A stretch of DNA of 64,000 nucleotides from Haloarcula limicola. GTDB taxonomy: Archaea > Halobacteriota > Halobacteria > Halobacteriales > Haloarculaceae. Positions 1 through 64,000 of the stretch are shown piece by piece. How positions within the stretch are numbered: position 1 is the first letter of the stretch; every line of letters starts with the position of its first letter. Made by a program: the position numbers and the translations under genes. The DNA lies in assembly GCF_010119205.1 (NCBI RefSeq), contig NZ_WRXM01000002.1, positions 922,982 to 986,981 of the forward strand. The letters run 5' to 3'. Under the pieces are notes generated by a model. That model was not told the origin of the DNA and did not search any database. It saw only the letters and a program-made list of their open reading frames with translations.

Positions 1-74
1 CGCTCGACGCGACGAGACGCTAGCGTCGGTAACGCCGCTATCCGCCGCGAGCGAAATAGACGCGGAAGGCGGAC

Positions 75-2627
75 TCAGGGTTCGTAGTCGGCACCGACCA
101 CGTCGCGGATGCGCTCTGCGGTCACGTCGCCGATGCCGTCGACGTCGAGTAAGTCCTCGTGGGCCGCGGTCATCACCGCCTCGACGCTGCCGAAGTGGTC
201 GAGGAGACTGCGGGCGGTGACCGGACCGACTTCGGCGACCGAGGCGACGACGTACTCCTGCTGTTCGGGCAGGGTCTTCGATTGCTTCTCGCCGTGGACG
301 CTCACCTCGCGGTCGCCGTCGTCCTGCTCGCGGCCGGCGATGACCTCTAGCAGGTCGGCCGTCTCGCCCTCGTCCGCGGTGTGCATCACGCTCGCGCCGA
401 AGTCCACGGCCAGCGACGCCAGCGCGCCGTTGATCGCCTTCTGGTGGACGTTCCGAGACCCGTAGAGGTCCTCGCCCTCGATGACGACGACGGGGCGGGC
501 GTAGTGGCGGGTGGCGTCGCCGACCTGTTCGAACATCGAGCGGTCGCCGCCAGTCAGGGTATCCAAAAAGTCAGCCACCGTCTTGCGCTCGACGACGACG
601 CGGTCCGAGAGGACGTAGTCGCCGACGGCGAGCGTCTCCAGTCGCGTCTCGACGCCTTCGCGCGTCGAGAGGTCGCGGGCGATGGTCGAGTCCAGTTCGC
701 GCTGGTCGGCGACGATCTCGATCCCGTCGTCGCCGTCGGCGGCCGCGACGGTGCCGTCGAGTTCCGCCTCGCTCGCCCCGGTCTCGGTCGCGGCCACGTC
801 CTCGCCGGCGAAGGCGTCGAGACCGGTCTGGCCGTCACCGTCGCTGTCACCGGAACCGTCGGCACCGGCGGCGGCGTCGGCGTCCGGACCCTCGCTCTCT
901 CCGGTCGCCGATCCGCCCTCAGTTTCGGCTGGAGTGGCCGTCGCCTCGGCAGTCTCGGCTACCCCCCCGCTTCCACTGGAACTGTCGACTGCGCCCGATC
1001 CGCTGGCCTGGCCGGTCCCGTCGGCGTCCTCGTACTCGTCCAGCCCAGTCTGGTCGAGTCGGGCTTCGAGTTCGCCGGCGGCGCTCTTGAGGTCGTTCAG
1101 CTCGTGTTTCATCCGCTTCTGGTCGTTCCTGGCCTTCCAGAAATACGCCTCGTCGCGCGTGTCCTCGGCGAGCAGGACGACGACGCGACCCTCGGCCTGT
1201 CGGCCGGTCCGGCCCTTCCGCTGGATGGCGCGGATGGCGGTGGGGACCGGTTCGTAGAAGAGGACGAGGTCGACCTCGGGGACGTCCAGCCCCTCCTCGG
1301 CGACGGAGGTGGAGACGAGCACCTCGAACTCCCCGCTGCGGAAGCGATCGAGCGTCTCCTGTTGCTCTTTCTGGGTCATTCCCTCGCTGCCCTCCGTGTC
1401 GCTCTGGCCGACGAACTTCTCGGTCTGGAAGTGCTCCGAGAGGAAGTCGACGAGGGTCTCGGCGGTGTCCCGCGATTCGGTGAAGACGATGACACGCTCG
1501 CCGTTCTCGATGCCGAGCGTCTCGGCGAGCAGCATCCGGGTGCGGCGGAACTTCGGGTGGAGGTCGTCGTAGTCGCGGGCCTTCCGTATCGCCTCGCGGA
1601 TCTTGGGTTCGCTGACGAGCCGCTGGTCGGCCTTCGACGCGCCCGAGGAGCGCGCGGCCTCCTTCAAGCGCTCGAAGTACCGCCGCAGAGACTCGACGCT
1701 CTGGGTCTCGACGTAGGTGACCGCCGTCCGGAGCTTCCGGATCTCCGCGAGGAAGCTCATCCCCTGGTACCCCTCGCTCTGGTCGTTGTCCATCAGCTTC
1801 CGGAGCTCGGCCTGCATTCCTTGGATCTCGCGCTCGGAGACGTCCGGCGAAGACTTGTTGGTGATGCCGAGTTCTTTCAGTTCCGCCAGGCGGTCGGCGA
1901 CCACCTCGTTGACGGCGTCGCGGATCTCGATTACCACCTCCGGCAGTTCGATTCGCTTCCACTCGACGCTCGTGTCGTGGGTGTACTCGGCCACGTCGGC
2001 GTCGTCCTCGGTCATCACCGCGACCTCCGAGAGGCCGAGGTTCTCACAGACGTCCAAGATGGCCTCCTCGTCGTCACCGGGCGAGGCGCTCATGCCGGTG
2101 ACGAGGGGGTTCCCGGCGTCGGCGTGGTAGCGGTCGGCGATGTAGTTGTAGGCGTAGTCGCCGGTCGCGCGGTGGCACTCGTCGAAGGTGCAGTGGGTGA
2201 CCGGCCCGAGGTCGATCCGGTTGCCGACGAGGTCGTTCTCGACGACCTGCGGCGTGGCGATGACGATTCGGGCGTCGGTGAAGAGGTCGGCGCGGTCGTC
2301 GGGGCGGACCTCGCCGGTGAAGACGACGATCTCGTCGTCGGGAATCGTCAGCGCCTCGCGGTAGAACTCGGCGTGTTGCTGGACGAGCGGTTTCGTCGGG
2401 GCCAGCAGGAGGGACTTGCCGCCGACGGTGGCGAGGCGTCGGGCGGTCACCAGCAGGGAGACGGTCGTCTTCCCGAGGCCGGTCGGCAGACAGACGAGCG
2501 TGTCGCCGTGTTCGGCCACGTCGGCGAGTTCGACCTGATACCGACGGTTCTCCAGCAGATCGTCGGTGACCAGCGGGTGCTCGACGTACTCCCCACCGGC
2601 GTCTGCGTCGGCGTCGGCGGTCGCCAT
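75..2627 (-). CDS. hef: Hef-type DNA helicase/ERCC4 nuclease
   Basis: Fork-structure-specific helicase-nuclease of the archaeal Hef/FANCM/Mph1 family, expected to process stalled replication forks. In the 850-aa product an SF2 helicase comes first: Walker A PTGLGKTT near residues 48-55 and a DECH box near 149-152, then a helicase C domain with the motif VI-like QRKGRTGR. An acidic, Gly/Ser-rich linker follows (about residues 540-640). The C-terminal half holds an ERCC4 nuclease with GDYVLSDR and the catalytic VERKTVADF at about 679-687, then a helix-hairpin-helix region from about 790. Length and domain order are those of intact archaeal Hef. The start MATADADADAGG is chosen because the helicase begins soon after it. 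Nothing in the 74 nt to its left can be assigned. Confidence 0.95.
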   Translation of the reverse strand: MATADADADAGGEYVEHPLVTDDLLENRRYQVELADVAEHGDTLVCLPTGLGKTTVSLLVTARRLATVGGKSLLLAPTKPLVQQHAEFYREALTIPDDEIVVFTGEVRPDDRADLFTDARIVIATPQVVENDLVGNRIDLGPVTHCTFDECHRATGDYAYNYIADRYHADAGNPLVTGMSASPGDDEEAILDVCENLGLSEVAVMTEDDADVAEYTHDTSVEWKRIELPEVVIEIRDAVNEVVADRLAELKELGITNKSSPDVSEREIQGMQAELRKLMDNDQSEGYQGMSFLAEIRKLRTAVTYVETQSVESLRRYFERLKEAARSSGASKADQRLVSEPKIREAIRKARDYDDLHPKFRRTRMLLAETLGIENGERVIVFTESRDTAETLVDFLSEHFQTEKFVGQSDTEGSEGMTQKEQQETLDRFRSGEFEVLVSTSVAEEGLDVPEVDLVLFYEPVPTAIRAIQRKGRTGRQAEGRVVVLLAEDTRDEAYFWKARNDQKRMKHELNDLKSAAGELEARLDQTGLDEYEDADGTGQASGSGAVDSSSGSGGVAETAEATATPAETEGGSATGESEGPDADAAAGADGSGDSDGDGQTGLDAFAGEDVAATETGASEAELDGTVAAADGDDGIEIVADQRELDSTIARDLSTREGVETRLETLAVGDYVLSDRVVVERKTVADFLDTLTGGDRSMFEQVGDATRHYARPVVVIEGEDLYGSRNVHQKAINGALASLAVDFGASVMHTADEGETADLLEVIAGREQDDGDREVSVHGEKQSKTLPEQQEYVVASVAEVGPVTARSLLDHFGSVEAVMTAAHEDLLDVDGIGDVTAERIRDVVGADYEP

Positions 2628-2735
2628 TGGGGTGGCGTTCGTCCCGATGCCGGTTAAGGATTCAGGTAGCGTGGTGAAAGTGAAGCGCTCGCGGTTCGCT
2701 CGGCACGGTCGGTGGTGGTGTCGCTATCGAGCGGT

Positions 2736-3329
2736 TCAGAAGCCACCGAGAAACGCCACGCCGGCCCACATCGCCGCGGCGGCGAGGACGGGGATCGAGA
2801 AGTTGTCGTCGACGACGTAGCCGGCGACGGTGGGTTTGACGCCGTCGGCGAACGTCGCGGCCAGGCCACCGAGGACCGCCGCCGCGGGCGGGACGAACGG
2901 CGAGGCCAGCAGCGTACAGACGCCGAACATCGCCAGCAACACCCAGACCTGCTTGACGGTGCTGGCGTCGTTGGAGCCGAGCAGGCCGCTGATGGGGTCG
3001 CCGATGGCCAGCATCAACATCGCCGAGACGGCGACGGCGACGGGCATGCCGAGGACGCCGACCGAACCCGCGACGAGGGCCATCCCGACGATGTACAGCG
3101 CGTAGCCCGCCGGGTTGTCCTGCTCGTAGGGCCGCGTCAGTCGGTCGTAGATCGCCCAGTCCAACCCGACGGAGAGGCGGAGGAACTCCAGGACGACGAC
3201 GACGGCGAGCGAGAGCGCGAGGAACGCCTGGACGACCCGCCAGGTGACGACGGTGGGGGCGAGAACGTGCGCGAGCGGCACCGTCGAGCCGGTGACGTGG
3301 ACGAGCCGCCGGGCGACCTCGTCGGCCAT
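2736..3329 (-). CDS. Polyprenol/dolichol kinase-like membrane protein (DGK1/SEC59/VTE5 family)
   Basis: A 197-aa, almost entirely hydrophobic protein with about six membrane segments. It opens with RRLVHVTGSTVPL, typical of the DGK1/SEC59/VTE5 family of CTP-dependent lipid kinases, and has the family motif GDPISGLLGS near residue 130, where the nucleotide is thought to bind. The inference is phosphorylation of an isoprenoid alcohol, perhaps dolichol for N-glycosylation carriers; substrate cannot be read from sequence. Its start lies directly next to the glyS stop (1 nt between), so it is probably co-transcribed with glyS. Confidence 0.8.
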   Translation of the reverse strand: MADEVARRLVHVTGSTVPLAHVLAPTVVTWRVVQAFLALSLAVVVVLEFLRLSVGLDWAIYDRLTRPYEQDNPAGYALYIVGMALVAGSVGVLGMPVAVAVSAMLMLAIGDPISGLLGSNDASTVKQVWVLLAMFGVCTLLASPFVPPAAAVLGGLAATFADGVKPTVAGYVVDDNFSIPVLAAAAMWAGVAFLGGF

Positions 3330-3330
3330 C

Positions 3331-5067
3331 TTACAGGGCGTCGAAGGTCGTCTCCCCGTCGACGAGGCGGTCGAGCGTCTCGGCGAGGCCGTCGATTGAG
3401 ACCCGCGTCTGCTCGGTGGAGTCGCGTTCGCGGAGGGTGACGGTGTCTTCTTCGAGACTCTCGTAGTCGACGGTGACGCAGTAGGGCGTGCCGACCTCGT
3501 CCTGTCGGCGGTAGCGTCGGCCGATCGCGCCCGAGTCGTCGTAGGTGACCGAGTGGCCGGCCTCCCGGAGCGCGTCCGCGATGTCGCCCGCGTACTCGGC
3601 CATGCCGTCCTTGTCCATCAGCGGGAAGACGCCGACGGTGGTCGGGGCCTGTTCGGGCGGGAGGTCGAGGTAGGTGCGTTCCTCGCCGTCGACCTCGTCC
3701 TCGGTGTAGGCGTGCGCGAGGACGGTGTAGATGAGGCGACCGACGCCGAAGGAGGGTTCGACGACGTGCGGTCGGACGTGCTCGCCGTTCTCGGTCACCT
3801 CCTCGACGCTGAAGTTCGTCTCCTCGACCGGCACCGTATACGAATCGCCGTCGACCTCGACGGTCACCTCGTCGCCTTCGAAGGCATCCGGGTCGCGCTC
3901 GGCCAGCGCTTCGAGCGCGTCCGCGACGGCCTGCGCGTCGCCGCCGAACTCGGGACCGAGATAGCTCATGTCGGGGTCGACCGTCGGTCGTTCGACCGTG
4001 ACGGGTTCGTCGTACTGCTTGAAGACGGTGAAGTCCTCGCCGGAGTGGTCGGCGTGTTTCCGCAGGTCGTAGTCGCCCCGGTAGGCGAAGCCGGTGACCT
4101 CGATCCAGTCGCCGTCGATCTCGGTCTCGGCGTCCCAGCAGTCCGACGCGTAGTGGGCGAGCTCGCCCGGGAGGTGCTGACGGAACCGGAAGCGGTCCAT
4201 GTCGACGCCGATGCGCTCGTACCAGTCGCGGGCGACGCCCAGGTAGTAGGCCACCCAGTCGCTCGCGATGACGCCGTCTTCGACGGCCTCGCCGACGGTC
4301 AGCCTCTCGACGCCGCCGTCCTCGGCCTGCTGGCTCTCGCCGGAGTAGAGCGGCAGCGTCACGTCCTCGACGGCTTCGAGCGGCGGTTCGTCGTCCTCGG
4401 GGTCGACGAAGTGTTCGAGTTCGGCCTGCGTGAACTCGCGCACGCGCACGAGGGACTTCCGCGGGGAGATCTCGTTCCGGTAGGCCTTCCCGATCTGGGC
4501 GACGCCGAAGGGCAACTGGTTGCGGGCGTACTCCGAGAGCTGCGGGAACTCCACGAAGATGCCCTGTGCGGTCTCCGGGCGGAGGTAGCCCGGCGAGGAA
4601 CTGCCGGGGCCGATGTTCGTCTCGAACATCAGGTTGAAGTTGTCGACCGAGACGCCGGAAAGCGACTCGCCACAGGAGGGACACTCGATGCCGTGGTCGG
4701 CAATGATATCCATGATCTCCTCGTTCGGCAGGGACTCGGCCTCCTCGATGTCGGTCTCGTCCTCGACGAGGTGGTCGGCGCGGTGGGTCGCGCCGCAGCC
4801 GGGACACTCGATGATCATGTCGTCGAAGCCCTCCAGGTGGCCCGACGCCTCGAAGACCGGCTCGGGCATCACGTCCGGCGCGGAGATCTCCTGATGGCCC
4901 TCGCGGACGACGAAGCGGTCGCGCCACGCGTCCTCGATGTTCGATTTGAGCGCCGCGCCCTGCGGGCCGTAGGTCCAGAAGCCCGAAGCGCCGCCGTACG
5001 CGCCCGCGGACGGGAAGTAGAAGCCGCGTCGCTTGGCCAGCTCGGTCAGCCGTTCGCCCTCGCTCAT
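3331..5067 (-). CDS. glyS: Glycyl-tRNA synthetase (class II, dimeric type)
   Basis: Charges tRNA-Gly. The 578-aa protein starts MSEGERLTELAKRRGFYFPS. Class II signatures are visible: GFWTYGPQGAALK near the N-terminus, RPETAQGIFVEF and KAYRNEISPRKSLVRVREF for motif 2, and PSFGVGRLIY for motif 3. Two CxxC pairs (CPGCG, CPSCG) probably bind zinc. The reading frame stays open upstream to 5304, but that extension is Arg-rich and lies inside the CBS gene, so it is rejected. The chosen ATG overlaps the CBS gene stop by 4 nt (ATGA), a sign of translational coupling. Confidence 0.97.
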   Translation of the reverse strand: MSEGERLTELAKRRGFYFPSAGAYGGASGFWTYGPQGAALKSNIEDAWRDRFVVREGHQEISAPDVMPEPVFEASGHLEGFDDMIIECPGCGATHRADHLVEDETDIEEAESLPNEEIMDIIADHGIECPSCGESLSGVSVDNFNLMFETNIGPGSSSPGYLRPETAQGIFVEFPQLSEYARNQLPFGVAQIGKAYRNEISPRKSLVRVREFTQAELEHFVDPEDDEPPLEAVEDVTLPLYSGESQQAEDGGVERLTVGEAVEDGVIASDWVAYYLGVARDWYERIGVDMDRFRFRQHLPGELAHYASDCWDAETEIDGDWIEVTGFAYRGDYDLRKHADHSGEDFTVFKQYDEPVTVERPTVDPDMSYLGPEFGGDAQAVADALEALAERDPDAFEGDEVTVEVDGDSYTVPVEETNFSVEEVTENGEHVRPHVVEPSFGVGRLIYTVLAHAYTEDEVDGEERTYLDLPPEQAPTTVGVFPLMDKDGMAEYAGDIADALREAGHSVTYDDSGAIGRRYRRQDEVGTPYCVTVDYESLEEDTVTLRERDSTEQTRVSIDGLAETLDRLVDGETTFDAL

Positions 5068-5909
5068 AGCGCCTCCAGCAGGTCGACGTCGCGGACGATG
5101 CCGACGAGTTCGTTGCCCGCCATCAGCGGGATCTGTTCGATGTCGTGTTCGATCATCTGCTGAGCGGCCTCCCGCGCGGTCCGACGCTTGCTGACGGTGA
5201 CGACGTCGGCGGTCATGAACTCCCGAACGGGTTCGGTCGGCAACTCGACGTTGCGGGTCGGCATGTAGCGACCGCCGACGGCCTTGATGCCCTCCCAGGC
5301 CCACTCGTCGTCCTGATTGGCGATGGAGTCACCGGTGTCGTCTTCGCCCTCGACGACGCGGGCCACGTCGATGATGTCGACTTCGGTCAGCACGCCGGCC
5401 ATCTCGCCGCCGTCGTCTAAGACGATGCCGTAGGGGACCTCCGCGTGGGAGAGCTCCCGTTCGGCGACGGTCAGGGGCGTCTCGACGTAGATGCAGTTGA
5501 TGTCGCTCCGGGCGAGTCCGCCGACTTCGGCGTCCCCGTCGACGTCGCCGTTGGCGATGGCGTGGACGACGTCGGTGATCGTGACGATGCCCTCTAACTC
5601 GCCGTCGACGACGGGGACTCGACGCGCCGCCTCGGTGACCATCAGCCGCGCGGCCTCCTCGATACTCGCGTCGGCCGTGATCGTCGGCGTCTCCTCGACC
5701 AGAATCGCGAGTTGGTCCTCGTCGGGGTTGTTGATGAGCGTCTCGCGAGAGACGATCCCGCGGAACTCCTCGCCGCCGTCTGTCTCTTTGATGACGGGGA
5801 CGGACGAGAACGCCCGCTCTTGGAGGTACTCCAGCACGTCGTCACGGGTACCCGGAATCTCGACCGTGACGACTTCCGAGCGCGGCGTCATCGCGTCTGC
5901 AACGTTCAT
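5064..5909 (-). CDS. Protein with four CBS domains
   Basis: A 281-aa protein made of two Bateman modules, i.e. four CBS motifs, with repeated patterns such as VSRETLINNP, VVDGELEGIVTITDVVHAI, GVLTEVDIIDVARVV and VGIVRDVDLLEAL. CBS pairs usually sense adenine nucleotides or S-adenosyl compounds. No catalytic domain is attached. The start MNVADAMTPRSEVV is preferred over an ATG at 5933 because family members begin with a similar MxVxDxMT motif; the upstream ATG would add eight residues. It precedes glyS with a 4-nt overlap, suggesting some link to translation or energy state, which is inference. Confidence 0.85.
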   Translation of the reverse strand: MNVADAMTPRSEVVTVEIPGTRDDVLEYLQERAFSSVPVIKETDGGEEFRGIVSRETLINNPDEDQLAILVEETPTITADASIEEAARLMVTEAARRVPVVDGELEGIVTITDVVHAIANGDVDGDAEVGGLARSDINCIYVETPLTVAERELSHAEVPYGIVLDDGGEMAGVLTEVDIIDVARVVEGEDDTGDSIANQDDEWAWEGIKAVGGRYMPTRNVELPTEPVREFMTADVVTVSKRRTAREAAQQMIEHDIEQIPLMAGNELVGIVRDVDLLEAL

Positions 5910-6291
5910 ACTGCCGTACCTTCCTCCCCGCATCTACTAAGTCCTTAACATCCACTGGTCTCGTCCGGGAGTTATCGTCCGACGAAGCCGTCTCCCGCCG
6001 TCGATGTCGAGGCCGGGGTGCCGAACTGGATCGGACCGGTCGGGGGAGACACGAGCGCCGGCACGGCGAGGCGCGGAGAGAATCCACCGAAAACTGGTAT
6101 GTTCACATCGCGTATCCAAGAATCGGATCCGTCCCGGTATACTCTCTCCCGCAGCGCCTCTTTCCGCTACAAAACGAGGGACATCGGGCTCGTCTCTCCG
6201 TGCTCCGAACGAGATTCATTACGACTTACTGACGATTCTTTTGTTCAGAATTGTAGCACGTACTCCCACGTCGGACGGTGATTCCGCTACG

Positions 6292-6298
6292 TTTATAT
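6292..6298 (+). promoter_or_regulatory. TATA box for the 55-aa ORF
   Basis: TTTATAT lies about 24-30 nt before the ATG at 6322, the spacing expected for a leaderless haloarchaeal transcript. It sits in a locally AT-rich patch in otherwise GC-rich DNA. Confidence 0.65.
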
Positions 6299-6321
6299 GT
6301 GGGTGTTACATATTATCATGC

Positions 6322-6489
6322 ATGGAGCCGGACACGGTTGCCCCAGCGGAGGTCGCCGAAGACGCAGAAGTCATGGCTTCCGTCGAGGAAGGTCAGACTG
6401 AAACGCTCGTCATCGCAGATATCTCGCAGGACGACGCCTATATGACACTCCCGCTTTCCGACGCCGCATCGCTCCCGGAGTGGCGGTAA
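6322..6489 (+). CDS. Small acidic conserved-type haloarchaeal protein, 55 aa
   Basis: Starts MEPDTVAPAEVAEDAEVMAS and ends SLPEWR. Composition is strongly acidic, as expected for a real haloarchaeal protein, and a well-placed TATA box precedes the ATG. The central ETLVIADISQDDAYMTLP resembles small uncharacterised haloarchaeal proteins with an LVIADIS core; I recognise the pattern but no function. The frame is open further upstream (to 6004), but that stretch is not protein-like. It stands alone: 412 nt after the CBS gene start (opposite strand) and 308 nt before serA. Confidence 0.7.
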   Translation: MEPDTVAPAEVAEDAEVMASVEEGQTETLVIADISQDDAYMTLPLSDAASLPEWR

Positions 6490-6797
6490 GTCGGCCCATC
6501 CGGAAGACGCCTTTTCGAGCCGAGCATCGACCCCGATAGCCCCGGTGTTCTCGTTCGGTGTGCGGACGCCACGAGGGACACAGTCGTCGGGCGCGACCGA
6601 CGGCGAGGCCACGTCCGCGTCGGATTGGCGGACGCTCGGCGCGCGAGTCTCGGCGAGCGACCGGTAGAGCGATCGAACGCTCCCGAAATTTTTCAACGCG
6701 CGTTTCAGACGGCGAAACCGGCCGATACTGTCGCGGAGTCCCGTCAGTGCGTTCCGAGAAAACAAGCGTTATGCCCCCCCGGTAAGTTCGGTCGGGT
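6490..6797. other. Intergenic region before serA, no gene seen
   Basis: About 300 nt with no acidic, protein-like reading frame on either strand; the open frames here are Arg-rich shadows. A T5 tract near 6690 could end transcription of the small upstream gene. The serA promoter must lie in the last 60 nt, which are more AT-rich (around AAACAAGCGTTATG), but no clear TATA box stands out. Confidence 0.5.
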
Positions 6798-8381
6798 ATG
6801 AAGGTACTCGTCACGGACCCCATCGCCGACGCCGGTCTCGACCGGTTACGCGAGGCGGGCCACGAAGTGGAGACAGCCTACGACGTCGAGGGCGACGCGC
6901 TCCTCGACGCGGTGTCGGACGCGAACGCGCTCATCGTTCGCTCGGGCACCGAAGTCACCGACGAAGTGCTCTCGGCGGCTCCCGAGCTGGTCATCGTCGG
7001 CCGGGCGGGGATCGGCGTCGACAACATCGACATCGACGCCGCCACCGACCACGGCGTCATCGTCGCCAATGCCCCCGAGGGCAACGTCCGCGCCGCCGCC
7101 GAACACACCGTCGCGATGGCCTTCGCCACCGCTCGCTCCATCCCGCAAGCTCACGACCGCATGAAGGCCGGCGAGTGGGCGAAAGGCGAGTTCCTCGGGA
7201 CCGAAGTCAACAACAAGACGCTGGGCGTCGTCGGCTTCGGTCGCGTCGGCCAGGAGGTCGCCAAGCGCCTCGGTAACCTGGGAATGGACATCGTCACGTT
7301 CGACCCCTACATCAGCGAGGACCGCGCGAAGCAGTTCGGCGCGGAACTGGTCGACGATCTCGACGACTGCCTCGACGCCGCGGACTTCGTCACCATCCAC
7401 ACGCCGCTGACCCCCGAGACCGAGAACATGATCGGCGAGGAGGAACTCGCTCAACTGGAGGGCGGCTACGTCGTCAACTGCGCCCGCGGCGGCATCATCG
7501 ACGAGCCCGCGCTGGCCGAGGCCGTCGAGGACGGCGTCCTCAAGGGCGCGGCGCTGGACGTCTTCGGCGAGGAGCCGCTCCCCGAGGACAGCCCCCTGCT
7601 GGGCGTCGAGGACGTCATCCTCACGCCGCATCTCGGCGCGTCGACGGAGGCCGCACAGGAGAACGTCGCCACCTCGACTGCCGACCAGGTTATCGCCGCC
7701 TTCGACCACCAGCCAGTGGCGAACGCGCTCAACGCGCCGTCGCTGGACCGGGCGACCTTCGAGCGCGTCGAGCCGTACCTCGAACTGGCCAGCACGGCCG
7801 GTCGCATCGCCGTCCAGCTGTTCGGTAGCCACATGAGCTCCGTCGAAGTGACCTACGCCGGCGACATCGCCGACGAGGACGTCGAGTACGTCACCGCCAG
7901 CGCGCTGGAGGGCGTCTTCGCGCCGTCGGACATCCAGGTCAACGCGGTCAACGCCCCGCAGATCGCCGAACAGCGCGGCATCGACGTCACGGAGTCGAAG
8001 ACGAGCTCCGCCGAGGACTACCAGAGCCTCATCACCGTCACCGTCTCCGACGGCGAGGAGTCGGTGTCGGTCTGTGGGACCCAGTTCGGCGGCGAGGAGT
8101 CCCGCATCGTCCGCATCGACAACCACCGCATCGAGGCCGTCCCGCACGGGCACATGCTCGTCGTCCGCAACAAGGACGAGCCGGGCACCATCGGCTTCAT
8201 CGGGACGGTCCTGGGCGACTCCGACATAAACATCGCGGGGATGTTCAACGGCCGCGAGACCATCGGCGGGGAGGCGCTCTCGGTGTACAACCTCGACTCC
8301 CAGCCCGGCGCGGAGATCCTCGACCGACTGAACGAGGACGACCGCATCATCGGGACGACCTACGTCGCGCTCGACGACTAG
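6798..8381 (+). CDS. serA: D-3-phosphoglycerate dehydrogenase
   Basis: First step of phosphorylated serine synthesis: oxidises 3-phosphoglycerate with NAD. The 527-aa product is the long form: a D-2-hydroxyacid dehydrogenase core with Rossmann motif VVGFGRVGQEVAKRL (about residues 136-150), active-site region NCARGGIIDEPALAEA and catalytic His in PHLGASTEAA; then an intervening domain and a C-terminal ACT domain (LVVRNKDEPGTIGFIGTVL, about 455-473) that in relatives binds serine for feedback control. Start at MKVLVTDPIADAG fits the family exactly. A T5 tract about 30 nt past the stop may act as terminator. Confidence 0.97.
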   Translation: MKVLVTDPIADAGLDRLREAGHEVETAYDVEGDALLDAVSDANALIVRSGTEVTDEVLSAAPELVIVGRAGIGVDNIDIDAATDHGVIVANAPEGNVRAAAEHTVAMAFATARSIPQAHDRMKAGEWAKGEFLGTEVNNKTLGVVGFGRVGQEVAKRLGNLGMDIVTFDPYISEDRAKQFGAELVDDLDDCLDAADFVTIHTPLTPETENMIGEEELAQLEGGYVVNCARGGIIDEPALAEAVEDGVLKGAALDVFGEEPLPEDSPLLGVEDVILTPHLGASTEAAQENVATSTADQVIAAFDHQPVANALNAPSLDRATFERVEPYLELASTAGRIAVQLFGSHMSSVEVTYAGDIADEDVEYVTASALEGVFAPSDIQVNAVNAPQIAEQRGIDVTESKTSSAEDYQSLITVTVSDGEESVSVCGTQFGGEESRIVRIDNHRIEAVPHGHMLVVRNKDEPGTIGFIGTVLGDSDINIAGMFNGRETIGGEALSVYNLDSQPGAEILDRLNEDDRIIGTTYVALDD

Positions 8382-8481
8382 TCGGCGACCAGACGGCGAG
8401 CGAGTCGGGTTTTTCCCGCTGATTCTCCGAGGGGAACGGTTATCTGCCGCGGTGGTTACTGTCCGGTAACGAAGTGGTGGT

Positions 8482-10323
8482 ATGGGAGTGGACGACAAAC
8501 AGGTGGTTCGGATCCTGTTCGCGGACGGGAGTGGACGACTCGACGTCTTAGCGGGTCAACTCGCCGAACGCGGGTTCGAGATCGACCACGTGACCGACCC
8601 GGAATCGCTCGCCGAGACCGACACCGACGGGTACGACCTCGTGGTCGTCGTCCACGACGAGACGACGACGCCGAAACGGGATGGCGTCGCCGGCGTCGAG
8701 ACGGCGATCGCGGCCGTCGACTGCCCGGTCGTGCTCTACGCTATCGGCTTTCCGGGAGCCGCGGTCGCCGTCGAGGCCCTCGAGGCGGGGGCCGCCGACG
8801 CCGTGTACGTCCCGCCCGAACGCGGCGAACTGCTGGCGCATCGACTGCGCTGTGCGGCGACCGGCGACGACGGGTTCGACTCGGCGGAGCGACTGCTCGC
8901 GGACTTCTTCGAGCACTTTCCGGAAGACGTCTACGTCAAGGACGACCACGGCCGCTTCGCCGTGGGCAGTCGGCCGACGACACAGCCACAGGGGTACGAC
9001 CGCGACCAGCTAGCGGGGCTCACGGACTACGAACTGCTCCATCCCGACCTCGCCGACGCGCTCTACGAGCAGGAGCGCCGCATCCGCGAACGGGGGGAGC
9101 CACAGGTCGACGTCGTCGAACACTACGTCGAGGACGGACGGGACCGCTGGGTGACGTCGACGAAGGTTCCGAGATACGACGCCGGGGGGAACGTCACCGG
9201 CATCGTCGGCGGCACGCGCGACGTGACGCGGTCGCGCCGTCGCGAGCGCCTCGTGGCGATGCTTCACGAGGGGAGCCGAGACCTGATGCGAGCGGAGACG
9301 CGGGCCGCCGTCTGCCGGGCGACGACGGAACTCGCGGACGACATCGCGGCGCTCCCGTCGGTTCAGGTCGCGCTCTACGACGGCCAGACGCTCCGCCCGA
9401 GTGTGACGACCGACGAGCGGGAGACGGCGTTCGACCGGTACGAACGGTGGTTCTGGCGGAGTTTCGAGACGAGCGACCCGCAGTACGTCACGACCGAGCC
9501 GAACGGTCGGACGGTCCGCACCGACGCGGCCGACCCGTCGGCGATCGACGCCGTCGTCCTGCCGCTCGGCCGACACGGCGCGCTGGGGATGTGGCCGGAC
9601 GACCCCCTCGACGAGTTCACGCTGGAGTTGGCGAACGTGCTCGGCGCGACCGTCGAGGCGTCGCTCGACCGGGCGCAGCGAGAACAGGAACTCAGAGAGC
9701 GCGAGGCGGAGCTGGAGCGCCAGAACGAGCGCCTCGAGGAGTTCGCGACGATGGTCAGTCACGACCTGCGCAACCCACTGCAGATCGCGTTCGGCGCGGC
9801 CGAGATGTTAGACGCCGAAGGCGAGCACGGAGACCGCCTCTACGCCGCGCTCTCTCAGATGAACCGCCTCGTCGACGAGCTGCTGACGCTCGCGCGAGAG
9901 GGCGAGATCGTCGGGGAGCGAACGCCGGTCGAGGTCGCTTCGCTGGCCGAGGCCGCGTGGGGCGCGCTCGATACCGGTGCCGCCACGCTGGAACTGGACG
10001 GCGCCGGGACCGTCCTCGCCGACCGCGACCGCCTCCGCGAGCTGTTCGAGAACCTCTTCTGGGTGTTGCTGCGGCAGGCCGACGGCCGTACGATCCGGGT
10101 CGGCCGCCTCGGTGACGACGGCCTCTACATCGAACAGGCCGACGGCGACGGATCGACCGAGGCCGACCCGTCGGCGACGCGCCCGCTCGACACCGACGAC
10201 TGGACCCAGTACGGCCGCTACATCGTCTCGACGATCGCGGAGGCCTACGGCTGGACCGTGACGAGCGCCGACACCGACGGCCGGTACACTCGCTTCGAGA
10301 TAACGGGGGTGACGGTCCGGTGA
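8482..10323 (+). CDS. PAS sensor histidine kinase homologue with degenerate ATPase domain (pseudokinase)
   Basis: 613 aa. Order: a receiver-like N-terminal domain without a clear phospho-Asp site (1-135), a PAS domain with FPEDVYVKDDHGRF and the closing WVTSTKVPRYD...GIVGGTRDVT (about 145-255), a GAF/bat-like region, a coiled coil (REREAELERQNERLEEF) and an H-box VSHDLRNPLQ with His at about 427. The ATPase domain is damaged: in the N-box, ENLFWVLLRQ has Val at about 528 where Asn binds Mg-ATP; the DxGxG G1 box and GxGxG G2 box are absent (WTQYGRYIVSTIAEAYGW remains). Its stop overlaps the GTG start of an intact paralogue. Likely a signalling partner rather than an active kinase. Confidence 0.9.
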   Translation: MGVDDKQVVRILFADGSGRLDVLAGQLAERGFEIDHVTDPESLAETDTDGYDLVVVVHDETTTPKRDGVAGVETAIAAVDCPVVLYAIGFPGAAVAVEALEAGAADAVYVPPERGELLAHRLRCAATGDDGFDSAERLLADFFEHFPEDVYVKDDHGRFAVGSRPTTQPQGYDRDQLAGLTDYELLHPDLADALYEQERRIRERGEPQVDVVEHYVEDGRDRWVTSTKVPRYDAGGNVTGIVGGTRDVTRSRRRERLVAMLHEGSRDLMRAETRAAVCRATTELADDIAALPSVQVALYDGQTLRPSVTTDERETAFDRYERWFWRSFETSDPQYVTTEPNGRTVRTDAADPSAIDAVVLPLGRHGALGMWPDDPLDEFTLELANVLGATVEASLDRAQREQELREREAELERQNERLEEFATMVSHDLRNPLQIAFGAAEMLDAEGEHGDRLYAALSQMNRLVDELLTLAREGEIVGERTPVEVASLAEAAWGALDTGAATLELDGAGTVLADRDRLRELFENLFWVLLRQADGRTIRVGRLGDDGLYIEQADGDGSTEADPSATRPLDTDDWTQYGRYIVSTIAEAYGWTVTSADTDGRYTRFEITGVTVR

Positions 10324-12200
10324 CCGCCGATAGCGACGGTCGAACGACGACGGCCACCGCGCCCATAGGCGTCTCCTGTGTCGACCCCGACGGGCGGCTC
10401 CGACCGGTCGTTGCCGCGCTCCGAGCGGTCGACGACGTCGCCGTCTCCGTCGTCGGCGACGTAGCTGCCGTCGAGGGAAACTCGGACTGCTGCGTGCTGT
10501 TACACGCGCCCGAGACCGAGACGCACGACGCCGTCGACGGGCTGGCGCAACTCGACGAGTTCGTCGAGGCGCACCCGGGCGTTCCGGTCGCCGTCTACGG
10601 CGTCGACATCGAATCGGCGATGATGACGACCCGGGAGTTCGCCCGTCGAGTCGTCGACCACGGCGGCGACGCCGCGATGACGATGGCCGGCGAGCGAACG
10701 GAACTCATCGTTCGGCGGATCAAGCAGGTCGCCGGTTTCGAGGAGCACTTCCAGTCGGACGCGGCGCTGTTGGACTCGCTCTTGGAGTCCTTTCCTCACC
10801 AACTGTTCGTCAAGGACGACGTGGGCCGCTTCGTCGACACCAGCGCCGTCACGGCGCGGGAGTACGACTTCGACCGCGAGGCGCTGATGGGGCTCACGGA
10901 CTACGAGCTCATGCCGATGAGCCTCGCCGAGGACCTCTACGAGGAGGAACAGCGGATCATGGCGACCGAGGAGCCAATGCTCAACAAGGTCGAACACTAC
11001 GTCGACGCCGAGGGCCACAGCCGGTGGGTCAACACGACGAAAGCCCCCCGTTACGATCGGGCCGGAGCGGTGACCGGCATCGTCGGCGGCACGCGCGATA
11101 TCACCGAGGAGAAGCGACAGGAGCACGTCGTCCGGGCGGTCCACGAGGCCAGCCGCGACCTCGTCCGGGCGGGCGACCGAACCGAGATCGGCGACGTGAC
11201 CGCCTCGATCGCCGAGGACATCCCGGCGCTCCCGCGCGTGCAACTCGTCCTCGCGGACAGGACGACCGGGGAGCTGCAGCCGGTCGAGTCCGACGGCGAG
11301 CCGTCCATCTACGCCCGGTACGCCGAGTGGTGCGAACGCGCCCACGAGCGGGCCGAGGCGCTGTTCGTCCTCGAAGACGGGAGCGACGCGGTCACCGACT
11401 GGGACGCCATCGAGCGACCGGCGGCGGCGCTCGTCCCGCTCGGCTCGCACGGCGTCTTCGGCGTCACGACGGGCGAGCGGACGATCGACGAGTTCACGTA
11501 CGAACTCGCGAACATCTTCGCCGCGAACGTCGAGGCGGCGCTCGACCGCGCCGAGCGCGAACGCGAACTCGAACACCAGAACGAGCGCTTAGAGGAGTTC
11601 ACGAGCATCGTCAGTCACGACCTCCGCAACCCGCTCAGCGTCGCCAGTTCCTCCATCGAACTCGCGAAGGATGACCCGAAGCCGGCCCATCTGGAACGAG
11701 CCGACCGCGCGCTCGACAGGATGGAACAGCTGACCGAGGAACTGCTGACGCTCGCGAAGAAGGGGCAGACGGTCGGCGAGACCGATCGCGTTCAGCTGCG
11801 AGAGGCCGTCCTCGACACTCGCGAGAGCGTCTCCGACCAGCGCGCTAATATAGTCACCGAGGAACTGGCGACCATCGAGGCCGATCGCTCCCGACTGGTA
11901 GAGCTACTGGAGAACCTGTTTCGGAATGCCGTCGAACACGGACCGGCAGACGAGACCGATGCGGTGACGGTCACCGTCGGGATGCTCGCCGACGGCTTCT
12001 ACGTCGAGGACGACGGCGTCGGGGTCCCGGAGAGCGAGCGCGAGGCGGTGTTCGAGATGGGCTACACGGGCAGCGATGGGGGGACGGGGTACGGTCTCTA
12101 CATCGTCGAGACCATCGCGGACGCCCACGGGTGGTCCGTCCGCGCCACGGAGAGCGAATCGGGCGGCGCGCGTTTCGAGTTCACCGGCGTCATCCGGTGA
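10320..12200 (+). CDS. PAS sensor histidine kinase (intact paralogue)
   Basis: 626 aa, GTG start overlapping the upstream stop (GTGA). Same architecture as its neighbour: receiver-like N-terminus, PAS (FPHQLFVKDDVGRF, closing WVNTTKAPRYD...GIVGGTRDIT), GAF-like region, coiled coil, H-box VSHDLRNPLS with His at about 433. Here the catalytic motifs are complete: N-box ENLFRNAVEH with Asn at about 536, G1 DDGVGVPE, G2 GGTGYGLYIVETIADAHGW. No membrane segments, so a cytosolic sensor. No response regulator is adjacent. The two genes are a tandem duplication in which only this copy kept ATP-binding residues. Confidence 0.93.
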   Translation: MTADSDGRTTTATAPIGVSCVDPDGRLRPVVAALRAVDDVAVSVVGDVAAVEGNSDCCVLLHAPETETHDAVDGLAQLDEFVEAHPGVPVAVYGVDIESAMMTTREFARRVVDHGGDAAMTMAGERTELIVRRIKQVAGFEEHFQSDAALLDSLLESFPHQLFVKDDVGRFVDTSAVTAREYDFDREALMGLTDYELMPMSLAEDLYEEEQRIMATEEPMLNKVEHYVDAEGHSRWVNTTKAPRYDRAGAVTGIVGGTRDITEEKRQEHVVRAVHEASRDLVRAGDRTEIGDVTASIAEDIPALPRVQLVLADRTTGELQPVESDGEPSIYARYAEWCERAHERAEALFVLEDGSDAVTDWDAIERPAAALVPLGSHGVFGVTTGERTIDEFTYELANIFAANVEAALDRAERERELEHQNERLEEFTSIVSHDLRNPLSVASSSIELAKDDPKPAHLERADRALDRMEQLTEELLTLAKKGQTVGETDRVQLREAVLDTRESVSDQRANIVTEELATIEADRSRLVELLENLFRNAVEHGPADETDAVTVTVGMLADGFYVEDDGVGVPESEREAVFEMGYTGSDGGTGYGLYIVETIADAHGWSVRATESESGGARFEFTGVIR

Positions 12201-12428
12201 TCAGCGCTCGGCCAGCAACCGCTCGTACCGGTCGACGACCTCCTGCCGACGCTGCCGCTCGCGCTGTAACTCCAGCTCTAAGGCCGCGATCTGACAGCGC
12301 AGGAGCAACAGGTGACTCCGCGAGGCGACGGTCGACGGCCGATGCGGCGTGACGCGTCCGCTCTCGATGCCGTTCTCGGTGGTCGGCGGCGTCGGGGGCG
12401 ATGCCACTCCGGTGAGTCGCGTGGGCAT
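12201..12428 (-). CDS. Small coiled-coil protein, 75 aa, unknown function
   Basis: Starts MPTRLTGVASPPTPPTTENG; a Pro/Thr-rich N-terminus is followed by a heptad-like helix (ALELELQRERQRRQEVVDRY). An ATG twelve codons upstream is possible, but the later ATG directly follows a GC-poor stretch that could hold the promoter. It converges on the kinase gene with no spacing and lies downstream of polC on the same strand. The helical, charged C-terminus and placement support a real gene; function unknown. Confidence 0.6.
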   Translation of the reverse strand: MPTRLTGVASPPTPPTTENGIESGRVTPHRPSTVASRSHLLLLRCQIAALELELQRERQRRQEVVDRYERLLAER

Positions 12429-12513
12429 GTGTGGTAATCGTCCCCACCCGGCAAAAGCACCCATCGGACGGCCGTCGCACGTCCGTCTTGCGCCCTGAGT
12501 GCTCAGCCGACCC

Positions 12514-15500
12514 CTACATGAAGTCGGCGATGCCGGACTGTTTGTTGTGGTCGTTCTCGAAGACGGACTCGATGGACCGCTCCAAAATCTTCAGGCGCTG
12601 TTTCGTGTAATCGCGAGCGCCGAACTCGTCGGCGACGCGGATGGCCGTGTCGATGTACTTGTTGACCGACCCCTCGTGGACAGTGAGGTTCACGCGGCCG
12701 CCGCACTCCCGGCAGTCGCCCGTGAGCGGCATCCGTCGATAGGACTCTCCGCAGTCCAGACAGCGGACCTCCTGTCTGGAGAACGCCCGGAGGTTGCCGA
12801 TGAGGTCCGGCAGGAAGTGGTACTCGATGATGCGCTCGGCCACGTCCGATTCGACGACGGCCCGCAGTTTCCGCGAGATTGATAGTTGGGCGTCCATCTT
12901 GTCCTCCATCGACCCCAGCGTCTTGTACGCCGAGAGGTCCGGTCCCGCGGCGATGTTCGTCGTGTCGTGGGTGTGCCGGAAGTCGGTGTACTCGCGGTCG
13001 GTGCCGAGCGTCTCCTCGGCGATCTTCATCACGTCCTCGACCTCGGCGGGGTCGGCGAGTTCGCGGGTGGCCTCGTAGAACTCGCGGGGATACGTGTCCA
13101 TGATGTCCATGTTGTGCGCCTCGTCGTCGATCTCGCTCGGGTCGATGCGGGAGGACATCACGAGCGGCGCGTCCATCTGCCCGCCGCGCTTGTCGGGGAG
13201 GTAGGACTTGCTGAAGTTCAGCAGGCCGTCCATCAGGAGCATCACGCAGTCCTCGTCGCCGTCGCAATTCCGACGTTTCGCGGCGTGAAAGTACGGATGC
13301 GCGTAGCCGACGGCGGCCGAGGTGAACCCGACGACTCGGCCGACCGTCGCGGCGCTGGTGTGGGGAGCCATCCCGAAGACGAGTTCGCCGACCAGTTCCT
13401 CGCGCTCCTCGAACTCGTAGTACGGCCCGAGGCCGTAGTACTGCTCCAAGAGGTCGTCGACGAAGTCGGCGGTCTTGAGCATGTGTTCGGCCGCGCCGTC
13501 AGAGAGGACGATGTCCTGCACCTTCAGTTCGACCAGCTGGTCGGCGCGGGTGAGCGGGTCGCCGTGGATGTCCGTCTCGTAGCCGAGGTGACGCAGGCGG
13601 TCCGGTTCCACGTCGAGTTCGGCGGGCCGAACGGCCGTCACCGGGAGGTCGGTCATGTCGTAGCGGACGGTGCCGTCCTTGAACGCCGAGACGTCGTGCT
13701 TCGCCCGCAGGACGCCCTTCTCCATCGGCTCGGGCAGTTTCTCGGCGGAGGTGAGTCCCTTGACCGCCTTCAGTTTCTCGAAGGCCGTCTCGCGCTCGCC
13801 GACGGTTTCGAGGGCGTCCCGGTAGATGGACTGTAAGTCCAGTTCCTTGTACTGGGTCGGCGAAGCGAGCGTCTCACAGCGGCCGCACTCGGCGCGGCCG
13901 GACTCGTCGGGTTCTACCTCCATCTCGCAGTCGGGACAGACGTACACCGTCTCGGCGATCTGGTCGCACTCCGGGCAGCGGGCCTCGTGGGTCTCGGTGC
14001 CGCAGGCGGGACAGCGGCGGTGGGCCACCTCCACGTCGACGCGGCCCGGCGTCTCGCTCATCGAGTCGGCGTGCTTGGTCGCGTCGGCGACGCTGCGCTG
14101 GGAGCCGCCGGCCTCGCCGATGGGAAAGAGGGTGTGGACCGCCGGCGAGAGGTCCCGGCGCTCGGATTTCTCCGGACGGCCCATCCGGTTGCCGATGCGG
14201 GTCGGTGCCCGCTCCCGGACTTCGAAGGGCGAGACCTCGTTGACCGCGAGGACGGCGTTCAGTCCGTCGCCGTCGTTCTCCTCGGGCGAGTAGCCGATGG
14301 CGTCGGTCGCCTCGCCCTCGCCGTAGGTCTTCGCGCGCTCGGAGATATCCGAGCGCGTCCAGTCGCGTTCGAGCGAGCGCGAGAAGCCCAGCGTGCGCAC
14401 CAGCGGCAGCCAGTCGGAGACGACGAGTCGGTCCCCGTCTTGCGTGTGCTCGACCAGCAGGTGTTCGAGCGCCGTCTGGACCGGGCCGCTCCGCGAGAGG
14501 ACGAGGTCGCCGGTGGTGGCTCGCCGGTCGCCGTCGTCTCGAACTACAGCACCGTCTGTCGCGGCGACTTCCGCCCCCTCGATCGCGTCGGCGAGCGCCG
14601 CCATCTGTTCGACGCTCACGTCGTGCCAGAGGTAGGTGTACTTCGGGTGCAGCGGCGCGTCGTACTCGGTGGCCCACTCCAGGGCCTCGTCGGCGCTGGG
14701 GTCGGCCAAGTCGATGTGCGGGGAGTCCCGCATCGCGGCGACGTCCGCGCCGGCGGCCTCGAAGTCCTGCTCCCACCACTCGACGGTGTAGGAGGCCGGC
14801 GCGAGCGGGTGGTTGTTCTCGACGAACTCGCCGAAGTTGACGAGGTACTCGCCGAGGTCGAGGATCTTCTCGACGCCGTTGCGGACTTCGAGAGCTTCCT
14901 CGGCGTCGTCGATGCGGCGCACGTCGCCGTTGGCCAGTCGCACCGTCGGCCCCTCGATGGTGTCGACGGGGACGACCCCGGCGGCTTTCCCGGGCCGCTC
15001 GGTCTTTATCTGGGTCCCGGTCGCGAGGAAGTCGTCGACCAGGTGCATCGTCGCCGGATGGACGCCGGCGGTGGCGAAGCCGTGGTTGCGCGCCCGGCCG
15101 TAGCGCAGGCGGAAGCCGCCCGATTTCGAGGGATGCGAGAACACCGGCCGACCGGCGATGAGGTCCCGGAGGTACTTCTTGGCGGGATCGACCCGCGGCG
15201 GGCCGGGCCGCTCCTCGCTCTCGTCGGCTACCTCGTCGTCGCCGTCGGCCCCTCCGCTCTCGCCGTCCGCATCGCCCGCGGCGTCGCCGCTCGCGTCGTC
15301 CGAGGCCGCCCCGTCGTCGGCCTCGCTCTCGCTCTCTCCGATGGTGCCGTCGATGAGGTCCTGCAGCCACGGCCAGTCGACCTCGTCGAGATTGCGGGTG
15401 TAGCGCTGGATCTTCGGGGCTTTCAGGGCGATCCCCTCCGCGAGGACGAGACACATCCCGCCGCGGGCGGAGTTCGAGTCCACCCGTTCGAGGTCCCGAT

Positions 15501-16176
15501 ACCCCGAGACCTCCTCGTCGCCGGTGGCCTCCCCGTCGAGCATGATGGGCATGTGCTCGGCGATGAACTTCGTCTCCTTCTCCTTCGGGGAGTACTGGAG
15601 GCCGGTGTCCTTGTCGTAGAGGTCTATCTCCTCGGCGTAGCGGCCGATCTCCTCCTGGCGGGCCTCGTACTGTTCGATGCCCAGCAGCGCGCGGGCGTAG
15701 TCGGCGACGAGGACGGAGAGGGCCTGTGCGGTCCCGCCCGCCGAGCGGATCGGGCCGGCGTAGTAGACGTTGATGAACTCCGTCCCGTCGTCGTTCTCGA
15801 GCAACTCGACGCGGTCGATGCCCTCGATGGGCGCGGCGACCACGCCCTCGGTCAGCAGGGCGACGGCGGTTCGAACGGCGCCCTCTATCTTCCCCTCGCG
15901 GGTGTCGTAGTCACCGACGCTGCCGTCGACGAAGTCGTCGACGAGTTCCAGCGCGGCCTCCTCGCGGGACATCTCGCCTTCGAGTTCGCGGACGCGCTCT
16001 GCGACGCCGTCGATGCCGAGGATGTTCTCGACGCGGTCGGCCATGTCGCGCGCGGTCGGGATCTCGACTTCCGGCTTCGGGTCGCCGCCGCGCTCGCGGG
16101 CGCGCTCGGCGACGGCCATCGCCGCGTCGAGTTCCGTCTCCAGCGTCTCGAAGTACCGCTCGTCGGCCTCGCGCAT
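12514..16176 (-). CDS. polC: DNA polymerase D large subunit (DP2)
   Basis: Catalytic subunit of the archaeal replicative polymerase PolD. The 1220-aa product starts MREADERYFETLETELD. The catalytic centre is visible as NCDGDEDCVMLLMDG, with the two Asp residues known to be essential in DP2. A zinc-ribbon region has repeated CPxC/CxxC pairs (CPACGTETHEARCPEC, CPDCEMEVEP, CGRCE) and another zinc site lies near the C-terminus (CLDCG...CRECGG). An acidic Ala/Asp/Gly-rich insert around residues 280-330 is probably a halophilic linker. No intein interrupts the conserved blocks, unlike in several other haloarchaea. The gene follows the PPC-domain gene after 1 nt. Confidence 0.97.
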   Translation of the reverse strand: MREADERYFETLETELDAAMAVAERARERGGDPKPEVEIPTARDMADRVENILGIDGVAERVRELEGEMSREEAALELVDDFVDGSVGDYDTREGKIEGAVRTAVALLTEGVVAAPIEGIDRVELLENDDGTEFINVYYAGPIRSAGGTAQALSVLVADYARALLGIEQYEARQEEIGRYAEEIDLYDKDTGLQYSPKEKETKFIAEHMPIMLDGEATGDEEVSGYRDLERVDSNSARGGMCLVLAEGIALKAPKIQRYTRNLDEVDWPWLQDLIDGTIGESESEADDGAASDDASGDAAGDADGESGGADGDDEVADESEERPGPPRVDPAKKYLRDLIAGRPVFSHPSKSGGFRLRYGRARNHGFATAGVHPATMHLVDDFLATGTQIKTERPGKAAGVVPVDTIEGPTVRLANGDVRRIDDAEEALEVRNGVEKILDLGEYLVNFGEFVENNHPLAPASYTVEWWEQDFEAAGADVAAMRDSPHIDLADPSADEALEWATEYDAPLHPKYTYLWHDVSVEQMAALADAIEGAEVAATDGAVVRDDGDRRATTGDLVLSRSGPVQTALEHLLVEHTQDGDRLVVSDWLPLVRTLGFSRSLERDWTRSDISERAKTYGEGEATDAIGYSPEENDGDGLNAVLAVNEVSPFEVRERAPTRIGNRMGRPEKSERRDLSPAVHTLFPIGEAGGSQRSVADATKHADSMSETPGRVDVEVAHRRCPACGTETHEARCPECDQIAETVYVCPDCEMEVEPDESGRAECGRCETLASPTQYKELDLQSIYRDALETVGERETAFEKLKAVKGLTSAEKLPEPMEKGVLRAKHDVSAFKDGTVRYDMTDLPVTAVRPAELDVEPDRLRHLGYETDIHGDPLTRADQLVELKVQDIVLSDGAAEHMLKTADFVDDLLEQYYGLGPYYEFEEREELVGELVFGMAPHTSAATVGRVVGFTSAAVGYAHPYFHAAKRRNCDGDEDCVMLLMDGLLNFSKSYLPDKRGGQMDAPLVMSSRIDPSEIDDEAHNMDIMDTYPREFYEATRELADPAEVEDVMKIAEETLGTDREYTDFRHTHDTTNIAAGPDLSAYKTLGSMEDKMDAQLSISRKLRAVVESDVAERIIEYHFLPDLIGNLRAFSRQEVRCLDCGESYRRMPLTGDCRECGGRVNLTVHEGSVNKYIDTAIRVADEFGARDYTKQRLKILERSIESVFENDHNKQSGIADFM

Positions 16177-16177
16177 C

Positions 16178-16600
16178 TCAGAGGTTCCAGAGGTCCAGGT
16201 CCGTCGGCTCGTCGTGTTCGCGCTCCAGGTGCGTATCGAACGCCCGGACGTACAGCTCGCCGGCGAACACCGTCGCGCGGTCTAAGTGGCCCGCGAGCGC
16301 GGTCCCGTCCGGCCGCGAGAGCACCGCGTGCGTGTGCGCGAACCGCTCGTCGTTCAGATGCGAGACGTTCCCGACGCAGGTCGCGACCTCCAGCGGTTCG
16401 TCGAACTCGATCGCGTCGTACTCCTGTCGGTCTTGGTCGTAGAACAGCACTTCGGCGTCCTGTACCGCGCCCAGACCGTAGAAGAAGGCCGCGTCGATGT
16501 CCCGTTCGGCGGCGAACTCCTCTATCTGTCCCCGCCAGTCCGCGCCGTGGTCCAGTCGGCAGACGTACTCCGAGGCCGTGTCGACCTCCCGATAATCCAT
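16178..16600 (-). CDS. PPC/DUF296-domain protein
   Basis: 140 aa, starts MDYREVDTASEYVCRLDHGA. The PPC (DUF296) fold is recognised by the N-terminal strand-helix pattern (FAAERDIDAAFFYGLGAVQDA) and the central HLNDERFAHTHAVLSRPDG with conserved His residues, followed by GHLDRATVFAGELYV. In plants this domain occurs in AT-hook proteins; in archaea it stands alone and may be a trimeric metal-binding protein. It lies 1 nt upstream of polC and is probably co-transcribed with it. Exact role unknown. Confidence 0.88.
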   Translation of the reverse strand: MDYREVDTASEYVCRLDHGADWRGQIEEFAAERDIDAAFFYGLGAVQDAEVLFYDQDRQEYDAIEFDEPLEVATCVGNVSHLNDERFAHTHAVLSRPDGTALAGHLDRATVFAGELYVRAFDTHLEREHDEPTDLDLWNL

Positions 16601-16657
16601 ACAGGAACTGGATGGCAGGCGACGGCAAAAACGTACCGCCCTCGGTCGCGGGCGGAC

Positions 16658-17167
16658 TCAGGCCGGCAGCGCCACGCGGCTGACCCACTGCCCGCGCTCG
16701 GCGTCGTAGAACTCGAGTTCCTCGGCGGTCCACTCGACCGGCTCTATCTCCCGGCCGACCAGCCGCTCGGCCGCCGCCGCGTCGCCCCCGCGGGCGACCG
16801 TGACGTGGGGGACGTACTCGCCGTCTTCCAGGCCGTCGACGACGTCGAACGCCTCGCAGAGCCGCTCGTGGAGCGCGACCAGTTCGGGGCTCTCGACGGC
16901 GAGGTAGACGACCGGCGAGGAGCCGGTCTCGGCCACTTCGAACTGCTCCACGCCGGTGATCCGAACGGAGAAGGGAGCCGTCCCGCGCAGGGCGTCCCGC
17001 GCTCGCGCTTCGATGTTCGCGTAGACCGCGTGGTCGCCGCCGCCGAGGCGCTTGGCGACCAGCGTGTGCTCGCCGCGTCGCCGGGCCTCTGCGAGCGGCA
17101 GGTCGCGGGCCAACTCCCCGGCCAGCGAGGTGACCGCCGACGGGAGCGGGACGTTCAGGCTGTACAC
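16658..17167 (-). CDS. 2H phosphoesterase / RNA 2',3'-cyclic phosphodiesterase-like protein
   Basis: 169 aa starting MYSLNVPLPSAVTSLAGELA. It matches the 2'-5' RNA ligase-like (2H) superfamily by length and by two His motifs: EHTLVAKRL in the N-terminal half and PHVTVARGG in the C-terminal half. The second is a canonical HxTx; the first reads H-T-L-V, off the strict HxT/Sx pattern, so the catalytic pair may be altered or the alignment shifted. Expected activity: opening cyclic phosphates at RNA ends. It sits upstream of the PPC gene on the same strand with a 57-nt gap. Confidence 0.8.
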   Translation of the reverse strand: MYSLNVPLPSAVTSLAGELARDLPLAEARRRGEHTLVAKRLGGGDHAVYANIEARARDALRGTAPFSVRITGVEQFEVAETGSSPVVYLAVESPELVALHERLCEAFDVVDGLEDGEYVPHVTVARGGDAAAAERLVGREIEPVEWTAEELEFYDAERGQWVSRVALPA

Positions 17168-17224
17168 AGTCGGTTAGAGCGGGGCGGGCGAGAAAAGGCG
17201 TGCGGTCAGGTCGACGGTCCTGCT

Positions 17225-17413
17225 TCAGAGCCGATCGGTCAGATACAGCACGATGAGGACGACGAGCGCCAGTCCCAAGAGCGGCTGCAGCGGGCCGAGC
17301 AACCACCCGAGGATACCGAGCAGCCCCTCGACGATCTCCAGCGCGATCCAGACGACGAGGAGGACGAGGACGATGCGCAACAGCGTGTCAACGTCGATGT
17401 CTCCGCGGTCCAT
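17225..17413 (-). CDS. Small two-helix membrane protein, 62 aa
   Basis: Starts MDRGDIDVDTLLRIVLVLLV, with two hydrophobic segments (about 11-35 and 43-58) split by a GPLQP turn and a short charged tail YLTDRL. This layout is common among uncharacterised haloarchaeal small membrane proteins. The acidic N-terminus and clean helices argue for a real gene. No function can be given. Confidence 0.75.
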   Translation of the reverse strand: MDRGDIDVDTLLRIVLVLLVVWIALEIVEGLLGILGWLLGPLQPLLGLALVVLIVLYLTDRL

Positions 17414-17813
17414 GTGGTCGCCGTCTCCGCGCGAGGTGAAACCGCTTGCGGCGCGGTATCGTGCGGATGGGATCGATTCGCGTGGGAGGAAGACGCACGA
17501 CCGCCCCGAACACGGAAGCTATTAGTAGGCGACCTACAGTAGTCGGGAGTACATGACGCGGACTCACGCCACCGATCGGCTCGCTGTCGCGAGCGATGGG
17601 TCCGCCCGTTTTTCCCCCCGACGACGCCGTCGGACTCCGTCCGACGAGCAGTCGGTTCAGACGCCGAGCCGACGACGACCGGGCCTCTGCTAGGCCCACT
17701 ACTATCTTCACTCCGTTTCACGGTTCGTCTCGTCCCCAAGCGCCGCCGGTCGGCTGTCCGGCGCGTCATTCCAAACCGACAGTCACACCACGGAACCCAC
17801 AGAGTACACAACT
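17414..17813. other. Divergent intergenic region upstream of argG
   Basis: A 400-nt region between the small membrane protein and argG without a credible gene. It contains two inverted repeats: GCTCGC...GCGAGC around 17579-17595 and a perfect GTCGGAC-TCC-GTCCGAC at 17629-17645. These could be operators or transcript hairpins controlling argG. No strong TATA box is evident near the argG start. Confidence 0.5.
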
Positions 17814-19130
17814 ATGCCAGAAGGAAACGGAACCGTCGCGCTCGCCTTCTCCGGCGGGCTCGACACGACAGTCTGCGTCTCGCTGCTCAAAGAGGAGTAC
17901 GGCTACGACGAGGTCATCGGCGTCACCGTCGACGTCGGCCAGCCCGACTACGAGTTCGAGGAGGCCGAGGAGACCGCCGAAGCGCTCGGCGTCGAGCAGT
18001 ACGTCGTCGACGCCAAGGAGGAGTTCGCCGACCTCTGTCTGAAGGCCGTGAAGGCCAACGCCGACTACCAGGGCTACCCGCTCGGCACCGCGCTCGCGCG
18101 CCCGGTCATCGCCAAGGCCATCCTCTCGGTCGCCGAGGAGGAGGGCTGTAACGGCATCGCCCACGGCTGTACCGGCAAGGGCAACGACCAGCTTCGCTTC
18201 GAGGCCATCTGGCGCGACTCCGATATGGAGGTCATCGCCCCCGTCCGCGAACTCGGCCTGACCCGCGAGTGGGAGAACGAGTATGCCCAGGAGAAGGGCC
18301 TCCCCGTCGAGGGCGGCGACGGCGGCCGCTACTCCATCGACACGAACCTCTGGAGCCGCTCGATCGAGGGCTCCGAACTCGAAGACCCGTCGACGATCCC
18401 CGAGGACGACATCTACAAGTGGACCGAGAATCCCTCGGATAAGGACGCCGAACTGGTCGATATCGAGTTCGAGGAGGGGAAAGCCGTCGCCGTCGACGGC
18501 GACGGACTGGGGAAGGTCGAACTCATCGAGCAGCTCAACGAGCAGGCGGGCTCCCACGGTATCGGCCGCACCGATATGATGGAAGACCGCATGCTCGGGC
18601 TCAAGGTCCGCGAGAACTACGAGCACCCCGCGGCCACCGTCCTGCTGACCGCCCACGAGGCGCTGGAGGGCCTCGTCCTCACGCAGGAGGAACGCCAGTT
18701 CAAGGCCCAGGTCGACCAGCAGTGGTCCCAGAAGGCCTACGAGGGACTCGTCGACGCGCCGCTGGTCAGCGCGCTCGAAGCGTTCGTCGACGACACCAAC
18801 GAGCGCGTCACCGGCTCCGTGACGGTGAAACTCGAAGGCGGTCACTGCCGTCCAGTCTCCCGCGAGTCCGACTACGCCGTCTACAGCGAATCGGCGGCCT
18901 CCTTCGACGAGGAGGACGTCACCGGCGGCATCACCCAGCAGGACGCCACCGGCGTCGCCAAGTACCACGGCTTCCAGTCCCGTCTGGCGAACGAGATCCT
19001 GGCCGACGCGCGCAAGAACACGGCGGTCACGGACGGTGGCAGCGAGGGGCGCGAACGGAGTGAGCGGCCCTCGGAGAACGCGAACGGTGAAACCGTGAGC
19101 GAGACAGCGAACGCGGAGTCGGAGGAATAA
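17814..19130 (+). CDS. argG: Argininosuccinate synthase
   Basis: Joins citrulline and aspartate using ATP, the penultimate step of arginine synthesis. The PP-loop SGGLDTTVCVSLL is at residues 11-23, and the family blocks TGKGNDQLRFE and GGRYSIDTNLWSRSIEG are present. 438 aa is about 35 residues longer than usual: after the normal end near ILADARKNTAVTDGG comes a Ser/Glu/Asn-rich tail encoded by short palindromic DNA (see finding). argH follows after 3 nt, so the two form one operon. Confidence 0.97.
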   Translation: MPEGNGTVALAFSGGLDTTVCVSLLKEEYGYDEVIGVTVDVGQPDYEFEEAEETAEALGVEQYVVDAKEEFADLCLKAVKANADYQGYPLGTALARPVIAKAILSVAEEEGCNGIAHGCTGKGNDQLRFEAIWRDSDMEVIAPVRELGLTREWENEYAQEKGLPVEGGDGGRYSIDTNLWSRSIEGSELEDPSTIPEDDIYKWTENPSDKDAELVDIEFEEGKAVAVDGDGLGKVELIEQLNEQAGSHGIGRTDMMEDRMLGLKVRENYEHPAATVLLTAHEALEGLVLTQEERQFKAQVDQQWSQKAYEGLVDAPLVSALEAFVDDTNERVTGSVTVKLEGGHCRPVSRESDYAVYSESAASFDEEDVTGGITQQDATGVAKYHGFQSRLANEILADARKNTAVTDGGSEGRERSERPSENANGETVSETANAESEE

Positions 19131-19133
19131 CGG

Positions 19134-20624
19134 ATGAGCGACGGAGAGGACCCCACCTCGGAGCCAGACGACGAGACGGTCGTCCGCCGCGACCGCTTCG
19201 CCGGCGGGCCGGCCCGCTCGTTCCTCTCCTCGCTCGCCGACGACGAGCGCATCTTCGCGGCCGACCTCGCGGTGGACCGCGCCCACGTCGTGATGCTCGC
19301 CGAGCAGGGCATCGTCGACGAAGCGACGGTCGGCGAGATCCTGGCCGCCCTCGACGAGGTCGAGGCGGCGGGTCACGGCGACCTCTCCGACGGCGAAGAC
19401 GTCCACGAGGCCATCGAGAGCGCGGTCATCGACCGAGTCGGGCCGGAGGGCGGGAAGATGCACACCGCCCGCTCGCGCAACGACGAGGTGGCCGCGTGCA
19501 TCCGGTACCGCCTGCGCGAGGACGTCCTCGACCTGCTCTCGACGCTCGTCGGCGCGCGCGAGCAGTTGCTCGCGGTGGCGAGCGACCACGACGAGACGGT
19601 GATGCCTGGCTACACGCACCTCCAGCCCGCGCAGCCGACGACGGTGGCTCACTGGGTGCTCTCCTACGAACAGGCGCTCCAGCGAGACACCGGTCGGCTG
19701 CTCGATGCCTACGAGCGCATCAACCAGAGTCCGCTGGGCGCGGCCGCCTTCGCCGGGACGCCGTTCGAGGTGAACCGCGAGCGAACCGCCGAACTGCTCG
19801 GGTTCGACTCCGTAGCGGAGAACTCGATGGACGCCTCGGCGACCCGCGACTTCCTCGTGGAGACGATCAGCGCCGTCGCCGCGCTGGCGACGACGCTGTC
19901 GAGTCTCGCCGAGGACGTGATCGTGATGGCCAGCAAGGACCACGTCGAACTCGACGACGACTACTCCTCGACGAGTTCCATCATGCCACAGAAGAAGAAC
20001 CCCGACACGCTGGAACTGGTGCGGGGTCGCACCGGCGACGCGACCGCCGGGCTGAACGGCCTGCTGACCAACCTCAAGGGCCAGCCGCGCGCGTACAACC
20101 GCGACCTGCAACGCGCGGGCCGGCACGCGTGGGACGCCATCGACAGCGTGACCGACAGCGTCGAGGTCGCGGCGGGCGCGGTGGCGACGGCCGACTGGCC
20201 CGCCGAGACGCTCGAAGCCGCGGCCGGGGAGGGCTTCGCCACCGCGACCGGCGTCGCGGACCTGCTGGCGATGGCTGGCGTCCCGTTCCGCACCGCCCAC
20301 GAGGTCGTGGCGGAGGCGGCCGCCGGGCTCGACGCGGACGAGGACGCCCCGGACTACGAGGCGCTCTCGGCGGTCGCCGAGGACGTGTTGGGCGACCCCC
20401 TTTCCCAGTTCGTCGAGCGCGAGGCCGTCGAGCGGGCGCTCGATCCGACCGAGAGCGTCGCCATGCGCGACTCCCGCGGCGGGCCCGCGCCCGCGGCCGT
20501 CGCCGAACAGGTGTCGGACGCGGAAGACGTTCTGACGGCGCACCGAGAGACGGTCGAATCGCGGCGAGACGCCGTCGAACGCGCGACAGACCGCCGGCAG
20601 ACGGAGGTGAGTCGCTATGCGTGA
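19134..20624 (+). CDS. argH: Argininosuccinate lyase
   Basis: Splits argininosuccinate into arginine and fumarate. 496 aa. The fumarase/ASL superfamily signature SSIMPQKKNPD is at about residues 280-290, with the upstream ARSRNDEVA and TVMPGYTHLQPAQPTTVAHW blocks also intact. An acidic N-terminal extension (MSDGEDPTSEPDDETVV) precedes the fold. The start lies 3 nt after argG. The last gene of the argGH unit; an AT-rich promoter region separates it from the LysW-dependent operon. Confidence 0.97.
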   Translation: MSDGEDPTSEPDDETVVRRDRFAGGPARSFLSSLADDERIFAADLAVDRAHVVMLAEQGIVDEATVGEILAALDEVEAAGHGDLSDGEDVHEAIESAVIDRVGPEGGKMHTARSRNDEVAACIRYRLREDVLDLLSTLVGAREQLLAVASDHDETVMPGYTHLQPAQPTTVAHWVLSYEQALQRDTGRLLDAYERINQSPLGAAAFAGTPFEVNRERTAELLGFDSVAENSMDASATRDFLVETISAVAALATTLSSLAEDVIVMASKDHVELDDDYSSTSSIMPQKKNPDTLELVRGRTGDATAGLNGLLTNLKGQPRAYNRDLQRAGRHAWDAIDSVTDSVEVAAGAVATADWPAETLEAAAGEGFATATGVADLLAMAGVPFRTAHEVVAEAAAGLDADEDAPDYEALSAVAEDVLGDPLSQFVEREAVERALDPTESVAMRDSRGGPAPAAVAEQVSDAEDVLTAHRETVESRRDAVERATDRRQTEVSRYA

Positions 20625-20788
20625 GCGACGACCAGCCCCGCGAGGGGAAATTATACCATAAATCTGATACGGATTTCAGACATAGGCGGATATCGGGATT
20701 AACACTCCATTAGAGTGCTGTATGGTTAGATAGTCTTTCTGATAGGTTCGAAGGGTTTAAGTGAGTGGGTGTGCGAGGGTGAGGTACA
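20625..20788 (+). promoter_or_regulatory. AT-rich control region of the argW operon
   Basis: Unusually AT-rich 164 nt. A TATA-like GGTTTAAG at 20754-20761 lies about 28 nt before the argW ATG. Upstream are two inverted repeats that look like regulator sites: AAATC-n7-GATTT (20660-20676) and CACTC-n5-GAGTG (20703-20717). Their position suggests control of the LysW-type operon by a DNA-binding protein; the regulator is not identified. Confidence 0.6.
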
Positions 20789-20953
20789 ATGGCAGAATGC
20801 ATCGAGTGCGGGGCCGACGTGTCCCTGCACGACAACCTCGAAGTCGGAGAGATCGTCGACTGTTCCACCTGTGGCGCCGAGCTCGAAGTCGTCGCCACGG
20901 ACCCCGTCGAGCTCGACAGCGCGCCCGAGCTCGAAGAGGACTGGGGTGAGTGA
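20789..20953 (+). CDS. lysW: LysW/ArgW amino-group carrier protein
   Basis: 54-aa carrier to whose C-terminal Glu the amino group of glutamate (or alpha-aminoadipate) is attached, protecting it during ornithine (or lysine) synthesis. Seen: two zinc-binding pairs, CIEC and CSTC, and the diagnostic C-terminus EDWGE. The start MAECIECGADVS is set by the CxxC and by a TATA-like box 28 nt upstream. In this cluster it serves arginine synthesis (ArgW role), since all following genes make ornithine and citrulline and no lysine-specific genes are present. Confidence 0.93.
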   Translation: MAECIECGADVSLHDNLEVGEIVDCSTCGAELEVVATDPVELDSAPELEEDWGE

Positions 20954-20954
20954 G

Positions 20955-21023
20955 GTGTTCGCGGTGGCGCGGCGCGTTGCGTCGCTCGTGACTGTGACCC
21001 GTGACGCCGCGACCCGCGAACAC
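20955..21023 (+). repeat. Inverted repeat between lysW and argX
   Basis: The only sizeable gap inside the operon (84 nt) holds a 10-bp perfect inverted repeat, GTGTTCGCGG at 20955-20964 and CCGCGAACAC at 21014-21023. As RNA it would form a long-range hairpin just after the lysW stop and just before argX. Confidence 0.6.
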
Positions 21024-21037
21024 GCGGAGACCACAGC

Positions 21038-21934
21038 ATGAAGGTCGGAATGCTCTACTCGCGCATCCGCAAGGACGAGAAGCTCCTGCTGTCGGAACTG
21101 CGCGAGCGCGATCACGAGGTCGTGAAGATCGACGTCCGCAAGCAGCAGTTCAACATCAGCGACGCGCCCGAGGAGTTCGAGGACCTTGACCTGGTCGTCG
21201 ACCGCTGTCTGGCGACCTCCCGGAGCGTCTACGCGACGAAGTTCGCCGCGGCCTACAACGTGCCGGTCGTCAACGGCCCCGACGTCGCGGAGGTCTGCTC
21301 GGACAAGGTCAAGAACAGCCTCGCGCTGGTCGAAGCGGGCGTCCCGACGCCCGACACCGACGTGGCGTTCACGAAGGACGCCGCCCTCGAATCCATCGAG
21401 GAGTTCGGCTACCCCTGCGTGCTGAAGCCCGTCGTCGGGTCGTGGGGCCGCCTGATGGCCAAGATCGACTCCCGCGACGCCGCGGAGGCCATCCTCGAAC
21501 ACAAGGAGACGCTCGGACACTACGAGCACAAGATCTTCTACGTCCAGGAGTTTGTCGAGAAGCCCGGCCGGGACATCCGCGTGCTGGCCGTCGACGGCGA
21601 ACCCGTCGCCGCGATGGTCCGCTCGTCGGACCACTGGCTCACCAACGCCGCGAAGGGCGCGGAGACGAACACCTTCGAACTGGACGACCGCGCGCTCGAA
21701 CTGGTCGAGAAGGCCTCCGACGCCGTCGGCGGCGGGCTGCTCGGCGTCGACCTGATGGAGGTCGGTTACGACGAGGAGAGCGGCGAGTTCGAGGAGTACA
21801 CGGTCCACGAGGTCAACCACACCGTCGAGTTCAAGGCGCTGAACGAGGTCACCGACGTCGACGTCCCGGCTGAGGTCGTCGACTGGCTCGAATCGAAGGC
21901 GGCAAGCGAGAGCGACGCGGAGGTCACCGCATGA
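21038..21934 (+). CDS. argX: Glutamate--LysW ligase (ArgX/LysX family)
   Basis: ATP-grasp ligase, 298 aa, that links the amino group of glutamate to the terminal Glu of LysW, opening the protected ornithine route. RimK-type ATP-grasp blocks are visible: CVLKPVVGSWGRLMAKI, FYVQEFVEKPGRDIRVLAVDGE and YTVHEVNHTVEFKAL at the metal site. LysX and ArgX are close relatives; assignment to arginine rests on the neighbours argC-argF. A dual role in lysine synthesis cannot be excluded, but lysC and other diaminopimelate-route clues make it less needed. Overlaps argC by 4 nt. Confidence 0.92.
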   Translation: MKVGMLYSRIRKDEKLLLSELRERDHEVVKIDVRKQQFNISDAPEEFEDLDLVVDRCLATSRSVYATKFAAAYNVPVVNGPDVAEVCSDKVKNSLALVEAGVPTPDTDVAFTKDAALESIEEFGYPCVLKPVVGSWGRLMAKIDSRDAAEAILEHKETLGHYEHKIFYVQEFVEKPGRDIRVLAVDGEPVAAMVRSSDHWLTNAAKGAETNTFELDDRALELVEKASDAVGGGLLGVDLMEVGYDEESGEFEEYTVHEVNHTVEFKALNEVTDVDVPAEVVDWLESKAASESDAEVTA

Positions 21935-22968
21935 CGTACTCCGCGAGCGTCGTCGGCGGCTCCGGCTTCACCGGCGGCGAACTGCTCCGCCTGCTCGACG
22001 GCCACCCCGAGTTCGAACTCGAACAGGCCACGAGCCGGTCGAAGGCCAACAAGACGATCGGTCACCAGCACCCGAACCTCCGGCACTCGGATCTTCGCTT
22101 CTCCTCGCCCGAGGAACTGGAGTCCGTGGACGTGCTGTTCGCCGCGACGCCCCACGGCGTCTCGATGGAGCAGATAGACGCCTTTCAGGACGCCGCCGGG
22201 ACGGTCGTGGACCTCTCGGCCGATTTCCGCTTGGACACCGCAGAACAGTACGACGAGTGGTACGACGGGCACACGCGCCCGGACCTGCTCGAAGCGAGCG
22301 AGTACGCGCTGCCCGAACTCAACCGCGACAACCTCGCGGGCGCGGACCTGATCGCCTCCGGCGGCTGTAACGCCACGGCGACGATCCTGGGGCTGCTGCC
22401 GCTGTTCGAGGCCGATATCCTCTCGGGCGACGAGCAGGTCGTCGTCGACGTGAAGGTCGGCTCCAGCGAGGGCGGGGCCGGCGGCGGCGAGGCCTCCTCT
22501 CATCCCGAGCGCTCGGGCGTCGTCCGCCCCTACGCCCCGACGGGCCACCGCCACGAGGCCGAGATCCAGCAGTTCCTCGGCGTCGACGTCTCCTTCACCG
22601 TCCACGCGGTGGACATGGTCCGCGGCGCGAGCGCGACCTGTCACGTCTTCCCCGACGGGCCCATCTCGAAGGGCGACCTCTGGGGCGCGTACAGAGGCGA
22701 GTACGAGGACGAACCGTTCGTCGAACTGGTGGCGGGCGGTGGCGGCGTCTACCGCTACCCCGAACCGAAGGCCGTCGCGGGGACGAACAAGGCCGAAGTC
22801 GGTTTCGAACTCGACCCCGCGAACAAGCGACTGGTCGTCTTCTCGGCCATCGACAACATGATGAAGGGGTCGGCCGGTCAGGCCGTCCACGCGGCCAACG
22901 TCGCGCTCGGCATCGAAGAGACGGCGGGACTGGAGTTCCAGGGACTCCACCCCGTCGGCGCGCCGTAA
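21931..22968 (+). CDS. argC: LysW-gamma-L-glutamyl phosphate reductase
   Basis: NADPH-dependent reduction of the LysW-bound glutamyl phosphate to the semialdehyde. 345 aa. N-terminal Rossmann motif VVGGSGFTGGELLRLLDGHP, catalytic Cys in ASGGCNATATILGLLPL (about residue 148) and the conserved TGHRHEAEIQQFL and SAIDNMMKGSAGQAVHAAN. Starts at an ATGA overlap with argX, so translation is coupled. Confidence 0.95.
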   Translation: MTYSASVVGGSGFTGGELLRLLDGHPEFELEQATSRSKANKTIGHQHPNLRHSDLRFSSPEELESVDVLFAATPHGVSMEQIDAFQDAAGTVVDLSADFRLDTAEQYDEWYDGHTRPDLLEASEYALPELNRDNLAGADLIASGGCNATATILGLLPLFEADILSGDEQVVVDVKVGSSEGGAGGGEASSHPERSGVVRPYAPTGHRHEAEIQQFLGVDVSFTVHAVDMVRGASATCHVFPDGPISKGDLWGAYRGEYEDEPFVELVAGGGGVYRYPEPKAVAGTNKAEVGFELDPANKRLVVFSAIDNMMKGSAGQAVHAANVALGIEETAGLEFQGLHPVGAP

Positions 22969-22986
22969 TCCCTGACGAGGTTTTCT

Positions 22987-23826
22987 ATGACAGTAGTTAT
23001 CAAAGTCGGTGGCGCTCGCGCTGTTGACCCGGCGGGGGCGCTGGCGGACGTGGCATCGTTAGTGGCCGACGGTGAGGACGTCGTCGTGGTTCACGGCGGC
23101 TCCACCAAGGTCGACGAGACGCTCGAACGGTTGGGCATCGAACCGGAGTACGTCGAGACGCCCAGCGGCGTCGTCGGCCGTTTCACCGACGAAGCCACGA
23201 TGGAAGTATTCGAGATGGCGTTCGGTCACCTCAACACGCAACTCGTCGCCGGCCTCCAGAGCGAGGGCGTCGACGCCGTCGGGCTGAACGGCGTCGACGG
23301 GAAGTTGCTCTACGGCCCCCGCAAGTCCGCGGTCAGGGTCGTCGAGGACGGCAAGAAGAAGATCCGCCGCGGCGACCACTCGGGCACGATCAAGCGGGTC
23401 AACGGCGACCTGCTGGAGTCGCTCCTTTCGGACGGCTACACGCCGGTCGCCGCGCCGCCGATGGCCGGGGACGACGACGGCGAGATTATCCCCGTCAACA
23501 CCGACGCCGACCGCTCGGCGGCCGCCATCGCCGCCGAACTCGACGCGACGCTCATCCTGCTGACCGACGTCGAGGGCGTCTTCGCCGACGCCGACGACCC
23601 CTCGACGCTCATCGAATCCGTCGAGACGGCCGAGGAGTGGGCCGATCTCGAAGCCGCCGCCGAGGGGTTCATGGGTCGAAAGGTCATGGCCGTCGAGGAG
23701 GCGCTGACCGGCGGCGCGAGCGAGGCGGTGGTCGCCGACGCCAACGCCGACGAGCCGATAACCTCGGCCCTCGAAGGCAGCGGAACGCATATGCACGCGA
23801 GCGCGGTTCAGGAGGACAACGAATGA
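22987..23826 (+). CDS. argB: LysW-glutamate kinase (ArgB/LysZ)
   Basis: Phosphorylates the side-chain carboxylate of LysW-bound glutamate. 279 aa of the amino-acid kinase fold: N-terminal VVIKVGGA phosphate loop, VVVHGGSTKVDE, and the nucleotide region TLILLTDVEGVFAD. Lies 18 nt after argC and overlaps argD by 4 nt. LysZ and ArgB types are hard to separate by eye; the operon decides. Confidence 0.95.
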   Translation: MTVVIKVGGARAVDPAGALADVASLVADGEDVVVVHGGSTKVDETLERLGIEPEYVETPSGVVGRFTDEATMEVFEMAFGHLNTQLVAGLQSEGVDAVGLNGVDGKLLYGPRKSAVRVVEDGKKKIRRGDHSGTIKRVNGDLLESLLSDGYTPVAAPPMAGDDDGEIIPVNTDADRSAAAIAAELDATLILLTDVEGVFADADDPSTLIESVETAEEWADLEAAAEGFMGRKVMAVEEALTGGASEAVVADANADEPITSALEGSGTHMHASAVQEDNE

Positions 23827-24950
23827 GCGGATTCGTCTTCAACGAGAAACCCATCCAGATAGAGCGCGGCGACGGCGCGTACGTCTACGACGATAGCGGT
23901 ACCGAATACCTCGACATGGGCGCGTCCTACGCCTGCGTCCCGCTCGGGCACGGCCACGACGCGGTACAGGAGGCCGTCACCGAGCAGTTCGAGAAGTTGA
24001 CCTACGTACAGGCGTCCTATCCGAACGCCCAGCGGACGGCGCTGTACGAACTGCTCGCCGACACCGCGCCGGATCCCATCGACAAGACGTGGCTCTGTAA
24101 CTCCGGGACCGAGGCCAACGAGGCGGCGCTGAAGTTCGCCCGCTCGGCCACCGGGAACTCCAAGATCGTCGCCACGATGAAGGGATTCCACGGTCGGACG
24201 ATGGGCGCGCTCGCCACGACGTGGAAGAGCAAGTACAAGAAGCCCTACGAGCCGCTCATCGGCGACGTGGAGTTCGTCCCCTACGACGACGCGGAGGCGC
24301 TCTCCGAGGCCGTCGACGACGACACCGCCGCGTTCATCGTCGAACCGGTGCAGGGCGAGGGCGGCATCAACCCCGCCTCGACCGAGTACCTCGAAGCGGC
24401 CCGCGAGATAACCGAGGAGACGGGCACGGCGCTCATCTTCGACGAGGTCCAGACCGGGATGGGCCGGACCGGCGCGCTGTGGAACTCCCAGCGCGCGGAC
24501 GTGACGCCCGACATGATCACGTCGGCGAAGGGACTCGGCAACGGCTTCCCCGTCGGCGCGACGCTCTGCCGGGACTGGATCGCCGAGGACTACGGCTCGC
24601 ACGCCTCGACGTTCTCCGGCGGGCCGGTCATCTCCGCCGCGGCGGGCGCGACGGTCTCGACGATGCTGGAGGAGGACGTTCCCGAGAACGCCGCCGCGAT
24701 GGGCGAGTACCTCCAGGCGGAACTGGAATCGGCCATCGGCGACGAGGTCCGCGATATCCGCGGCGAGGGCCTGATGGTCGGCGTCGAAGTCGGCCGGGGT
24801 GCGAACAAGGCGCTGAAGCAACTCGCGCTGAACCATCAGGTGCTCGCGCTGCCCGCGGGCCGGACCGTCGTTCGCCTGCTCCCGCCGCTGACTATCGACG
24901 AGGACCACGCCGACGCCGTGGTCGAAGCCATGGCGGAGGTCGTCGGATGA
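23823..24950 (+). CDS. argD: LysW-ornithine (acetylornithine-type) aminotransferase
   Basis: PLP enzyme, 375 aa, transaminating the LysW-bound semialdehyde to LysW-ornithine. Class III signature LIFDEVQTGMGRTGALW followed by the PLP-lysine segment ITSAKGLGNGFPVGA; CNSGTEANEAALKFAR binds the cofactor phosphate. The frame is open to 23637, but the ATG overlapping the argB stop (ATGA) gives the normal N-terminus MSGFVFNEKPIQIERG. Confidence 0.95.
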   Translation: MSGFVFNEKPIQIERGDGAYVYDDSGTEYLDMGASYACVPLGHGHDAVQEAVTEQFEKLTYVQASYPNAQRTALYELLADTAPDPIDKTWLCNSGTEANEAALKFARSATGNSKIVATMKGFHGRTMGALATTWKSKYKKPYEPLIGDVEFVPYDDAEALSEAVDDDTAAFIVEPVQGEGGINPASTEYLEAAREITEETGTALIFDEVQTGMGRTGALWNSQRADVTPDMITSAKGLGNGFPVGATLCRDWIAEDYGSHASTFSGGPVISAAAGATVSTMLEEDVPENAAAMGEYLQAELESAIGDEVRDIRGEGLMVGVEVGRGANKALKQLALNHQVLALPAGRTVVRLLPPLTIDEDHADAVVEAMAEVVG

Positions 24951-26002
24951 GCGAAGCCGCCACTATCGAAGCCGACACCGAGGCCCGCGAACTGCTCGAA
25001 GACATCGTCCGCATCCCTTCGGTCTCGCGGAACGAACGCGAGGCCGCCGAGCGACTCGTCGACTTCTTCGAGGACCACGGTCGCGAGGCGCGGCTGGACG
25101 AGGTCGGCAACGTCCGCGCGCCCGCCGACGACGGCGTCCTCCTCACGTCGCACATCGACACCGTGCCGGGCGACATCCCGGTTCGGATCGAGAAGAGCGA
25201 GGAGGGCGAAGTGCTGTGGGGCCGCGGCAGCGTCGACGCGAAGGGACCGCTGTGTTCGATGGCCGTCGCCGCCGTCCGCACCGGCGCGTCGTTCGTCGGC
25301 GTCGTCGGCGAGGAAGTCGACTCCGAGGGAGCGCGCTATCTCGTCGAAGACCGCGAGAGCGCGCCCGACGCCGTCGTCAACGGCGAGCCCTCCGGCTGGG
25401 AGGGCATCACGCTCGGCTACCGCGGACTGCTGGCGGGCACCTACGTCGCCACCAGCGAGTCCGGCCACTCCTCCCGCCCGGAGAACAACGCGATCCAGGA
25501 CGCCATCGACTGGTGGTCGGCCGTCGAGGCGGAGTTCGACCCCGACGACTGGCTCCCCGTCTTCGAGCGGGTCACCTGCAAACCCGTCGATATCGACGGC
25601 GGCACCTCCGAGGATGGGCTGAGCGTCGAGACGACGATGGACGTCCAGTTGCGCGTCCCGCCGGAGTACACCACCGACGAGATTCGGGAGATAGCGGACG
25701 GCTACCTCGGCAACGGCACCGTCAACTGGGACGACCAGGTCGAACCCGTGATGCAGAGCCCCCGGACGAGCGTCGCCCGGGCGTTCCGAGCCGCCATCCG
25801 ACAGCACGACGGCGACCCGACGCTACTGCGGAAGACCGGGACCAGCGACATGAACGTCTTCGCTCAGTCGTGGGACTGCCCGATGGCGACCTACGGTCCC
25901 GGCGACTCCGACCTGGATCACGCGCCCAACGAACACATCCACCTCGCGGAGTACGACCGCGCGGTGAGCGTCCTCACGGACGTGACCGAACGCCTGCTGT
26001 GA
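24947..26002 (+). CDS. argE: LysW-ornithine hydrolase (ArgE/LysK, M20 family)
   Basis: Zinc peptidase, 351 aa, releasing ornithine from LysW so the carrier can be reused. M20 metal and catalytic motifs are present: TSHIDTVPG, GRGSVDAKGPLCSMA, and VGEEVDSEGARYLVE. The ATG overlaps the argD stop by 4 nt. A long open frame extends upstream inside argD but is Arg-rich shadow sequence. Confidence 0.94.
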   Translation: MSEAATIEADTEARELLEDIVRIPSVSRNEREAAERLVDFFEDHGREARLDEVGNVRAPADDGVLLTSHIDTVPGDIPVRIEKSEEGEVLWGRGSVDAKGPLCSMAVAAVRTGASFVGVVGEEVDSEGARYLVEDRESAPDAVVNGEPSGWEGITLGYRGLLAGTYVATSESGHSSRPENNAIQDAIDWWSAVEAEFDPDDWLPVFERVTCKPVDIDGGTSEDGLSVETTMDVQLRVPPEYTTDEIREIADGYLGNGTVNWDDQVEPVMQSPRTSVARAFRAAIRQHDGDPTLLRKTGTSDMNVFAQSWDCPMATYGPGDSDLDHAPNEHIHLAEYDRAVSVLTDVTERLL

Positions 26003-26004
26003 CC

Positions 26005-26895
26005 ATGGACCTGCTCGACGTCGACGACCTCACGACCGACGAACTGACCGCGGTGCTCGACCGCGCCGCCGACATCAAGGCCGCCCCCGAGACGTACGAC
26101 GACGCGCTCGACGGCCAGACGCTGGGGATGATCTTCGAGAAGCCGTCGACGCGGACCCGCGTCTCCTTCGAGACGGGGATGACGAAACTCGGCGGTCACG
26201 CCGTCTTTCTCGGCCCGGACGACATCCACCTGGGCCACGGCGAACCCGTCAAGGACACGGCCCGGGCGCTCTCGCGGTACGTCGACTTCGTGATGGCCCG
26301 CGTCTTCGACCACGCCGACGCCGAGGAACTGGCCGAGTACGCCGACGTGCCGGTCATCAACGCCCTGACCGACGACGCCCACCCCTGCCAGACGCTCGCG
26401 GACTTACTGACCGTCCGCGAGGAGTTCGGCGGGTTCGAGGACGTCTCGGTGGCGTGGGTCGGTGACGGCAACAACGTCTGTCAGTCGTTCGTGCTGGGCG
26501 CGGCGATGACCGGCATCGACCTCACCGTCGCCACGCCCGAGGGGTACGAAGTGACCGACGACGTCCTGGAGCGGGCGGCCGAGTTCGACAACGCGCCCGC
26601 GACGACTCACGACCCCGAGTCGGCCGTCGAGGACGCCGACGTGGTCTACACGGACGTCTTCGTCAGCATGGGCCAGGAGGACCGCCGCGAGGCGAAACTC
26701 GCCGACTTTGACGGCTTCCAGGTCACCACCGACCTGCTCGGCGACCGCACGCTGATGCACTGCCTGCCCGCCCACCGCGGCGAGGAAGTGACCGACGAGG
26801 TTATCGAGTCGGAGAACGCCGTCGTCTGGGACCAGGCGGAGAACCGGATGCACGCGCAGAACGGGCTGCTGACGTGGCTGGCGGATAGAAAGTAG
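26005..26895 (+). CDS. argF: Ornithine carbamoyltransferase
   Basis: Forms citrulline from ornithine and carbamoyl phosphate. 296 aa with carbamoyl phosphate motif EKPSTRTRVSFE, ornithine-side HPCQTLADLLT and the HCLPAHRG loop. The start is 2 nt after argE. It ends the operon: a hairpin with T-tract follows at 26898-26928. The last 23 codons (ending MHAQNGLLTWLADRK) reappear, decayed, 211 nt downstream. Confidence 0.96.
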   Translation: MDLLDVDDLTTDELTAVLDRAADIKAAPETYDDALDGQTLGMIFEKPSTRTRVSFETGMTKLGGHAVFLGPDDIHLGHGEPVKDTARALSRYVDFVMARVFDHADAEELAEYADVPVINALTDDAHPCQTLADLLTVREEFGGFEDVSVAWVGDGNNVCQSFVLGAAMTGIDLTVATPEGYEVTDDVLERAAEFDNAPATTHDPESAVEDADVVYTDVFVSMGQEDRREAKLADFDGFQVTTDLLGDRTLMHCLPAHRGEEVTDEVIESENAVVWDQAENRMHAQNGLLTWLADRK

Positions 26896-26897
26896 TC

Positions 26898-26928
26898 CCG
26901 CGCTGAACGAAGTGAAGCGCGGCTTTTT
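26898..26928 (+). terminator. Hairpin plus T5 after argF
   Basis: Perfect 7-bp stem CCGCGCT (26898-26904) and AGCGCGG (26916-26922) with an 11-nt loop, followed by C and five T. Begins 2 nt after the argF stop, so it probably ends the arginine operon transcript. It is also the first part of the spacer shared with ileS. Confidence 0.7.
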
Positions 26929-26941
26929 CGCCACCGTCAGA

Positions 26942-26959
26942 GCAAGCTCTGACGAGCCT
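26942..26959. repeat. Short perfect palindrome in the argF spacer
   Basis: GTCAGAGCAAGCTCTGAC-type hairpin (GTCAGAG/CTCTGAC arms, four-base loop) a little downstream of the T-tract. Part of the structured 142-nt spacer between argF and its tail copy. Confidence 0.55.
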
Positions 26960-27037
26960 TGCTTCGCTCTGCTCAGCAAGACCACGGTTTTCGAGGCGTG
27001 GTGGCCGCGGGTCACCCGACGAAGCAAAAGGCGGCTG

Positions 27038-27106
27038 CTGGACCGGACGGAGAATCGGACGTACGCGCAGAACGGGCTGCTGACGCGGCTAGCGGGTAGA
27101 AGTTAG
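27038..27106 (+). pseudogene. Decayed second copy of the argF 3' end
   Basis: These 69 nt align without gaps to the last 69 nt of argF (26827-26895), with about 57 of 69 positions identical by eye. Translated in the same phase it gives DRTENRTYAQNGLLTRLAGRS against DQAENRMHAQNGLLTWLADRK in ArgF, and both end at a stop codon. Most differences are transitions. It is far too short to be an enzyme, so it is called a remnant; a conserved-looking spacer precedes it. Confidence 0.85.
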
Positions 27107-27215
27107 CTCCCCGTCGACCGGGGCGAAGCGGTATTCCCGGATGGACGGCACGGAGACCGACGCCGTCTATCCGCGAGCCAGGAGATTGATGACCGTTTCC
27201 GGTGAATGGGCAGAC

Positions 27216-28157
27216 ATGACCGTCGATATCGGCGTTGTCGGTGCCGGCGGAATGGCGGAGACCCACGCGGACAATTTCGACTCGGTCGACGCCAGACTCG
27301 TCGGCGTCTGCTCGCGGACCGAAGAGAGCGCCCGGGAACTCGCCGAATCACACGGGGCGGAGACGTATCCGGACGCGGAGACGATGTTCCGGACGGGAGA
27401 TCTCGACGCCGTCCTCGTCACCGTTCCGCCGTCCGCTCACGGCGAATACGAGCGACTGGCCGCGGAACACGGCGTCGATTTCTTCGTCGAGAAACCGCTC
27501 GCGCTCTCCCGGGAGACCGCCCGGGACGTCCGCGACGCCGTCGAGGCGGCCGACCTCGTCACCCAGGTCGGCCACCAGTTCCGCTACGCCGACATCGTCG
27601 AGCGGGCTCACGAACTCCTCGGCGACCGCACTCTCGCGCAGATAGAGGGGCGATGGGTCGACGCCGTCTCGCCGCTGCCGTGGTGGAGTCGGAAGGCCGA
27701 GTCGGGGGGCCAACTCGTCGAACAGTCCGCACACGTCTTCGACCTCGTGCGGGACTTCGGGGGCGAGGTCGCCGACCTCGCGGCTTTCGGCGGCCACCGC
27801 GTCGTCACGCAGGAGATCGACTTCGCCGACGCCTCGGTCGTCGCGATGCGTCACGACTCCGGCGTCGTCAGTCAGGTCGCCTCGACGTCGGCCTCGCCGG
27901 AGAAGGACGTGAGCCTCGAACTCGTCGCCGAGGACTGCCGGCTCGAACTCGACTTCGTCGCTGGTACGCTCACCGGGACTGTCGACGACGAGTCGATCCG
28001 GTTCGAGGGGGAACAGCGCCCCTACGAGAGGGAACTGGCGGCCTTCGTCGAGGCGGTCGAAACCGACGACCCGTCGCACCCGCGGTCGACGTATCCCGAT
28101 GCGCTGCGGACGTTCGAACTCACTCTGGACGCCGACGAGGCGCTCGATATCGCGTGA
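27216..28157 (+). CDS. Gfo/Idh/MocA-family oxidoreductase
   Basis: 313-aa NAD(P)-dependent dehydrogenase. N-terminal Rossmann motif GVVGAGGMAETHADNF and the family motif FVEKPLALSRETARDVRDA around residue 95; the substrate region has GGQLVEQSAHVFDLVRDFGG. Substrate is probably a sugar or inositol-like polyol but cannot be told from sequence. An in-frame ATG at 27141 would add 25 unlike residues; the start MTVDIGVVGAGG gives the standard N-terminus. Confidence 0.9.
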   Translation: MTVDIGVVGAGGMAETHADNFDSVDARLVGVCSRTEESARELAESHGAETYPDAETMFRTGDLDAVLVTVPPSAHGEYERLAAEHGVDFFVEKPLALSRETARDVRDAVEAADLVTQVGHQFRYADIVERAHELLGDRTLAQIEGRWVDAVSPLPWWSRKAESGGQLVEQSAHVFDLVRDFGGEVADLAAFGGHRVVTQEIDFADASVVAMRHDSGVVSQVASTSASPEKDVSLELVAEDCRLELDFVAGTLTGTVDDESIRFEGEQRPYERELAAFVEAVETDDPSHPRSTYPDALRTFELTLDADEALDIA

Positions 28158-28217
28158 TTCCGAACGCCTGTATATCGTCTACTCGGTAGTGCGAGGATCT
28201 GCGGTGGGCCGACGTGG

Positions 28218-28394
28218 TCACTCCGCGGCGTCAGCGGGGGACCTCGTCGGCTGCTCGCGTACCGGAACCCCGCGCGAACGGAGGGCCGATTCGAACTGCG
28301 ACGGCGAGACGCCGCTGTGACTGGCCGCCTGTTCGAGCGTGAGCGTTCGGCTGCGGTACAGGGTCAGGGCCGCCGTGAACGATTTACGTGACAT
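28218..28394 (-). CDS. Small putative helix-turn-helix protein, 58 aa
   Basis: Reads MSRKSFTAALTLYRSRTLTL, then EQAASHSGVSPSQFESALRS, then RGVPVREQ and an acidic tail. The segment LEQAASHSGVSPSQFESALRSRG looks like a helix-turn-helix (helix-turn GVSPSQF). Similar short proteins are frequent in haloarchaea; I know of no function. An AT-rich TATA-like GGTTTAATATCC (reverse strand, 28425-28436) lies 31-42 nt upstream of the ATG, supporting a real gene. Confidence 0.7.
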   Translation of the reverse strand: MSRKSFTAALTLYRSRTLTLEQAASHSGVSPSQFESALRSRGVPVREQPTRSPADAAE

Positions 28395-28635
28395 CTTCGC
28401 TACGGCGGTACCGATGTACTGTTGGATATTAAACCTAGCGTGGTAATTACTGCCTCAGTATAGCTTTCAAGTAGAAGAAGTAGCACAAGCGAATGGAAAT
28501 ATTGGATATAATTGTACGAATGGGTTGGGAAATTCAGAGACACGAGGTGGTCTCATCGGAACGTCGACTCGCGGGCGCTACCGCGGCACCGCTATCGTGA
28601 ATAGCCTCCGAAACTACCGAATATCGACGAGTAGT
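28395..28635. other. AT-rich intergenic region
   Basis: Contains the promoter of the small HTH gene at its left edge and then about 150 nt of AT-rich DNA (around 28440-28530) unlike the surrounding GC-rich sequence. No gene seen; the right part is the 3' flank of the SDR gene. Confidence 0.5.
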
Positions 28636-29379
28636 TCAGAAACCGCTGAACTTGTCCCTACGATAGACGTCGATATCGTTGATCATGGTCGGCGGCTCCT
28701 GGGCCAGCGCGAAGGCGACGGCGTCGGCTATCTCCTCGGGTTCGGTGACTTCGCCGGGGTCGAAGCGGTCCTCGAAGGACTCGCCCTCCTCGCTGCCGAA
28801 CTCCGAGCGGACCTCCGTCGGGTTGACGACTGTAACGCCTACCTCGTCGCCGCCGACCTGTCCCGAGAGACTCATCGCGAAGCCGCGAATCCACCACTTC
28901 GTGGCGGCGTAGACGGGGTTGAACGGTCGGGGGTACTGCCCGGCGAAACTGCCGATGAAGACCAGTATCCCGGCGCTCTCGCGCAGGTACGAGAGCGACT
29001 CGCGAGCGGTGTAGAACGCCCCGTCGACGTTCACGTCCATCATCGTCCGGTACTCGTCGTCGGTCATCGTCTCCACGTCGTCGCCGCGACCGAGGCCGGC
29101 GTTGACGACGACGCCGTCGAGCGACCCGAGCGTCTCGACGGTCGACTCGACCGCCGCCGCGACCTGCGCGGGGTCGCTGACGTCCGCCGGGGCGACGTGG
29201 GTCGTCACGTCGAACTCGTCGGCGACGTCGTCCGCGAGCTCTCTGAGCCGGTCCTCGCGGCGGGCGAGTAACGCCACGTCCGCGCCGTCGCTGGCGACTC
29301 GGCGGACGGTCGCCGCTCCGATCCCCGAACTCGCTCCCGTGACCAGGATACCGTCTCCGCTCGACAAATCACGTGCCAT
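28636..29379 (-). CDS. Short-chain dehydrogenase/reductase
   Basis: 247-aa classical SDR: cofactor motif TGASSGIGAATVRRV (residues 14-28), VVNAGLG, and the catalytic Tyr/Lys in PVYAATKWWIRGFAMSLSG, with Ser in VFIGSFAGQYP. Arg residues after the glycine motif suggest NADPH preference. Substrate unknown. The frame is open well upstream, but MARDLSSGDGILVTGASS is the usual N-terminus. Divergent from the small gene at 29524; the shared promoter region has a direct repeat GTTTGCCA. Confidence 0.92.
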   Translation of the reverse strand: MARDLSSGDGILVTGASSGIGAATVRRVASDGADVALLARREDRLRELADDVADEFDVTTHVAPADVSDPAQVAAAVESTVETLGSLDGVVVNAGLGRGDDVETMTDDEYRTMMDVNVDGAFYTARESLSYLRESAGILVFIGSFAGQYPRPFNPVYAATKWWIRGFAMSLSGQVGGDEVGVTVVNPTEVRSEFGSEEGESFEDRFDPGEVTEPEEIADAVAFALAQEPPTMINDIDVYRRDKFSGF

Positions 29380-29490
29380 ACTCGCCGTGTCGCACGAGGC
29401 GTCGATAGTCCTTGTGCCCGCGAGTTCCACTCGAAACGATGGCCTTTTCGAACAGTTTGCCAACGTTTGCCACAGTCCGCCCCGACCGAC

Positions 29491-29497
29491 GCTATAA
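29491..29497 (+). promoter_or_regulatory. TATA box for the 84-aa gene
   Basis: GCTATAAGC, 27 nt before the ATG at 29524, fits leaderless transcription. Just upstream, GTTTGCCAACGTTTGCCA (29455-29472) is a tandem direct repeat of GTTTGCCA that may be a regulator site shared with the divergent SDR gene. Confidence 0.65.
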
Positions 29498-29523
29498 GCC
29501 GATAGCCGTCGTACTCCCGAGTG

Positions 29524-29778
29524 ATGGAGCCACTGGTCGTCGAGGCCGGCGAGGCGAGCGTCGAGGACCTGCTGGACACGCTCGAATCCGGTCGCCGCGT
29601 CGTCGTTCGCACGGAGTTTCTCGGCGACGCTCACGAGGTGACGCTGCGCTACGACGGGGTCTGGTACTGCGATACGCCGACGCGCCTGCACAGACACGAC
29701 TCGCGGGCGGAGATGCGGACCTGTCTGGAGCGACAGGGATACGGCCGCGACGCCGGTGACGCGGACGACACCCGGTGA
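29524..29778 (+). CDS. Conserved-type small haloarchaeal protein, 84 aa
   Basis: Starts MEPLVVEAGEASVEDLLDTL and includes VVVRTEFLGDAHEVTLRYDG and YYC-like WYCDTPTRLHRHDSRAEMRT. The pattern 'CDTPTxLxxH' recalls uncharacterised haloarchaeal proteins; function unknown. A GTG one codon earlier is possible. Well-placed TATA box. It precedes the TrmB-type regulator by 50 nt on the same strand, but that gene has its own TATA-like box. Confidence 0.75.
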   Translation: MEPLVVEAGEASVEDLLDTLESGRRVVVRTEFLGDAHEVTLRYDGVWYCDTPTRLHRHDSRAEMRTCLERQGYGRDAGDADDTR

Positions 29779-29828
29779 GCTACGGGTAACGGCCCCGTTT
29801 ATGCGTCGGGCGCGCCTATCCGTTCGAT

Positions 29829-30215
29829 ATGGCAATCGACCCCTCGGCGGACGGGTTCCGCGAGCTCATGGTCGACGACGAACCGTCGCTAACGGAGGTG
29901 ATGGCCTGCGTCTTCGGCGTCCAGGAACACGAAGTCCGGACCTACCGGACCCTGCTCGACAATCCCGGTAGCACCGTCGCTGAACTCGCAGAGGTCCTCG
30001 ACCGCGACCGCTCGAACGTGAATCGCTCGCTCTCGACGCTCCGCGAGAAGGGACTCGCGACCCGCGAGCGCCGACTGCTCGACGGCGGCGGCCACGTCTA
30101 TCAGTACGCGGCGAGACCTCCCGACGAGGCCCGCGAGCTGATGCACGAGACTCTCGACGAGTGGGCGGCGGCGGTCCACGACCGGATCGACGAGTTCGAC
30201 GCTAGCAGCGCATAG
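29829..30215 (+). CDS. TrmB-like winged-helix transcriptional regulator
   Basis: 128 aa. A winged HTH covers about residues 32-100: YRTLLDNPGSTVAELAEVLD, then RDRSNVNRSLSTLREKGLAT as recognition helix, then a wing with RRLLDGGGHVYQYAA. The C-terminal helix is probably for dimerisation. No ligand domain of full-length TrmB is present. A TATA-like CGTTTATGCG at 29795-29804 lies about 26 nt upstream. Targets are unknown; autoregulation is plausible. Confidence 0.85.
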   Translation: MAIDPSADGFRELMVDDEPSLTEVMACVFGVQEHEVRTYRTLLDNPGSTVAELAEVLDRDRSNVNRSLSTLREKGLATRERRLLDGGGHVYQYAARPPDEARELMHETLDEWAAAVHDRIDEFDASSA

Positions 30216-30530
30216 ATTCGTCTCTACAGTTTGGCTGACAACTGCACAGTACAAGCGTTAGAAAGCCCCGGTGCGCTACACTCCCGCGGCTCGCTGTGGT
30301 CCTCATTCACTTCGTTCGTTGTGGTCCTTACGTCGTCCTCAGAAATCAGAGATTTCCGATGGGCAGCGCAAGAGCTTCGCTCTTGCGAACGCCGGGGTTC
30401 GTGTAGGGCACCGCCCCTTTCAGTCCCACCCGTTCGGCTGATCAACCGGCCGCCTCTACGCTGGTCACCCGGTCCCCCCTCCTGACGACAATCGCCCCAC
30501 TTTTGCCCGCTGGGGGCGTTCGCCCCGACA
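30216..30530. other. Intergenic region holding a structured repeat (see next entry)
   Basis: No credible gene on either strand. It is dominated by the 171-bp nested palindromic element at 30261-30431; the rest leads into the thrC start. Confidence 0.6.
30261..30431. repeat. Structured palindromic repeat element, copy 1
   Basis: Begins GAAAGCCCCG and ends CGCCCCTTTCAGTCCCACCC. The ends pair (GAAAG with CTTTC, GGTGC-GCTACAC with GTGTAG-GGCACC). Inside are perfect small hairpins: GAAATC-AGA-GATTTC and GCAAGAG-CTTCG-CTCTTGC. A second element with the same ends lies at 58494-58601. It lies between a regulator gene and thrC. Confidence 0.75.
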
Positions 30531-31787
30531 ATGGCTAATCTGGAACTCACCGACGACGTCCCGTCGGTGGCCGACGACGGCGTCTGGCTCACCTGCATCG
30601 AATGCGGCGAGTCGTTCGCCCCCTTCGAGGAAGTCCGGTACACCTGCGACGACTGCGACGGGCTGCTGGAGGCCCGCTACGCCGACCTGCCGACCTTCGA
30701 CGAGTTCGAGGGCGAGGGGGTCTGGCGCTACAGCGCCGCCCTGCCCTTCGAGGAGGGGGTCACGCTGCCCGAGGGCAACACGCCGCTGCACCGCGTCCCG
30801 CGAATCGAGGAGGAGGTCGGCGTCGGGAGCCTACGCGTCAAACACGAGGGGATGAACCCCACGGGGTCGTTCAAGGACCGCGGCATGACCGTCGGCGTCC
30901 GCGTCGCAAAGGAGATCGGCGTCGGCCGACTGGCGTGTGCCTCGACGGGGAACACCTCGGCGGCGCTCGCGGCCTACGGCGCTCGCGGCGGCATGGAGAC
31001 GCTCGTTCTCCTGCCCGCGGGCAAGGTCGCCGCCGGGAAGATCGCTCAGGCGGCGCTGCACAAGGCTCGCATCCTCAAAGTCGACGGCAACTTCGACGAG
31101 TGCCTGGACATCGTCCAGGACCTCGCGGGTCGCGGCGAGGCGTACCTCCTGAACTCGCTGAACCCCTTCCGGCTGGAGGGCCAGAAGACCATCGGCCTCG
31201 AAATCATGGAAGAGCACTACGCGGACTACGGCGAGTTCCCCGACCGGATCGTCCTGCCGGTCGGCAACGCGGGCAACACCGCGGCGCTCTACAAGTGCTT
31301 CCGCGAACTCGTCAAGGCCGGAGAGATCACCGAAGACCAGGTCCCGAAGATCACCGGCGCACAGGCCGAGGGGGCCGCGCCGATGGTCGAGGCCATCGAG
31401 GAGGGCAACGACGAGACCCGGCGCTGGGAGGAGGTCGAGACCCGCGCGACCGCCATCCGCATCGGCAACCCGGTCAACGCCCCGAAGGCGCTACCGGGCA
31501 TCCGCGAGACCGGCGGCACCGCCGTCGCCGTCTCCGACGAGGAGATCACCGCGGCACAGCGCGACCTCGCGGGCGAGGGCGTCGGCGTCGAACCGGCCTC
31601 CGCCGCCTCCGTCGCGGGCCTCCGGAAACTGCGGGACCGCGGCGTCATCGAAGACGACGAGTCGGTCGTCTGTCTGACGACGGGCCACCTCCTGAAAGAC
31701 CCCGACGCCGCCGCCGCGGCCGGCAACGACCCCGAACCCGTCGACAACAGCACCGAGGCCGTGCTGGACCTGCTGGGCGAGAACTGA
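30531..31787 (+). CDS. thrC: Threonine synthase
   Basis: PLP enzyme converting O-phosphohomoserine to threonine. 418 aa. An N-terminal zinc-ribbon-like region (CIECGESF...CDDCDG) is typical of archaeal ThrC, and the PLP lysine lies in NPTGSFKDRGMTVGVRVAK at about residue 116. Cofactor phosphate loop PVGNAGNTAALYKCF. Start MANLELTDDVPSVADDG. Together with lysC nearby it covers aspartate-family amino acids, though the two are 1.4 kb apart with other genes between. Confidence 0.96.
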   Translation: MANLELTDDVPSVADDGVWLTCIECGESFAPFEEVRYTCDDCDGLLEARYADLPTFDEFEGEGVWRYSAALPFEEGVTLPEGNTPLHRVPRIEEEVGVGSLRVKHEGMNPTGSFKDRGMTVGVRVAKEIGVGRLACASTGNTSAALAAYGARGGMETLVLLPAGKVAAGKIAQAALHKARILKVDGNFDECLDIVQDLAGRGEAYLLNSLNPFRLEGQKTIGLEIMEEHYADYGEFPDRIVLPVGNAGNTAALYKCFRELVKAGEITEDQVPKITGAQAEGAAPMVEAIEEGNDETRRWEEVETRATAIRIGNPVNAPKALPGIRETGGTAVAVSDEEITAAQRDLAGEGVGVEPASAASVAGLRKLRDRGVIEDDESVVCLTTGHLLKDPDAAAAAGNDPEPVDNSTEAVLDLLGEN

Positions 31788-31869
31788 CGGCTCTCTCGAT
31801 ATCTTTCGACGCTCGACCGGCTCTCGGACAATTCTTATCACCGAGCGGCGAGAAATCAAGTCGATACCC

Positions 31870-32535
31870 ATGACCGGCGTCTACGAACGGGCACTCGGCG
31901 AGGCGGCCGGCGACCTCCACCCGAAGGTGCGCGAGCGCTACAGCATCGGCCCCGGCGACGGCGTCACGGTCGGAACGGGTCGAATGGACATCTCTCGGGG
32001 GACGCACGTCCTCCCCGCGCTGTACGCGATGGCGAGCCGCGACATGCTGTTTCCCGAGGCCGGCAACGGCGTGCCCTTCAGCGTGACGACGGTCGGCTAC
32101 CGCCTCGACGGCCGCGAGGCGATGACGACCCGCCGGACCTTCGAGTTCGCCGAGACCCGCCGGCACTTCGACTCCGTGACGGTGTGGGACGCCGACGGCG
32201 AGCGCCTGCTGGACTTCCTGGGTCGCGGCGGCCTCGTCGCGACGGAACTGCACCCCCGCGTCGAGGCCGGCTCGCTCGTCGTCGAGGCGGGCCGCCAGTG
32301 GCTTCACGCCGGCGACCGGTACGTCCGGCTTCCCGAACCGCTCGCGGCCGGCGTCGAGGTGCGCGACCGCTACGACGAGACCGACGGGCGCTACCACGTG
32401 CTGGCCACCGTCGAGAACGCGCTGGCCGGCCACGTCCTCAGCTACCGCGGCGCGTTCACCCAAGCCAGCGACGACCGCGAGGACGGCCCGGACCTCCGCC
32501 CGATTCGCACGCTCCCGACGCTCCCGCCGCGGTGA
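31870..32535 (+). CDS. DUF4166-type protein
   Basis: 221 aa. Begins MTGVYERALGEAAGDLHPKV with RERYSIGPGDGV, the opening typical of the DUF4166 family, and continues with a beta-rich body (RRTFEFAETRRHFDSVTVWD, GLVATELHPRVEAGSLVVEA). In bacteria the domain is often attached to oxidoreductases; here it stands alone. Function not established. Confidence 0.78.
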   Translation: MTGVYERALGEAAGDLHPKVRERYSIGPGDGVTVGTGRMDISRGTHVLPALYAMASRDMLFPEAGNGVPFSVTTVGYRLDGREAMTTRRTFEFAETRRHFDSVTVWDADGERLLDFLGRGGLVATELHPRVEAGSLVVEAGRQWLHAGDRYVRLPEPLAAGVEVRDRYDETDGRYHVLATVENALAGHVLSYRGAFTQASDDREDGPDLRPIRTLPTLPPR

Positions 32536-32657
32536 CCGACGGCGTCGGCGGTCCGCGACGACGGCGGCGAGGGCCGCCAACGCGACTATTGCGATGCTAC
32601 CCGCACGACCATGCTACCCTCTGACGGGCCGGTAGAAGACGTTTCGTGGTCGGACCC

Positions 32658-33059
32658 CTACTGCTCTGCGCGCCCGGGTTCGAGCCGGTACCGAACCGTC
32701 GATCTCCCCTCGAATCGAGGGCCCTCCCCCGCGTGTGTGAAGCCCGTCGCCTCGACGGCGGATTCGACGGTCGACTCGCCGTCGGGGACGAGCAGTTCGA
32801 CGGCCATGCGTTCCCGCTTCGCGAAGGCGATCGGTTCGTCGAGCAGTCGCTCACAGGCCTCGGCGGACCCGGCCAGTTGCGTGACGTGGACGGTGCCGCG
32901 TTTGGCGTCGTAGCTCACGAAACCGAGCGTCTCGTCTTCGCCCTCGGTGGCGACGCGGACGGTCCGGTCGTGGACCAGGTTTCGCATCACGTCCGGCGGG
33001 AAGTCCGCGAGGTCCGCGAGACGCTCGGCGTCCGCTTCGACGGCGTCACGTATCTCCAT
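32658..33059 (-). CDS. GNAT-family N-acetyltransferase
   Basis: 133 aa starting MEIRDAVEADAERLADLADF, a standard GNAT opening. It has GFVSYDAKRGTVHVTQLAGS for the central strands and ends with VEATGFTHAGEGPRFEGRST. The acetyl-CoA loop Q/RxxGxG/A is weak, so activity is uncertain. A TATA-like TTTATTTGC (reverse strand, 33081-33089) lies about 25 nt upstream; an in-frame ATG seven codons earlier sits too close to that box. Divergent from lysC. Confidence 0.8.
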   Translation of the reverse strand: MEIRDAVEADAERLADLADFPPDVMRNLVHDRTVRVATEGEDETLGFVSYDAKRGTVHVTQLAGSAEACERLLDEPIAFAKRERMAVELLVPDGESTVESAVEATGFTHAGEGPRFEGRSTVRYRLEPGRAEQ

Positions 33060-33200
33060 GCCCGACTCTCCGTGTCCCATGCAAATAAACGGTGTGTCGG
33101 TCAGTACCATCCGGCGGCAGACGGGAAGATGAACACAGTTATCCCGGGTGGCGGCTAACGCGACGGCAATGATATTCGCACGCACGGTTTCGGTGGTACG

Positions 33201-34376
33201 ATGCGCGTAATCGCCAAGTTCGGCGGAACGAGTCTCGGCAGCGGCGACCGCATCAACCGAGCGGCGGACTCCATCGCGGCCGCCGTCGAGCAGGGCCACG
33301 AGGTCGGCGTCGTCGCCTCGGCGATGGGCAACACGACCGACGAACTCCTAGAGGACATCGAGTACGACGCCCAGGCCGCCGACCGCGCCGAGATCGTCTC
33401 GATGGGCGAGCGGACCTCCGTCCGGATGCTCAAGGGCGCGCTGGCCGCTCGCGGCATCGACGCCATCTTCCTCGAACCCGGCAGCGACGACTGGCCGATC
33501 ATCACCGACGAGTACGGCGAGGTCGACGTCGAGGAGACGCAGAAGCGCGCCCACGCGCTGGCCGGGCAGATGCGGGACGTCGTCCCCGTCATCACCGGCT
33601 TCCTCGCAGAGGACCACGAGGGCAACGTGACGACGCTCGGCCGCGGCGGCTCCGACACCTCCGCCGTCATGCTCGGCAACTACATGGACGCCGACGAGGT
33701 CGTCATCGTCACCGACGTCGAGGGCGTCATGACCGGCGACCCCCGCGTCGTCGAGGGCGCGCGGAACGTCGGCGAGATCAGCGTCGACGAGCTCCGCTCG
33801 CTCTCCTTCCGCGGGGCCGAAGTCGTCGCCCCCTCGGCGCTCTCCTACAAGGACTCGAACCTCTCGGTTCGCGTCACGCACTACCAGCACGGCGACCTCC
33901 TGACCGGCGGGACCTCCATCGAGGGCGAGTTCCAGAACCTCATCGACCTCCAGGAGGAGCCCACCGCCTGCGTCACCGTCGCCGGCCGCGCCATCCGCAA
34001 CAGCCCCGGCATCCTCGGCGAACTCGCCTCGGCGCTGGGCGACGCCGGCATCAACATCGAGGCCAACTCCTCGGGGATGGACTCGCTGACCTTCTACGTC
34101 GACGAGGACGACGCCGACGACGTCGAGGCGCTGCTCCACGACCGCATCGTCGACGACGAGACGCTCTCCTCGGTCACCGTCGAGGACGACATCGCCGTCA
34201 TCCGCGTCACCGGCGGCGACCCCGGGCAGGCCGCGCTCCCCTATCAGGTCATGGAGCCGCTCGCCGACGCCCACATCCACCTCTACGACGTCATCACGTC
34301 GGCCACCTCCGTCTCGGTGTTCGTCCCGTGGGACGACCGCGAGCAGGCCCTAGAGCTGGTGCAGGGCGTCTTCTAA
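33201..34376 (+). CDS. lysC: Aspartate kinase
   Basis: First step of the aspartate family (lysine, threonine, methionine). 391 aa: KFGGTSLGSGDRI at the N-terminus, FLAEDHEGNVTTLGRGGSDTS in the core, and two C-terminal ACT domains (RAIRNSPGILGELASALGDA, and DDIAVIRVTGG...QVMEPLADAHIHLYDV) that in relatives bind lysine or threonine for feedback. Start MRVIAKFGGTS. A large palindrome follows directly. Confidence 0.96.
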   Translation: MRVIAKFGGTSLGSGDRINRAADSIAAAVEQGHEVGVVASAMGNTTDELLEDIEYDAQAADRAEIVSMGERTSVRMLKGALAARGIDAIFLEPGSDDWPIITDEYGEVDVEETQKRAHALAGQMRDVVPVITGFLAEDHEGNVTTLGRGGSDTSAVMLGNYMDADEVVIVTDVEGVMTGDPRVVEGARNVGEISVDELRSLSFRGAEVVAPSALSYKDSNLSVRVTHYQHGDLLTGGTSIEGEFQNLIDLQEEPTACVTVAGRAIRNSPGILGELASALGDAGINIEANSSGMDSLTFYVDEDDADDVEALLHDRIVDDETLSSVTVEDDIAVIRVTGGDPGQAALPYQVMEPLADAHIHLYDVITSATSVSVFVPWDDREQALELVQGVF

Positions 34377-34380
34377 ACGA

Positions 34381-34454
34381 CCTTTTTCACCCGGGGGTTC
34401 GCGCTCGCCGGCGGCGAGCGCTCAACCCCGGGCCAAAAACGTCGATGAAAAAGG
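34381..34454. repeat. Nested palindrome downstream of lysC
   Basis: Outer arms CCTTTTTCA (34381-34389) and TGAAAAAGG (34446-34454) enclose a near-perfect 43-bp palindrome at 34390-34432 (CCCGGGGGTT...GCGCTCGCCG-g-CGGCGAGCGC...AACCCCGGG). Two more hairpins follow, CGAGT...ACTCG and CCGGCGGC-TCC-GCCGCCGG (34486-34504). It starts 4 nt after the lysC stop and may terminate transcription. The CTTTTTC ... GAAAAAGG frame recalls the spacers after argF and ileS. Confidence 0.7.
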
Positions 34455-34573
34455 CCGAGTATTCGCTTCGCTCGCACTCGGTGAACCGGCGGCTCCGCCG
34501 CCGGATGCTCTCAAGTCAGCCTACCCTTCCCCGGGTCGCGGCACGGAGGCCGCTCCCGGCCACCGCGACAGCT

Positions 34574-34759
34574 TCAACTGCCGACCGCGGGTCGGCGGTC
34601 GGAATCGGCCCCGAAACGGCCGGCGAGGGCGAGCGTCGGAGTCGTGCCGACGCTACTGCTGAGCGCGGTCCAGTAGACGGCACCCGGCGGCCAGAGGATA
34701 GATCCGACGAGAAATGCGAACGCGCCGGCGGCCGCCGTCTCGGTGATGCGACTGTCCAT
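34574..34759 (-). CDS. Possible small membrane protein, 61 aa
   Basis: Starts MDSRITETAAAGAFAFLVGS with one clear hydrophobic segment running into ILWPPGAVYWTALSSSV and a polar C-terminus. The membrane-like pattern argues for a gene; the lack of a visible TATA box and the small size argue against. An ATG five codons upstream also exists. Function unknown. Confidence 0.45.
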   Translation of the reverse strand: MDSRITETAAAGAFAFLVGSILWPPGAVYWTALSSSVGTTPTLALAGRFGADSDRRPAVGS

Positions 34760-34828
34760 GCGCGAGGTTCGCAACGTCCTGTCAAATCGTTTCGGGGTGG
34801 TCGGCGCTCGGCTCTCGGCGCTCGGCGC

Positions 34829-35527
34829 TTACCGACCTTGCGTCAGTCGGAAGCCGATCTGGCGGGGGAGACCGGCGTCCTCGACGGCCGCTATGACCGC
34901 GTCGGTGTCGTACTCGACGCGGCGGTCCTCGACGGTCAGCTCGTCCAGATCGAGGACCGCGTAGGCGGCTCGGTGGTCGCCGTCGCGGGGTTGGCCGACG
35001 CTGCCGGGGTTCAGCACGACCCCCTCGTCGTACACCTCGTGGTGCTGGCGGTGGGTGTGGCCCATCACCAGCACGTCTTCCCCGTCCAGTAGCTCGGGAC
35101 CGAACTCCTCGGGATAGGTGTAGTGGTCGGGGTCGTCGGGGTGGCCGTGGACGAGCTTCACGCGGCCGTCGCACTCCACGCGCTCCTCGGGCAGTCCCGA
35201 GAGCCAGTCGAGTTGCGCCTCGTCGAGCTGCTCGCGGGCGTGTTCGACGCCGGCCCGCGCCATGTCGTTGAACGCGAAGGGGCTGTCCTCGACGACCGCC
35301 CGGTCGTGGTTGCCCATCACCGTCGGCACGTCCTCGTCGGGCCACGGGACGCCCTCGGGGAGCTCTTCGGATTCGCCCCGCATCGCGTCGACGCAGTCGG
35401 CGTGCCACGGGTTGTACCCGACCACGTCGCCGGCACAGACCAACCCGTCGACCGGTGGCATGTCCGCGAGGACCGCCGCCAGCGCGACCCGGTTGCCGTG
35501 GATGTCGGAGATGACGCCAAGTCTCAT
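34829..35527 (-). CDS. Metallophosphoesterase (YfcE/MJ0936-like)
   Basis: 232-aa calcineurin-like phosphoesterase. All metal-binding motifs are visible in order: GVISDIHGN (residues 4-12), CAGDVVGYNPW, MGNHDRAV and later LVHGHPDD and VMGHTHRQHH. These coordinate two metal ions. Relatives cleave phosphodiesters or phosphomonoesters; the substrate here is unknown. Start MRLGVISDIHG is unambiguous. Confidence 0.93.
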   Translation of the reverse strand: MRLGVISDIHGNRVALAAVLADMPPVDGLVCAGDVVGYNPWHADCVDAMRGESEELPEGVPWPDEDVPTVMGNHDRAVVEDSPFAFNDMARAGVEHAREQLDEAQLDWLSGLPEERVECDGRVKLVHGHPDDPDHYTYPEEFGPELLDGEDVLVMGHTHRQHHEVYDEGVVLNPGSVGQPRDGDHRAAYAVLDLDELTVEDRRVEYDTDAVIAAVEDAGLPRQIGFRLTQGR

Positions 35528-35598
35528 TGTCCCGACCTAACAGGTCCAGGCCCTTGAGTGTCGTCACCGACTCAGCTACTGTGCGTCGCCGTCCGCCG

Positions 35599-36207
35599 TC
35601 ACTCGCCGTTGTACACCGAGATGTCGAAGTCGCCGGCCGATCCGCTGACGCCGGCCGAACAGACGGCGTGCTCGAACTCGTGGTCGTACACCTCGCGGGC
35701 CGCGCTCTCGGCGTCGCTCGCGCCGAGGTCGAACGTCGTCGGGCTGTCCTCCTCGTAGGTCGCGACCAGCGTCGGTTCCGCGACTTCCTCGACGAGCAGC
35801 GCGTCCCGGCGGACGGTGCCGACGACCGCACCCGGCCCGTCGGCGGTCGTCGTCGGGTCCGATTCTTCGACGCCGACGACGCCGGCGATGCGCGGCGTGT
35901 CGTAGTCGTCCTTCTCGAAGTCCAGCGAGAGCAGCGGTTCGGCCAGTGCGTCCCGCGCGGGGTAGCCCAGTGCGAGCTTCTCGGCGATCGGGTCGACGTG
36001 CGAGCCGTTGCCCACGACGGCACCGCGCTCGGTGACGCGGACCCCGTTGTAAGAGATGTAGGGGTTGTCCGTCTCGGGGGCGTCCGGCGTCGGTTCGATC
36101 GTGACGGTGTCGCCGCGCTCGGTTGCCTGCCGGTTCGGGAACGACCGCGAGGAGACTCGGTACGCGCCGACGGTCGGCCCGACGACGACGAAGCGTCCGA
36201 CGTACAT
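35599..36207 (-). CDS. purO: Archaeal IMP cyclohydrolase
   Basis: Closes FAICAR to IMP, the last step of purine synthesis, replacing the bacterial PurH domain in many archaea. 202 aa; the N-terminus [20 protein letters not shown] plus SFPNRQ matches the PurO family strongly, as do [11 protein letters not shown] and [14 protein letters not shown]. Stands between a phosphoesterase gene (same strand, 71 nt) and a divergent HNH-repeat gene. Confidence 0.92.
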
Positions 36208-36318
36208 ACGCGAAGGGTGGCGGCCACCGCGGCAAAGCCGTGTCGATGTTCGGCCGCGGAAACGTCGCGTCGGCCGCCGTCCCGAGCGTTGAAATACGAA
36301 CGAGCGGGCAAGCGGCCC

Positions 36319-36873
36319 ATGACGACGCCCAAGGACTGTATCAGCGCGCTGCGCCGGGCCGCCGACGAACTGGGTGAATCGCCGACGAAAGCGCAGTACG
36401 AGGAACTGGGACTGACGCCCGCCTCAGCGACCATCCAGCGCGTGATGGGCGGCTGGAACGCGGCGAAAGACGAGGCCGGACTGGAGACGAACGCCTCGCG
36501 CGGAAGCAGAGTGCAACCGAAACCGGACGACGTGGCGCTACCAGAGGGGCTGACGTGGACCGAACTGAGTCAGGACCAGCGCTGGCACTACAAGAACCGG
36601 GAGTGGAACACCGAACGGTCCCTGCAACGGCGAGCGGAACTTCGTGCTTGGGTGAACGAACTCAAAGCAACTGCCGGCTGCTCCAGATGCTCCGAAGCCG
36701 ATCCGGCCTGTCTCGATTTCCACCATATCGACGAAACAGGGAAGGAGTATCAGATAACGACGATGATATCTAACGGTCGCGGGAAGGAAAGTCTCCTCGA
36801 CGAGATGGCGAAGTGCGAAGTAGTCTGTGCCAACTGTCACCGCAAGGTGCACTTCGAGCCACCAGACGTGTAA
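36319..36873 (+). CDS. HNH-nuclease-like protein with homing-endonuclease-associated repeat
   Basis: 184 aa. The N-terminal 60 residues ([20 protein letters not shown], then [16 protein letters not shown] and [13 protein letters not shown]) match the HNH-associated DNA-binding repeat. The C-terminal third is a zinc-type HNH fold: [18 protein letters not shown] and [13 protein letters not shown], retaining both CxxC pairs and the His residues. A TATA-like GAAATACG lies about 22 nt upstream. It sits 107 nt before a tRNA gene, a usual landing spot for mobile DNA, but no other element genes are present. Confidence 0.85.
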
Positions 36874-36980
36874 TCACGTCACACAGCACGTCTCGTTCAT
36901 CTGAATCCGCAACACTCATATGCAACAGAGCGCTACCTCAGAGCACAGCGTCGGTGACAGCTGCCGACGGCTAATATGTC

Positions 36981-37053
36981 AGTCCATTGGGGTAGTGGCC
37001 AATCCTGAAGCCTTCTGGGGGCTTCGACCCTGGTTCGAATCCAGGATGGACTA
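36981..37053 (+). tRNA. tRNA-Gln (anticodon CTG)
   Basis: Acceptor arms AGTCCAT and ATGGACT pair perfectly, with discriminator A. The D-arm is GGGT-AGTGGCCA-ATCC, the anticodon arm GAAGCC-TTCTGGG-GGCTTC puts CTG (37015-37017) in a seven-base loop, and the T-arm is CCTGG-TTCGAAT-CCAGG. Anticodon CTG reads CAG (Gln). No intron and no encoded CCA (CTT follows the discriminator). 73 nt. Confidence 0.93.
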
Positions 37054-37138
37054 CTTCTCAGCGAACTACCGACGAGCGCCGCTTCTCTCCTTCCAACCCA
37101 CCACACGGCTACTTGTCCCTGCACGCACGAGATACGCC

Positions 37139-37570
37139 ATGGCTTCCGAACACGTCCTCGTCCCGCTCGACGGGTCGCCGCTGGCCGACGAGGCGTTGGT
37201 CCACGCGCTCGATACCTTCGACTGCCGGGTCACGGTGGTGAACGTCGTCGCGCCGCTGGACAGCGGGATGAGCGAGGGCGGCGTGCTCGAACCGGGTGAG
37301 GAGCGCCAAACGGCGGCGACGACACGGGCCGAAGAGTTAGTCGAGCGAGCGAAGCGGCAGGCCGAGGAGGCCGGCCGCGAGGTGGAGACGGCGGTCGAGA
37401 CGGGCGACCCCGCCGAGACGATCGTCGAGTACGTCGAGACGCACGACGTCGACCAGGTGGTGATGGGCGGCCACGGCGGGTCGCGCAACGAACTGGCTCG
37501 GCGGTTATTGGGGACGGTGGCGACGGCGGTCGTCAGCGAAGCGCCGGTGACGGTGACCGTCGTCCGCTAG
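37139..37570 (+). CDS. Universal stress protein (UspA family)
   Basis: 143 aa starting MASEHVLVPLDGSPLADEAL. The ATP-binding USP signature GGHGGSRNELARRLLGTVATAV is close to the consensus G2xG9G(S/T) (MGGHGGS...GTVATAV). The frame is open back through the tRNA to 36920, which fixes the real start at or after 37139. Overlaps the convergent phosphate transporter gene by 4 nt, so it may be tied to phosphate or general stress. Confidence 0.92.
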   Translation: MASEHVLVPLDGSPLADEALVHALDTFDCRVTVVNVVAPLDSGMSEGGVLEPGEERQTAATTRAEELVERAKRQAEEAGREVETAVETGDPAETIVEYVETHDVDQVVMGGHGGSRNELARRLLGTVATAVVSEAPVTVTVVR

Positions 37571-38757
37571 GCGGGGCCCAGTACCAGGTCGAAGACGCGA
37601 TAGAGGCCGAACCCGACGGCGACGGAGGTGACGAGCGTGATCACCCAGAAGCCGAGCGTCACGCCGATCTTCCGGCGGGAGACGCCCGCCGACCCGCCGG
37701 CGAGGCCGCCGCCGATGACGCCGGAGATGATGATGTTGTTGAAGGAGATGGGGATGCCCAGCGCGATGGCGAGCTGGGCGATGATGAATCCCGGGACGAG
37801 CGCCGCGATGGAGCGACGCACACCCAGCTGGGCGTACTCGCGGGAGGTGGCTTGCAGGAGTCGCGGCGCGCCCATCCACGCGCCCCCGAGGATGCCGACC
37901 GCGCCGACCGTCAGCAGGACGAAGCCGGGCAGGCCTAGTTCCGCCCGGTAGAGGTTCTCCAGGGGGCCGGTCGCCAGTCCGACCTGGCTCCCGCCGCTGG
38001 AGAAGGCGACGACGCTCCCGAGGACGACGAGAAAGGTCTTGATGCCGCGGTCGACGGACTCTTGGGTGCGCTTGCGGATGAACGCGAAGCTCAGCGCCGC
38101 GACGAGGAGGGACGCGACGGCGGTGACGCCCGGCAGCGGGACGAGCATGGCGGCGAAGCCGGCGATCGAGTTCTGGGTCGCGCCGACCGGCGAGGGGATG
38201 ACGCTCAGCTCCGCGTTGGCGACGATGCCGCCGACGACGGCCGCGAGCAGCGGGACGCCGACGGTCTCGGGCACGTCGTCCCGTCGCAAGAGCGTCGCCG
38301 TGAGGTAGGCGAGCCCGCCCGAAACCGGGGGGACGAGCACCCAGAACGTCGCGATCCGCCGGTAGGTGTCGAAGACCGGAGCCCCGCCGAGCGAGAGGCC
38401 GACGCCGACCATCGCGCCGGTCGTCGCGAAGGCCGCGGGGACCGGATAGCCCGTGTAGACGCCGAAGGCCATGAAGAGCGTCGCGGTCAACAGACCCGCG
38501 GTCGCGGCGAGCGACGTTATCTGGACGCCGTCGATGAGTCCGGCACCGACGGTCTCGGAGATGCTCCCGCCCTGCGTGAGCGCGCCGAGCGCCGCGAGAA
38601 TCCCGATGAGAAAGGCGGCCCGCATCGTCGAGATGGCGTTCGCGCCGATCGCGGGGGCGAAGGGCGGCGAGTTGCTGTTGGCTCCGAGTGCCCACGCCGT
38701 CACCAGCCCGGTCACCGTCGCCAGCGCGACCAGCGCCCAGAACACCGCGTCCGCCAC
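37567..38757 (-). CDS. PiT-family inorganic phosphate permease
   Basis: 396-aa membrane protein with about ten to twelve helices. The two diagnostic PiT repeats are visible: GANSNSPPFAPAIGANAIS near the N-terminus and GIPISFNNIIISGVIGGGLA in the second half. Such carriers import phosphate with Na+ or H+. No PhoU-like gene is adjacent, unlike many pit loci. Confidence 0.93.
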   Translation of the reverse strand: MADAVFWALVALATVTGLVTAWALGANSNSPPFAPAIGANAISTMRAAFLIGILAALGALTQGGSISETVGAGLIDGVQITSLAATAGLLTATLFMAFGVYTGYPVPAAFATTGAMVGVGLSLGGAPVFDTYRRIATFWVLVPPVSGGLAYLTATLLRRDDVPETVGVPLLAAVVGGIVANAELSVIPSPVGATQNSIAGFAAMLVPLPGVTAVASLLVAALSFAFIRKRTQESVDRGIKTFLVVLGSVVAFSSGGSQVGLATGPLENLYRAELGLPGFVLLTVGAVGILGGAWMGAPRLLQATSREYAQLGVRRSIAALVPGFIIAQLAIALGIPISFNNIIISGVIGGGLAGGSAGVSRRKIGVTLGFWVITLVTSVAVGFGLYRVFDLVLGPA

Positions 38758-38896
38758 CGGGAAATCAGGCCTCCCGGAACGGCCCGCTCGCGTTCATTGC
38801 TTGCCGTTCACACGGACTGCGGATAAACGTTCGCGCGTTTCGCTCGTTCATCTGGACCGTTACGCTGTATTCGTAATCGTACCCATCACAAAACTC

Positions 38897-38903
38897 ATAT
38901 AAT
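38897..38903 (+). promoter_or_regulatory. TATA box of the glycosyltransferase-like gene
   Basis: CATATAAT about 29-35 nt before the ATG at 38932 in an AT-rich stretch, which allows a very short leader. Confidence 0.6.
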
Positions 38904-38931
38904 CACCTTCGGAAAAGAACGCTTGGATGAT

Positions 38932-40152
38932 ATGTCCCCGACTATCGCCGTCGCGCACTACCCTGAAGGTGCGGGACACGCGACGCGGATGCTCGGCATC
39001 GCCGACGCCCTCCAGTCGGCCGGTGCCACGGTTCGGATGGCCGGCGGCGGTGCCGGCACCGAGTTCGTCGAACTCAACGGCTACGACGAGTTCGAACCGA
39101 CGACGGTCGACTACGTCGACACGTACCAGAACGGCTCCGTCTGGCGGACGATCAGCCGGAGCCTCCCGGCGAGCCTCGGCCGTATCGCCGACTACCGGTC
39201 GTGGCTCGACGCCGTCTCACCCGACGCCCTGGTCACCGACGACATGTTCGCCGCGATGGCCGCGGCCGAGTGTGCGGTGCCGCTGTACGTCCTGAAACAC
39301 GACATGCCGGGGCTGTACCGCGACCGCATCGAGCGGTTGGGCGCGCAGTTTCACACCACCTTTCAGCTATCGGCCGCTCGGGAGTTCTTCTATCCCGCGG
39401 TCTGGCCGGAGTCGCCCGCGGACCCCGACCGCGCGACTCGGGTCCCGCCGGTCGCGCTGGACGGCGACCCGCGGGTCCGCGAGGCGGCGGACGTGGTCGT
39501 CGTCCCGAGCCAGTTCTCCTCGCTTGACCGCCTCGCCGACCGCCTCCGGTCGCGGGGGTACGACGTCATCAACGTCGCCGACGACGACTGGGACGCGGTC
39601 CCGTCTCTCCTCCCGTACATCCGCGGAGCCGACGCCGTCGTCTGCTCGGGCTACTCGACGATCATGGACGCCGCCGTCGCGGGGACGCCCTGCGTCGTCT
39701 CCCCCGAGACGGCCGAACAGGACGCCGTCGCCGACTGGCTCGAACGGTTCGACGTGACCGGCTTCACCGTCGTCGACGACCCGTTCGCGGCGCTCGATGC
39801 CGTGGAGGAACCGCTCGAAGCGCCCGACTTCGACAACGGCGCGGCGGCCGTCGCGCGGCGGGTGATGGCCGACATGGGTGAGACCGCAACGATCTCGCCG
39901 ACCGCGGCGGCCGAACGACGCGCGGACCCCGACTGCGAGATCGCGACGGCGGCGGGCCTCGGGACGCTCGTCGGCGTCCCGGCGCTGGCGACGGCGGTGG
40001 TCTGGGCGACGGCCGACGTCGCTTCGGCGCGGAACCCCGCCCGCGTCGGCACGCTGGTCCGACGAGCGGAGGCCGCTCCCGGACGGCTGGCACGCGCCGT
40101 CGGTGACGGCGTTCGCGACGCCGCTCGAAGGGTCCGTCGCGGCGGGAGCTAG
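38932..40152 (+). CDS. GT-B-fold glycosyltransferase-like protein
   Basis: 406 aa. N-terminal EGAGHATRMLGIADALQSAG resembles the MurG/UDP-glycosyltransferase start, and SGYSTIMDAAVAGTPCVVSP with the following Glu/Gln (ETAEQD) resembles the nucleotide-sugar site of GT-B enzymes. The C-terminal 70 residues include a hydrophobic stretch (GLGTLVGVPALATAVVWATA), possibly a membrane anchor. Donor and acceptor unknown; a role in cell-surface glycan is plausible. Confidence 0.82.
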   Translation: MSPTIAVAHYPEGAGHATRMLGIADALQSAGATVRMAGGGAGTEFVELNGYDEFEPTTVDYVDTYQNGSVWRTISRSLPASLGRIADYRSWLDAVSPDALVTDDMFAAMAAAECAVPLYVLKHDMPGLYRDRIERLGAQFHTTFQLSAAREFFYPAVWPESPADPDRATRVPPVALDGDPRVREAADVVVVPSQFSSLDRLADRLRSRGYDVINVADDDWDAVPSLLPYIRGADAVVCSGYSTIMDAAVAGTPCVVSPETAEQDAVADWLERFDVTGFTVVDDPFAALDAVEEPLEAPDFDNGAAAVARRVMADMGETATISPTAAAERRADPDCEIATAAGLGTLVGVPALATAVVWATADVASARNPARVGTLVRRAEAAPGRLARAVGDGVRDAARRVRRGGS

Positions 40153-40182
40153 CGGTCACGCCCCTCACGGTCGCGATTACGA

Positions 40183-40839
40183 TCAGTAACCGAGGGACTC
40201 TTTCACGAGGACGAGCGTCGTCCGGCCTTCCTCGGCCTCTTGCCGGTAGATGAGCTGTTTGCCGATCATGCTGCCAGTGCCGTAGGCGTCCTCCGCGCGG
40301 GCGTCTTCGAGCGGATAGGCGACGTCCTCCAGCCGGTCGAGCGCCGCGTCCAGGTCGTCGACGATCTTGTTCGTGCCGGCGACCAGCAGGAGGTTCTCGG
40401 CCGCGAAGGGATAGGCTCCGATGCGGCTGCCGGAGGCGTCGGCGGCGACGAGTTCACCGGTCGCGGCGACGGCGTTGACGCTTCCGAGGAAGTAGTCGCT
40501 GGCCTGTGCCTCCCGGCGGGCGCGCTGGCGCTCGGCGTCGTCGTCGATGCCGTACACCTCGGCGTGGCGGTTCTCCCAGTCGTGGTCGCCTTCCATCAGA
40601 TAGTCCATGAAGCCTATCTCCTCGAGCGTCGTCGAGTGGCCGTCCATCACGGACGCGCCGGCGGGGATGCGCTCTCGCAGTTCGGCGAGCGCGGCCTCGC
40701 CGTCTTCGACGACGACCACGTCGAAGCCGCGTGACTGCAGGTTCTCGATCGCCGCGTCGAGTTCCTCGTCGGTCGGGTGTTCGTCGAGCGATTCGTCGTA
40801 GGAGACGCTGTCGGCGTAGCCGTCCTTGTTCTGGGACAC
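40183..40839 (-). CDS. LUD-domain protein (LutC/DUF162 family)
   Basis: 218 aa with the LUD fold: SRGFDVVVVEDGEAALAELR, then ASVMDGHSTTLEEIGFMDYL, GSVNAVAATGELVAADASGS and LLLVAGTNKIVDDLDAAL. In lactate-utilisation systems LutC works with the iron-sulfur proteins LutA and LutB, which are absent here, so this is an orphan LUD protein of unknown substrate. Confidence 0.88.
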   Translation of the reverse strand: MSQNKDGYADSVSYDESLDEHPTDEELDAAIENLQSRGFDVVVVEDGEAALAELRERIPAGASVMDGHSTTLEEIGFMDYLMEGDHDWENRHAEVYGIDDDAERQRARREAQASDYFLGSVNAVAATGELVAADASGSRIGAYPFAAENLLLVAGTNKIVDDLDAALDRLEDVAYPLEDARAEDAYGTGSMIGKQLIYRQEAEEGRTTLVLVKESLGY

Positions 40840-40979
40840 GATACTCCGATCGTCGGGGACCGTGAAAAGCGCTCGCGGACGCCGCTGTCACCGGGTTACA
40901 CGGGTGTCACTCCGTCGAGCGCTCTCCGGCCGGCCGGCCGAACACTCATGTGCGACGGCGACTCACTCCGAGGTATCGA

Positions 40980-43712
40980 ATGTCGCGCCGCTACGACCAC
41001 GCGAAGGTCCAGGAGTACTGGCAGCACGTCTGGGAGCGAGAGGGGGTCTTCGAGTGTCCCGACCCGGCTGAGAACCCCACGTACGTCCTCGGGATGTTCC
41101 CCTACACCTCGGGGTCGTTGCACATGGGCCACATCCGGAACTACGCCATCACCGACGCCTACGCCCGATACCGCCGGATGGCGGGCGACGACGTGCTCCA
41201 CCCGATGGGGTGGGACGCGTTCGGGCTGCCCGCCGAGAACGCCGCTTACGAGCGCGATACCGACCCCGAGTCGTGGACCCGCGCCTGCATCGAGCGGATG
41301 CGCGACGACCTCCGGGAGATGGGCTTCGGCTACGACTGGAGCCGCGAGATAACGACCTGCGACCCCGAGTACTACCGCTGGAACCAGTGGCTGTTCACCC
41401 GCCTGCACGAGGCGGGACTCGTCGAGTACGACGCGGCGACGGTCAACTGGTGTCCCGACTGCGAGACGGTGCTGGCCGACGCCCAGGTCGAGACGCCCGC
41501 CGATAGTGGCGACGAACGCGGTCGCACCCACGGCCACGACCACGCCGGCGGCGTCTGCTGGCGCTGTGGCACCGCCGTCACCCGGCGCGAACTGGACCAG
41601 TGGTTCTTCGCCATCACCGATTACGCCGACGAACTGTACGACGGCCTGGACGATCTGGAGGGGTGGCCGGAGGGCGTTCGGGACAGCCAGCGCAACTGGA
41701 TCGGCCGGCAGGAGGGCGCGACCGTCTCCTTCGACGTCGGCGGAGCGAACGGCTCCTCGACGGCGGAGGACAGAGAGACGGTCGAGGCGTTCACGACCCG
41801 CCTCGACACCGTCTACGGCGCGACGTACCTCGCGCTCGCGCCGGGCCACGACCTCGTCAGCGAGATCGCCGACCGCGACGAGGCGGTGGCGAGATACGTC
41901 GAGTCGGTCGCCGGCACGGACGACGCCGGTCTGAGCGGTATCGAGACGGACCTCGTGGCGACGCATCCGTTCACCGGCGAGGAGATCCCGGTGTACGTCG
42001 CCGCCTACGTCTTGGACGACGTGGGCACCGGCGCGGTCATGGGCGTGCCCGCACACAACGAGCGCGACCACGCCTTCGCCGCCGAGCAGGACCTGCCGGT
42101 TCGACAGGCCGTCGAACCCGTCGACGGCAGCGAGACGGCGCTGCCCGACGAACCGTACACCGACGACGGGATGCTGACCGACAGCGGCGAGTACGACGGC
42201 CTGGCGAGTACCGCCGCTCGGGACCGACTGCTCGACGCCGATGCCGTCGCGGAAACGACGACGTATCGCCTGCGGGACTGGCTCATCTCCCGCCAGCGCT
42301 ACTGGGGGACGCCGATCCCGATCGTCCACTGCGAGGAGTGCGGGCGCGTCCCGGTCCCGGACGAGGACCTGCCCGTCGAACTCCCCGAGTACGTCCAGAC
42401 GACCGGAAATCCGCTGGACGCCGCCGAGGCGTGGAAACGGACCTCCTGTCCGAATTGTGGCGGCGAGGCGACCCGCGAGACGGACACGATGGACACCTTC
42501 GTCGACTCGTCGTGGTACTTCCTGCGCTATCTCTCGCCGCACTTCGAAGGCGCCCCCTTCGACCAGAAGACGGCGGACGAGTGGCTTCCCGTAGACGTCT
42601 ACGTCGGCGGCGAGGAACACGCCGTCCTCCACCTGCTGTACATCCGCTTTTTCACGCGGGCGCTCGCGGACCTCGGTCTCCTGAATCGCCGGGAACCCGT
42701 CGACCGCCTCATCAACCAAGGGACGGTGCTCCACAGCGGCGAGAAGATGTCGAAATCGAAGGGCAACGCCGTTGCCCCCCACGAGTACGGCGCGGAGACC
42801 ACGCGGCTGTTCGTCCTCTCGGCGGCCCACCCCGCCCAGGACTTCGAGTGGACGGTCAAGGACGTCTCGACGGCCTACGACTTCCAGCAGACGCTCTACG
42901 AGATGGTCGAGGCGTACACGGCGACGCGGAGTCGCTCGGGCCGAGCGGGCGGTGAGGAGTCCGGACCGCCGGCGGACCGAACGGAGAGCGCCCCGCACGA
43001 CGCCTACCTCGAACGCGAGATCGACCGGACCATCGCCGCCGTCACCGACGAGTACGACCGCTTCCGCTTCCACCGCGTCGTCGGCGAACTCCAGCGCTTC
43101 GCCCGCTTGCTCCGCCGGTACGCGAACTACGAGCCGCCCTACCGGTTCGCCTACAGTCGCGGCCTGCGCGTGCTGACGAAGCTCGTCGCGCCCATCGCGC
43201 CGGCGCTGGCCGAGGAGCTGTGGCACCTCCTGGACGAGGACGGCCTCGTCGCCGAGGCCCCGTGGCCCGAGTCGCTCCGGGACGTCGAGTGGTATCGCAT
43301 CGAGCGCGAACTCGTCCGGACGACGCTCGACGACGTGCGCGACATCACGGACGTGGTCGACATCGAGGACCCCGAGCGAATCGAGATCGTCGTCGCCGAG
43401 GACTGGAAGTACCGCGCCTACGGAATCGCTCAGGACGCCGACCCCGGCGACGCCATCGTCGGCGAGATAATGGGCGACGACGCTATCCAGCGCCACGGCG
43501 ACGCCGCCGCCGACTACGCCGCCTCGCTCGCTGACAGGGGGGCCAGCCTCGCACCCGTCGTCGACGGCGAGCGCGAACTGGACGTGCTCTCACAGGCCGC
43601 GTGGCTGTTCGAGGACGAGTTCGGGGCCGACGTGAGCGTGCGGCGGGCCGACGGCGAGAGCGAACTGGCCCGGAAAGCCCGGCCCAACAAGCCGGCTATC
43701 CACATCTCCTGA
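40980..43712 (+). CDS. leuS: Leucyl-tRNA synthetase (bacterial-like type)
   Basis: 910 aa class I synthetase. HIGH motif as HMGH in YTSGSLHMGHIRNYAI, KMSKS as GEKMSKSKGNAV. CP1 editing domain present (TRLDTVYGATYLALAPGHDL and VMGVPAHNERDHAFA). Zinc-like CxxC pairs (CPDC, CEEC, CPNC). The block MGWDAFGLPAENAAYERDTD is characteristic of bacterial LeuRS rather than the archaeal/eukaryal form, consistent with an old transfer. A His-rich insert (around 185-200) and an acidic insert near 660 are probably lineage-specific. Start MSRRYDHAKVQEYW; the frame is open 30 nt further up. Confidence 0.96.
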   Translation: MSRRYDHAKVQEYWQHVWEREGVFECPDPAENPTYVLGMFPYTSGSLHMGHIRNYAITDAYARYRRMAGDDVLHPMGWDAFGLPAENAAYERDTDPESWTRACIERMRDDLREMGFGYDWSREITTCDPEYYRWNQWLFTRLHEAGLVEYDAATVNWCPDCETVLADAQVETPADSGDERGRTHGHDHAGGVCWRCGTAVTRRELDQWFFAITDYADELYDGLDDLEGWPEGVRDSQRNWIGRQEGATVSFDVGGANGSSTAEDRETVEAFTTRLDTVYGATYLALAPGHDLVSEIADRDEAVARYVESVAGTDDAGLSGIETDLVATHPFTGEEIPVYVAAYVLDDVGTGAVMGVPAHNERDHAFAAEQDLPVRQAVEPVDGSETALPDEPYTDDGMLTDSGEYDGLASTAARDRLLDADAVAETTTYRLRDWLISRQRYWGTPIPIVHCEECGRVPVPDEDLPVELPEYVQTTGNPLDAAEAWKRTSCPNCGGEATRETDTMDTFVDSSWYFLRYLSPHFEGAPFDQKTADEWLPVDVYVGGEEHAVLHLLYIRFFTRALADLGLLNRREPVDRLINQGTVLHSGEKMSKSKGNAVAPHEYGAETTRLFVLSAAHPAQDFEWTVKDVSTAYDFQQTLYEMVEAYTATRSRSGRAGGEESGPPADRTESAPHDAYLEREIDRTIAAVTDEYDRFRFHRVVGELQRFARLLRRYANYEPPYRFAYSRGLRVLTKLVAPIAPALAEELWHLLDEDGLVAEAPWPESLRDVEWYRIERELVRTTLDDVRDITDVVDIEDPERIEIVVAEDWKYRAYGIAQDADPGDAIVGEIMGDDAIQRHGDAAADYAASLADRGASLAPVVDGERELDVLSQAAWLFEDEFGADVSVRRADGESELARKARPNKPAIHIS

Positions 43713-43905
43713 GACGGACCCGAGCGCGGCCGCCCGAATTATGGCCGATGGTCGCGCCGACCGCAGCAGTCACGGTAACGCCGCCTTAGTGATAGTCACG
43801 GCCGCTTGTCAGATGGTAGCGTGCAGCAACCTCCGTCGCCGAGATCTCTGTCAGTAAATAACTACGCTTGACGGCGACGCCGTTCCACTCGGGCGACTTC
43901 GCCCC

Positions 43906-43910
43906 GGAGG
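43906..43910 (+). promoter_or_regulatory. Strong Shine-Dalgarno before the cupin gene
   Basis: GGAGG five nt before the ATG at 43916. Most genes in this window lack such a site; it decides this start over the earlier in-frame codon at 43868. Confidence 0.7.
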
Positions 43911-43915
43911 ACGCT

Positions 43916-44581
43916 ATGACACGAGACGACTCACCGAGACACACCGACACCGACGCTCCGACCGCCGAGTCACGCGACCGAGACACCGACGCGGGTCGGC
44001 CCACTCGCCTTCCGTTCTTGCGCCGCGATTTCCTCTCCGATTCCGCGAAACTCGGTGCCGGCGCGCTCGCGCTCTCGTCTGCCGGGGGCGTCGCGGCCGC
44101 GCAGGCCGACGGACAGACAGAGGGCGGCCAAACGGAAGACGGTCAGACAGAGGGCGGACAGGTCGACCAGCCAGAGGGCCTGAGCGTCGACGTACTCGCC
44201 CCCCATGCGACTTTCACCGACGAGGTGGGGATGGCGCTCGGCGTCACCTTCGAGCAGGGCGGCGACGAAGCGGCGTTCGTTCGCGACCCGTCGACGACCG
44301 TCCTCGCTCGGGTGACGCTGGAACCGGGCGGGACGACCGGTTGGCACACACACCCGGGACCAGTCATCGCCAACCTCGTCGAAGGCGAACTCGACGTCGT
44401 CTTCTCACACACCTGCACTACCCACACCTACGCGGCCGGCGAGGCGTTCGTCGACCCCGGCGGACACGCCGAGATCGCGACGAACGCGAGCGACACTCAG
44501 CGCGCGGTCGCCTACGTACTGTTCCTCTCCGTTCCCGACGGCGAGTCGCCGACGACACACGTCGAGCCGCAGGACTGCTGA
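43916..44581 (+). CDS. Tat-exported cupin-domain protein
   Basis: 221 aa. The N-terminus carries a twin-arginine-type signal (LRRDFLSDSAKLGAGALALS followed by AAAQA), then a low-complexity QTEGGQTEDGQTEGGQ linker, then a cupin: GGTTGWHTHPGPVIANLVEGELDV with the metal His pair, and TYAAGEAFVDPGGHAEI for the second motif. Probably an extracellular small-molecule-binding or metalloenzyme domain. A good Shine-Dalgarno precedes the ATG. Confidence 0.88.
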   Translation: MTRDDSPRHTDTDAPTAESRDRDTDAGRPTRLPFLRRDFLSDSAKLGAGALALSSAGGVAAAQADGQTEGGQTEDGQTEGGQVDQPEGLSVDVLAPHATFTDEVGMALGVTFEQGGDEAAFVRDPSTTVLARVTLEPGGTTGWHTHPGPVIANLVEGELDVVFSHTCTTHTYAAGEAFVDPGGHAEIATNASDTQRAVAYVLFLSVPDGESPTTHVEPQDC

Positions 44582-44676
44582 CGACCGGTCTGCGTGCGCG
44601 CCCGTTTCGAAGTCGGTCACCGCGCCACAGTTCTCTGCGGCCCACGCTTTTCAGACTGGCCGAGTTATGCCCTCGT

Positions 44677-44898
44677 ATGCGACAGCGAACGCTCGCCGTC
44701 ACCGGGATGGAAGGTGCAGAGTGCGAGAACACTGTCGAGGGGGCGCTTACCGGCGTCGCCGGCGTGGAGTCGGCCGCCGCCGACCGAGAGACGGGAGAGG
44801 TCACCGTCGAATCGGACGACGACGTCGAAGACCAGTCGCTGTTCGACGCGATCACCGACGCGGGTTACGACCTCGTCGGCCGAGACGACTCGAAATAA
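44677..44898 (+). CDS. HMA-like small protein lacking the full metal-binding motif
   Basis: 73 aa, MRQRTLAVTGMEGAECENTV, then EGALTGVAGVESAAADRETG. The fold matches heavy-metal-associated domains (copper chaperones), ending in FDAITDAGYDLV. The usual GMxCxxC motif reads GMEGAEC, so the first Cys is replaced and only one remains. Metal binding may be lost or changed. No copper ATPase gene is adjacent. Confidence 0.85.
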   Translation: MRQRTLAVTGMEGAECENTVEGALTGVAGVESAAADRETGEVTVESDDDVEDQSLFDAITDAGYDLVGRDDSK

Positions 44899-44899
44899 G

Positions 44900-45319
44900 T
44901 CAGTCGGCGGCTGCGTGAGCCCGCTTGACGGCCGATAGCAGTTCCTCGCGGTTTCCGCCGCGGTGCAGGTGCGAGCGACAGTCGCAGTCAGAGCAGCCGA
45001 AGCCGTCGACGGCGTCGGCGTTCTCCCGCTTGGTCAGTCGGCGAGCGACGGCACACTCGATCTCGGCAGTCGTGGTGACGACGCGGTCGACGCGCGTCTC
45101 GGCCGCGCCCAGTAGGTAGTCGACGTGCCAGTGGCGGGCGTCGTTCTCGCCGCGGGCGACGGCGCGGTGGCGTTCCACGCGGCTGAACCCGCCCGCGCCC
45201 AGCGCGCTCCCCGTGTAGGCGTACCATCCCGCTGGGAGTGACAGGTCGCCGAGCGCGCCGACCGCAACGGTGCCGCCGCTCGGCCGGGCGAGCAGTAGCG
45301 TGTACGTCCCGCCGTCCAT
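44900..45319 (-). CDS. GIY-YIG/DUF123-type nuclease-like protein
   Basis: 139 aa. TYTLLLARPSGG, then GWYAYTGSALGAGGFSRVERH match the DUF123 branch of the GIY-YIG superfamily, with catalytic-type Tyr and Arg. The C-terminal half has DCDCRSHLH and a nearby Cys (GFGCSDCDC), possibly metal-binding. Some haloarchaeal endonuclease III proteins carry this domain fused; here it is free-standing. Confidence 0.87.
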   Translation of the reverse strand: MDGGTYTLLLARPSGGTVAVGALGDLSLPAGWYAYTGSALGAGGFSRVERHRAVARGENDARHWHVDYLLGAAETRVDRVVTTTAEIECAVARRLTKRENADAVDGFGCSDCDCRSHLHRGGNREELLSAVKRAHAAAD

Positions 45320-45325
45320 CGGGCG

Positions 45326-45616
45326 TTACGCGCTCATCTCGGGGTCGGCGGCCTGGTCGCCGAAGCCGTCCAGCCGGAACTCCCGCGAGTCCGTGCAGTC
45401 CTCGTTCTCGGCAGCGAGCTCGCCGACCAGCCAGTTGAACCGGCGACCGAACTCGTCGTACGGCGCTTGTTCGAAGGTGGATAGCACGTCGTCTGCAGTG
45501 AGGTCCTCGTCGTACTGTTCGGCGAAGGCCGCGACGTTCTCGGCGGCGGTCTGTGCGATATCGTCGTCGGTCTCCTCGGCGAACGCGTCGGCGAGTTCGT
45601 CGGTCAGATCGGACAT
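45326..45616 (-). CDS. Conserved-type acidic haloarchaeal protein, 96 aa
   Basis: Starts MSDLTDELADAFAEETDDDI. Mostly helical and acidic, with TADDVLSTFEQAPYDEFGRR and FNWLVGELA. Six nt separate it from the GIY-YIG gene on the same strand, so the two are probably one transcript. I do not recognise a functional family. Confidence 0.78.
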   Translation of the reverse strand: MSDLTDELADAFAEETDDDIAQTAAENVAAFAEQYDEDLTADDVLSTFEQAPYDEFGRRFNWLVGELAAENEDCTDSREFRLDGFGDQAADPEMSA

Positions 45617-45710
45617 ACGTGAGTGCAGGCCGCGAACTCACGTAGGCGTTCTGGATGCGAAGCGCCCCGACACCCGCGGTTTCTTGTGGCCTGGCCGACA
45701 ACAGTGGGGC

Positions 45711-46343
45711 ATGCGACGCCCCGCCGAGAGCCCGACGGTGGTCACGCTCGCCCTCATCGTCGGCGTGTTCGCCCTCCAGCAACTCGCCGGGTTCGTCGGC
45801 GGCGAGCGCGCGCTGTTCGCGCTGTCGAACCCGCTGTTGAGCCGGCCGTGGACGCTCGTCACCAGCGTCTACGCCCACGCCGGCCCCTCGCATCTGCTCG
45901 CCAACGCCGCCGCCCTCGCCCTCGCTGGACTACTGCTCGAACGGCGGACGACGAACGCCCGATTCCACGGTTTCTTCGTCACCGTCGGCGCGCTCTCGGG
46001 CGCGACGCAGGTCGCGATGGCGGGGCTCGTCGGCTCGTTCGTCCCCGGTATCCCCGCGCACGTCAGCGTTCTGGGTGCCAGCGGTGCCATCTTCGGGCTC
46101 TTCGGCTACCTGCTCGCGGCCAACCGGATCACGGAGACGGTGGTCGGCGGGTTCGAACTCGGTCCCAGAGTCCAGTTGGCACTCGGCGGGGTCCTCGCCG
46201 CGACGATAACGCTGCTGACCGCCAACCCCGGTGTCGCGCTGTTGGCGCACTTCACCGGCCTCTTGCTCGGCTTCCTCGCCGGTCGCGCGCACCTGCTTCG
46301 GCCCACCGACGGCAGGCCCGCGACCGACCCGGCGCGGTTCTGA
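45711..46343 (+). CDS. Rhomboid-family intramembrane serine protease
   Basis: 210 aa, six predicted membrane helices. Catalytic Ser in GASGAIFGLFGYLLA (about residue 122) and catalytic His in LLAHFTGLLLGFLAGR (about residue 186), plus the oxyanion-side HLLANAAALALAG. Cleaves membrane proteins within the bilayer; substrate unknown. Start MRRPAESPTVVTLALIVGVF. Confidence 0.92.
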   Translation: MRRPAESPTVVTLALIVGVFALQQLAGFVGGERALFALSNPLLSRPWTLVTSVYAHAGPSHLLANAAALALAGLLLERRTTNARFHGFFVTVGALSGATQVAMAGLVGSFVPGIPAHVSVLGASGAIFGLFGYLLAANRITETVVGGFELGPRVQLALGGVLAATITLLTANPGVALLAHFTGLLLGFLAGRAHLLRPTDGRPATDPARF

Positions 46344-46344
46344 G

Positions 46345-47082
46345 CTACTCGACGAACACGTCGTCGTGGAGGGTCCCCGAGACCTCGTCGGCCAGCGTCC
46401 GGAGGTTGACGGTGTCCTCGCGGTTGTACGACACCAGCGTCTCCAGCGCGCCGTCCCGGCCCGATTCGTGTTCGCGCCAGAGCCTGACCGCGTCCCGACC
46501 GGAGATGTCCGGTCGGTCGCGTTCGATGCCGATGTCCTGCTCCACTTGTTTCAGGCCCCCCGAGAGACCGACCTGCTTACAGGTGTACATCAGGTCGAGA
46601 TGGGGCCGGTCGAGGTCGACGTCGAAGTTCGCCTCGAGGAAGGGCACGTCGAAGCGCTTGCCGTTGAACGTCACCAGCAGGCCGGCGTCGGCGAACGCCG
46701 CTCTGAGGTTGCCGGCGGTGAGGTCGTCGCCGGCCACTAGCGTCTCCGTCTCCCCGGCCTGATGGAGGCTGACCGTCGTCACCTGATTGCGGTGCTCGTC
46801 CAGCCCGGTCGTCTCGATGTCGAAGAAACACGCCCGATCCCGGAACGTCTCGTAGAGCCGCCACCGCTCGCTGCTGGGGAACTGCCGGTCGAAGTAGCGG
46901 ACGTCGCCGGCGTCGAGACGGCCGCGGCCCTCGTCGATGAACTGCTGGATGTCGTCGCCGCGCTTCCCGCCGACGACGCCCGGTTCGAACGCGTCCCAGT
47001 GGGTGACCCCCTGCTCCCAGATGGACCGTTCGGTCTTCTCGCCGACGCCGTCTACCCCGATGAAACTGTTCTCGACGCGCAC
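46345..47082 (-). CDS. RNase H-like 3'-5' exonuclease (YprB type)
   Basis: 245 aa. DEDD-type motifs: FFDIETTGLD (Exo I) at about residue 87, VTFNGKRFDVPFLEANF (Exo II) and SYNREDTVNLRTLADE (Exo III). The N-terminal 80 residues (NSFIGVDGVGEKTERSIWEQ) include a short helix-hairpin-helix-like piece. Expected to trim DNA or RNA ends. Converges with the rhomboid gene with one nt between stops. Confidence 0.88.
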   Translation of the reverse strand: MRVENSFIGVDGVGEKTERSIWEQGVTHWDAFEPGVVGGKRGDDIQQFIDEGRGRLDAGDVRYFDRQFPSSERWRLYETFRDRACFFDIETTGLDEHRNQVTTVSLHQAGETETLVAGDDLTAGNLRAAFADAGLLVTFNGKRFDVPFLEANFDVDLDRPHLDLMYTCKQVGLSGGLKQVEQDIGIERDRPDISGRDAVRLWREHESGRDGALETLVSYNREDTVNLRTLADEVSGTLHDDVFVE

Positions 47083-47223
47083 GCTCTCGGGTAGTGGAGG
47101 CGGCGTACGTAAGTGCGTCGCTCACGCGCCCACCGGCCCGGTGACACCGCCGCCGCCCGTTCCAATCTCGATTTTGATTCTGCCGCCGAAACCTCGAAGC
47201 CGTCGGGGGACGCAGACCGTGGT

Positions 47224-47610
47224 ATGACCGAGTATCTCGTCGCCACGTCGTCGGTTCACGTCACCGCGGCGGCGGCCGATTACTTGACGGACTATCTCGA
47301 TCCGGACGAGGACAGCCTCGTCGTCGTCGCGGTTCGGGAACCCGGGCGTCCCGTGCGAGACGCCGACGACGCCATCAACGTCGCGCGAGCCCGGTTCGGG
47401 ACGCCAGCGCCGACCGTGGAGACGCGCGAGGGCGACACCGTTCCGGAACTCCTCGCGGCCATCGAGGAACACGACCCCGACGAGATAGTCGTCGGGACAA
47501 ACGGCGGGCGGGCGGCTGACCAGGGCGTCGGATCGACGGTGACCGAACTGCTTCGGCGGCTCCGTCGTCCGGTCGTCGTCGTCCCGCTCCCGAGCTTCAG
47601 CCGTCCCTGA
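47224..47610 (+). CDS. Second universal stress-type protein
   Basis: 128 aa, MTEYLVATSSVHVTAAAADY. A USP-like alpha/beta fold with IVVGTNGGRAADQGVGSTVTELL near the C-terminus, close to the USP nucleotide signature. It lacks the usual first-strand VPLDGS. Its 3' end overlaps the convergent ParA-like gene by 14 nt. Confidence 0.82.
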   Translation: MTEYLVATSSVHVTAAAADYLTDYLDPDEDSLVVVAVREPGRPVRDADDAINVARARFGTPAPTVETREGDTVPELLAAIEEHDPDEIVVGTNGGRAADQGVGSTVTELLRRLRRPVVVVPLPSFSRP

Positions 47611-48337
47611 ACCGGTCGAACAGCCCCGGTTCGGGGAACGAGAGGTCGAGATCCGCGTCGAGGAGGCCCTCCGTCGCCGCGGCGACGGCCGGCGCGAGCG
47701 CCGATTCGGGGTCGAGCGCGGTCGGAATCCGGGCGTCCGGTGCGGCCGCCGGAATCGAGTAGTCGGCGTCCGAGACGGTGTGCGCACCGTCCGCGTCGGT
47801 CCGCGTGGCGACGACGGCGTCCGCCGGCGCGTCGACGTCGCGGAGTCGGCCGCGCTGTCGCGGCAGCAGGTCGGTCCCTCGCCGGGTCGCCGGGACGACG
47901 AGCGCCCGACACCGAGCGGCCGCGAGCGCCGCGACCGACTGATTGGCCGCGACCGGCGGCACGTCCAGCACGACGCGGTCGAACCGTTCGGCGGCGTCGG
48001 CGATCGCTGTCTCGAACAGGCGCGCGCTCTCGGGTGCCTTCGCCCGGGCGAGGCGCTCGAACGGTGCGTGGGCCGGACAGAGCGCGACGCGGCCCGGCGC
48101 GTCGATGTCCCAGTCGTACAGCGCCTCGGAGAGCGCGGCGTCGCCGGTCGCGACGGCGGTCACGTCGGCGTCGATGCGTCCCTCGACGAACGTCGCCAGC
48201 CCCTGCGTGGCGAAGGCGGCGTCGAATACAGCTACGGACCGGTCCGCCCGTGCGAGCGTCGCCGCCACCTCTACTGCGGTTCTGGTCGTTCCGGCACCGC
48301 CGGTCACCCCCACGAGCGCGAGCGTCGAACTCCCCAT
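47597..48337 (-). CDS. ParA/MinD-like protein with altered P-loop
   Basis: 246 aa. The fold of ParA/MinD ATPases is suggested by the N-terminal ALVGVTGGAGTTRTAVEVAA, FDAAFATQGLA and DRVVLDVPPVAAN. In true family members the loop reads KGGxGKT with two Lys; here both are missing (TGGAGTTRT), so ATP hydrolysis is doubtful. Divergent from the FPD-repeat lipoprotein gene, with a 121-nt shared promoter region that has a T-rich box on its own side. Confidence 0.8.
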   Translation of the reverse strand: MGSSTLALVGVTGGAGTTRTAVEVAATLARADRSVAVFDAAFATQGLATFVEGRIDADVTAVATGDAALSEALYDWDIDAPGRVALCPAHAPFERLARAKAPESARLFETAIADAAERFDRVVLDVPPVAANQSVAALAAARCRALVVPATRRGTDLLPRQRGRLRDVDAPADAVVATRTDADGAHTVSDADYSIPAAAPDARIPTALDPESALAPAVAAATEGLLDADLDLSFPEPGLFDRFRDG

Positions 48338-48458
48338 AGCCTACGTGGCTCACGTGATGGAATAAAAACCTCCCGACTGGTGACGGCCGAGCGAACTCGA
48401 ACGACACAAACGCTTATCTCCCCGTATAGCGTCAGAAAATACCCAGAAGGTAGCCAAA
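48338..48458. promoter_or_regulatory. Divergent promoter region of the ParA-like and FPD-repeat genes
   Basis: Toward the left gene, GGTTTTTATTCC (reverse strand, about 48360-48371) is a TATA-like box 25-30 nt before its ATG. Toward the right gene, AAACGCTTATCTCC around 48408-48420 may be the box, giving a leader of about 15-20 nt. Both genes could share a regulator. Confidence 0.55.
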
Positions 48459-50459
48459 ATGAAACGAAGTGGGGGCGAAAGCAAGTGGAGTCGGCGGGGA
48501 TTTCTCCGAGCGGCGGGAGTGACCGCCGTCGTCGGGTCGCTGGCGGGGTGTAGCGGGCTCACGGAGCAGGAGTTCGTCGCCGACGCCGTCGTGTTACCGG
48601 CCGATGCGCAATCTCGACTCGGGATGAGCGCCGTCGTCGAACAGCCACAGCGGAGCGAGATCGAGCGCACCGTCGGCGGACAGGACGTCAAAGCGACGGT
48701 CGAGAGTTTCGTCTCGGTGTACGCACGGGACGGGAGCGACGGAACGCAGGGGGCGGACGGCCCGGACGGTGACGAGTCGTTCCTCTCCGGATTCGTCGGT
48801 AGCGGCGAGGGAAGCGACGTCTTCGCCGGGCCGTCGACGGCGTTCGACGTAGCGGGCGGGACAGCCCCGTTCCTCGACGGCGACGACCCGGTCGACCCGC
48901 GCGGAATCGTCCTGTTCGCGTCTGGAGCGGCCCTGCGCGCCGGGCGCTCGATCGACCCCGGGAACGTCCTCGCGGTGGCGCACCGCTCGGCGTTCGAGGG
49001 AGCGGAGTCGTTCGTCGCCGGTGAAGCCGGCGCGCTGTTTCCGGACGGACACTTCTTCCCCGATACGAGATTCTTCCCCGAGAAACCGGCGTGGCTCCCC
49101 GACGAACCGCGGTGGGAATCGCCCGGCGACGCCGCCGTCGCGTTCTTCGCCGGCGGCGACGCCGACGTGACGCTCCCCGACGGACAGCGGTTCGAGGCCG
49201 GGGCGGAACTCGACGCCGAGTTCGTCGCCGCGCCGGCCGACGCGTTCTTCGACCCCGGCGTCTCGGTCACCGATCCCGACCGCATGGCGAAGGCGTTCGG
49301 CTTCGACCCGTCTGAACTGGTCGTCACCGACCCCGACCGGATGGCCCGCGACGCCGGCCTCGTCGTGTTTTCCGACGGGGAGCGCGGCGTCCCGTTCGCG
49401 TACTTCCCCGGATCGGAGTGGTTCCCGGACTCCACGTTCTTCCCAGACGGGTACTTCGCGGGCGACCGGCAGGTGCTGGCCGCGCCGCTCGGCGAGCTGT
49501 TCCCGGACGATTTCTTCTTCCCGGACGGCTACTTCTTCCCCGACGACTACGTCACGCCGAAGAGTCTCGCGCTGTTCTTCCCGTCGAAACCGCTCGACGA
49601 GGTCCCGGAGCCCTTCGCCGCCGTCGAATCCGGTGCCGAGATCGCGCCGTCCGAGACGCTCCTATTCGCGCCCGCGGCGTTCCCAGACGGCTACTTCTTC
49701 CCCGATTCGACCTTCTTCCCGGACGGCTATTTCTTCCCGGATACGATATTCTTCCCGGACTCGTCGTTCTTCCCGGACACCATCTTCGCCGAGGCGAGCG
49801 GCGACGTCGCGGCGGTGGCGAGTTCGAAACCGTCGGAAGCGTTCCCCGATACGATATTCTTCCCGGACAGTTCGTTCGCTCCGACGGCGGTGCTTCACTT
49901 CCCCGGCCGGTTCGGGTTCTCGACTGACACCTTCGCCGAGGGCGGCGGGCCGGTGGCCTACCGCGCGCAGTCGGGATCGATGGCCGACGTGAACGGGGGC
50001 GAACTCGGCGGTGCCCTCAGCGTCGGCGTGCTCAGCACGCCCGCCGCCAGCGTCGCCGGGCAGTCGCTCAACCCACTCGCCCGGCTGGGGCTCTCGGACC
50101 TGCTCACGAACCCGGGAGCCGAGTCGTTCCTCGGCTCCGCCGGCGTCGGGAGCGGCGACGTGAACTGGGAACGCGGCCCGACGCGACTGGCGACGGGCGA
50201 GACGACGGTCCTCGGCGAAGCGACCGCGCTGGAGACGTACGCGGGCGTCCTCGGCGGCGCGGAGCCGAGCGTCGTCTACCTCCACCTCGCTCGCGTCGAG
50301 AACGGCAAGAGCGTCGTCGTCGCGGCGGGCGTCCACGGCGGTCCCGTGGCCGATACCGGGCGGCCGTTCGTCGGCGCGGACGGCTACCTCAGCCGGTCCG
50401 AACTGGACGAGCACCGCGCGGACGTGGCCGCCGTCGACGAGGCGCTGGTCGTCCGCTGA
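48459..50459 (+). CDS. Tat lipoprotein with FPDxxF hexapeptide repeats
   Basis: 666 aa. Twin-arginine lipoprotein signal SRRGFLRAAGVTAVVGSLAGC, so it is probably anchored outside the membrane at Cys 31. Residues about 34-95 and 540-640 (GETTVLGEATALETYAGVLG and VVYLHLARVENGKSVVVAAG) resemble the two ends of haloarchaeal DUF6517-type lipoproteins. Between them lie five blocks of a six-residue repeat FPDxxF: 194-219, 316-333, 348-364, 408-443 (six exact tandem units) and 462-473. Variable pairs are GY, ST, TI, SS, GH, DF. Two further repeats read VTDPDRMA (about 270 and 289). Function unknown; a beta-solenoid-like or surface-adhesive insert is inference. Confidence 0.88.
   Translation: MKRSGGESKWSRRGFLRAAGVTAVVGSLAGCSGLTEQEFVADAVVLPADAQSRLGMSAVVEQPQRSEIERTVGGQDVKATVESFVSVYARDGSDGTQGADGPDGDESFLSGFVGSGEGSDVFAGPSTAFDVAGGTAPFLDGDDPVDPRGIVLFASGAALRAGRSIDPGNVLAVAHRSAFEGAESFVAGEAGALFPDGHFFPDTRFFPEKPAWLPDEPRWESPGDAAVAFFAGGDADVTLPDGQRFEAGAELDAEFVAAPADAFFDPGVSVTDPDRMAKAFGFDPSELVVTDPDRMARDAGLVVFSDGERGVPFAYFPGSEWFPDSTFFPDGYFAGDRQVLAAPLGELFPDDFFFPDGYFFPDDYVTPKSLALFFPSKPLDEVPEPFAAVESGAEIAPSETLLFAPAAFPDGYFFPDSTFFPDGYFFPDTIFFPDSSFFPDTIFAEASGDVAAVASSKPSEAFPDTIFFPDSSFAPTAVLHFPGRFGFSTDTFAEGGGPVAYRAQSGSMADVNGGELGGALSVGVLSTPAASVAGQSLNPLARLGLSDLLTNPGAESFLGSAGVGSGDVNWERGPTRLATGETTVLGEATALETYAGVLGGAEPSVVYLHLARVENGKSVVVAAGVHGGPVADTGRPFVGADGYLSRSELDEHRADVAAVDEALVVR
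49680..49787 (+). repeat. Six tandem 18-bp units encoding FPDxxF
   Basis: 108 nt = six in-phase 18-bp units, each TTCCC(A/C/G)GA(C/T)nnnnnnTTC. Unit pairs at the variable dipeptide are GY, ST, GY, TI, SS, TI. Codons differ between units, so the array is not a fresh expansion. Other blocks of the same unit lie at 49038-49115, 49404-49457, 49500-49550 and 49842-49877. Confidence 0.9.
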
Positions 50460-50468
50460 CGGGGCCGA

Positions 50469-50891
50469 TCAGGCCCCGTCTTCGATGGCCGCCGCGATGT
50501 CGTCGAGTTCGTCCTCGGAGAGGTCCGGTCGACTCCCGAACAGCGAGTGGATCGGACGGCCGCCGTCCCCGGCGAAGCGCGGGACGATGTGGCCGTGGAC
50601 GTGCGGTACCTCCTGACCGGCCTCCTCGCCGTTGTTGAACGCGACCGTGCTGCCGTCGGCGTCGACGGCCGCCTCGACGGCCGGCGTGAGTTCGTGCAGC
50701 GCCGCGAACACGTCGCTCCCGATGTCGCTCGGCAACTCACCGAGCGTCTCGTGGTGGGATTTCGGGATGACGAGCGTGTGGCCCCGAGCCAGCGGGTTGG
50801 CGTCGAGGAAGGCCAGTACGGTGTCGTCCTCGTAGACGGTGCGGCTGGGGATGTCGCCGGCGACTATCTGACAGAAGATGCAGTCGGACAT
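50469..50891 (-). CDS. HIT-family (histidine triad) protein
   Basis: 140 aa. Nucleotide hydrolase/transferase of the HINT branch: catalytic HVHGHIVPR at about residue 96, upstream ARGHTLVIPKSHHETLGELP, and an N-terminal CIFC pair. Usual substrates are AMP-linked amines or dinucleoside polyphosphates. Just downstream (same strand order) of the uracil-DNA glycosylase gene, with a 49-nt gap. Confidence 0.94.
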   Translation of the reverse strand: MSDCIFCQIVAGDIPSRTVYEDDTVLAFLDANPLARGHTLVIPKSHHETLGELPSDIGSDVFAALHELTPAVEAAVDADGSTVAFNNGEEAGQEVPHVHGHIVPRFAGDGGRPIHSLFGSRPDLSEDELDDIAAAIEDGA

Positions 50892-50940
50892 GTTCGGCGG
50901 TGGGTCCGGCGACCGTATGAAGGTTCCCCCGGTGCGGTCG

Positions 50941-51561
50941 CTACTCGACCGCCCGCGCGACGGCGGCCGCCAGCTCGGCCGCGTACTCGTCGTAGTCGTA
51001 GCCCAACCGGGACAGCCAGACCTCCTGATAGCTGGGGTGCAACAGCGGGACGACCGGGACGCCGAGCGCCTCGCTCTCCCGAACCGCGAGCACGCTGTCG
51101 ACGAACCTGTCGAGGCTATCGCCGTCGAGGGCGAGGAGAGTCGCGGTCGCGTGTTTGCCGGTCGGAACGACGGCCTTCGGAGCCACCGCCTCGACTTCCT
51201 CGACGAGGTACGGTCGGCAGTTCGCCAGTTCCTCGTCGGTCGGGTCGCGGTTCTCCGGCGGGTGGCATTTCACCGCGTTCGTGTAGTAACAGTCCCCGTG
51301 ACCGAACCCGGCGTCGGCGAGCAGGGTGCGGACTTTCCGCCCGGAGCGCCGGGAAGTGTAGGCCATCCCCGTGAGATTCCCGCCCTGCCACGTCTCGGCC
51401 TCGGGGTCGCCCTCGGCGGGCGCTTCGCCGACCACGACCACGTCGGCGTCGAGCGGGCCGTTCCCCCACGAGATGCACTCGCGGGCCTCGGCGAGGGCGG
51501 GACAGCGCTGACAGTCGGCGGCCTGTCGGTTGCGCTCGTGGGGGTCGGGGAACTCGGGCAC
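50941..51561 (-). CDS. Uracil-DNA glycosylase (family 4/5 type)
   Basis: 206 aa, GTG start giving (M)PEFPDPHERNRQAADCQRCP. Removes uracil from DNA. Motifs: GEAPAEGDPEAETWQGGN (motif 1), TNAVKCHPPENRDPTDEE, and LLHPSYQEVW (HPS, motif 2). Cys residues in CQRCP, CISW and VKC with NCRPY fit the iron-sulfur cluster of this group. The frame is open 27 codons upstream but that part is not family-like. Confidence 0.9.
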   Translation of the reverse strand: MPEFPDPHERNRQAADCQRCPALAEARECISWGNGPLDADVVVVGEAPAEGDPEAETWQGGNLTGMAYTSRRSGRKVRTLLADAGFGHGDCYYTNAVKCHPPENRDPTDEELANCRPYLVEEVEAVAPKAVVPTGKHATATLLALDGDSLDRFVDSVLAVRESEALGVPVVPLLHPSYQEVWLSRLGYDYDEYAAELAAAVARAVE

Positions 51562-51676
51562 ACGCAGACGGTGGGCTCGCGGGAGAAAAGAGTTGCCGGC
51601 TCTCCGCGTTTCGTCGGTCGATCGAGAGGGGGTGTCCCACAACGCATTTGTTCCGCCCGACTGATCCCTCAGCGGT

Positions 51677-51865
51677 ATGCCCTCCAGTTACGAGTTCCGA
51701 ACTCTCGAGGTCGACAGCAGCGTGATGGTGGCCGGATTCGGCGGGGACGTCCGCCCGCCCGTCGAGCGACTGAACGAACTCGGTGCCGAGGGGTGGGACG
51801 TCGCCGCCCCCATCACCGACAAGACCGGCGAGACGGTCAGCCTCCTGTTGCGACGCGAGGCGTAG
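51677..51865 (+). CDS. DUF4177-type small protein, 62 aa
   Basis: MPSSYEFRTLEVDSSVMVAG, then LNELGAEGWDVAAPITDKTG and SLLLRREA. The YEF start and LNELGAEGW core are diagnostic of DUF4177. Function unknown. It precedes ileS by 47 nt on the same strand. Confidence 0.85.
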   Translation: MPSSYEFRTLEVDSSVMVAGFGGDVRPPVERLNELGAEGWDVAAPITDKTGETVSLLLRREA

Positions 51866-51912
51866 CACGCACAATCGATTGTCCTTTAGTGTCGGCGGCG
51901 GATGGATTCGGT

Positions 51913-54900
51913 ATGGACAGGTTCGCCGCGGTCGACGACCAGTACGACCCCGAGGACGTCGAGGAGGGGGTCTTCTCCCACTGGGACGACGTCGACGCCT
52001 ACGAGCAGACCAAAGCGCACCGCGCCGACGGCGAGGAGTTCTTCTTCGTCGACGGCCCGCCCTACACCTCCGGGGCCGCGCACATGGGGACGACGTGGAA
52101 CAAGACGCTGAAGGACCTCTACATCCGCTACCACCGGATGAAGGGGTACGACGTGACCGACCGGCCGGGCTACGACATGCACGGCCTCCCCATCGAGACG
52201 AAAGTCGAGGAGCGCCTGGACTTCGAGAACAAGAAGGACATCGAGCGCTTCGGCGAGGAGAACTTCATCGAGGAGTGCAAGGCGTTCGCCGAGGAGCAGT
52301 TGGAGGGACTCCAGACGGACTTCCAGGACTTCGGCGTCTGGATGGACTGGGACGACCCGTACAAGACGGTGAACCCCGAGTACATGGAGGCCGCGTGGTG
52401 GGGCTTCCAGCGCGCTCACGAGCGCGGACTGGTCGAACAGGGCCAGCGCTCCATCAACCAGTGTCCCCGCTGTGAGACGGCCATCGCCAACAACGAGGTC
52501 GAACGCGAGGAGGTCGGCAAACCGTCTATCTACGTCAAATTCCCGCTGGCCGACCGCGAGGGCAGTCTGGTCATCTGGACGACGACGCCGTGGACGATCC
52601 CCGCTAACACCTTCGTCGCCGTCGACGGCGACGTGACCTATCAGGGCGTGCGAGCGACGAAGGACGGCGAGGAAGAGGTCCTCTACGTCGCCGAACCGCG
52701 CGTCGAGGACGTCCTCTCGAAGGGCCGGTACGACGACTACGAAGTCGTCGAGGAGGTCACCGGCGAGGAGATGGTCGGCTGGGAGTACGACCATCCGCTG
52801 TCCGAGGAAGTCCCCGACCACGCCAGCGGCGAGGGGTCGCTGCAGGTCTACACCGCCGACTACGTCGACGCCGAGGACCAGACCGGCCTCGTCCACTCCG
52901 CGCCGGGCCACGGCGAGGAGGACTTCGAGCGCGGGCGGGAGCTCGGCCTCGAGATCTTCTGTCCGGTGGGCAGCGACGGCGTCTACACCGAACAGGGCGG
53001 CGAGTACGCGGGCACGTTCGTCCGCGACGCCAACGACGACGTCATCGCCGACCTAGAGGCGAAGGGCGCGCTGCTGGCCAGCGAGTCGGGCTACACCGTC
53101 AACGAGGGCCACTGCTGGCGGTGTGACACGGGTATCGTCCGCATCGTCACCGACCAGTGGTTCATCACCGTCACCGACATCAAGGACGAACTGCTGGCGA
53201 ACATCGAGGACAGCGAGTGGCATCCCTCCTGGGCGCGGGACAACCGCTTCCGAGACTTCGTCGAGGACGCCCCCGACTGGAACGTCTCGCGCCAGCGCTA
53301 CTGGGGGATTCCGATCCCGATCTGGCTGCCCGAGGACTGGGACGGATCGATGGAGAACGCCATCGTCGTCGGCGACCGCGAGGAACTCACCGAGCGGGTG
53401 GATCAGGACGTCGACCCCGAGACGGTGGACCTCCACAAGGGGACCGTGGACGACCTCACCATCACGGAGGGCGGGACGACGTACTCCCGCGTGGAAGACG
53501 TCTTCGACGTGTGGCTCGACTCCTCGGTGGCGACGTGGGGCACGCTCGATTACCCCGAGCGGACCGAGGACTTCGAGCGCCTCTGGCCCGCCGACCTCAT
53601 CATGGAGGCCCACGACCAGACCCGAGGGTGGTTCTGGTCGCAACTGGGCATGTCCACGGCAGCGACCGGCGAGATTCCGTACAAGGAGGTGCTGATGCAC
53701 GGCTACGCCAACATGCCCGACGGCCGCGGGATGTCCAAGTCCAAGGGCGTGCTCATCGACCCCCACGAGGTCATCGAGAAGCACGGCCGGGACCCGATGC
53801 GCCTGTTTCTGCTCTCGGTGACCGCGCAGGGCGAGGACATGAACTTCTCCTGGGAGGAGACCCAGGAGATGCAGCGCCGGTTGAACATCCTCTGGAACGT
53901 CGCTCGATTCCCGCTGCCGTACATGCGGGCCGACGACTTCGACCCGGAGGAGACGACGGTCGAAGCTGTCGAAGGCGACCTCGAACTCGCCGACGAGTGG
54001 GTGCTCTCCCGCCTGCAGAGCGTCGAGGAAGCGATGACCGAGCACATGGACGAGTTCGAGAACGACAAGGCCGCCCACGAGCTGCTCGACTTCGTCGTCG
54101 AGGACGTCTCCCGGTTCTACATCCAGGTCGTCCGCGAGCGGATGTGGGAGGAGGAGGACAGCGACTCGAAGCGGGCGGCCTACGCCACCCTCTATCGGGT
54201 CCTGGAGGAAGTGGCCGCGCTGTTCGCGCCGTTCACCCCGTTCGTCGCCGAGAAGATCTACGGCTCGCTGACCGGCGACGCGGGCCACCCGACGGTCCAC
54301 ATGTGCGACTGGCCGGAACCGACCGACGACCTGCACGACCCCGCACTCGAAGACGAGATCGAGGTCGTCCGCGAGGTCGAGGAGGCGGGCTCGAACGCCC
54401 GCCAGCAGGCCGAGCGGAAACTGCGCTGGCCGGTCACGCGCGTCGTCGTCGACATCGCCGGACGCGGTCCGGCGGGCAGTCAGACGTCGTCTGACGACAC
54501 CGACAGCGACGCCGTGGCCGACGCCGTCCGCTCGCAGTCGGCCATCGTCGCCGACCGCCTCAACGCCCGAAGCGTCGACGTCGTCGGCGCAGATGAAGCG
54601 TGGGGCGAACTCCACTACTCGGCCGAGGCGGACATGAGCGAACTCGGCCCGGCCTTCGGCGACGACGCCGGCCGCGTGATGAACGCGCTCAACGACGCTC
54701 GCATCGAGGAACCGTCGCTCGATGCCCTCGAAGGAGCCGTTGAGGAGGCGCTCGGCGAGCGCGTCGACCTGACCGAGGAGATGGTCGAGTTCCGCCGCGA
54801 GACGCCCGAGGGCGTCACCGGCACGGAGTTCAAAGCGCTCGACGGCGGCGGCGTCGTCTACGTCGACACGACGCTCACGGAGGACATCGAGAGCGAGGGG

Positions 54901-55164
54901 TACGCCCGCGAGGTCGTCCGCCGGATTCAGGAGATGCGCAAGGAACTGGAACTGGACATCGAGGCGCGTATCGTCGTAGACCTCTCGATTGCCGACGACC
55001 GCGTGGATTCGCTGGTTCGGGAACACGAGGCCCTAATCAAAGAAGAGGTGCGCGCCGACGAACTCGGTACTGTTGAGGACGGTCACCGCAAGACGTGGGA
55101 CGTCGAAGGCACCGAGATGGAGATAGCTATCGCACCTGTGGCACCAGCACAGACCTCGGACTGA
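51913..55164 (+). CDS. ileS: Isoleucyl-tRNA synthetase
   Basis: 1083 aa class I synthetase. HIGH motif as HMGT in GPPYTSGAAHMGTTWNKTL, KMSKS as GRGMSKSKGVLIDP. Editing domain with IWTTTPWTIPANTFVAVDGD; zinc-type pairs CPRC and CWRC. C-terminal anticodon and tail regions are complete, ending MEIAIAPVAPAQTSD. Start MDRFAAVDDQYDPEDVEEGV; the frame is open far upstream but that is shadow sequence. The last 78 codons are repeated downstream after a 99-nt spacer. Confidence 0.97.
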   Translation: MDRFAAVDDQYDPEDVEEGVFSHWDDVDAYEQTKAHRADGEEFFFVDGPPYTSGAAHMGTTWNKTLKDLYIRYHRMKGYDVTDRPGYDMHGLPIETKVEERLDFENKKDIERFGEENFIEECKAFAEEQLEGLQTDFQDFGVWMDWDDPYKTVNPEYMEAAWWGFQRAHERGLVEQGQRSINQCPRCETAIANNEVEREEVGKPSIYVKFPLADREGSLVIWTTTPWTIPANTFVAVDGDVTYQGVRATKDGEEEVLYVAEPRVEDVLSKGRYDDYEVVEEVTGEEMVGWEYDHPLSEEVPDHASGEGSLQVYTADYVDAEDQTGLVHSAPGHGEEDFERGRELGLEIFCPVGSDGVYTEQGGEYAGTFVRDANDDVIADLEAKGALLASESGYTVNEGHCWRCDTGIVRIVTDQWFITVTDIKDELLANIEDSEWHPSWARDNRFRDFVEDAPDWNVSRQRYWGIPIPIWLPEDWDGSMENAIVVGDREELTERVDQDVDPETVDLHKGTVDDLTITEGGTTYSRVEDVFDVWLDSSVATWGTLDYPERTEDFERLWPADLIMEAHDQTRGWFWSQLGMSTAATGEIPYKEVLMHGYANMPDGRGMSKSKGVLIDPHEVIEKHGRDPMRLFLLSVTAQGEDMNFSWEETQEMQRRLNILWNVARFPLPYMRADDFDPEETTVEAVEGDLELADEWVLSRLQSVEEAMTEHMDEFENDKAAHELLDFVVEDVSRFYIQVVRERMWEEEDSDSKRAAYATLYRVLEEVAALFAPFTPFVAEKIYGSLTGDAGHPTVHMCDWPEPTDDLHDPALEDEIEVVREVEEAGSNARQQAERKLRWPVTRVVVDIAGRGPAGSQTSSDDTDSDAVADAVRSQSAIVADRLNARSVDVVGADEAWGELHYSAEADMSELGPAFGDDAGRVMNALNDARIEEPSLDALEGAVEEALGERVDLTEEMVEFRRETPEGVTGTEFKALDGGGVVYVDTTLTEDIESEGYAREVVRRIQEMRKELELDIEARIVVDLSIADDRVDSLVREHEALIKEEVRADELGTVEDGHRKTWDVEGTEMEIAIAPVAPAQTSD

Positions 55165-55263
55165 CTCTCAACGGGACCGAGCACCGCGAGGCCCCGCTTT
55201 TTCGCCCACGTTTTTCAACGAGCGGTGCGCGGAGCGCACCCGAGGCAGAAAAAGGTGGCAGCC
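55165..55263 (+). other. Structured spacer between ileS and its tail copy
   Basis: Holds two T5 tracts (55198-55202 and 55211-55215; likely transcription stops), then a perfect hairpin GGTGCGC-GGA-GCGCACC, then CGAGGCAGAAAAAGGTGGC, leading straight into the tail copy. The same order of parts stands between argF and its tail copy. Confidence 0.7.
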
Positions 55264-55497
55264 GAGATGCGCAAGGAACTGGAACTGGACATCGAGGCGC
55301 GTATCGTCGTGGACCTCTCGATTGCTGACGACCGCGTGGACTCGCTGGTTCGGGAACACGAGAACTTGATCAAAGAGGAGGTCCGCGCCGACGAACTCGG
55401 AACTGTTGAGGACGGTCACCGCAAGACGTGGGACGTCGAGGGCACCGAGATGGAGATCGCCATCGCCCCCGTGGCACCGACACAGACGTCGAACTGA
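55264..55497 (+). pseudogene. Second copy of the ileS 3' end (78 codons), possibly expressed as a small protein
   Basis: 234 nt aligned without gaps to 54931-55164, ending at the same stop codon. In an ORF of 76 aa from the internal ATG at 55267 it reads MRKELELDIEARIVVDLSIA onward and ends VAPTQTSN. By eye 17 codons differ: 14 synonymous and only 3 changing an amino acid (Ala to Asn, Ala to Thr, Asp to Asn). That pattern is not a neutral decaying copy; either the fragment is constrained or one of the two copies came from a related genome. It cannot be a synthetase alone. Confidence 0.85.
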
Positions 55498-55699
55498 CGG
55501 TCGGAGTCGACGGCCCGAGGTCCCGCTTTCTCGCGTCCGTACTTCGAGGGGTGAGCGAACCGAACGTACCTGACGACGAAAGGAGCCGCGAGCAACAGGT
55601 AACAACTGCTAACGTCTCACAAAGCGTACTAGCCCGTAGCGCTCGCTGCGAAGTCACGCGGTCGAGGGGACACGTCGAACAGAGCGCGGGAGCAACACG

Positions 55700-56134
55700 A
55701 TGGCAGCAACAGCACCACTCGCGGAGAACAAGGAACTCGCGCGGCGGTTCCCGGAGGAGGTCGCGACGGCGGGCGACGTCGAACTCATCGACGAGCTCTG
55801 CGCGCCGGACGTCGTCGACCACAGTCCGCTGGGCGAGGTATCGGGTCGTGAAGAACTGAAAGCACAGATGGCGGGAATCAGAGAGGCGTTCGAGGGCTTC
55901 TCGGCGACCGTCGAGGACGTCGTCGCCGAGGGCGACACCGTCGCCATGCGCGTCGCCCTGCGCGGGAAACACGTCGGCGAGTTCCTGGGCATCGAACCGA
56001 CCGGAAAAGACGTCGCCATCGACAACATGGTGTTCACCCGGATCGAAGACGGGAGAATCGCCGAGCGGTGGGTCCAACCGGACCTGCTCGGTCTCATGCG
56101 ACAGGTCGGCGCGGTCGACGTCCCGACGGCGTGA
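55700..56134 (+). CDS. SnoaL-like ester cyclase-family protein
   Basis: 144 aa, MAATAPLAENKELARRFPEE. The NTF2-like SnoaL fold is seen in VELIDELCAPDVVDHSPLGE, GFSATVEDVVAEGDTVAMRV, and GKDVAIDNMVFTRIEDGRIA with closing ERWVQPD. Members range from cyclases to hydrolases; substrate unknown. It follows the ileS tail copy by about 200 nt with no gene between. Confidence 0.88.
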   Translation: MAATAPLAENKELARRFPEEVATAGDVELIDELCAPDVVDHSPLGEVSGREELKAQMAGIREAFEGFSATVEDVVAEGDTVAMRVALRGKHVGEFLGIEPTGKDVAIDNMVFTRIEDGRIAERWVQPDLLGLMRQVGAVDVPTA

Positions 56135-56214
56135 TCGGCCGCGCTCTCGGCTTTTGTTTCGGCGCGCTCGCGGATGCGTCTTTGTACGTCTTGGACAGAC
56201 CGTAAGCCGTTAGG

Positions 56215-57492
56215 GTGCCTGTGGTCTCTGCGCTGACGGTGCCCGAAAGACGACAACTCCAGACGCTGTTTTTCACGCGCTTCGCGAACTCGTACGGCCT
56301 CGTCACGCTGCTGACGCTGCTCTCCGAGTACATCGACCTACTGGACCCGGAAGGACTCCTCCTGGGGATGTTCGCGGCGGGGTTGACACTCGCGCAGGCC
56401 GGGACCGTCGTCCCGGTGGCGTACCTCGGCGACCGCTTCGACAAGCGGACGCTCCTGCTGGGAGGCCTCGGGCTGGCCACGGTGGTCTACGGGCTCTTTC
56501 CGCTGGTCGGCTCCAGCTGGGGGTTCGTCTTCGTCCGCGGGTTGCAGGGCGTGGCGACGACGATCGTCGGCCTGCTCGGGCTGGCGCTCGTCGGCCAACT
56601 GGCCCGGGAGGACGACCGCGGCAACACCATCGGGACCTCGAACGCGTGGCGCTTCGCGGCCTCCATCGGCGGGGCGCTGTCGGCCGGGCTCCTCTACGAC
56701 GCCTTCGGCTTCGGGGTGGTGTTCGGTGTGCTCGCGGCCATCTGCGGCCTCGCGTTCCTCGCCGTCCTCGCGTGGGTCGAACCGGACGAGACGACCACGA
56801 GCGGGTTCGCGTTGACCGACCTCGCGCTGAACCGCCGCATCCTCACCATCACGAGCTTCCGCGCGCAGTACGCCGTCGCGGTGACGCTCGTCCGAACCTG
56901 GGTTCCCATCTTCGCCGGCGTCGCGGCCGCTCGCGGCGGCCTCGGCTACAACGCCGCGGTCAACGGCGCGACGGCGGTGGCCGTCGTCATCGCCGCCGAG
57001 AAGTTCACGAACATGCTCTGTCAGCCCTACACCGGCACCCTCTCGGACCGCGCCGGCCGCGCGCAGTTCGTCTTCGCCGGCGGGCTCTGCTACGGGCTGG
57101 TCGCGCTCCTCGTCCCGTCCGCGCCGGCCGTCGGCGCGGGCCTCGGCCTGCCGGCGACGTTCCCCTTTCTCGGGAACCTCTCGCCAGCGTTCCTCCCGCT
57201 GGTCGCGCTGAACGGCCTGCTCGGCGTCGCCGACTCCATTCGCGAACCAGCGAGCATGGCGCTGTTCGCCGACGAGGGGACCGGAACCGGCGTCGCCTCC
57301 AGTTTCGGTGTCCGCGACCTGGTCTGGCGGCCCGGCTCCGTTCTCGCGCCGCTGGCGGGCGGGTGGCTGACGACGAACGTCGGGATGGCGTGGGTGTTCT
57401 ACCTCGGTGCGGGGGCGGCCTTCACCGGCGTCGCGGCGTTCGCGGGCATTCTCACGTATCGCTACGGCGTCACCGGACTGGCCGAGTGGTGA
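56215..57492 (+). CDS. Major facilitator superfamily transporter
   Basis: 425 aa, about twelve membrane helices. MFS loop-like YLGDRFDKRTLLLGGLGLAT between helices 2 and 3, GTLSDRAGRAQFVFAGGL in the second half, and RGLQGVATTIVGL. All possible starts near the beginning are GTG; 56215 is the earliest, a later GTG at 56239 would begin at VPERRQLQTL. Substrate unknown. Confidence 0.88.
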   Translation: MPVVSALTVPERRQLQTLFFTRFANSYGLVTLLTLLSEYIDLLDPEGLLLGMFAAGLTLAQAGTVVPVAYLGDRFDKRTLLLGGLGLATVVYGLFPLVGSSWGFVFVRGLQGVATTIVGLLGLALVGQLAREDDRGNTIGTSNAWRFAASIGGALSAGLLYDAFGFGVVFGVLAAICGLAFLAVLAWVEPDETTTSGFALTDLALNRRILTITSFRAQYAVAVTLVRTWVPIFAGVAAARGGLGYNAAVNGATAVAVVIAAEKFTNMLCQPYTGTLSDRAGRAQFVFAGGLCYGLVALLVPSAPAVGAGLGLPATFPFLGNLSPAFLPLVALNGLLGVADSIREPASMALFADEGTGTGVASSFGVRDLVWRPGSVLAPLAGGWLTTNVGMAWVFYLGAGAAFTGVAAFAGILTYRYGVTGLAEW

Positions 57493-57495
57493 GAA

Positions 57496-58350
57496 TCAGA
57501 GTTCCGCGGCGACGACGGGCGCGGCGCTGACCTCGCTGACCGCACGCTCGAGCGTGTCGGTGCCGTAGACGGCCTCGACGCCGGCGACCGAGAGCTTCGT
57601 CAGGGCGTTGCCCGCGAGCATCGGGTGGACGCAGGTGACGAAGACCCGCCGCGCGTCCCGCTCCATCAGCACCTCGACGGACTCGCTCATCGTCGACCCC
57701 GTGGCGATGATGTCGTCGACGAGCACCACGTCGCGGCCCTCGACGGGCGCGTCGCTGGGCGTTATCTGGATGTCGCCGCTGTCGTAGTCGCGGTCCTTCT
57801 CGAAGTAGTCCGTCTCGCCCTCGCCGTAGCCGTCTCTGGCCGTCACCGCGAGGTCGACTGCGCCCTCGTCCGGCGAGAGAAACAGCGGGTCCGACAGGTC
57901 CTCGGGAAGCGGGTCGGCGAGCACGCCGGCGGCGTCGACGTCGGTCGCCGGCACGTCGAAGAACTCACAGACCGCCGGTTCGTGGGGGTTGACCGTGATC
58001 ACGCGGTCGGTACCCGTCGAGACGGCCCGCGCCATCGCCCGCGAGGAGACCGGTTCGCCGGCCCGGAACGCCTCGTCCTGGCGCGCGTAGCCCATGTACG
58101 GGAGGACCGTGACGACCTCGCTGGCCCCCGCTTCGCGGGCGGCGTCCTGCAACTGGAGCGCCTGGACGTGCGCGTCGCTGTCCACCGTCGAGGCGACGAC
58201 GACGGCCCGCTCGCCCGCTACAGTCTCGGGGAGCCGGACGACGTGTTCGCCGTCGGGAAACCGTTCGTACTCGACGCGGGCCAGTCGCTCGCCGGTCTCC
58301 TTGGCCAGCGCCGCCGCGAACGCCTGCGTGTCCGCCCCGGGGATAATCAT
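57496..58350 (-). CDS. prs: Ribose-phosphate pyrophosphokinase
   Basis: Makes PRPP from ribose 5-phosphate and ATP for purine, pyrimidine and His synthesis. 284 aa, archaeal short form. GYARQDEAFRAGEPVSSRAM matches the flexible/ATP region, and the PRPP loop is VVLVDDIIATGSTMSESVEV near residue 212. Converges on the MFS gene with three nt between stops. Confidence 0.95.
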   Translation of the reverse strand: MIIPGADTQAFAAALAKETGERLARVEYERFPDGEHVVRLPETVAGERAVVVASTVDSDAHVQALQLQDAAREAGASEVVTVLPYMGYARQDEAFRAGEPVSSRAMARAVSTGTDRVITVNPHEPAVCEFFDVPATDVDAAGVLADPLPEDLSDPLFLSPDEGAVDLAVTARDGYGEGETDYFEKDRDYDSGDIQITPSDAPVEGRDVVLVDDIIATGSTMSESVEVLMERDARRVFVTCVHPMLAGNALTKLSVAGVEAVYGTDTLERAVSEVSAAPVVAAEL

Positions 58351-58716
58351 GTGCGAGGGGTCGCTGGCCGGGCTAAACGGCCTTTCGATTCGAGGGTTAG
58401 TAACTGTGAGTTACCTTGGCGAAGCGGATGTGACAGCGAAGGACAACTGAAAGCCCGGATCGGACGATGCTACTACTGCTATACAGAACGACTGAAAGCC
58501 CCGACCGTCTCGGCTCGGAGGTCTCGCTGCGCGCGCTCGCTCCGCTCGCGTGCTTGCGTCGCCCGCCGTCGCCGAGACGCTCGCCCCTTTCATTCCCACC
58601 CTATCGTCGTGCCGATGGCCGCCTCTCGGCGGTTGCGTCACCGGCAGAAATTCGTCGGCCGCGTCGCCGGCAGAAACCCGTCGGCTGTCTCGCGGGCAGC
58701 GTGGCGGGCCGTCGCG
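58351..58716. other. Intergenic region with palindromic repeat, no gene
   Basis: 366 nt between prs and the propeller-like gene with only Arg/Ser-rich shadow frames. It contains copy 2 of the structured repeat (58494-58601) and, upstream of it, a lone ACTGAAAGCCCGG half-copy at about 58446-58458. Confidence 0.6.
58494..58601. repeat. Structured palindromic repeat element, copy 2
   Basis: Begins GAAAGCCCCG, ends CGCCCCTTTCATTCCCACCC (19 of 20 identical to copy 1). Inner arms CGTCTCGGC and GCCGAGACG pair perfectly but differ in sequence from the inner arms of copy 1. The 63-bp shorter length comes from the loop region, which is rich in CTCGCTGCG/CGCTCGC repeats. Confidence 0.75.
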
Positions 58717-59517
58717 CTACGCGACGGCCACGCCGACGACGTCGGGGAGGCCCAGCGAGCGCTGTCGCCAGCCGCCGCGGCCGTCGGCGGTGGCCTCGTC
58801 CGCGGTGTCGACGAGGAAGGTGCCGTCCTCGGTGACGGCGTAGGTGTCCTCGCCGTAGGTCACGTCGACGACGCGCTCACGGACCGGGAGGTCACAGGGC
58901 CGCCACTCGCCGCCTTCGAGGACGAACAGTTCGGCGTCGGCGGCGGCGTGAGTTCGCTCGCCGTCGCCGGCGACGACGCTGTGCCCGCCCGAGCGCACTT
59001 CGGTCCACTCCGCGCCCGTTCGCTCGTAGAGGGCGTCGGCCGTCGCCGCGTAGCCCGGCGTCACGTCGATCACGTCGTGGAGGCCGAGGCGCTCGCAGTC
59101 GGGGAGCGCGTAGACGCCGTCTTCGGCCGCCAAGAGGCCGCCGTCGATGGCGCGGACGCCTTCGACCGTGCCCAACTCGCGCCACGCGCCGTCGGCGTAG
59201 CGGGCGACTCGACCCTCGCCGGCGGCCAGCAGGCCGTCGGCGTCGTAGCCCACTGCCGTCGCCGGCCCGAACCCGGCCCCGACGAACCCGTCGTCAGTCG
59301 AGACCAACACGGACTCGTCGGTAGCGACGGCAACCTCGCCGTTCGCGCCGGCGACGTCGCGGGCCGAACACCGCTCTTCGAGGCTGAAACGGCCGATCTG
59401 CCCGCCGGCGGTCTCGACGCGCGTGACGCCGAGTCCCGACGCGACGTAGGCGTGAGTCTCCGGGCGCGTCTCGCCGTACATCCGCTTCTCCGAGAGGCTG
59501 ATGTCGTCGTCGCTCAC
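58717..59517 (-). CDS. Beta-propeller-like haloarchaeal protein
   Basis: 266 aa from a GTG start (MSDDDISLSEKRMYGETRPE). Short repeating strand patterns recur (GEVAVATDESVLVSTDDGFV, ADGLLAAGEGRVARYADGAW, DGGLLAAEDGVYALPD, EDTYAVTEDGTFLVDTADEA), as in a blade-like propeller. I believe it matches the uncharacterised HVO_0234-type family of haloarchaea; this is from memory of the sequence pattern. The start lies 1 nt past the hemL stop, so it is probably co-transcribed with hemL. Confidence 0.78.
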   Translation of the reverse strand: MSDDDISLSEKRMYGETRPETHAYVASGLGVTRVETAGGQIGRFSLEERCSARDVAGANGEVAVATDESVLVSTDDGFVGAGFGPATAVGYDADGLLAAGEGRVARYADGAWRELGTVEGVRAIDGGLLAAEDGVYALPDCERLGLHDVIDVTPGYAATADALYERTGAEWTEVRSGGHSVVAGDGERTHAAADAELFVLEGGEWRPCDLPVRERVVDVTYGEDTYAVTEDGTFLVDTADEATADGRGGWRQRSLGLPDVVGVAVA

Positions 59518-59518
59518 T

Positions 59519-60856
59519 TCATATCGCCTCTTTGTACGCTTCGAGGGCCTCCTCGATGTCTTCCTCCGTGTGGGCGCCACAGACGAACTGGGACTCGAAC
59601 TGGTTGGCCGTCAGGAACACGCCCTGCTCTTTCATCTTGGGCCAGAAGAGGCGCTCCCAGCGTTCGGTCTCGGCCCGTTTGATGTCGCCGGCGTTCTTCG
59701 GGCAGTGTTCGTATCGGGGGCACTCCTCCCGCTGCTGACAGCCGGCCTCGCAGTGGCCTTCGAAGGAATCCGGCGCGTCACGGGTGAAGACGACCTTGAA
59801 CATCGAGTCCGTGCCGACGACGGTGTACTCGGGGGCCTGGTCTTCGAGGATGTCCTGTAGGCCCGAGCGAAGCCGGTCGCCGAGGCCGTTGACGTGGTCG
59901 TACACGTCGTTCTCGGCCGCGTAGCGCAGGGTTTCGAGACCGGCGGCCATCGTCACCGGGTGGCCTGAGAACGTGCCGGACTGGAAGACGTCCCCGGAGG
60001 GCGTGAACTGCTCGACGATCTCGCTTTTCCCGCCGATAGCGCCGACGGGGAAGCCGCCGCCGACGATCTTGCCGAACGTCGTGAGGTCCGGGTCGATGTC
60101 GAACTTCCCCTGGGCGCACTGGAGGCCGCCGACGCGGAAGCCGGTGATGACCTCGTCGAAGACGAGGAGCGAGCCGTGCTCGTCACAGAGGTCCCGGAGC
60201 GTCTCGTGGTACCCCTCGACGGGATGGACGATGCCGTAGTTGCCGAGCATGGGTTCGGTGAGGACCGCGGCGATGTCGTCCCCGTGCTTGGCGAACACCG
60301 TGTGTGCGGCCTCCTCGTCGTTGAACGGCACCGTCAGCGTGTGCTCGGCGAAGCTCTCGGGGATGCCCGGGCTGGAGGGGTGGGTGTCACCGCCCTCGCC
60401 CTCGACCAGTGTGGATTCCTGTGCGCCGTGGTAGCCGCCCTGCATCACGACGATCTTGTCCCGGCCCGTGTAGCCGCGCGCCAGCCGGACCGCCGAGACG
60501 GTGGCCTCGGTGCCGCTGTTGACGAAGCGGACCATCTCGACGCTGGGGACGTGTCGCGCGACGAACTCCGCGAGCTCGACTTCGACTTCGGTGGGCGCGC
60601 CGTACATCGGCCCCTCCGAAGCGCGCCGTTGGACGGCCGACTGGACCTGTTCGGGTATGTCGTGTCCCAACAGCAGGGGGCCGTAGCCCATCACGAAGTC
60701 GAGGTAGCGGTTGCCGTCGGCGTCGACGACGTGGCCGCCGTCGCCCTTCTGGACGAAGAAGGGGTACGGACGGATGGCACGCACTGAGGAGTTGACGCCG
60801 CCGGGCATCACCGAGAGCGCCCGGTCGTAGAGCGCTCGCGACTGCTCGTGGTTCAT
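59519..60856 (-). CDS. hemL: Glutamate-1-semialdehyde 2,1-aminomutase
   Basis: Makes 5-aminolevulinate for heme, siroheme and cobalamin. 445 aa. PLP lysine in [20 protein letters not shown] (about residue 265), cofactor loop [20 protein letters not shown], and [13 protein letters not shown]. Unusual for the family at large is a Cys cluster near residues 375-395 ([20 protein letters not shown]). It may supply siroheme to the reductase encoded next to it, but the genes are divergent. Confidence 0.95.
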
Positions 60857-61178
60857 AGCGCGGCCTTCGAACGCGGTCTGAAAGAACCTGACGGGTCGGG
60901 CGCTCGGTCCGACGAGCGCGCCGTCGTCCCCCTTCGAAACGCGATGGACGTTCGTCCGATGGAGCGCCTATATTTGGGGTTCGTTAAATCCGAAAGAAAT
61001 ATCGTCGCAATAAATGCTGCCGATGGACGTTCGTCCTAGATTCGAATTCTATTGTAGGTATATTCAACAGACAGTCTTTTAGGACTCAGACTGAACAATA
61101 TATCTGTGAATAGTCGGACGTTCGAACAGCAAAATACGGTAAAAGTACCTAATCTATAATACCTGGAACGACTCAACG
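60857..61178. promoter_or_regulatory. Control region of the siroheme reductase with three palindromic boxes
   Basis: 322 nt, AT-rich on the right. Contains GGACG-TT-CGTCC at 60946-60957 and 61025-61036 (16-bp identity CGATGGACGTTCGTCC) and a related GGACG-TT-CGAAC at 61116-61127. A TATA-like CTATAATACC at 61154-61163 lies 16-25 nt before the ATG. The last box ends about 27 nt before the TATA, a place for an activator or repressor. Divergent hemL begins at 60856. Confidence 0.7.
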
Positions 61179-62945
61179 ATGGCACATAAGAAAGAGGACG
61201 TCAAAGGCGAACTGTACGGTGACGAGGTCAGGGAGAAGCTAGAGGAGTTCGCGGAACGCGGCTGGGAATCGATCCCGGAGGACGAACGCTCGGAGTGGTT
61301 CACGCGCTTCAAGTTCTGGGGCGTGTTCCACCACCGCGGCGGGCAGGAGTCGTACTTCATGATGCGCCTGACCAACTGCGGCGGAATCTTGGAACCGGAA
61401 CAGCTCCGCGCGATCGGCGAGGTCGCCCGCGACTACGCGAAGGGTCCCGTCGAGAACCCCGAGTTCGGCAACGGGTGGCTCGACCTCACGACGCGACAGT
61501 CCGTTCAACTGCACTGGCTGAAACTCGAAGACATCCCGGAGATATGGGAGAAACTCGAAGCGGTCGGCGTCTCCTCCCGCTCCGCGGGCGGGGACACGAT
61601 GCGGAACATCTCGGGCTGTCCGGTCGCCGGGAAGGCCGAGGAGTACGTCGACTCTCGCCCGATCTTAGACGAGATTCAGGAGACGATCCGTGGGGATAAC
61701 GACCTCTCGAACATGCCCCGGAAGTTCAACATCTCGGTGTCGGGCTGTCGGCAGGGATGCGCGCAGGACGCCATCAACGACATCGGGCTGGAACCGGCTC
61801 ACAAGTTCGTCGAGGGGGAGGACGTCGAGGGGTTCAACGTCCGCGTCGGCGGCGGCCTCGGCGGCCGCGAACCGCGCGAGGCGCGCCCGCTGGACCTGTT
61901 CGTCCGGCCGGAACACGCCGTCGAGACGGTGCGCGCGTTCGTGGAGTTCTACCACGACGAGGGGAACCGGCAGAACCGCTCGAAGAACCGCGCCCGCTTC
62001 TTCGTCGACGAGTACGGCACCGACGCCATCCGCGAGGAACTGGACGAGCGGCTCGACTTCGAGTTCGAGACCGCCGGGACGGACTTCCGCGGCGAGTACA
62101 GCTACAACGCCGGCAAGAGCGCGGAGCACGGCGCGCACGACCACGTCGGCGTCTACGACCAGGCCGACGGCCGGAACTACGTCGGCCTCTCGGTGCCGGT
62201 CGGGCGTCTCCCCGCCGAGGAGGCGATCGAGCTCGCGGACCTGGCCGACGAGTACGGCTCCGGGGAAGTGCGGCTGACCCGCCGGCAGAACCCGCTCCTC
62301 ATGGACGTACCTAACGAGCGACTCGACGACCTGCTCGACGAACCGCTCCTGGCGAAGCACAAGCCCGAACCGAACCCGTTCGTGCAGGGCGCGATGGCCT
62401 GCACCGGGACGGAGTTCTGCTCGCTGGCGCTCACGGAGACGAAGGCGCGGATGGCCCGGACGCTCCGCTGGCTGGGCGAGAACGTCGACGTCCCCGACGA
62501 CGTGGACCGCATCAAGATGCACTTCTCCGGCTGTACGGCCGACTGCGGGCAGGCGATGACAGCCGACATCGGGCTCCAGGGGATGCGCGCCCGCAAGGAC
62601 GGCGAGATGGTCGAGGCGATGGACGTCGGCGTCGGCGGCGGGATGGGCGACGAGCCCGCGTTCATCGACTGGGTCCGCCAGCGCGTGCCCGCAGACGAGG
62701 TGCCGGGGATGCTCGCCAACCTCCTCGAAGCCTACGCCGCGCTCCGCGAGGACGGACAGACCTTCCGCGAGTGGGTCGACGCGACGGGCCACGAGACCAT
62801 CGTCGAACTCGCGGAACCCGAGGAGGTCGAGGGGTACGAGGACCCCTGCCTCGCCGACGGCAAGCAGTCGTGGTATCCCTTCGACGACGGCGAGAGCCCG
62901 GCCCCGACGGACGCGGAGGGGGTGCCGCTGTCGGCCGACGACTGA
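61179..62945 (+). CDS. nirA: Siroheme nitrite/sulfite reductase (ferredoxin-nitrite reductase type)
   Basis: 588 aa. Six-electron reduction of nitrite to ammonium, or sulfite to sulfide. The 4Fe-4S/siroheme cysteines are in CTGTEFCSLAL and SGCTADCGQAM (about residues 409-455); NiR/SiR ferredoxin-like half-domains repeat, with earlier TRQSVQLHWLKLEDIPEIWE and VSGCRQGCAQDAI. No N-terminal signal. Neighbours do not include nitrate reductase or a nitrate carrier, so nitrite versus sulfite is not settled; similarity of layout to haloarchaeal NasD favours nitrite. Start MAHKKEDVKGELYGDEVREK. Confidence 0.9.
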   Translation: MAHKKEDVKGELYGDEVREKLEEFAERGWESIPEDERSEWFTRFKFWGVFHHRGGQESYFMMRLTNCGGILEPEQLRAIGEVARDYAKGPVENPEFGNGWLDLTTRQSVQLHWLKLEDIPEIWEKLEAVGVSSRSAGGDTMRNISGCPVAGKAEEYVDSRPILDEIQETIRGDNDLSNMPRKFNISVSGCRQGCAQDAINDIGLEPAHKFVEGEDVEGFNVRVGGGLGGREPREARPLDLFVRPEHAVETVRAFVEFYHDEGNRQNRSKNRARFFVDEYGTDAIREELDERLDFEFETAGTDFRGEYSYNAGKSAEHGAHDHVGVYDQADGRNYVGLSVPVGRLPAEEAIELADLADEYGSGEVRLTRRQNPLLMDVPNERLDDLLDEPLLAKHKPEPNPFVQGAMACTGTEFCSLALTETKARMARTLRWLGENVDVPDDVDRIKMHFSGCTADCGQAMTADIGLQGMRARKDGEMVEAMDVGVGGGMGDEPAFIDWVRQRVPADEVPGMLANLLEAYAALREDGQTFREWVDATGHETIVELAEPEEVEGYEDPCLADGKQSWYPFDDGESPAPTDAEGVPLSADD

Positions 62946-63077
62946 GAACCGAAACGCGTCGGGCTCTCCCCGACGTTCGACGCCGCCGGCCGTTCGACCG
63001 GCACCCCGACGGACCACCGCTCGTGTCCACGGTCCGTCGGCTCACTTTTTCGCGGTTTCTTTCCGTGTGACCGGTTC

Positions 63078-63103
63078 GGTAGCGTCCGCTTCGGGACGCT
63101 ACC
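63078..63103 (+). terminator. Perfect hairpin downstream of the reductase gene
   Basis: GGTAGCGTCC (63078-63087), loop GCTTCG, GGACGCTACC (63094-63103): a 10-bp perfect stem about 130 nt past the stop. No T-tract follows, so it may stabilise the transcript end or be an operator rather than a terminator. Confidence 0.45.
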
Positions 63104-63207
63104 GGGCAGTCGCTGCGGCGGCACTCGTGTGTCGTTGTGTCGGTCGCTACCGACCGACGATACCGTACACTGATACGCGACTGTGATGGAGACCGGCTCT
63201 GACCGAG

Positions 63208-63417
63208 ATGGGCGCGTTCGCTACCGACGTACGGACGCGGTTACGCGATGGGCTAGCCGAGCGACTCCCGTCGCCCGACTGGCAGACGGAGTACGCGCTC
63301 GCCGGCACGCCGGTCGATGTCGTCGAGGTCGGGGCGACCGACTCGTTCGAGTCGGTGACGTATCGGCCGCTGGTTGCGTTGGTAGAGTACGTCGCAAAAA
63401 CCTCTCGTGAGCCGTGA
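63208..63417 (+). CDS. Small protein, 69 aa, possibly a truncated gene
   Basis: MGAFATDVRTRLRDGLAERL, then PSPDWQTEYALAGTPVDVVE, then a weak hydrophobic end. The opening resembles the N-terminus of larger uncharacterised haloarchaeal proteins in which a similar TPVDV segment leads into a nuclease-like core, but here the frame stops soon after. So either a genuine small protein or a remnant. The codon use and acidic bias are protein-like. Confidence 0.5.
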   Translation: MGAFATDVRTRLRDGLAERLPSPDWQTEYALAGTPVDVVEVGATDSFESVTYRPLVALVEYVAKTSREP

Positions 63418-63464
63418 CCGCCGGACGTTCGATCAGTTCGACGGGCGGTATCGGCTACCGGGCG

Positions 63465-63923
63465 TCACTCGTCGGCCGCTTCGACCGGGAACTGCTCGTG
63501 TTCGCGGACGGTGTTCAAGACGACCGACGTCGCGGCCGACCGCACGTCGGGGTCGGTGAGCAGGTCCTTGATGCGGGCGTTCATCTCGTCGGTGTCGCGG
63601 AACTTCCCGACGGCGACGACGTCGTGACTGCCCGTCACCTCGTAGACGGCGACCATGTTCGGCTGGTCGCGCAGCCGTTCGGTCACGCTCTCGAGGCCGC
63701 TGCCGTCCACCGAGAGCTGGAAGACGGCGGTGACGTCGTAGCCGAGCGCCGCGTAGTCGATGCGGGCGGTGTACTCCTCGATTACGCCCGTCTCGACCAG
63801 TTGGTCCATCCGGCGCGAGACGGTCGTCGCGGCGACGCCCGTCTCGGCGGCGACGTCGCGGGCGCTGGCCCGGCCGTCGCGCAGTAGCGCGTTCACGACC
63901 CGCCTGTCGATATCGTCGACCAT
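63465..63923 (-). CDS. Lrp/AsnC-family transcriptional regulator
   Basis: 152 aa. An N-terminal HTH (DDIDRRVVNALLRDGRASAR, then DVAAETGVAATTVSRRMDQL) and a C-terminal RAM/Lrp ligand domain (FQLSVDGSGLESVTERLRDQ, VYEVTGSHDVVAVGKF). Usually octameric or dimeric and sensitive to an amino acid. Start MVDDIDRR chosen; an ATG 30 nt upstream adds MDQRPSERPA, an unusual head. It could regulate the reductase promoter boxes 2.3 kb away or the next gene to the right; this is inference. Confidence 0.92.
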   Translation of the reverse strand: MVDDIDRRVVNALLRDGRASARDVAAETGVAATTVSRRMDQLVETGVIEEYTARIDYAALGYDVTAVFQLSVDGSGLESVTERLRDQPNMVAVYEVTGSHDVVAVGKFRDTDEMNARIKDLLTDPDVRSAATSVVLNTVREHEQFPVEAADE

Positions 63924-63933
63924 CGCCGGCCGC

Positions 63934-64000
63934 TCAGACGGCCTCTGGTCCACGCTTGCCCGTCCGGACCTGGTAGGCGTCGTCGACCGGCAGGACGAAG
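63934..64000 (-). CDS. Partial gene running off the right edge
   Basis: A minus-strand frame enters from beyond 64000 and stops at a TGA (63934-63936), ending FVLPVDDAYQVRTGKRGPEA then V. The stop lies 10 nt upstream of the regulator start, so the two may be co-transcribed. Only 21 codons are seen, not enough to name it. Confidence 0.5.
   Translation of the reverse strand, partial: FVLPVDDAYQVRTGKRGPEAV

Follow-up and report, generated by a model that had tools for sequence, protein, structure and literature searches.

The locus analysed here raises the question of what a sensor kinase is kept for when the residues with which it would bind ATP have gone. Within the window, a 64,000-nucleotide stretch of Haloarcula limicola DNA, two genes lie in tandem on the forward strand: gene A (8482..10323; 613 aa) and gene B (10320..12200; 626 aa, with a GTG start), and the start of B overlaps the stop of A in the sequence GTGA (10320..10323, a 4-base overlap). 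Both frames are open over these coordinates. The conserved upstream neighbour on the same strand is a phosphoglycerate dehydrogenase-like gene (6798..8381), which we take from its sequence to be serA. A sequence-only reading had described A and B as a sensor-kinase pair of common domain order in which the first member is an apparent pseudokinase, and our analysis now suggests that A is a non-enzymatic partner or brake, and not a broken gene.

Domain order and the lost ATPase motifs

The common domain order was borne out: aligned over their whole lengths, the two proteins share 41% of their residues, and their domains follow in the same succession. In A, an N-terminal receiver-like domain (8482..8871, with an approximate boundary) is followed by a PAS domain (PAS_4 by Pfam; 8908..9240), a GAF-like domain (9250..9678), a HisKA or DHp domain (Pfam; 9733..9900), and a degenerate ATPase (CA) domain (9922..10320), the last assigned from a sub-threshold Pfam match and from alignment. 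B has the same architecture, with HisKA at 11589..11765 and an intact HATPase_c domain at 11883..12185 (both Pfam). As read from their residues, the receiver-like N-termini of both proteins are without a phosphorylatable Asp. In relatives, weak Response_reg matches stay below the cut-off, and a structure model of B has beta-alpha receiver topology at its N-terminus and matches solved receivers in Foldseek, for example 4qpj_C with a target TM of 0.73; this model is of low confidence, whole-chain Foldseek matches had low TM-scores, and only receiver-domain matches were used. A GAF-like domain is likewise present in both proteins, and the earlier reading listed neither it nor the receiver-like domain; in A, the GAF-like domain has no Pfam match and was assigned from its position and predicted secondary structure, and in one relative GAF reached a sub-cut-off 12.3 bits. 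The AlphaFold2 models, built on four-row alignments, were poor, with a mean pLDDT of 53.8 for A and 59.0 for B, and below 50 in the CA region of A.

PAS_4 and HisKA exceed the Pfam cut-offs in A and in B, with HisKA scores of 44.1 and 50.5 bits, respectively (cut-off 26.9 bits), and the phosphoacceptor His is present in both, as H427 in A (codon 9760..9762, by alignment) and as H433 in B (11616-11618). D428 and N431 are also kept in A by alignment, and the claim that A retains its His, its HisKA and its PAS domain thus stood. The two proteins part company at HATPase_c, with 13.4 bits for A versus 66.3 bits for B at a cut-off of 26.4 bits. By the standard of an orthodox histidine kinase, A thus falls short, whereas B has both transmitter domains above their cut-offs, and its N, G1 and G2 boxes are intact in 7/7 B orthologs, that of genome G015 included. 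In the alignment of the two proteins, N536 of the B N-box is matched by V528 of A (10063..10065); the G1 Asp of B, D564, is matched by Q552/A553 within the remnant EQADGDG (10132..10152); and the G2 sequence GTGYG of B (588-592) faces WTQYG in A (574-578; 10201..10215), with W574 and Q576 in place of glycines 588 and 590. All three motifs had been listed as lost, which is correct for the N-box Asn and largely correct for G2; at G1, only the loss of the Asp can be upheld, as the glycines survive in the window's copy (ADGDG) while being lost in most orthologs. In the window's own genome (G000; 3.9 Mb), a profile search gave 44 HATPase_c and 35 HisKA matches (HisKA counted at E <= 1e-3), and A is the sole HisKA of these 35 without a HATPase_c match at most 600 bases downstream.

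Conservation, loss and origin of the pair

Our searches covered 32 genomes of the genus, 146 of the family and 392 of the order; in the order search, scoring was confined to the top 3 candidates of each genome. A full-length A followed by B was found in 6/32 genus genomes, including that of the window. In the five relatives, identity is 84, 70, 66, 67, and 59% for the orthologs of A and 80, 68, 69, 66, and 61% for those of B, values by which both sets of orthologs diverge at about equal pace. When the orthologous pairs were compared, the pattern of motif loss was found to be common to all of them: in 6/6 A orthologs, the N-box is without its Asn, G1 without its Asp and G2 without the first two of its glycines, and VSHDLRNPL, with its His, is kept in 6/6. 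HATPase_c is sub-threshold in two of the six A proteins (13.4 and 15.1 bits) and without any match in the other four, versus 56.5-71.6 bits in B (six of the seven B proteins scanned, that of G010 left out). Within the genus, we found no relative with a functional upstream ortholog (such a relative would have pointed to recent decay), and to judge from its spread over the orthologs, the loss of the ATPase in A is old. A sequencing or frameshift artefact is ruled out, as the losses are common to six genomes. The gene overlap, from which coupled and near-equal synthesis had been deduced, is present with its 4 bases in 5/6 pairs, and the pair of G018 has a 19-base gap.

A is under purifying selection. 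In comparison with the nearest relative, G002, dN/dS is 0.23 for A and 0.21 for B, and for the CA region it is 0.18 in A and 0.24 in B; in comparison with the other four relatives, where synonymous sites are partly saturated, the CA region gives 0.31-0.46 in A and 0.28-0.38 in B. The mean pairwise identity of the CA region is 59.6% in A and 67.0% in B, and that of the last 40 residues, the ATPase tail, is 72.6% in A and 75.5% in B. Of the whole domains of A, the DHp is the best conserved, with a mean pairwise identity of 74.2%, and behind G2 the six A orthologs share the block YIVSTIAEAYGW without any change. Measured in this way, the state of the CA region of A is one of constraint, relaxed mid-domain, and not one of decay. 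The idea of a histidine pseudokinase with a kept His is thereby supported, as all six orthologs have lost the ATP motifs and kept the His under purifying selection, and on this comparative evidence A is a long-established histidine pseudokinase that has been retained beside its working paralog B.

The pair is not found throughout the genus. Of 30 serA loci that were read 1.5 kb downstream, six have A; at one, in G015, B stands behind what is left of A; and the other 23 are without the pair, serA being followed there by an 87-aa ORF or by the gene of DNA polymerase DP2. At five of these 23 loci, a distant kinase match was seen further on, on the other strand. In G015, tblastn recovered from A just a stretch near the start and the last 54 residues, and an intact B follows; this deletion implies that A can disappear while B stays, and that A is dispensable in that genome. 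A full-length A without B was not seen among the 32 genus genomes. Both the deletion in G015 and the absence of the pair at 23/30 loci would suit the view that A is a decaying gene whose ATPase motifs were simply the first to go. Against this view stand the frame of A, which is open in all six genomes at identities as low as 59%, its dN/dS close to that of B even in the CA region, and an ATPase tail nearly as well conserved as that of B, and we consider it highly improbable. A recent decay is ruled out by the conservation and the dN/dS values.

Outside the genus, tandem kinases were found at the serA-linked position in another family (f6; G195, G166, G202, and G209), with motifs intact where readable. 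As both serA-linked members are intact, a live/live pair exists elsewhere, though not necessarily one orthologous to A. In the related genus g2, three genomes (G034, G036, and G037) have a single intact copy at the serA-linked position, and copies with a degenerate ATPase domain lie away from serA; those of G033 and G034 form tandems, and the stretches read of G035 and G036 have a single one each. The six degenerate g2 copies were classified by our own motif judgement, and two of them retain the N-box Asn. HATPase_c gave no match in two of the six and scores of 14.0, 19.2, 25.0, and 30.2 bits in the other four, the highest of which exceeds the cut-off. The His and the Asn of HxxxN are kept in 12/12 degenerate proteins (six A and six g2).

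Trees were built with the ATPase columns removed, and row G195_L080_10002 was left out of them, as it contains a stretch of undetermined residues; on such a tree, two changes are needed to account for the degenerate state. That the degenerate copies all go back to one origin, with A and the g2 copies in one clade, was rejected, likewise without ATPase columns (AU p 8.9e-5; 0/200 bootstrap trees), and conversion to the degenerate state must therefore have taken place at least twice. A recent duplication that made A from B was also rejected, as A and B do not form one clade (AU p 0.0068), and on these trees the two are paralogs of long standing. A topology in which A and the entire g2 b/c/d group are sisters was not rejected (AU p 0.2), and the placement of A outside the other kinases has moderate support (93/87).

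Helix geometry and the role of A

The sequence-only reading had proposed either a heterodimer, in which B could phosphorylate the His of A, or a role of A as a sensor-only regulator, which may also apply. In such a heterodimer, A and B would associate via their DHp domains, the ATPase domain of B would phosphorylate the His of A as in a split or asymmetric kinase, and the sensors of A would modulate B. The genes overlapping in 5/6 pairs, the common domain order with its 41% identity and the His kept in 6/6 A proteins would agree with such an association, near-equal rates of A and B fit as well, and split kinases are known in principle from CheA3/CheA4 (PMC3591291). The lengths of the helices speak against it. 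The linker that runs from the GAF-like domain up to the His has 36 residues in 6/6 A and 29 in 7/7 B proteins, a difference of one heptad—in the window, the segment QREQELR of the signalling helix (9676..9696), which is missing in B by sequence comparison—and the DHp hairpin, measured from the His onwards, has 48 residues in all A and 50 in all B proteins. A full-length parallel coiled coil of A and B would therefore be out of step by one heptad, and this geometry argues against the plainest heterodimer, including its simple version with trans-phosphorylation, while pairing by the DHp alone would be compatible. In the f6 serA-linked pairs, each member has the values of A (36/48), a third, further kinase copy in G166 and G195 has 29/48, and the values of B (29/50) are those of its g2 counterparts. 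That both members are live in the f6 pairs, in which the lengths do match, also weighs against the heterodimer, as does the rejection of A and B as one clade, and we regard an association of this kind as rather unlikely.

Another alternative is that A is a reader in the manner of DivL, whose transmitter fold would have turned into an input surface for a phosphorylated response regulator, with the information passed on to B or another kinase. DivL is a characterised precedent (PMC4211667), and the high identity of the DHp and the invariant block after G2 in A fit a retained binding surface. A pure reader would be expected to resemble DivL, in which the His is lost to a Tyr, whereas the His is kept in all degenerate copies, and when the flanking ORFs of the window (5 to 16 kb) were read by eye, none could be recognised as a response regulator gene. 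A DivL-like reader is thus quite improbable.

The reading that we prefer, with a probability of about 0.4, is that A is a homodimer that would contribute an ATP-independent DHp domain, acting as a phosphatase or phosphate acceptor on the pathway of B. B alone of the pair would be able to use ATP and would make the phosphoryl group, and A, presumably co-translated with B, would bring in its own PAS and GAF-like input. As its linker and hairpin lengths differ from those of B, A is probably a homodimer, and its DHp helices may act on whichever response regulator(s) B serves. Through its His and Asn, this DHp could drain, store or read the phosphoryl group on the common regulator; its likeliest mode would be that of a phosphatase or phosphate acceptor which needs no ATP and adjusts how far the regulator is phosphorylated. 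The degenerate ATPase domain would be a structural or regulatory lid, not an enzyme. The phosphatase activity of A is something that we infer from a short motif common to kinases too, and the outcome of the reading of the flanking ORFs, in which no regulator gene was recognised, and the dispensability of A in G015 also count against this reading. It may even be that a haloarchaeal tandem family has repeatedly made ATP-free pseudokinases out of one or both members, in which the H-box His/Asn is kept and in which helix and hairpin lengths separate dead and live homodimers on a shared target, as a paralog-derived pair of a kinase and a dedicated phosphatase; this wider proposal we consider unlikely. 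The dead/live pair, the natural deletion of A in G015, the live/live relatives and the second origin together constitute a small comparative system for the role of a histidine pseudokinase, and haloarchaea such as Haloarcula and Haloferax are genetically tractable.

Relation to known pseudokinases and kinase pairs

A pseudo-histidine kinase has been defined as a histidine kinase that misses one or more histidine kinase functions, and the same source puts at 0.9% the share of HisKA domains in bacteria that have no His (PMC12632262). By its sequence, A would belong to this group, as it is homologous to a histidine kinase transmitter by its HisKA score and its alignment with B, and as the ATP-binding residues are missing in 6/6 orthologs. 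In archaea, "HisKA, no HATPase" proteins, the "possible incomplete histidine kinase" of P2CS, were described in a census as occurring mainly in Archaeoglobi and Methanomicrobia, with a suggested acceptor or phosphatase role; the census also remarks that two-component proteins of archaea have been duplicated in tandem, and that not one member of a related HisKA class possessing a receiver domain had been studied experimentally (PMC5847659). Like A, these "nonenzymatic HK-like proteins" combine PAS/GAF sensors and a HisKA domain that has its His with no recognisable HATPase (PMC5847659); in A, HATPase_c likewise goes unrecognised, with a remnant that becomes visible when aligned to B. Unlike the domain-lacking proteins of the census, A is haloarchaeal, has a full-length degenerate ATPase domain and stands in tandem with a live paralog (PMC5847659). 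Archaeal HisKA proteins without HATPase have thus already been described (PMC5847659), whereas the fixed dead/live tandem and its recurrence apparently have not, as a limited search of open-licence PMC text gave no report of a conserved dead/live tandem or of its recurrence in haloarchaea. The architecture of B, and presumably of the ancestor of A, is that of the haloarchaeal REC-PAS-GAF-HisKA-HATPase kinases (REC-HisK), in which the receiver Asp is often lost (PMC5847659), and from which A differs by the loss of its ATPase motifs.

Among bacterial systems, DivL of Caulobacter resembles A in being kinase-shaped, without kinase activity and kept by selection, and differs in having a Tyr at the His site and a weak binding of an ATP analogue, while A has kept the His and lost the ATP motifs (PMC4211667). 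The Tyr at the phosphoacceptor site has no counterpart in A, where His427 is found in 6/6 orthologs. We know of no tandem twin of DivL, and to our knowledge RetS and GacS are not tandem twins either. In RetS-GacS, one sensor-kinase-like protein restrains the other by heterodimer formation, phosphate siphoning and dephosphorylation, the first of which would be putative for A and B; RetS and GacS are hybrid bacterial kinases, whereas A is without a C-terminal receiver (PMC12189002). The likeness to CheA3/CheA4 of Rhodobacter sphaeroides lies in one protein using ATP and the other having the phosphoaccepting His; there, the ATP-using partner is without a phosphorylatable domain, and therefore each needs the other (PMC3591291). 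B, unlike that partner, is complete alone, as it keeps VSHDLRNPL and with it a phosphoacceptor of its own.

Tandem pairs in the related genus

In two genomes of the related genus g2, a tandem pair from the kinase family carries degenerate ATPase boxes in each of its members (positions 8254-12012 of the stretch L088 and 5906-9735 of the stretch L089), so that the pair itself has no live partner fused into it. The label 'degenerate' is a judgement on motifs; one of the six copies in the genus so labelled scores 30.2 bits for HATPase_c, above the cut-off. In G033, the g2 genome from which L088 was read, a cluster of three family members, one intact and two degenerate, is adjoined by a gene (L088, 2820-4601) that we take, from a motif in its sequence, to be a TnpB-like transposon gene.

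Small reading frames around the kinase pair

A conserved ORF of 55 aa lies upstream of serA (6322-6489, + strand) and is kept in most of the genus relatives read, with 60-98% identity. Between the intact kinase gene and the DP2 polymerase gene, an 87-aa ORF (12201-12464, − strand) is conserved at its C-terminal end; in most relatives without the kinase pair, it directly follows serA.

The DP2 polymerase gene

The DP2 gene runs without interruption in the window (12514-16176, − strand), and in three relatives, G018, G012 and G015 (loci L041, L042 and L045), it is broken after residue ~970 by 0.5-1.5 kb of additional sequence that resembles an intein of variable size.

Follow-up and report, generated by a model that had tools for sequence, protein, structure and literature searches.

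The spacers downstream of two protein genes, argF and ileS, in Haloarcula limicola both contain one structured element, labelled E, which looks like an undescribed element at haloarchaeal gene ends that rewrites these ends without breaking the gene. E spans about 60-80 nt, with a longer form after argF. In the reading that we favour as the probable one, E is a non-coding structured element past the stop codon and T-tract whose arrival duplicates the gene tail, with later recombination between the tails and a probable role as a terminator. The DNA analysed, hereafter the window, is a stretch of 64,000 nt. The genome that holds it is labelled G000, other G-numbers denote other genomes, and L-numbers denote E loci. 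A sequence-only reading of the window had claimed that the argF and ileS spacers share one architecture, and direct inspection of the sequence confirmed this. The features assigned in the window are the following.

26005-26895, forward strand: argF (ornithine carbamoyltransferase), functional gene; open frame with the C-terminus QAENRMHAQNGLLTWLADRK before the stop.
26896-26922, forward strand: argF 3′UTR up to the T-tract, palindromic (GCGCTGAACGAAGTGAAGCGC); from the sequence.
26923-27034, forward strand: E after argF, made of CTTTTTCGCC, an extra palindromic module and the hairpin GTTTTCGAGGCGTGGTGGCC..GGTCACCCGACGAAGCAAAAGGCGG; covariance model R1, hairpin family.
27035-27106, forward strand: argF tail copy, decayed (DRTENRTYAQNGLLTRLAGRS before the stop), scar CTG+CT; repeat D12.
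34378-34453, reverse strand: third E, variant CTTTTTCATCGACG..AAAAAGGTCG (L204); R1 E-value 6.5e-6, G000:C2:957359-957434.
54202-55164, forward strand: 3′ part of ileS (isoleucyl-tRNA synthetase); open frame 50878-55164 and tail alignments.
55165-55196, forward strand: ileS 3′UTR up to the T-tract; from the sequence.
55197-55258, forward strand: E after ileS, canonical 62-nt form; R1 E-value 1.1e-15, G000:C2:978178-978239.
55259-55497, forward strand: ileS tail copy, scar CAG+CC; repeat D6 and tail alignments.

The identity of argF is presumed from our knowledge of the protein family and from its position in the arginine cluster. Its stop codon lies at 26893-26895, and the final ~66 nt of the gene form the left copy of the repeat; the 3′UTR partly recurs behind the tail copy as well (repeat D12). 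R1 matches the element after argF at 26982-27034 (E-value 0.0035), with the extra palindromic module sitting between CGCC and GTTTT. The argF tail copy carries ~7 amino-acid changes in 22 codons and would represent an old duplication. That selection maintains the tail copies was rejected for argF here, its copy having decayed. In other species the end of the main argF gene and the copy are closely alike within the species, as expected of gene conversion or a young duplication. The ileS stop codon is located at 55162-55164, and the left repeat copy comprises the final ~233 nt of the gene. Codon differences between the ileS gene and its tail copy are mainly synonymous (14 synonymous and 3 non-synonymous), which indicates that the divergence happened in a functional gene end; the copy in the window is thus probably the displaced end from a sister lineage. 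A repeat search of the window identified D6 (235 nt, 92%) at ileS and D12 (91 nt, 79%) at argF as its only long direct repeats besides coding and paralogue repeats, and in both cases E lies between the copies. At the third E, a variant (ATCGACG/GGTCG) with a gene end to its right and a stop codon (TTTAG) directly after the element, no direct repeat or tail copy was detected. As a separate observation, the coding region at 49023-49778 of the window contains eight-fold FPDGYFFPD-type repeats in an 18-nt register and encodes an unusual repetitive protein.

E starts with the T-tract CTTTTTCGCC(C)ACGTTTTT, continues with a covarying hairpin and ends in GAAAAAGGTGG. The core can be written as CTTTTTCGCCCACGTTTTT, followed by a hairpin between GAGYGGT and ACCCGA and by GAAAAAGGTGG, and is mostly 59-71 nt long, with some longer copies. 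The right end is constant and the left boundary variable. An alignment of 40 copies supports a single long imperfect hairpin, in which 89% of the cells are paired. Double changes affect 10 pairs and 83 cells, compared to 30 cells in shuffled alignments, and the covariation score of 0.242 (0.057 when shuffled) was reached by none of 500 shuffles. Hence, the pairing is real, as the sequence-only reading had proposed from two copies. Compensating two-sided changes are also seen among the variants, e.g. CGAC/GGTCG and GTAG/GGTAC. Comparison of the argF spacer with the Rfam covariance models gave nothing near the gathering score. Some E copies hold a further palindromic module, itself dispersed (GTCAGAGC..GCTCTGACGAGCCTTGCTTCGCTC..AGCAAGACCAC) between their two T-tracts (26933-26985 in the window, 2060-2110 in L080 and 2062-2120 in L079), which makes E part of a mosaic of palindromic modules. 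In addition, a fixed 3′UTR module, GCATCCGGCGGC..GCCGCCGGTTCACC or GCATACCGC..GCGGTTTCAC, with a second hairpin and then CTTTTTC is present upstream of many copies (L184, L187, L188, L192, L196, L201 and L204 in G000). This module with its hairpin is another dispersed haloarchaeal repeat family.

E is widespread. DNA searches with both window regions matched all 32 of 32 genomes of the genus; in most of these the matches were scattered over many unrelated positions, where only the spacer part aligned. With the covariance model R1, E was detected in 93 of 96 genomes of the Haloarculaceae, representing all 22 genera; across the order, 117 of 146 genomes carry it, and G000 alone holds 37 copies at an E-value of at most 0.01. 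No E was found in viral contigs searched by exact pattern or in phages, and plasmids are nearly free of it (two plasmid records). A viral or plasmid vehicle is thus unsupported. One E array was observed twice, near both ends of a single contig (G005:C1:56481-58031 and 3341545-3343096), which is probably the overlap of an unclosed circle in the assembly.

The sequence-only reading had further claimed that the spacer and the gene-tail copy form one unit. In 63 of 165 distinct copies, the sequence that follows E on the right also occurs to its left, compared to 0 of 165 when the right flanks were swapped between loci. This set is biased, as it includes loci fetched via argF, ileS or amidase queries. 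Among loci chosen by the model only, E lay downstream of genes and was followed by a copy of the gene end in 29 of 80 cases; the corresponding counts were 5 of 18 in G000 and 9 of 24 in named public genomes. The claimed unit therefore holds, with a statistically strong link between E and tail repeats in independent genomes, and this link recurs in other families (f5, f6 and f10). The repeats are 33-256 nt long (median 80) with a median identity of 96%, and 37 of the 63 begin exactly at the end of E. The left copy runs up to the stop codon or as far as the T-tract, so that the repeat may extend into the 3′UTR; a median of 32 nt separates the stop codon from the T-tract. Approximately 60% of the E copies show no recognisable repeat today, which indicates that duplication may not be obligatory; a motif devoid of any link to tail copies, the case opposed to the claim, did not occur. 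In several of the repeat-free copies (L067, L096, L110, L090 and others) the stop codon of a convergent gene often directly follows GGTGG, as if E were a two-way terminator.

Protein genes had been proposed as the targets, and this holds for nearly all repeat-flanked copies. By ORF length, 46 of 60 lie at the 3′ end of a protein gene and most of the other 13 are near-ties; our own reading puts the number at about 57 of 60. The claim fails for two gene starts (L181, L259) and one tRNA (L255). The arrays that were read (L075, L076, L081, L082) contain one repeat more than E. In one long DR-(E-DR)n array (L260, G044:C1:2703788-2705393), ten tandem E follow each other exactly 171 nt apart.

The tail copy begins directly after GGTGG. 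A GC in front of it, which the sequence-only reading had counted as spacer, instead belongs to the copy and its scar (CTG+CT at argF, CAG+CC at ileS), the copy starting after ..AAGG-GG. Extra C, CC, CT or T is present in 22-23 of ~60 junctions, and in 21 of them it follows exactly three bases that match the native sequence, or is in line with that; for example, ACT-GGACG becomes ACTCGGACG. The native target is purine-rich from +3 to +7, with G at 46-59% from +3 to +5 and T at just 2-9% from +4 to +7. A pyrimidine-G step occurs in 60% of repeat cases versus ~40% of the background, and the idea that the extra C pairs to close the stem is suggestive only. A junction of such regularity would not be the product of slippage or chance. 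The same gene and junction recur across genera and families, as in ileS (CAG^GAGATG) and etfA (TCG^ACGTGG). Possible reasons are a preference for certain targets, concerted evolution of old insertions, or transfer.

Two sets of loci bear on the claim that E inserts and leaves a restored 3′ end, and both agree with it. The inspected orthologs of the L074 gene in related genomes have no E at the gene end. At L074 in G000, the native stop codon and 3′ flank (GAGTAACGC..CTCCCGATTCTCG) come after the distal copy. By this comparison, E at L074 is an insertion with the gene end restored. In G023 and G024 the body of ileS is native (~94% identity to G029), while its end is foreign: over the final ~220 nt, the 3′UTR and E, the two species show 99-100% identity to each other and only ~77% to the native ends. 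The foreign end is nearest to G004 (89%) and G030 (87%), and the native ends remain behind E, matching the G008 and G029 genes at 88% and 94%. On its left, the foreign block begins somewhere in the 25 nt after the junction position, in a stretch that is nearly identical in the compared sequences, so the transfer needs no more than homologous recombination across the repeated core. The E copy of G024 holds the extra palindromic module, and thus E itself differs between the two genomes. The moving unit is thus tail plus E, as the sequence-only reading had proposed, and its spread from species to species looks like established units being exchanged by homologous recombination.

In the favoured reading, E would come to occupy the region just past the stop codon and the T-tract terminator, and its arrival would duplicate the preceding 30-250 nt (tail, stop codon and sometimes 3′UTR) on its other side. 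The upstream copy would complete the gene, and the native end would remain downstream as a remnant. The founding step, an insertion with long target duplication, could be the work of an enzyme, e.g. a cellular recombinase with the folded hairpin as its substrate, or of template-switching during replication in which the hairpin is recognised. Afterwards the unit would persist by recombination between the repeated tails, which may move it between species, homogenise it and expand it to DR-(E-DR)n arrays; precise loss that leaves the gene intact would also be possible. On the host side, E would probably act as a two-way transcription terminator. No near-identical donor E was found within the same genome (best pairs 91%; at most 85% for L183, whose repeat is 98.6% identical), which argues against recent copy-and-paste within a genome. 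The recurrent ileS and etfA sites could be old insertions whose similarity gene conversion has maintained, and not frequent new ones. A tentative variant of this reading, which we hold to be possible but doubtful, takes E as a folded recombination site: a cellular recombinase would cut and join a mobile cassette of tail, terminator and hairpin at its fixed end, GGTGG, and place it in purine-rich sites within homologous genes. Such cassettes would form an undescribed class of elements for 3′-end exchange among ordinary protein genes.

Ordinary tandem duplication would take E as a pre-existing terminator hairpin at which slippage or fork stalling re-copied the tail, the distal E being lost later. 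Replication does stall at hairpins, arrays exist, and in L097, L098, L099, L265 and L281 the repeat continues through CTTTTTCGCCC(ACGTT), so that part of E is native 3′ flank at these loci. Yet this model predicts equal numbers of repeats and E, whereas the last unit, in arrays as well as in single cases, is a repeat that no E follows; the L074 orthologs lack E, and the constant right end, the extra C and the purine-rich target are unexpected from slippage. We therefore regard it as unlikely. Rather unlikely, too, is that the loci are remnants of gene replacement, in which a donor end with its own E was brought in through homologous recombination at its left side and imprecise joining at its right, displacing the native end. 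G023 and G024, with their foreign ileS tail, E and native end downstream, fit this account, and so does the ileS copy in the window, which diverged while functional. A foreign donor is needless, however, where repeats are 98-100% identical and lineage-specific, as many are (L077 and L074, as well as argF, whose main genes and copies match per species), and replacement does not account for a right join always placed exactly at the end of E with a C scar.

Highly improbable is a transposition of E itself, whether by retroposition of its RNA through target-primed reverse transcription or as single strands by a Y1 (IS200/RAYT) transposase. A 3′ end that is constant, a 5′ end that varies and repeats of differing length do resemble target-primed reverse transcription, and Y1 enzymes mobilise REP-like palindromes in bacteria. 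On the other hand, reverse transcriptase (RVT_1) was found in 0 of 25 genomes searched, with the positive controls detected, and Y1_Tnp was absent from G000, G010, G019, G030, G033 and G044, all carriers of E and several of them with young-looking repeats or arrays; Y1 transposition also produces no target duplication. Both routes were rejected on these grounds. A coincidence of a common terminator motif with unrelated tail copies, which the absence of tail copies at some E would allow, has next to no probability: it is refuted by the swapped-flank control, along with the exact abutment and the recurrence in f5, f6 and f10.

If the favoured reading is true, a very short non-coding element could enter the tight intergenic space of a gene-dense genome without doing harm, since the gene end is duplicated and the gene stays whole. 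It would also account for scattered partial gene copies in haloarchaeal genomes, make whole gene ends exchangeable from one species to another, and point to an unknown recombination activity whose end and scar are both fixed and which is directly assayable. In addition, E readily serves as a marker of natural recombination in haloarchaea.

The sequence-only reading had raised an undescribed class of 3′-end element as something that could be, and the open-access literature on haloarchaeal repeats, MITEs, REP and terminators, a limited test, contains no description of E. E falls outside the MITE, REP/RAYT, retroelement and integrase-carrying classes, each of which differs from it in a tested feature; with attC sites the comparison is partial. 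As to terminators, the part of the haloarchaeal work considered here reports T stretches ending in C in intergenic 3′ flanks and hairpins upstream of termination sites (PMC7237163), both of which resemble E. This part treats sequence and hairpin motifs, with no mention there of a dispersed element or of tail duplication (PMC7237163).

E shares with the REP/BIME/REPIN and RAYT (Y1) systems the short dispersed intergenic palindromes in gene 3′ flanks, the mosaic of palindromic modules and the chromosomal location. Only E has long copies of the adjacent gene end on its flanks and a junction that stays constant, and its hosts can be free of Y1: G000 and five other E-carrying genomes lack the host Y1 (TnpA_REP) transposase. 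REPINs themselves have been described (PMC3116915). Like MITEs, E is small, non-coding and inverted-repeat-like; direct repeats lie on either side of its insertions, and ortholog sites can be empty. MITEs have short target-site duplications of nearly fixed length, whereas the repeats of E are long, variable and bound to gene ends, only one end of E is constant, an asymmetry that goes with a C scar, and no parent transposon came to light. The reverse transcriptase of a retroelement host was missing from the 25 genomes searched.

Integrative elements and prophages such as e14 and phage 21 in icd enter gene 3′ ends and restore them. E resembles such elements of tRNA and protein genes in bringing a replacement end upstream with the native end displaced downstream, and in foreign tails that differ mainly synonymously. 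It differs in having ~100 nt between the ends, no integrase and dozens of different target genes; in the window, the ~95-140 nt between gene and tail copy are too short for an integrase gene; the sequence-only reading, too, had noted no integrase. No GTTRRRY-type attC box was seen by eye in the E alignment A1, and the cargo of E is a gene tail, not a gene as in integron cassettes. As in these cassettes, a gene segment and a hairpin behave as a unit and form arrays. E is likewise a folded site of ~60-100 nt after the stop codon with conserved arms, an internal loop and a variable tip, and both its fold and its position past the stop fit an attC-type site with a putative role in recombination.

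Follow-up and report, generated by a model that had tools for sequence, protein, structure and literature searches.

A hexapeptide frame kept in the inserted cassette of a haloarchaeal DUF6517 lipoprotein

Introduction

Surface proteins often contain short tandem repeats. One case is found in a 64,000-nucleotide stretch of Haloarcula limicola DNA (the window), where an open reading frame at 48459-50459 (+, ATG start, 666 aa) encodes a putative lipoprotein with repeated FPDxxF hexads. The initial annotation had noted at least 15 such units in five blocks, six of them exact and in tandem at 49680-49787, and had proposed an extracellular beta-solenoid or cation-binding surface. Here, the anatomy of the gene, the constraint on the units, their occurrence elsewhere, and the competing explanations are considered in turn.

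Architecture of the lipoprotein

A Tat signal (SRRGFL) and a lipobox (LAGC, Cys31) are located at 48489-48551 (+). The protein scores 17.7 bits with the NCBIfam model TIGR01409, above the cut-off of 16.7, and R12, R13, A29, G30, and C31 are invariant columns among 11 relatives. With a twin-arginine signal followed by a lipobox cysteine, the product is predicted to be a Tat-exported lipoprotein.

On the window protein itself, Pfam reports the C-terminal half of DUF6517 only (PF20127, aa 521-626, E 1.6e-11, 44.9 bits against a gathering score of 23.9). This is a family of haloarchaeal lipoproteins to which Pfam assigns no function. Two short orthologs, L008 and L009, have open frames of 292 and 269 aa. 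Both ends of the window protein align with the ends of these short forms, and L008 gives a single unbroken DUF6517 match (profile 3-163) that covers both halves; in the window protein, a cassette of about 410 aa thus splits the DUF6517 domain in two. The N-terminal half comprises aa 32-91 (48552-48731, +), the cassette approximately aa 92-505 (48732-49973, +), which is missing as one block in L008 and L009, and the C-terminal half aa 506-666 (49974-50456, +). In the alignment, the cassette is also carried by the full-length H. amylovorans ortholog L003 (82% identity), by L005-L007, and by L032-L035. We regard this anatomy as close to certain. It agrees with the earlier suggestion that both ends are of the DUF6517 type. 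The accompanying suggestion that the repeats are an expansion inside a known scaffold holds for their position, within an insertion in DUF6517, but not for their nature, because the insertion, as judged from the alignments, is a five-block cassette common to other genera and not a simple repeat expansion.

All hexads of the protein fall in the cassette, which contains 14% Phe, 11% Pro, and 11% Asp. The earlier count was borne out, with 16 hexads in five blocks, namely 14 exact FPDxxF units, one FPGSEW, and one FPDDYV. Block A (49038-49073, +) has two units (FPDGHF FPDTRF), block B (49404-49457, +) three (FPGSEW FPDSTF FPDGYF), block C (49500-49553, +) three (FPDDFF FPDGYF FPDDYV), block D (49680-49787, +) six exact tandem FPDxxF units, and block E (49842-49877, +) two (FPDTIF FPDSSF). 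Position 3 is Asp in 15 of the 16 tandem units, and the Gly of the first unit of block B is kept in every relative aligned. In 5000 shuffles of the protein, FPDxxF occurred 0.04 times on average and at most twice, against the 14 observed; at the DNA level, a pattern spanning two neighbouring units matched 10 times in the window, against 0 expected from shuffles.

The view that the repeat matches no known family also stood. The cassette (aa 92-505) has no Pfam match up to E 10, and the hexad region has no match in NCBIfam and none in the PDB by phmmer, while a profile search of the PDB gave a chance match only (E 0.06). Among the open-access papers searched, none was found on the hexads or on DUF6517. 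An internal domain repeat of about 60 aa was considered and rejected, as hhalign pairs the segments of the cassette essentially through the hexads alone. The cassette also contains the octapeptide VTDPDRMA twice, 19 residues apart (49266-49289 and 49323-49346, both +). The first site is partly conserved in L005-L007; the second is absent from them, and L003 has VTDPDRMS there, both copies being present in that ortholog.

Constraint and age of the hexads

The initial annotation would have been refuted by plain disorder without conserved unit number or spacing. That outcome is half excluded: the array may be disordered, but number and spacing are both conserved in the H. amylovorans ortholog, whose 16 units match those of the window in number and place. 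Between the two proteins, the first Phe, the Pro, and the Asp or Gly at position 3 are each identical in 16 of 16 units and the aromatic at position 6 in 15, while positions 4 and 5 are identical in only 9 and 6. In total, 63 of 64 frame residues are identical, compared to 15 of 32 (47%) at the two middle positions and 252 of 318 (79%) in the rest of the cassette (Fisher, middle versus rest p=2.5e-4, frame versus rest p=4e-5). The same order is seen against the more distant L005 (frame 53/60, middle 6/28, rest 158/297). Between the window and H. amylovorans, pN/pS is 0.01 for the frame, 0.35 for the rest of the cassette, and 0.25 for the core. The middle positions reach 0.85, a value near 1 that is compatible with relaxed constraint rather than with demonstrated positive selection. 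This variability is absent from a Natronosalvus pair, which is identical at 20 of 20 middle positions.

Within block D, the divergence between units is 0.707, compared to 0.735 expected from random synonymous choice (95% range 0.685-0.781), and the array of L033 gives 0.770 against 0.752; the arrays of L003 and L032 likewise follow the synonymous expectation. These arrays are thus old and have been preserved at the protein level. Units of L078 and L067 are more alike in DNA than expected, which implies that recent duplication also occurs in the DUF6517 family. Selection for DNA divergence among units is unsupported, the observed level being what synonymous choice predicts. Gene conversion of whole units as the source of change at the middle positions is disfavoured, because unit-specific codons are kept in the ortholog (CCA at aa 408; GAT at 414, 426, and 462) while the middle residues differ at 408, 426, and 462. 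In a Natronosalvus-type pair (L106:4085-6142 and L113), a ten-unit array has 3 synonymous differences in about 44 sites, compared to 118 of 484 in the rest of the gene, possibly through exchange between copies. The repeats of the window are neither recent slippage nor noise.

Occurrence in other lineages

A search of archaeal proteomes for F-P-D-x-x-F repeats had been advised with the first description; a pattern search of genomes found arrays in DUF6517 lipoproteins of other haloarchaea. The pattern, three tandem units of P-[D/G/E]-x-x followed by an aromatic or one of some other residues, matched 37 of 392 genomes of the order. Among the matches read as proteins, in-frame arrays with a hydrophobic position 1 occurred in DUF6517 lipoproteins of G000, G015, G017, G047, G073, G122, G128, G143, G183, G244, G302, and G314, with one clear exception to this scaffold (G163). 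Unit types vary with lineage: IPGSTW (G128, G314), FPGDSF (G047), mixed IPGDSF/FPGDxx (G122), FPGDTW (G244), FPGETY (G143), and YPGSMW (G017, G073, G183, G358). In the longest relatives, the blocks occupy the same alignment places and the unit type is often different.

Position 3 is Asp in 56 of 71 Haloarcula-type units and Gly in 90 of 94 units of other lineages. Position 6 is Phe in the former and mostly Trp in the latter, and position 4 is mostly Ser, Asp, Gly, or Thr. The constancy of Pro at position 2 is partly built into the search, which required it, and is also evident by position along the tandem runs. From these sequences, the general unit is hydrophobic-Pro-[Asp/Gly]-polar-x-aromatic. 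The shared places with different units point to an undescribed, selected surface module.

A similar pattern was run against 344 genomes of the phylum, most of them (about 280) from outside the order, and the searches also covered IMG/VR, phage, and plasmid records. The five matches in genomes outside the order proved to be antisense, in another frame, or simple repeats. No relative that would indicate a viral or phage origin was found in IMG/VR or phage records, the single IMG/VR pattern match (L086) being the antisense of a Lys-rich linker.

Several unrelated repeats were seen along the way. Other loops of the DUF6517 family (L039, L040, L044, L054, L041) carry (D/L)TGNNPF heptads, DRHGPM(R/L), or MWSDAPT, and L087 has an array of YPAGWSDW octads. 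In a CitG-family open reading frame (L082:280-1749, G251), VPDAEF occurs five times downstream of the main CitG match as a plain 18-bp tandem duplication.

A second scaffold and split genes

The array protein of G163 (L066; L098:6625-7893, -) is an exported DUF1102 protein whose scaffold is unrelated to DUF6517; it is distantly like the fimbrial adapter model TafE, far below the cut-off of that model. Its array context 'VVVTPATAFPDSTFFPDSIFFPDSAFFPDSTF' resembles the window context 'LLFAPAAFPDGYFFPDSTF', and it carries FPDSTFFPDSIFFPDSAFFPDSTFFPGADW and 'FVTDPDN', as does the DUF6517 cassette of the window. Among the matches listed, no DUF1102-type match in another genome reaches into the array region of the G163 protein.

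In five genomes (L099, L100, L101, L102, and L103; G310, G276, G342, G234, and G244, respectively), the DUF6517-cassette gene is split into two open reading frames exactly at the N boundary of the cassette. Stop and start overlap or abut (TGATG or cagTRAgATG), and the two junction types shift the reading frame by different steps, which makes one shared frameshift unlikely. The Tat motif and lipobox are in the first frame only; the second has no signal peptide. Putative Tat co-export of the assembled halves of a two-part domain is a possible explanation.

Variation at the locus within the genus

Intact copies in the genus all lie at one place, in the order RNaseH-like, USP-like, ParA-like, lipoprotein, HIT. 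In the window, the left edge of this variable site is a ParA/MinD-like ATPase (47597-48337, -; Pfam AAA_31), a conserved neighbour at the loci of the genus, and the right edge is a HIT-family protein (50469-50891, -; Pfam HIT 3e-26). The HIT gene is present in 32 of 32 genomes, sampled at one genome per species, and the site beside it was surveyed in all of them, with G017 left unassigned. Five genomes (G000, G002, G015, G018, G022) have the full-length gene and two (G009, G028) the cassette-less gene. In G025 (L123), an N-terminal remnant (aa 28-101, with TAG) lies between ParA and HIT and is a direct trace of gene loss. The remaining 23 of the 32 have an empty site, in which ParA adjoins HIT with no trace of the lipoprotein gene, and the gene is therefore dispensable. 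In the core tree, the short forms cluster with each other (95) and next with the full-length L005 (90), so that loss of the cassette as a whole is the simplest reading. In G018 (L007), the units have decayed and the gene has been retained.

Structural reading and alternatives

Pro-Asp and Pro-Gly are classical beta-turn pairs, and on this basis each hexad would make one beta-turn. A run of such turns may pack into a compact, turn-rich strand array, either a beta-spiral or a meander of short strands, in which aromatic and proline side chains stack and the turn surface presents the variable middle residues. Outside the membrane, the module would be held by its lipid anchor and the DUF6517 head, and its repeated aromatic face could bind with avidity to another surface protein, to a surface, or to a further copy of itself. 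Our best reading, proposed tentatively for both fold and function, is an exposed aromatic module, rich in turns, that serves contact or partner binding at the surface. It is favoured by the constrained frame and free middle positions between the window and H. amylovorans, by the age of arrays kept as protein, by the shared placement of blocks whose unit is specific to the lineage, by the turn signature of Asp or Gly at position 3 beside Pro with a mostly small or polar position 4, and by the same array on a different exported scaffold (DUF1102). Against a contact role, nothing among partners, phenotypes, or operon context suggests adhesion, and the gene is dispensable in view of the many empty sites. 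The decay of units in G018 without gene loss and the invariant middle positions of the Natronosalvus pair also count against the reading, as do two uninformative AlphaFold models built from two-sequence alignments (mean pLDDT 27 for the whole protein, and 34 for 101 aa that include blocks D and E).

The exchange of Asp and Gly between lineages favours one beta-turn per unit and goes against a general Asp ladder that binds cations. The near-constant Asp in the window speaks for the earlier proposal of such a ladder on a beta-solenoid, but with Gly at position 3 nearly throughout the other lineages, and with IPGSTW and YPGSMW units lacking any acidic residue, the ladder is weakened and the combined reading is highly improbable; an Asp ladder is possible as a lineage-specific extra in the Haloarcula protein. 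The AlphaFold models speak neither for nor against a beta-solenoid as such. A passive elastic spacer, in which the hexads have no binding role and serve only to lengthen or stiffen the protein, as beta-spirals do in elastin or gluten, would account for a Pro-Gly or Pro-Asp every six residues and for units whose identity changes fully between lineages while their positions stay. We consider it unlikely, as five separate short blocks in a non-repeat cassette do not resemble one stalk, the strict hydrophobic or aromatic positions 1 and 6 exceed what a spacer needs, and block sizes are nearly constant between orthologs.

The conserved frame, variable middle, and several spaced blocks are also typical of repeated linear motifs, and a disordered array whose FPDxxF-type units all serve as peptide ligands of a single partner, through multivalency, could produce them. 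The partner would have to co-evolve with a motif that changes between lineages in nearly all blocks, and a fixed spacing of six and a fixed unit number would be needless, so this explanation seems quite unlikely. A neutral minisatellite, with 18-bp slippage copies tolerated in exposed loops, has precedents in the near-identical copies of L078 and L067, in the CitG-like frame of L082, and in unrelated repeats such as DTGNNPF in other loops of the family. For the window it is largely refuted, since the window and three relatives are at synonymous saturation with frame residues hardly changing, and two species at 82% identity have equal unit numbers; overall, we judge it improbable.

A wider version of the surface-module reading is that of a transferable turn-hexad (hydrophobic-Pro-[Asp/Gly]-x-x-aromatic) borne on DUF6517 and occasionally on other exported scaffolds, with a fixed frame and a unit replaced wholesale per lineage. 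The diversifying middle positions in Haloarcula would then provide an evolvable recognition surface, and the hexads an undescribed class of archaeal surface repeat. We offer this as a rather doubtful extension.

Relation to known repeats and significance

Elastomeric repeats such as elastin VPGVG and gluten PGQGQQ also have Pro-Gly in a short regular unit. The hexads share with them Pro and Gly (or Asp) and an expected single beta-turn per unit, but differ in their six-residue length, hydrophobic or aromatic ends, short separate blocks, and archaeal lipoprotein setting; no homology is claimed. The left-handed beta-helix (Pfam Hexapep) has a six-residue period with a Leu/Ile/Val-Gly pattern and long uninterrupted coils. 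The period is shared, whereas the hexads of the window have no Pfam match, combine bulky aromatics with Pro as the second residue, and lack both that pattern and long coils. PARCEL (PMC2996958) is described as a repeat-coding sequence spread among surface proteins; it resembles the hexads in being short repeat-coding DNA in surface proteins of several lineages, and differs in its organisms and repeat pattern, and in that the hexads conserve the protein frame and not the DNA.

The DUF6517 scaffold family and tandem short repeats of surface proteins as a kind were already known; the hexad class had no counterpart in Pfam, NCBIfam, the PDB, or the open-access papers searched. Across orthologs, the blocks stay in place and the frame of the unit is retained, while the motif itself differs from lineage to lineage. 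Within one genus, the locus exists with the cassette, without it, in decayed form, and empty, which makes Haloarcula a clean natural experiment on the role of a surface repeat in archaea.

Follow-up and report, generated by a model that had tools for sequence, protein, structure and literature searches.

A second ileS gene end behind a dispersed hairpin in Haloarcula limicola, and similar gene-end copies at many haloarchaeal genes

Why should a gene be followed by a second copy of its own end? The window, i.e. the whole stretch of 64,000 nucleotides analysed here, comes from the 3.9 Mb genome of the haloarchaeon Haloarcula limicola (G000) and contains ileS, whose product has the Pfam domains tRNA-synt_1, Anticodon_1, and DUF5915. 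The first-pass annotation, made from the sequence alone, described the two gene ends (X_L within ileS and X_R downstream of it, Table 1) as a gap-free match over 234 nt in which 17 codons differ, 14 of them synonymously. We obtained the same result: 234 of 234 nt are aligned, TGA ends both copies, 17 codons (19 nt) differ, and the three that are not synonymous change A to N, A to T, and D to N. The flanking DNA on either side of X_L and X_R is unrelated, and chance is excluded as the source of the match. An assembly error is unlikely, since six other genomes share the arrangement down to the junction codon.

The genome G026 has a single ileS tail and downstream DNA in common with G000 (GGTAACAACTGCTAAC... 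is shared up to the start of the next gene, as compared by eye), i.e. its ileS is a putative empty site for the second tail. In a tree of tails, X_L and X_R of G000 are sisters and G026 is the next nearest. The branch of X_L has 7 synonymous and 0 nonsynonymous changes. That of X_R has 6 synonymous and 3 nonsynonymous changes in its first 74 codons, plus D76N, and a single synonymous change is not attributable to either branch. The first-pass annotation had taken sister copies with even substitution across codon positions as an argument against its reading: the copies are sisters, but their differences are still biased toward third positions. Most likely, X_R is a displaced, non-functional gene end.

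Table 1. Features of the ileS locus and of a second case in the window (positions in the window).
Feature	Position	Strand	Basis or remark
ileS, isoleucine--tRNA ligase, 1083 aa	51913..55164	+	TIGR00392, 862.6 bits, E 3.2e-259
X_L (copy 1), functional ileS 3' end, 78 codons with stop	54931..55164	+	alignment
E, 99-bp spacer: small stem-loop, two T5C tracts, R hairpin, 5 nt	55165..55263	+	sequence
First T5C tract, terminator-like	55198..55203	+	sequence
R, dispersed hairpin with covarying stems, 55 bp	55204..55258	+	73.7 bits to model R1, which was built with this copy included
Second T5C tract, within the left arm of R	55211..55216	+	sequence
X_R (copy 2), displaced ileS 3' end, most likely non-functional	55264..55497	+	alignment, branch changes
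Downstream DNA, native	55498..55699	+	right part matches, by eye, DNA directly after single-copy ileS of G026
Possible decayed R behind X_R, weak	55533..55586	+	5.2 bits, E 0.62, 801-base unfiltered search
argF-like X_L, ORF 3' end plus flank	26829..26919	+	second case in window
R of argF-like case	26980..27034	+	42.6 bits, E 1.4e-9
argF-like X_R, decayed copy of gene end	27040..27130	+	7/21 residues differ

The spacer E between the two copies has a predicted fold of -38.5 kcal/mol (z -1.20). We read it as a putative terminator because TTTTTC occurs twice in it and T5C terminates transcription in Haloferax volcanii, where it halted 95% of transcripts according to the excerpted text of PMC7237163. 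Its main component is the hairpin R, with the arms CCACGTTTTTC and GAAAAAGGTGG, and X_R begins 5 nt past its end. A search of G000 with the region revealed that positions 55197-55261 are a dispersed repeat, and a gapped pattern of R has 19 copies in this genome while the reversed pattern has 0. With a covariance model, R was found in 121 of the 145 sampled genomes of Halobacteria, the counts per genome being highest mostly in the family of the window. In an alignment of 40 elements (from 46 of matching length, six irregular ones being excluded by hand, which favours structure), changes on both sides of the stem number 92, against 32.6 in shuffles. The stem covariation is 0.265, against 0.066 when shuffled, and 0 of 500 shuffles reach it; the search pattern fixed part of the outer stem, and the pairs that carry information are located farther in and at the rim. 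R is a structured element, of RNA or of single-stranded DNA, and palindrome correction in DNA could give the same signal. It has no match in Rfam at the gathering score (5 loci, 13911 bases, E<=1), the matches of 21.9 and 20.1 bits both being under that score. A phage origin of E was discarded when a phage collection gave no match. We found no description of the element or of the pattern in the open-licence PubMed Central literature searched, which is weak evidence of absence. The window has a third R element (34378-34446, minus strand), without an adjacent duplicate.

A search of 146 genomes of the family, with subsequent inspection of the candidates, identified a tandem second ileS tail in six genomes besides G000: G002, G004, G071, G116, G124 (which has three tails), and G139, where an intact E lies behind copy 2. 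The seven cases span five genera. The second tail has the same starting codon in all of them (7/7), GAG ATG (CAG ATG in G116), directly behind R. Two tail matches were also tallied in each of G114, G115, G117, G031, and G155, which we left outside the seven tandem cases. Shorter copies of the ileS tail behind R were seen by eye in G005 and G019, and Salinibaculum litoreum (L266) has a copy of 69 nt, recognised by its C-terminal sequence.

Other fragments of ileS ends were met on the way. The Haloferax plasmids pBNX82-3 (L379:3480-4334) and pHME132 (L380:3480-4126) have unannotated ileS 3' fragments beside vapC. We rejected the idea that these are free-standing mobile tails, as the sequence is a longer ileS 3' fragment. 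The fragment of pBNX82-3 is followed by E, and such a plasmid is a possible vehicle for a tail unit. Two ORFs of 313 aa (L082 in G031:C3 and L083 in G004:C4) contain a short ileS-tail-like stretch, HRKTWDVEG. At five loci of congeners (L017, L022, L029, L031, and L033), ileS ends in CEADQ..., with part of the customary ending left behind it, which looks like the insertion of a short repeat close to the stop codon.

The same architecture recurs at many genes. Among the matches listed for G000 and 13 congeners (14 genomes), 69 of 144 distinct R elements have a copy of their upstream DNA no more than 25 nt behind them, compared with 11 of 576 at shifted positions in the same loci, a control that can overlap true copies; these loci are not independent, since orthologous loci recur. 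A replicate in named records from several genera gave copies at 40 of the 80 R elements tested (3 others too near an end were skipped), and at 3 of 257 control positions. In a class-wide sample, 10 of the 28 best-scoring R elements have a gene-end copy. Outside the family of the window, this is the case for one (L373) of the 8 elements sampled, one of the 8 being unreadable. The copies are 20-235 nt long, and most begin directly at GGTGG or a few nt beyond. Codon composition assigns the copies at the 67 R loci scoring at least 18 to 3' gene ends in 54 cases and to 5' ends in 11, with several of the 5' assignments being doubtful; the other 2 have no frame. One further case lies in the window (Table 1), behind a gene that we take, from its protein sequence, to be argF. 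Similar argF-like tails behind R recur in several genera. Both the hairpin and the genome-wide scale of the pattern lie beyond what the first-pass annotation had observed.

Tandem arrays of tail and hairpin units with several repeats occur at L187, L193, L191, L229, and L231 (G017 and G014) and at L075 (G124). At L003 (G000:C2, near 890464), R is followed by a short copy, apparently of the 3' end of a tRNA gene, and the tRNA-like sequence itself lies around 150 bp past this copy.

Could the second tail be a gene in its own right? The first-pass annotation proposed a useful, translated protein equal to the C-terminal tail domain. As considered here, X_R would be a stand-alone ileS tail protein under selection, for which R would provide a promoter and a ribosome-binding site. 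The open frame and the synonymous-biased divergence agree with it, as do the AGGTGG 8 nt ahead of the ATG and the lack of internal stops in the second ileS tails listed. However, X_R is not a complete domain: it begins mid-domain and covers positions 128-193 of 195 in DUF5915/PF19302, the last third of this C-terminal domain, and it lies behind two T5C tracts. The same layout is found at many unrelated genes, with copies down to about 8 codons, of which a few are 5' ends. These sequences keep no fixed frame relative to the GTG shared at the end of the hairpin (22/14/11), the argF-like copy in the window is decayed, and the four nonsynonymous changes of the ileS pair all fell on X_R. We therefore regard a tail protein as very improbable.

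The bias towards synonymous differences nonetheless has to be accounted for, and it is general. Pooled over 47 ungapped 3' pairs, dN/dS between X_L and X_R is 0.139 (146 changes, 45.5 nonsynonymous and 100.5 synonymous); it is 0.116 in the named set, from which five previously used species were left out (34 nonsynonymous and 82 synonymous). The nonsynonymous shares are 0.31 and 0.29, whereas we estimate that a share of about 0.6 would be expected if a duplicate drifted freely beside a constrained copy. The 5' cases lack this bias (dN/dS 0.65, 22 changes); together with the decayed argF-like copy they fit older relics, as expected. The bias reflects gene ends that were still in use, in separate lineages, while they diverged. 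The earlier claim that the codon-position pattern means divergence under protein-level selection holds in this sense, and does not extend to a new tail gene. The bias fits the import of a tail.

Such an import can be followed at ileS in G002 and G004. Compared in 75-nt windows, the body of the gene is 0.83-1.00 identical to that of the local clade (mostly 0.89-0.97), right up to X, whereas X_L is only 0.64-0.83 identical to it. The X_L of G002 and G004 are 0.99-1.00 identical to each other and 0.84-0.92 identical to those of G016/G027. X_R of both genomes groups with local relatives in the tail tree. Hence, the ileS body and X_R are native in these genomes, X_L and E are foreign, and the boundary lies near the start of X, within a conserved stretch of about 60 nt that sets the limit of resolution. 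The last difference between G002 and G004 upstream of X is around 36 nt away (by eye), so the foreign block is essentially the tail plus E. The two genomes may share one event.

A foreign 3' end beside a native body, with the old 3' end kept downstream, was also met at a second gene, in G011. There, the X_L haplotype is identical to that of G018 and the X_R haplotype is close to that of G005, both tail haplotypes occurring in other species. Between G005 and G011, 8 of 80 nt differ in X_L, spaced by multiples of three; the body has 8 differences in 360 nt (Fisher p 0.003). The import from a related genome by recombination ending inside ileS, which the first-pass annotation had offered as its other option, is therefore supported for G002, G004, and another gene. 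It is indirect for G000 itself, where the analogy with G002/G004 suggests that the tail was imported from a close, unsampled relative. As in G000, the tails of one genome are sisters in G071, G116, G124, and G139, so that donor and recipient are indistinguishable in all these genomes and in situ duplication is possible there.

If duplication were the general cause, a second terminator should follow X_R. Slippage or unequal exchange would have duplicated the tail with its terminator, and the second terminator would then have decayed. The arrays in G124, G014, and G017 and the intact second E of G139 agree with such an origin, as does the weak second R in the window, and two successive terminators would relax selection on the second. 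However, the second E is mostly lacking. In 64 of the 67 loci scoring at least 18, the median score behind the second copy is 12.25, compared with 12.5 for mismatched pairs. Only five of the 64 exceed the 95th percentile of mismatched pairs, four of which are arrays, the other being L211, with two R. The signal is lacking in most loci even where the X pairs are 98-100% identical. Tandem duplication also leaves the foreign X_L of G002/G004 unexplained. The missing second E rules it out as the general cause, with single cases such as G139, and overall we judge it quite unlikely.

Another reading is a mobile element. In that case, R/E would be a mobile palindromic element and the X copies would be long target duplications of variable length, later homogenised. 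This fits the X-E-X structure with the second E mostly lacking, and the X pairs that are often 97-100% identical; later unequal crossing over would give the X(EX)n arrays. Yet, known transposases make target duplications of fixed length, whereas X varies in length, the differences are strongly synonymous where a duplicated relic should drift, and X_L is foreign while X_R is native in G002/G004. In addition, for 37 of the 54 3' cases of the first survey, the end of the homology lies no more than 9 nt from the stop codon, although this holds for just 10 of 28 cases of the named set. We consider this explanation rather unlikely.

We give a slightly better than even chance to another explanation: a donor unit made of a gene tail and its terminator hairpin entered ileS, replaced the functional end, and displaced the old tail behind the terminator. 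The unit would comprise the ileS tail of a donor (X_L) with its adjoining terminator hairpin (E), joined 78 codons before the stop codon of ileS. The gene would now use the tail and terminator of the unit, its earlier tail (X_R) being stranded behind the hairpin, at whose 3' base we infer that the unit joins. Recombination as such is the likely cause of the second gene ends. Three facts constrain the joints: the right one coincides without exception with the base of R, the visible left boundary is the start of the tail, and the second E is usually lacking. The right joint (E|X) is non-homologous at a fixed place; by eye, the 2-4 nt before many junctions seem to match.

Two routes may be envisaged for the displacement. 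Recombination between the two copies of an X-E-X donor could excise a circle of tail and hairpin, and a homologous crossover in the tail could then insert this circle again. This would fit the right joint, the left boundary, and the missing second E, and would also yield X(EX)n arrays, which exist, but it leaves the first origin of the unit at a gene unexplained. Alternatively, a donor fragment ending at the hairpin could recombine homologously at its left end and be attached by an illegitimate joint at its right end, which would fit the position of the right joint and the missing second E. Once in place, the unit could be precisely lost again through recombination between the copies, or be multiplied by it into X(EX)n. 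Some observations weigh against displacement. The near-identical X pairs and an identity of X that is usually higher within a genome than between species (in sets picked by hand) would also be expected from concerted evolution, and the possible decayed R in the window and the intact E in G139 are what tandem duplication would give.

A more specific, and in our view fairly unlikely, version would see these units as dedicated haloarchaeal gene-tail cassettes, i.e. the mobile last 8-78 codons of a conserved gene with a structured terminator hairpin, inserting site-specifically at their own gene. Such cassettes would swap the ending of a gene and its terminator and leave the old ending behind. They might move in single-stranded or circular form and be recognised by their hairpin.

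The pattern provides a countable record of recombination ending inside genes, and explains puzzling partial gene copies. It suggests that a class-wide hairpin family without a match in Rfam marks sites where gene ends are exchanged between haloarchaeal species. It also raises a testable question: do terminator hairpins serve as points where imported DNA breaks or is joined, or do they belong to a specific insertion system?

Several known systems resemble parts of this architecture. Diversity-generating retroelements have a template repeat behind a hairpin and produce adenine-directed changes; they were rejected because the 19 differences between X_L and X_R are not adenine-directed. Integron gene cassettes consist of a short coding piece and an attC hairpin. 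The likeness lies in the order of coding piece and structured hairpin, in the arrays, and in an excision as circles that can be imagined. Unlike in integron cassettes, the haloarchaeal coding piece is a homologous gene end instead of an independent ORF, the attC core RYYYAAC...GTTRRRY is present in 0 of 144 E regions, and we know of no integrase linked to these tail and hairpin units. DDE transposons and MITEs were discarded, since X is not a target duplication of fixed length. Like the REP/REPIN palindromes associated with TnpA-REP (PMC3116915, PMC8266576), R is short, dispersed, and palindromic. This also holds for the small mobile repeats of Haloquadratum (SMR, PATE, and MITE; SMR-A is around 110 bp), but SMR insertion leaves the target site unduplicated and is directed at other mobile elements, and the excerpted description sets them apart in that none is said to carry gene ends (PMC3119063). 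E resembles archaeal T-tract terminators in having TTTTTC twice directly behind genes, although the excerpt of PMC7237163 does not describe these as dispersed, covarying elements with gene-end copies. A further parallel is the C-terminal displacement of Rhs proteins and of the type VI secretion effector arrays of Vibrio cholerae, which leaves orphan gene ends and for which, in the case of the displaced Vibrio effector genes, homology-facilitated illegitimate recombination was proposed (PMC5361080, excerpt). There too, a native gene body acquires a foreign 3' end, and its former 3' end is displaced downstream and retained. The haloarchaeal case differs from what the excerpt reports in that conserved genes are involved and their tails are nearly identical; the base of a single hairpin family invariably marks the right junction, and wherever the left boundary can be placed, it coincides with the start of the tail. 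The new part is the hairpin-linked, genome-wide pattern of gene-end copies.
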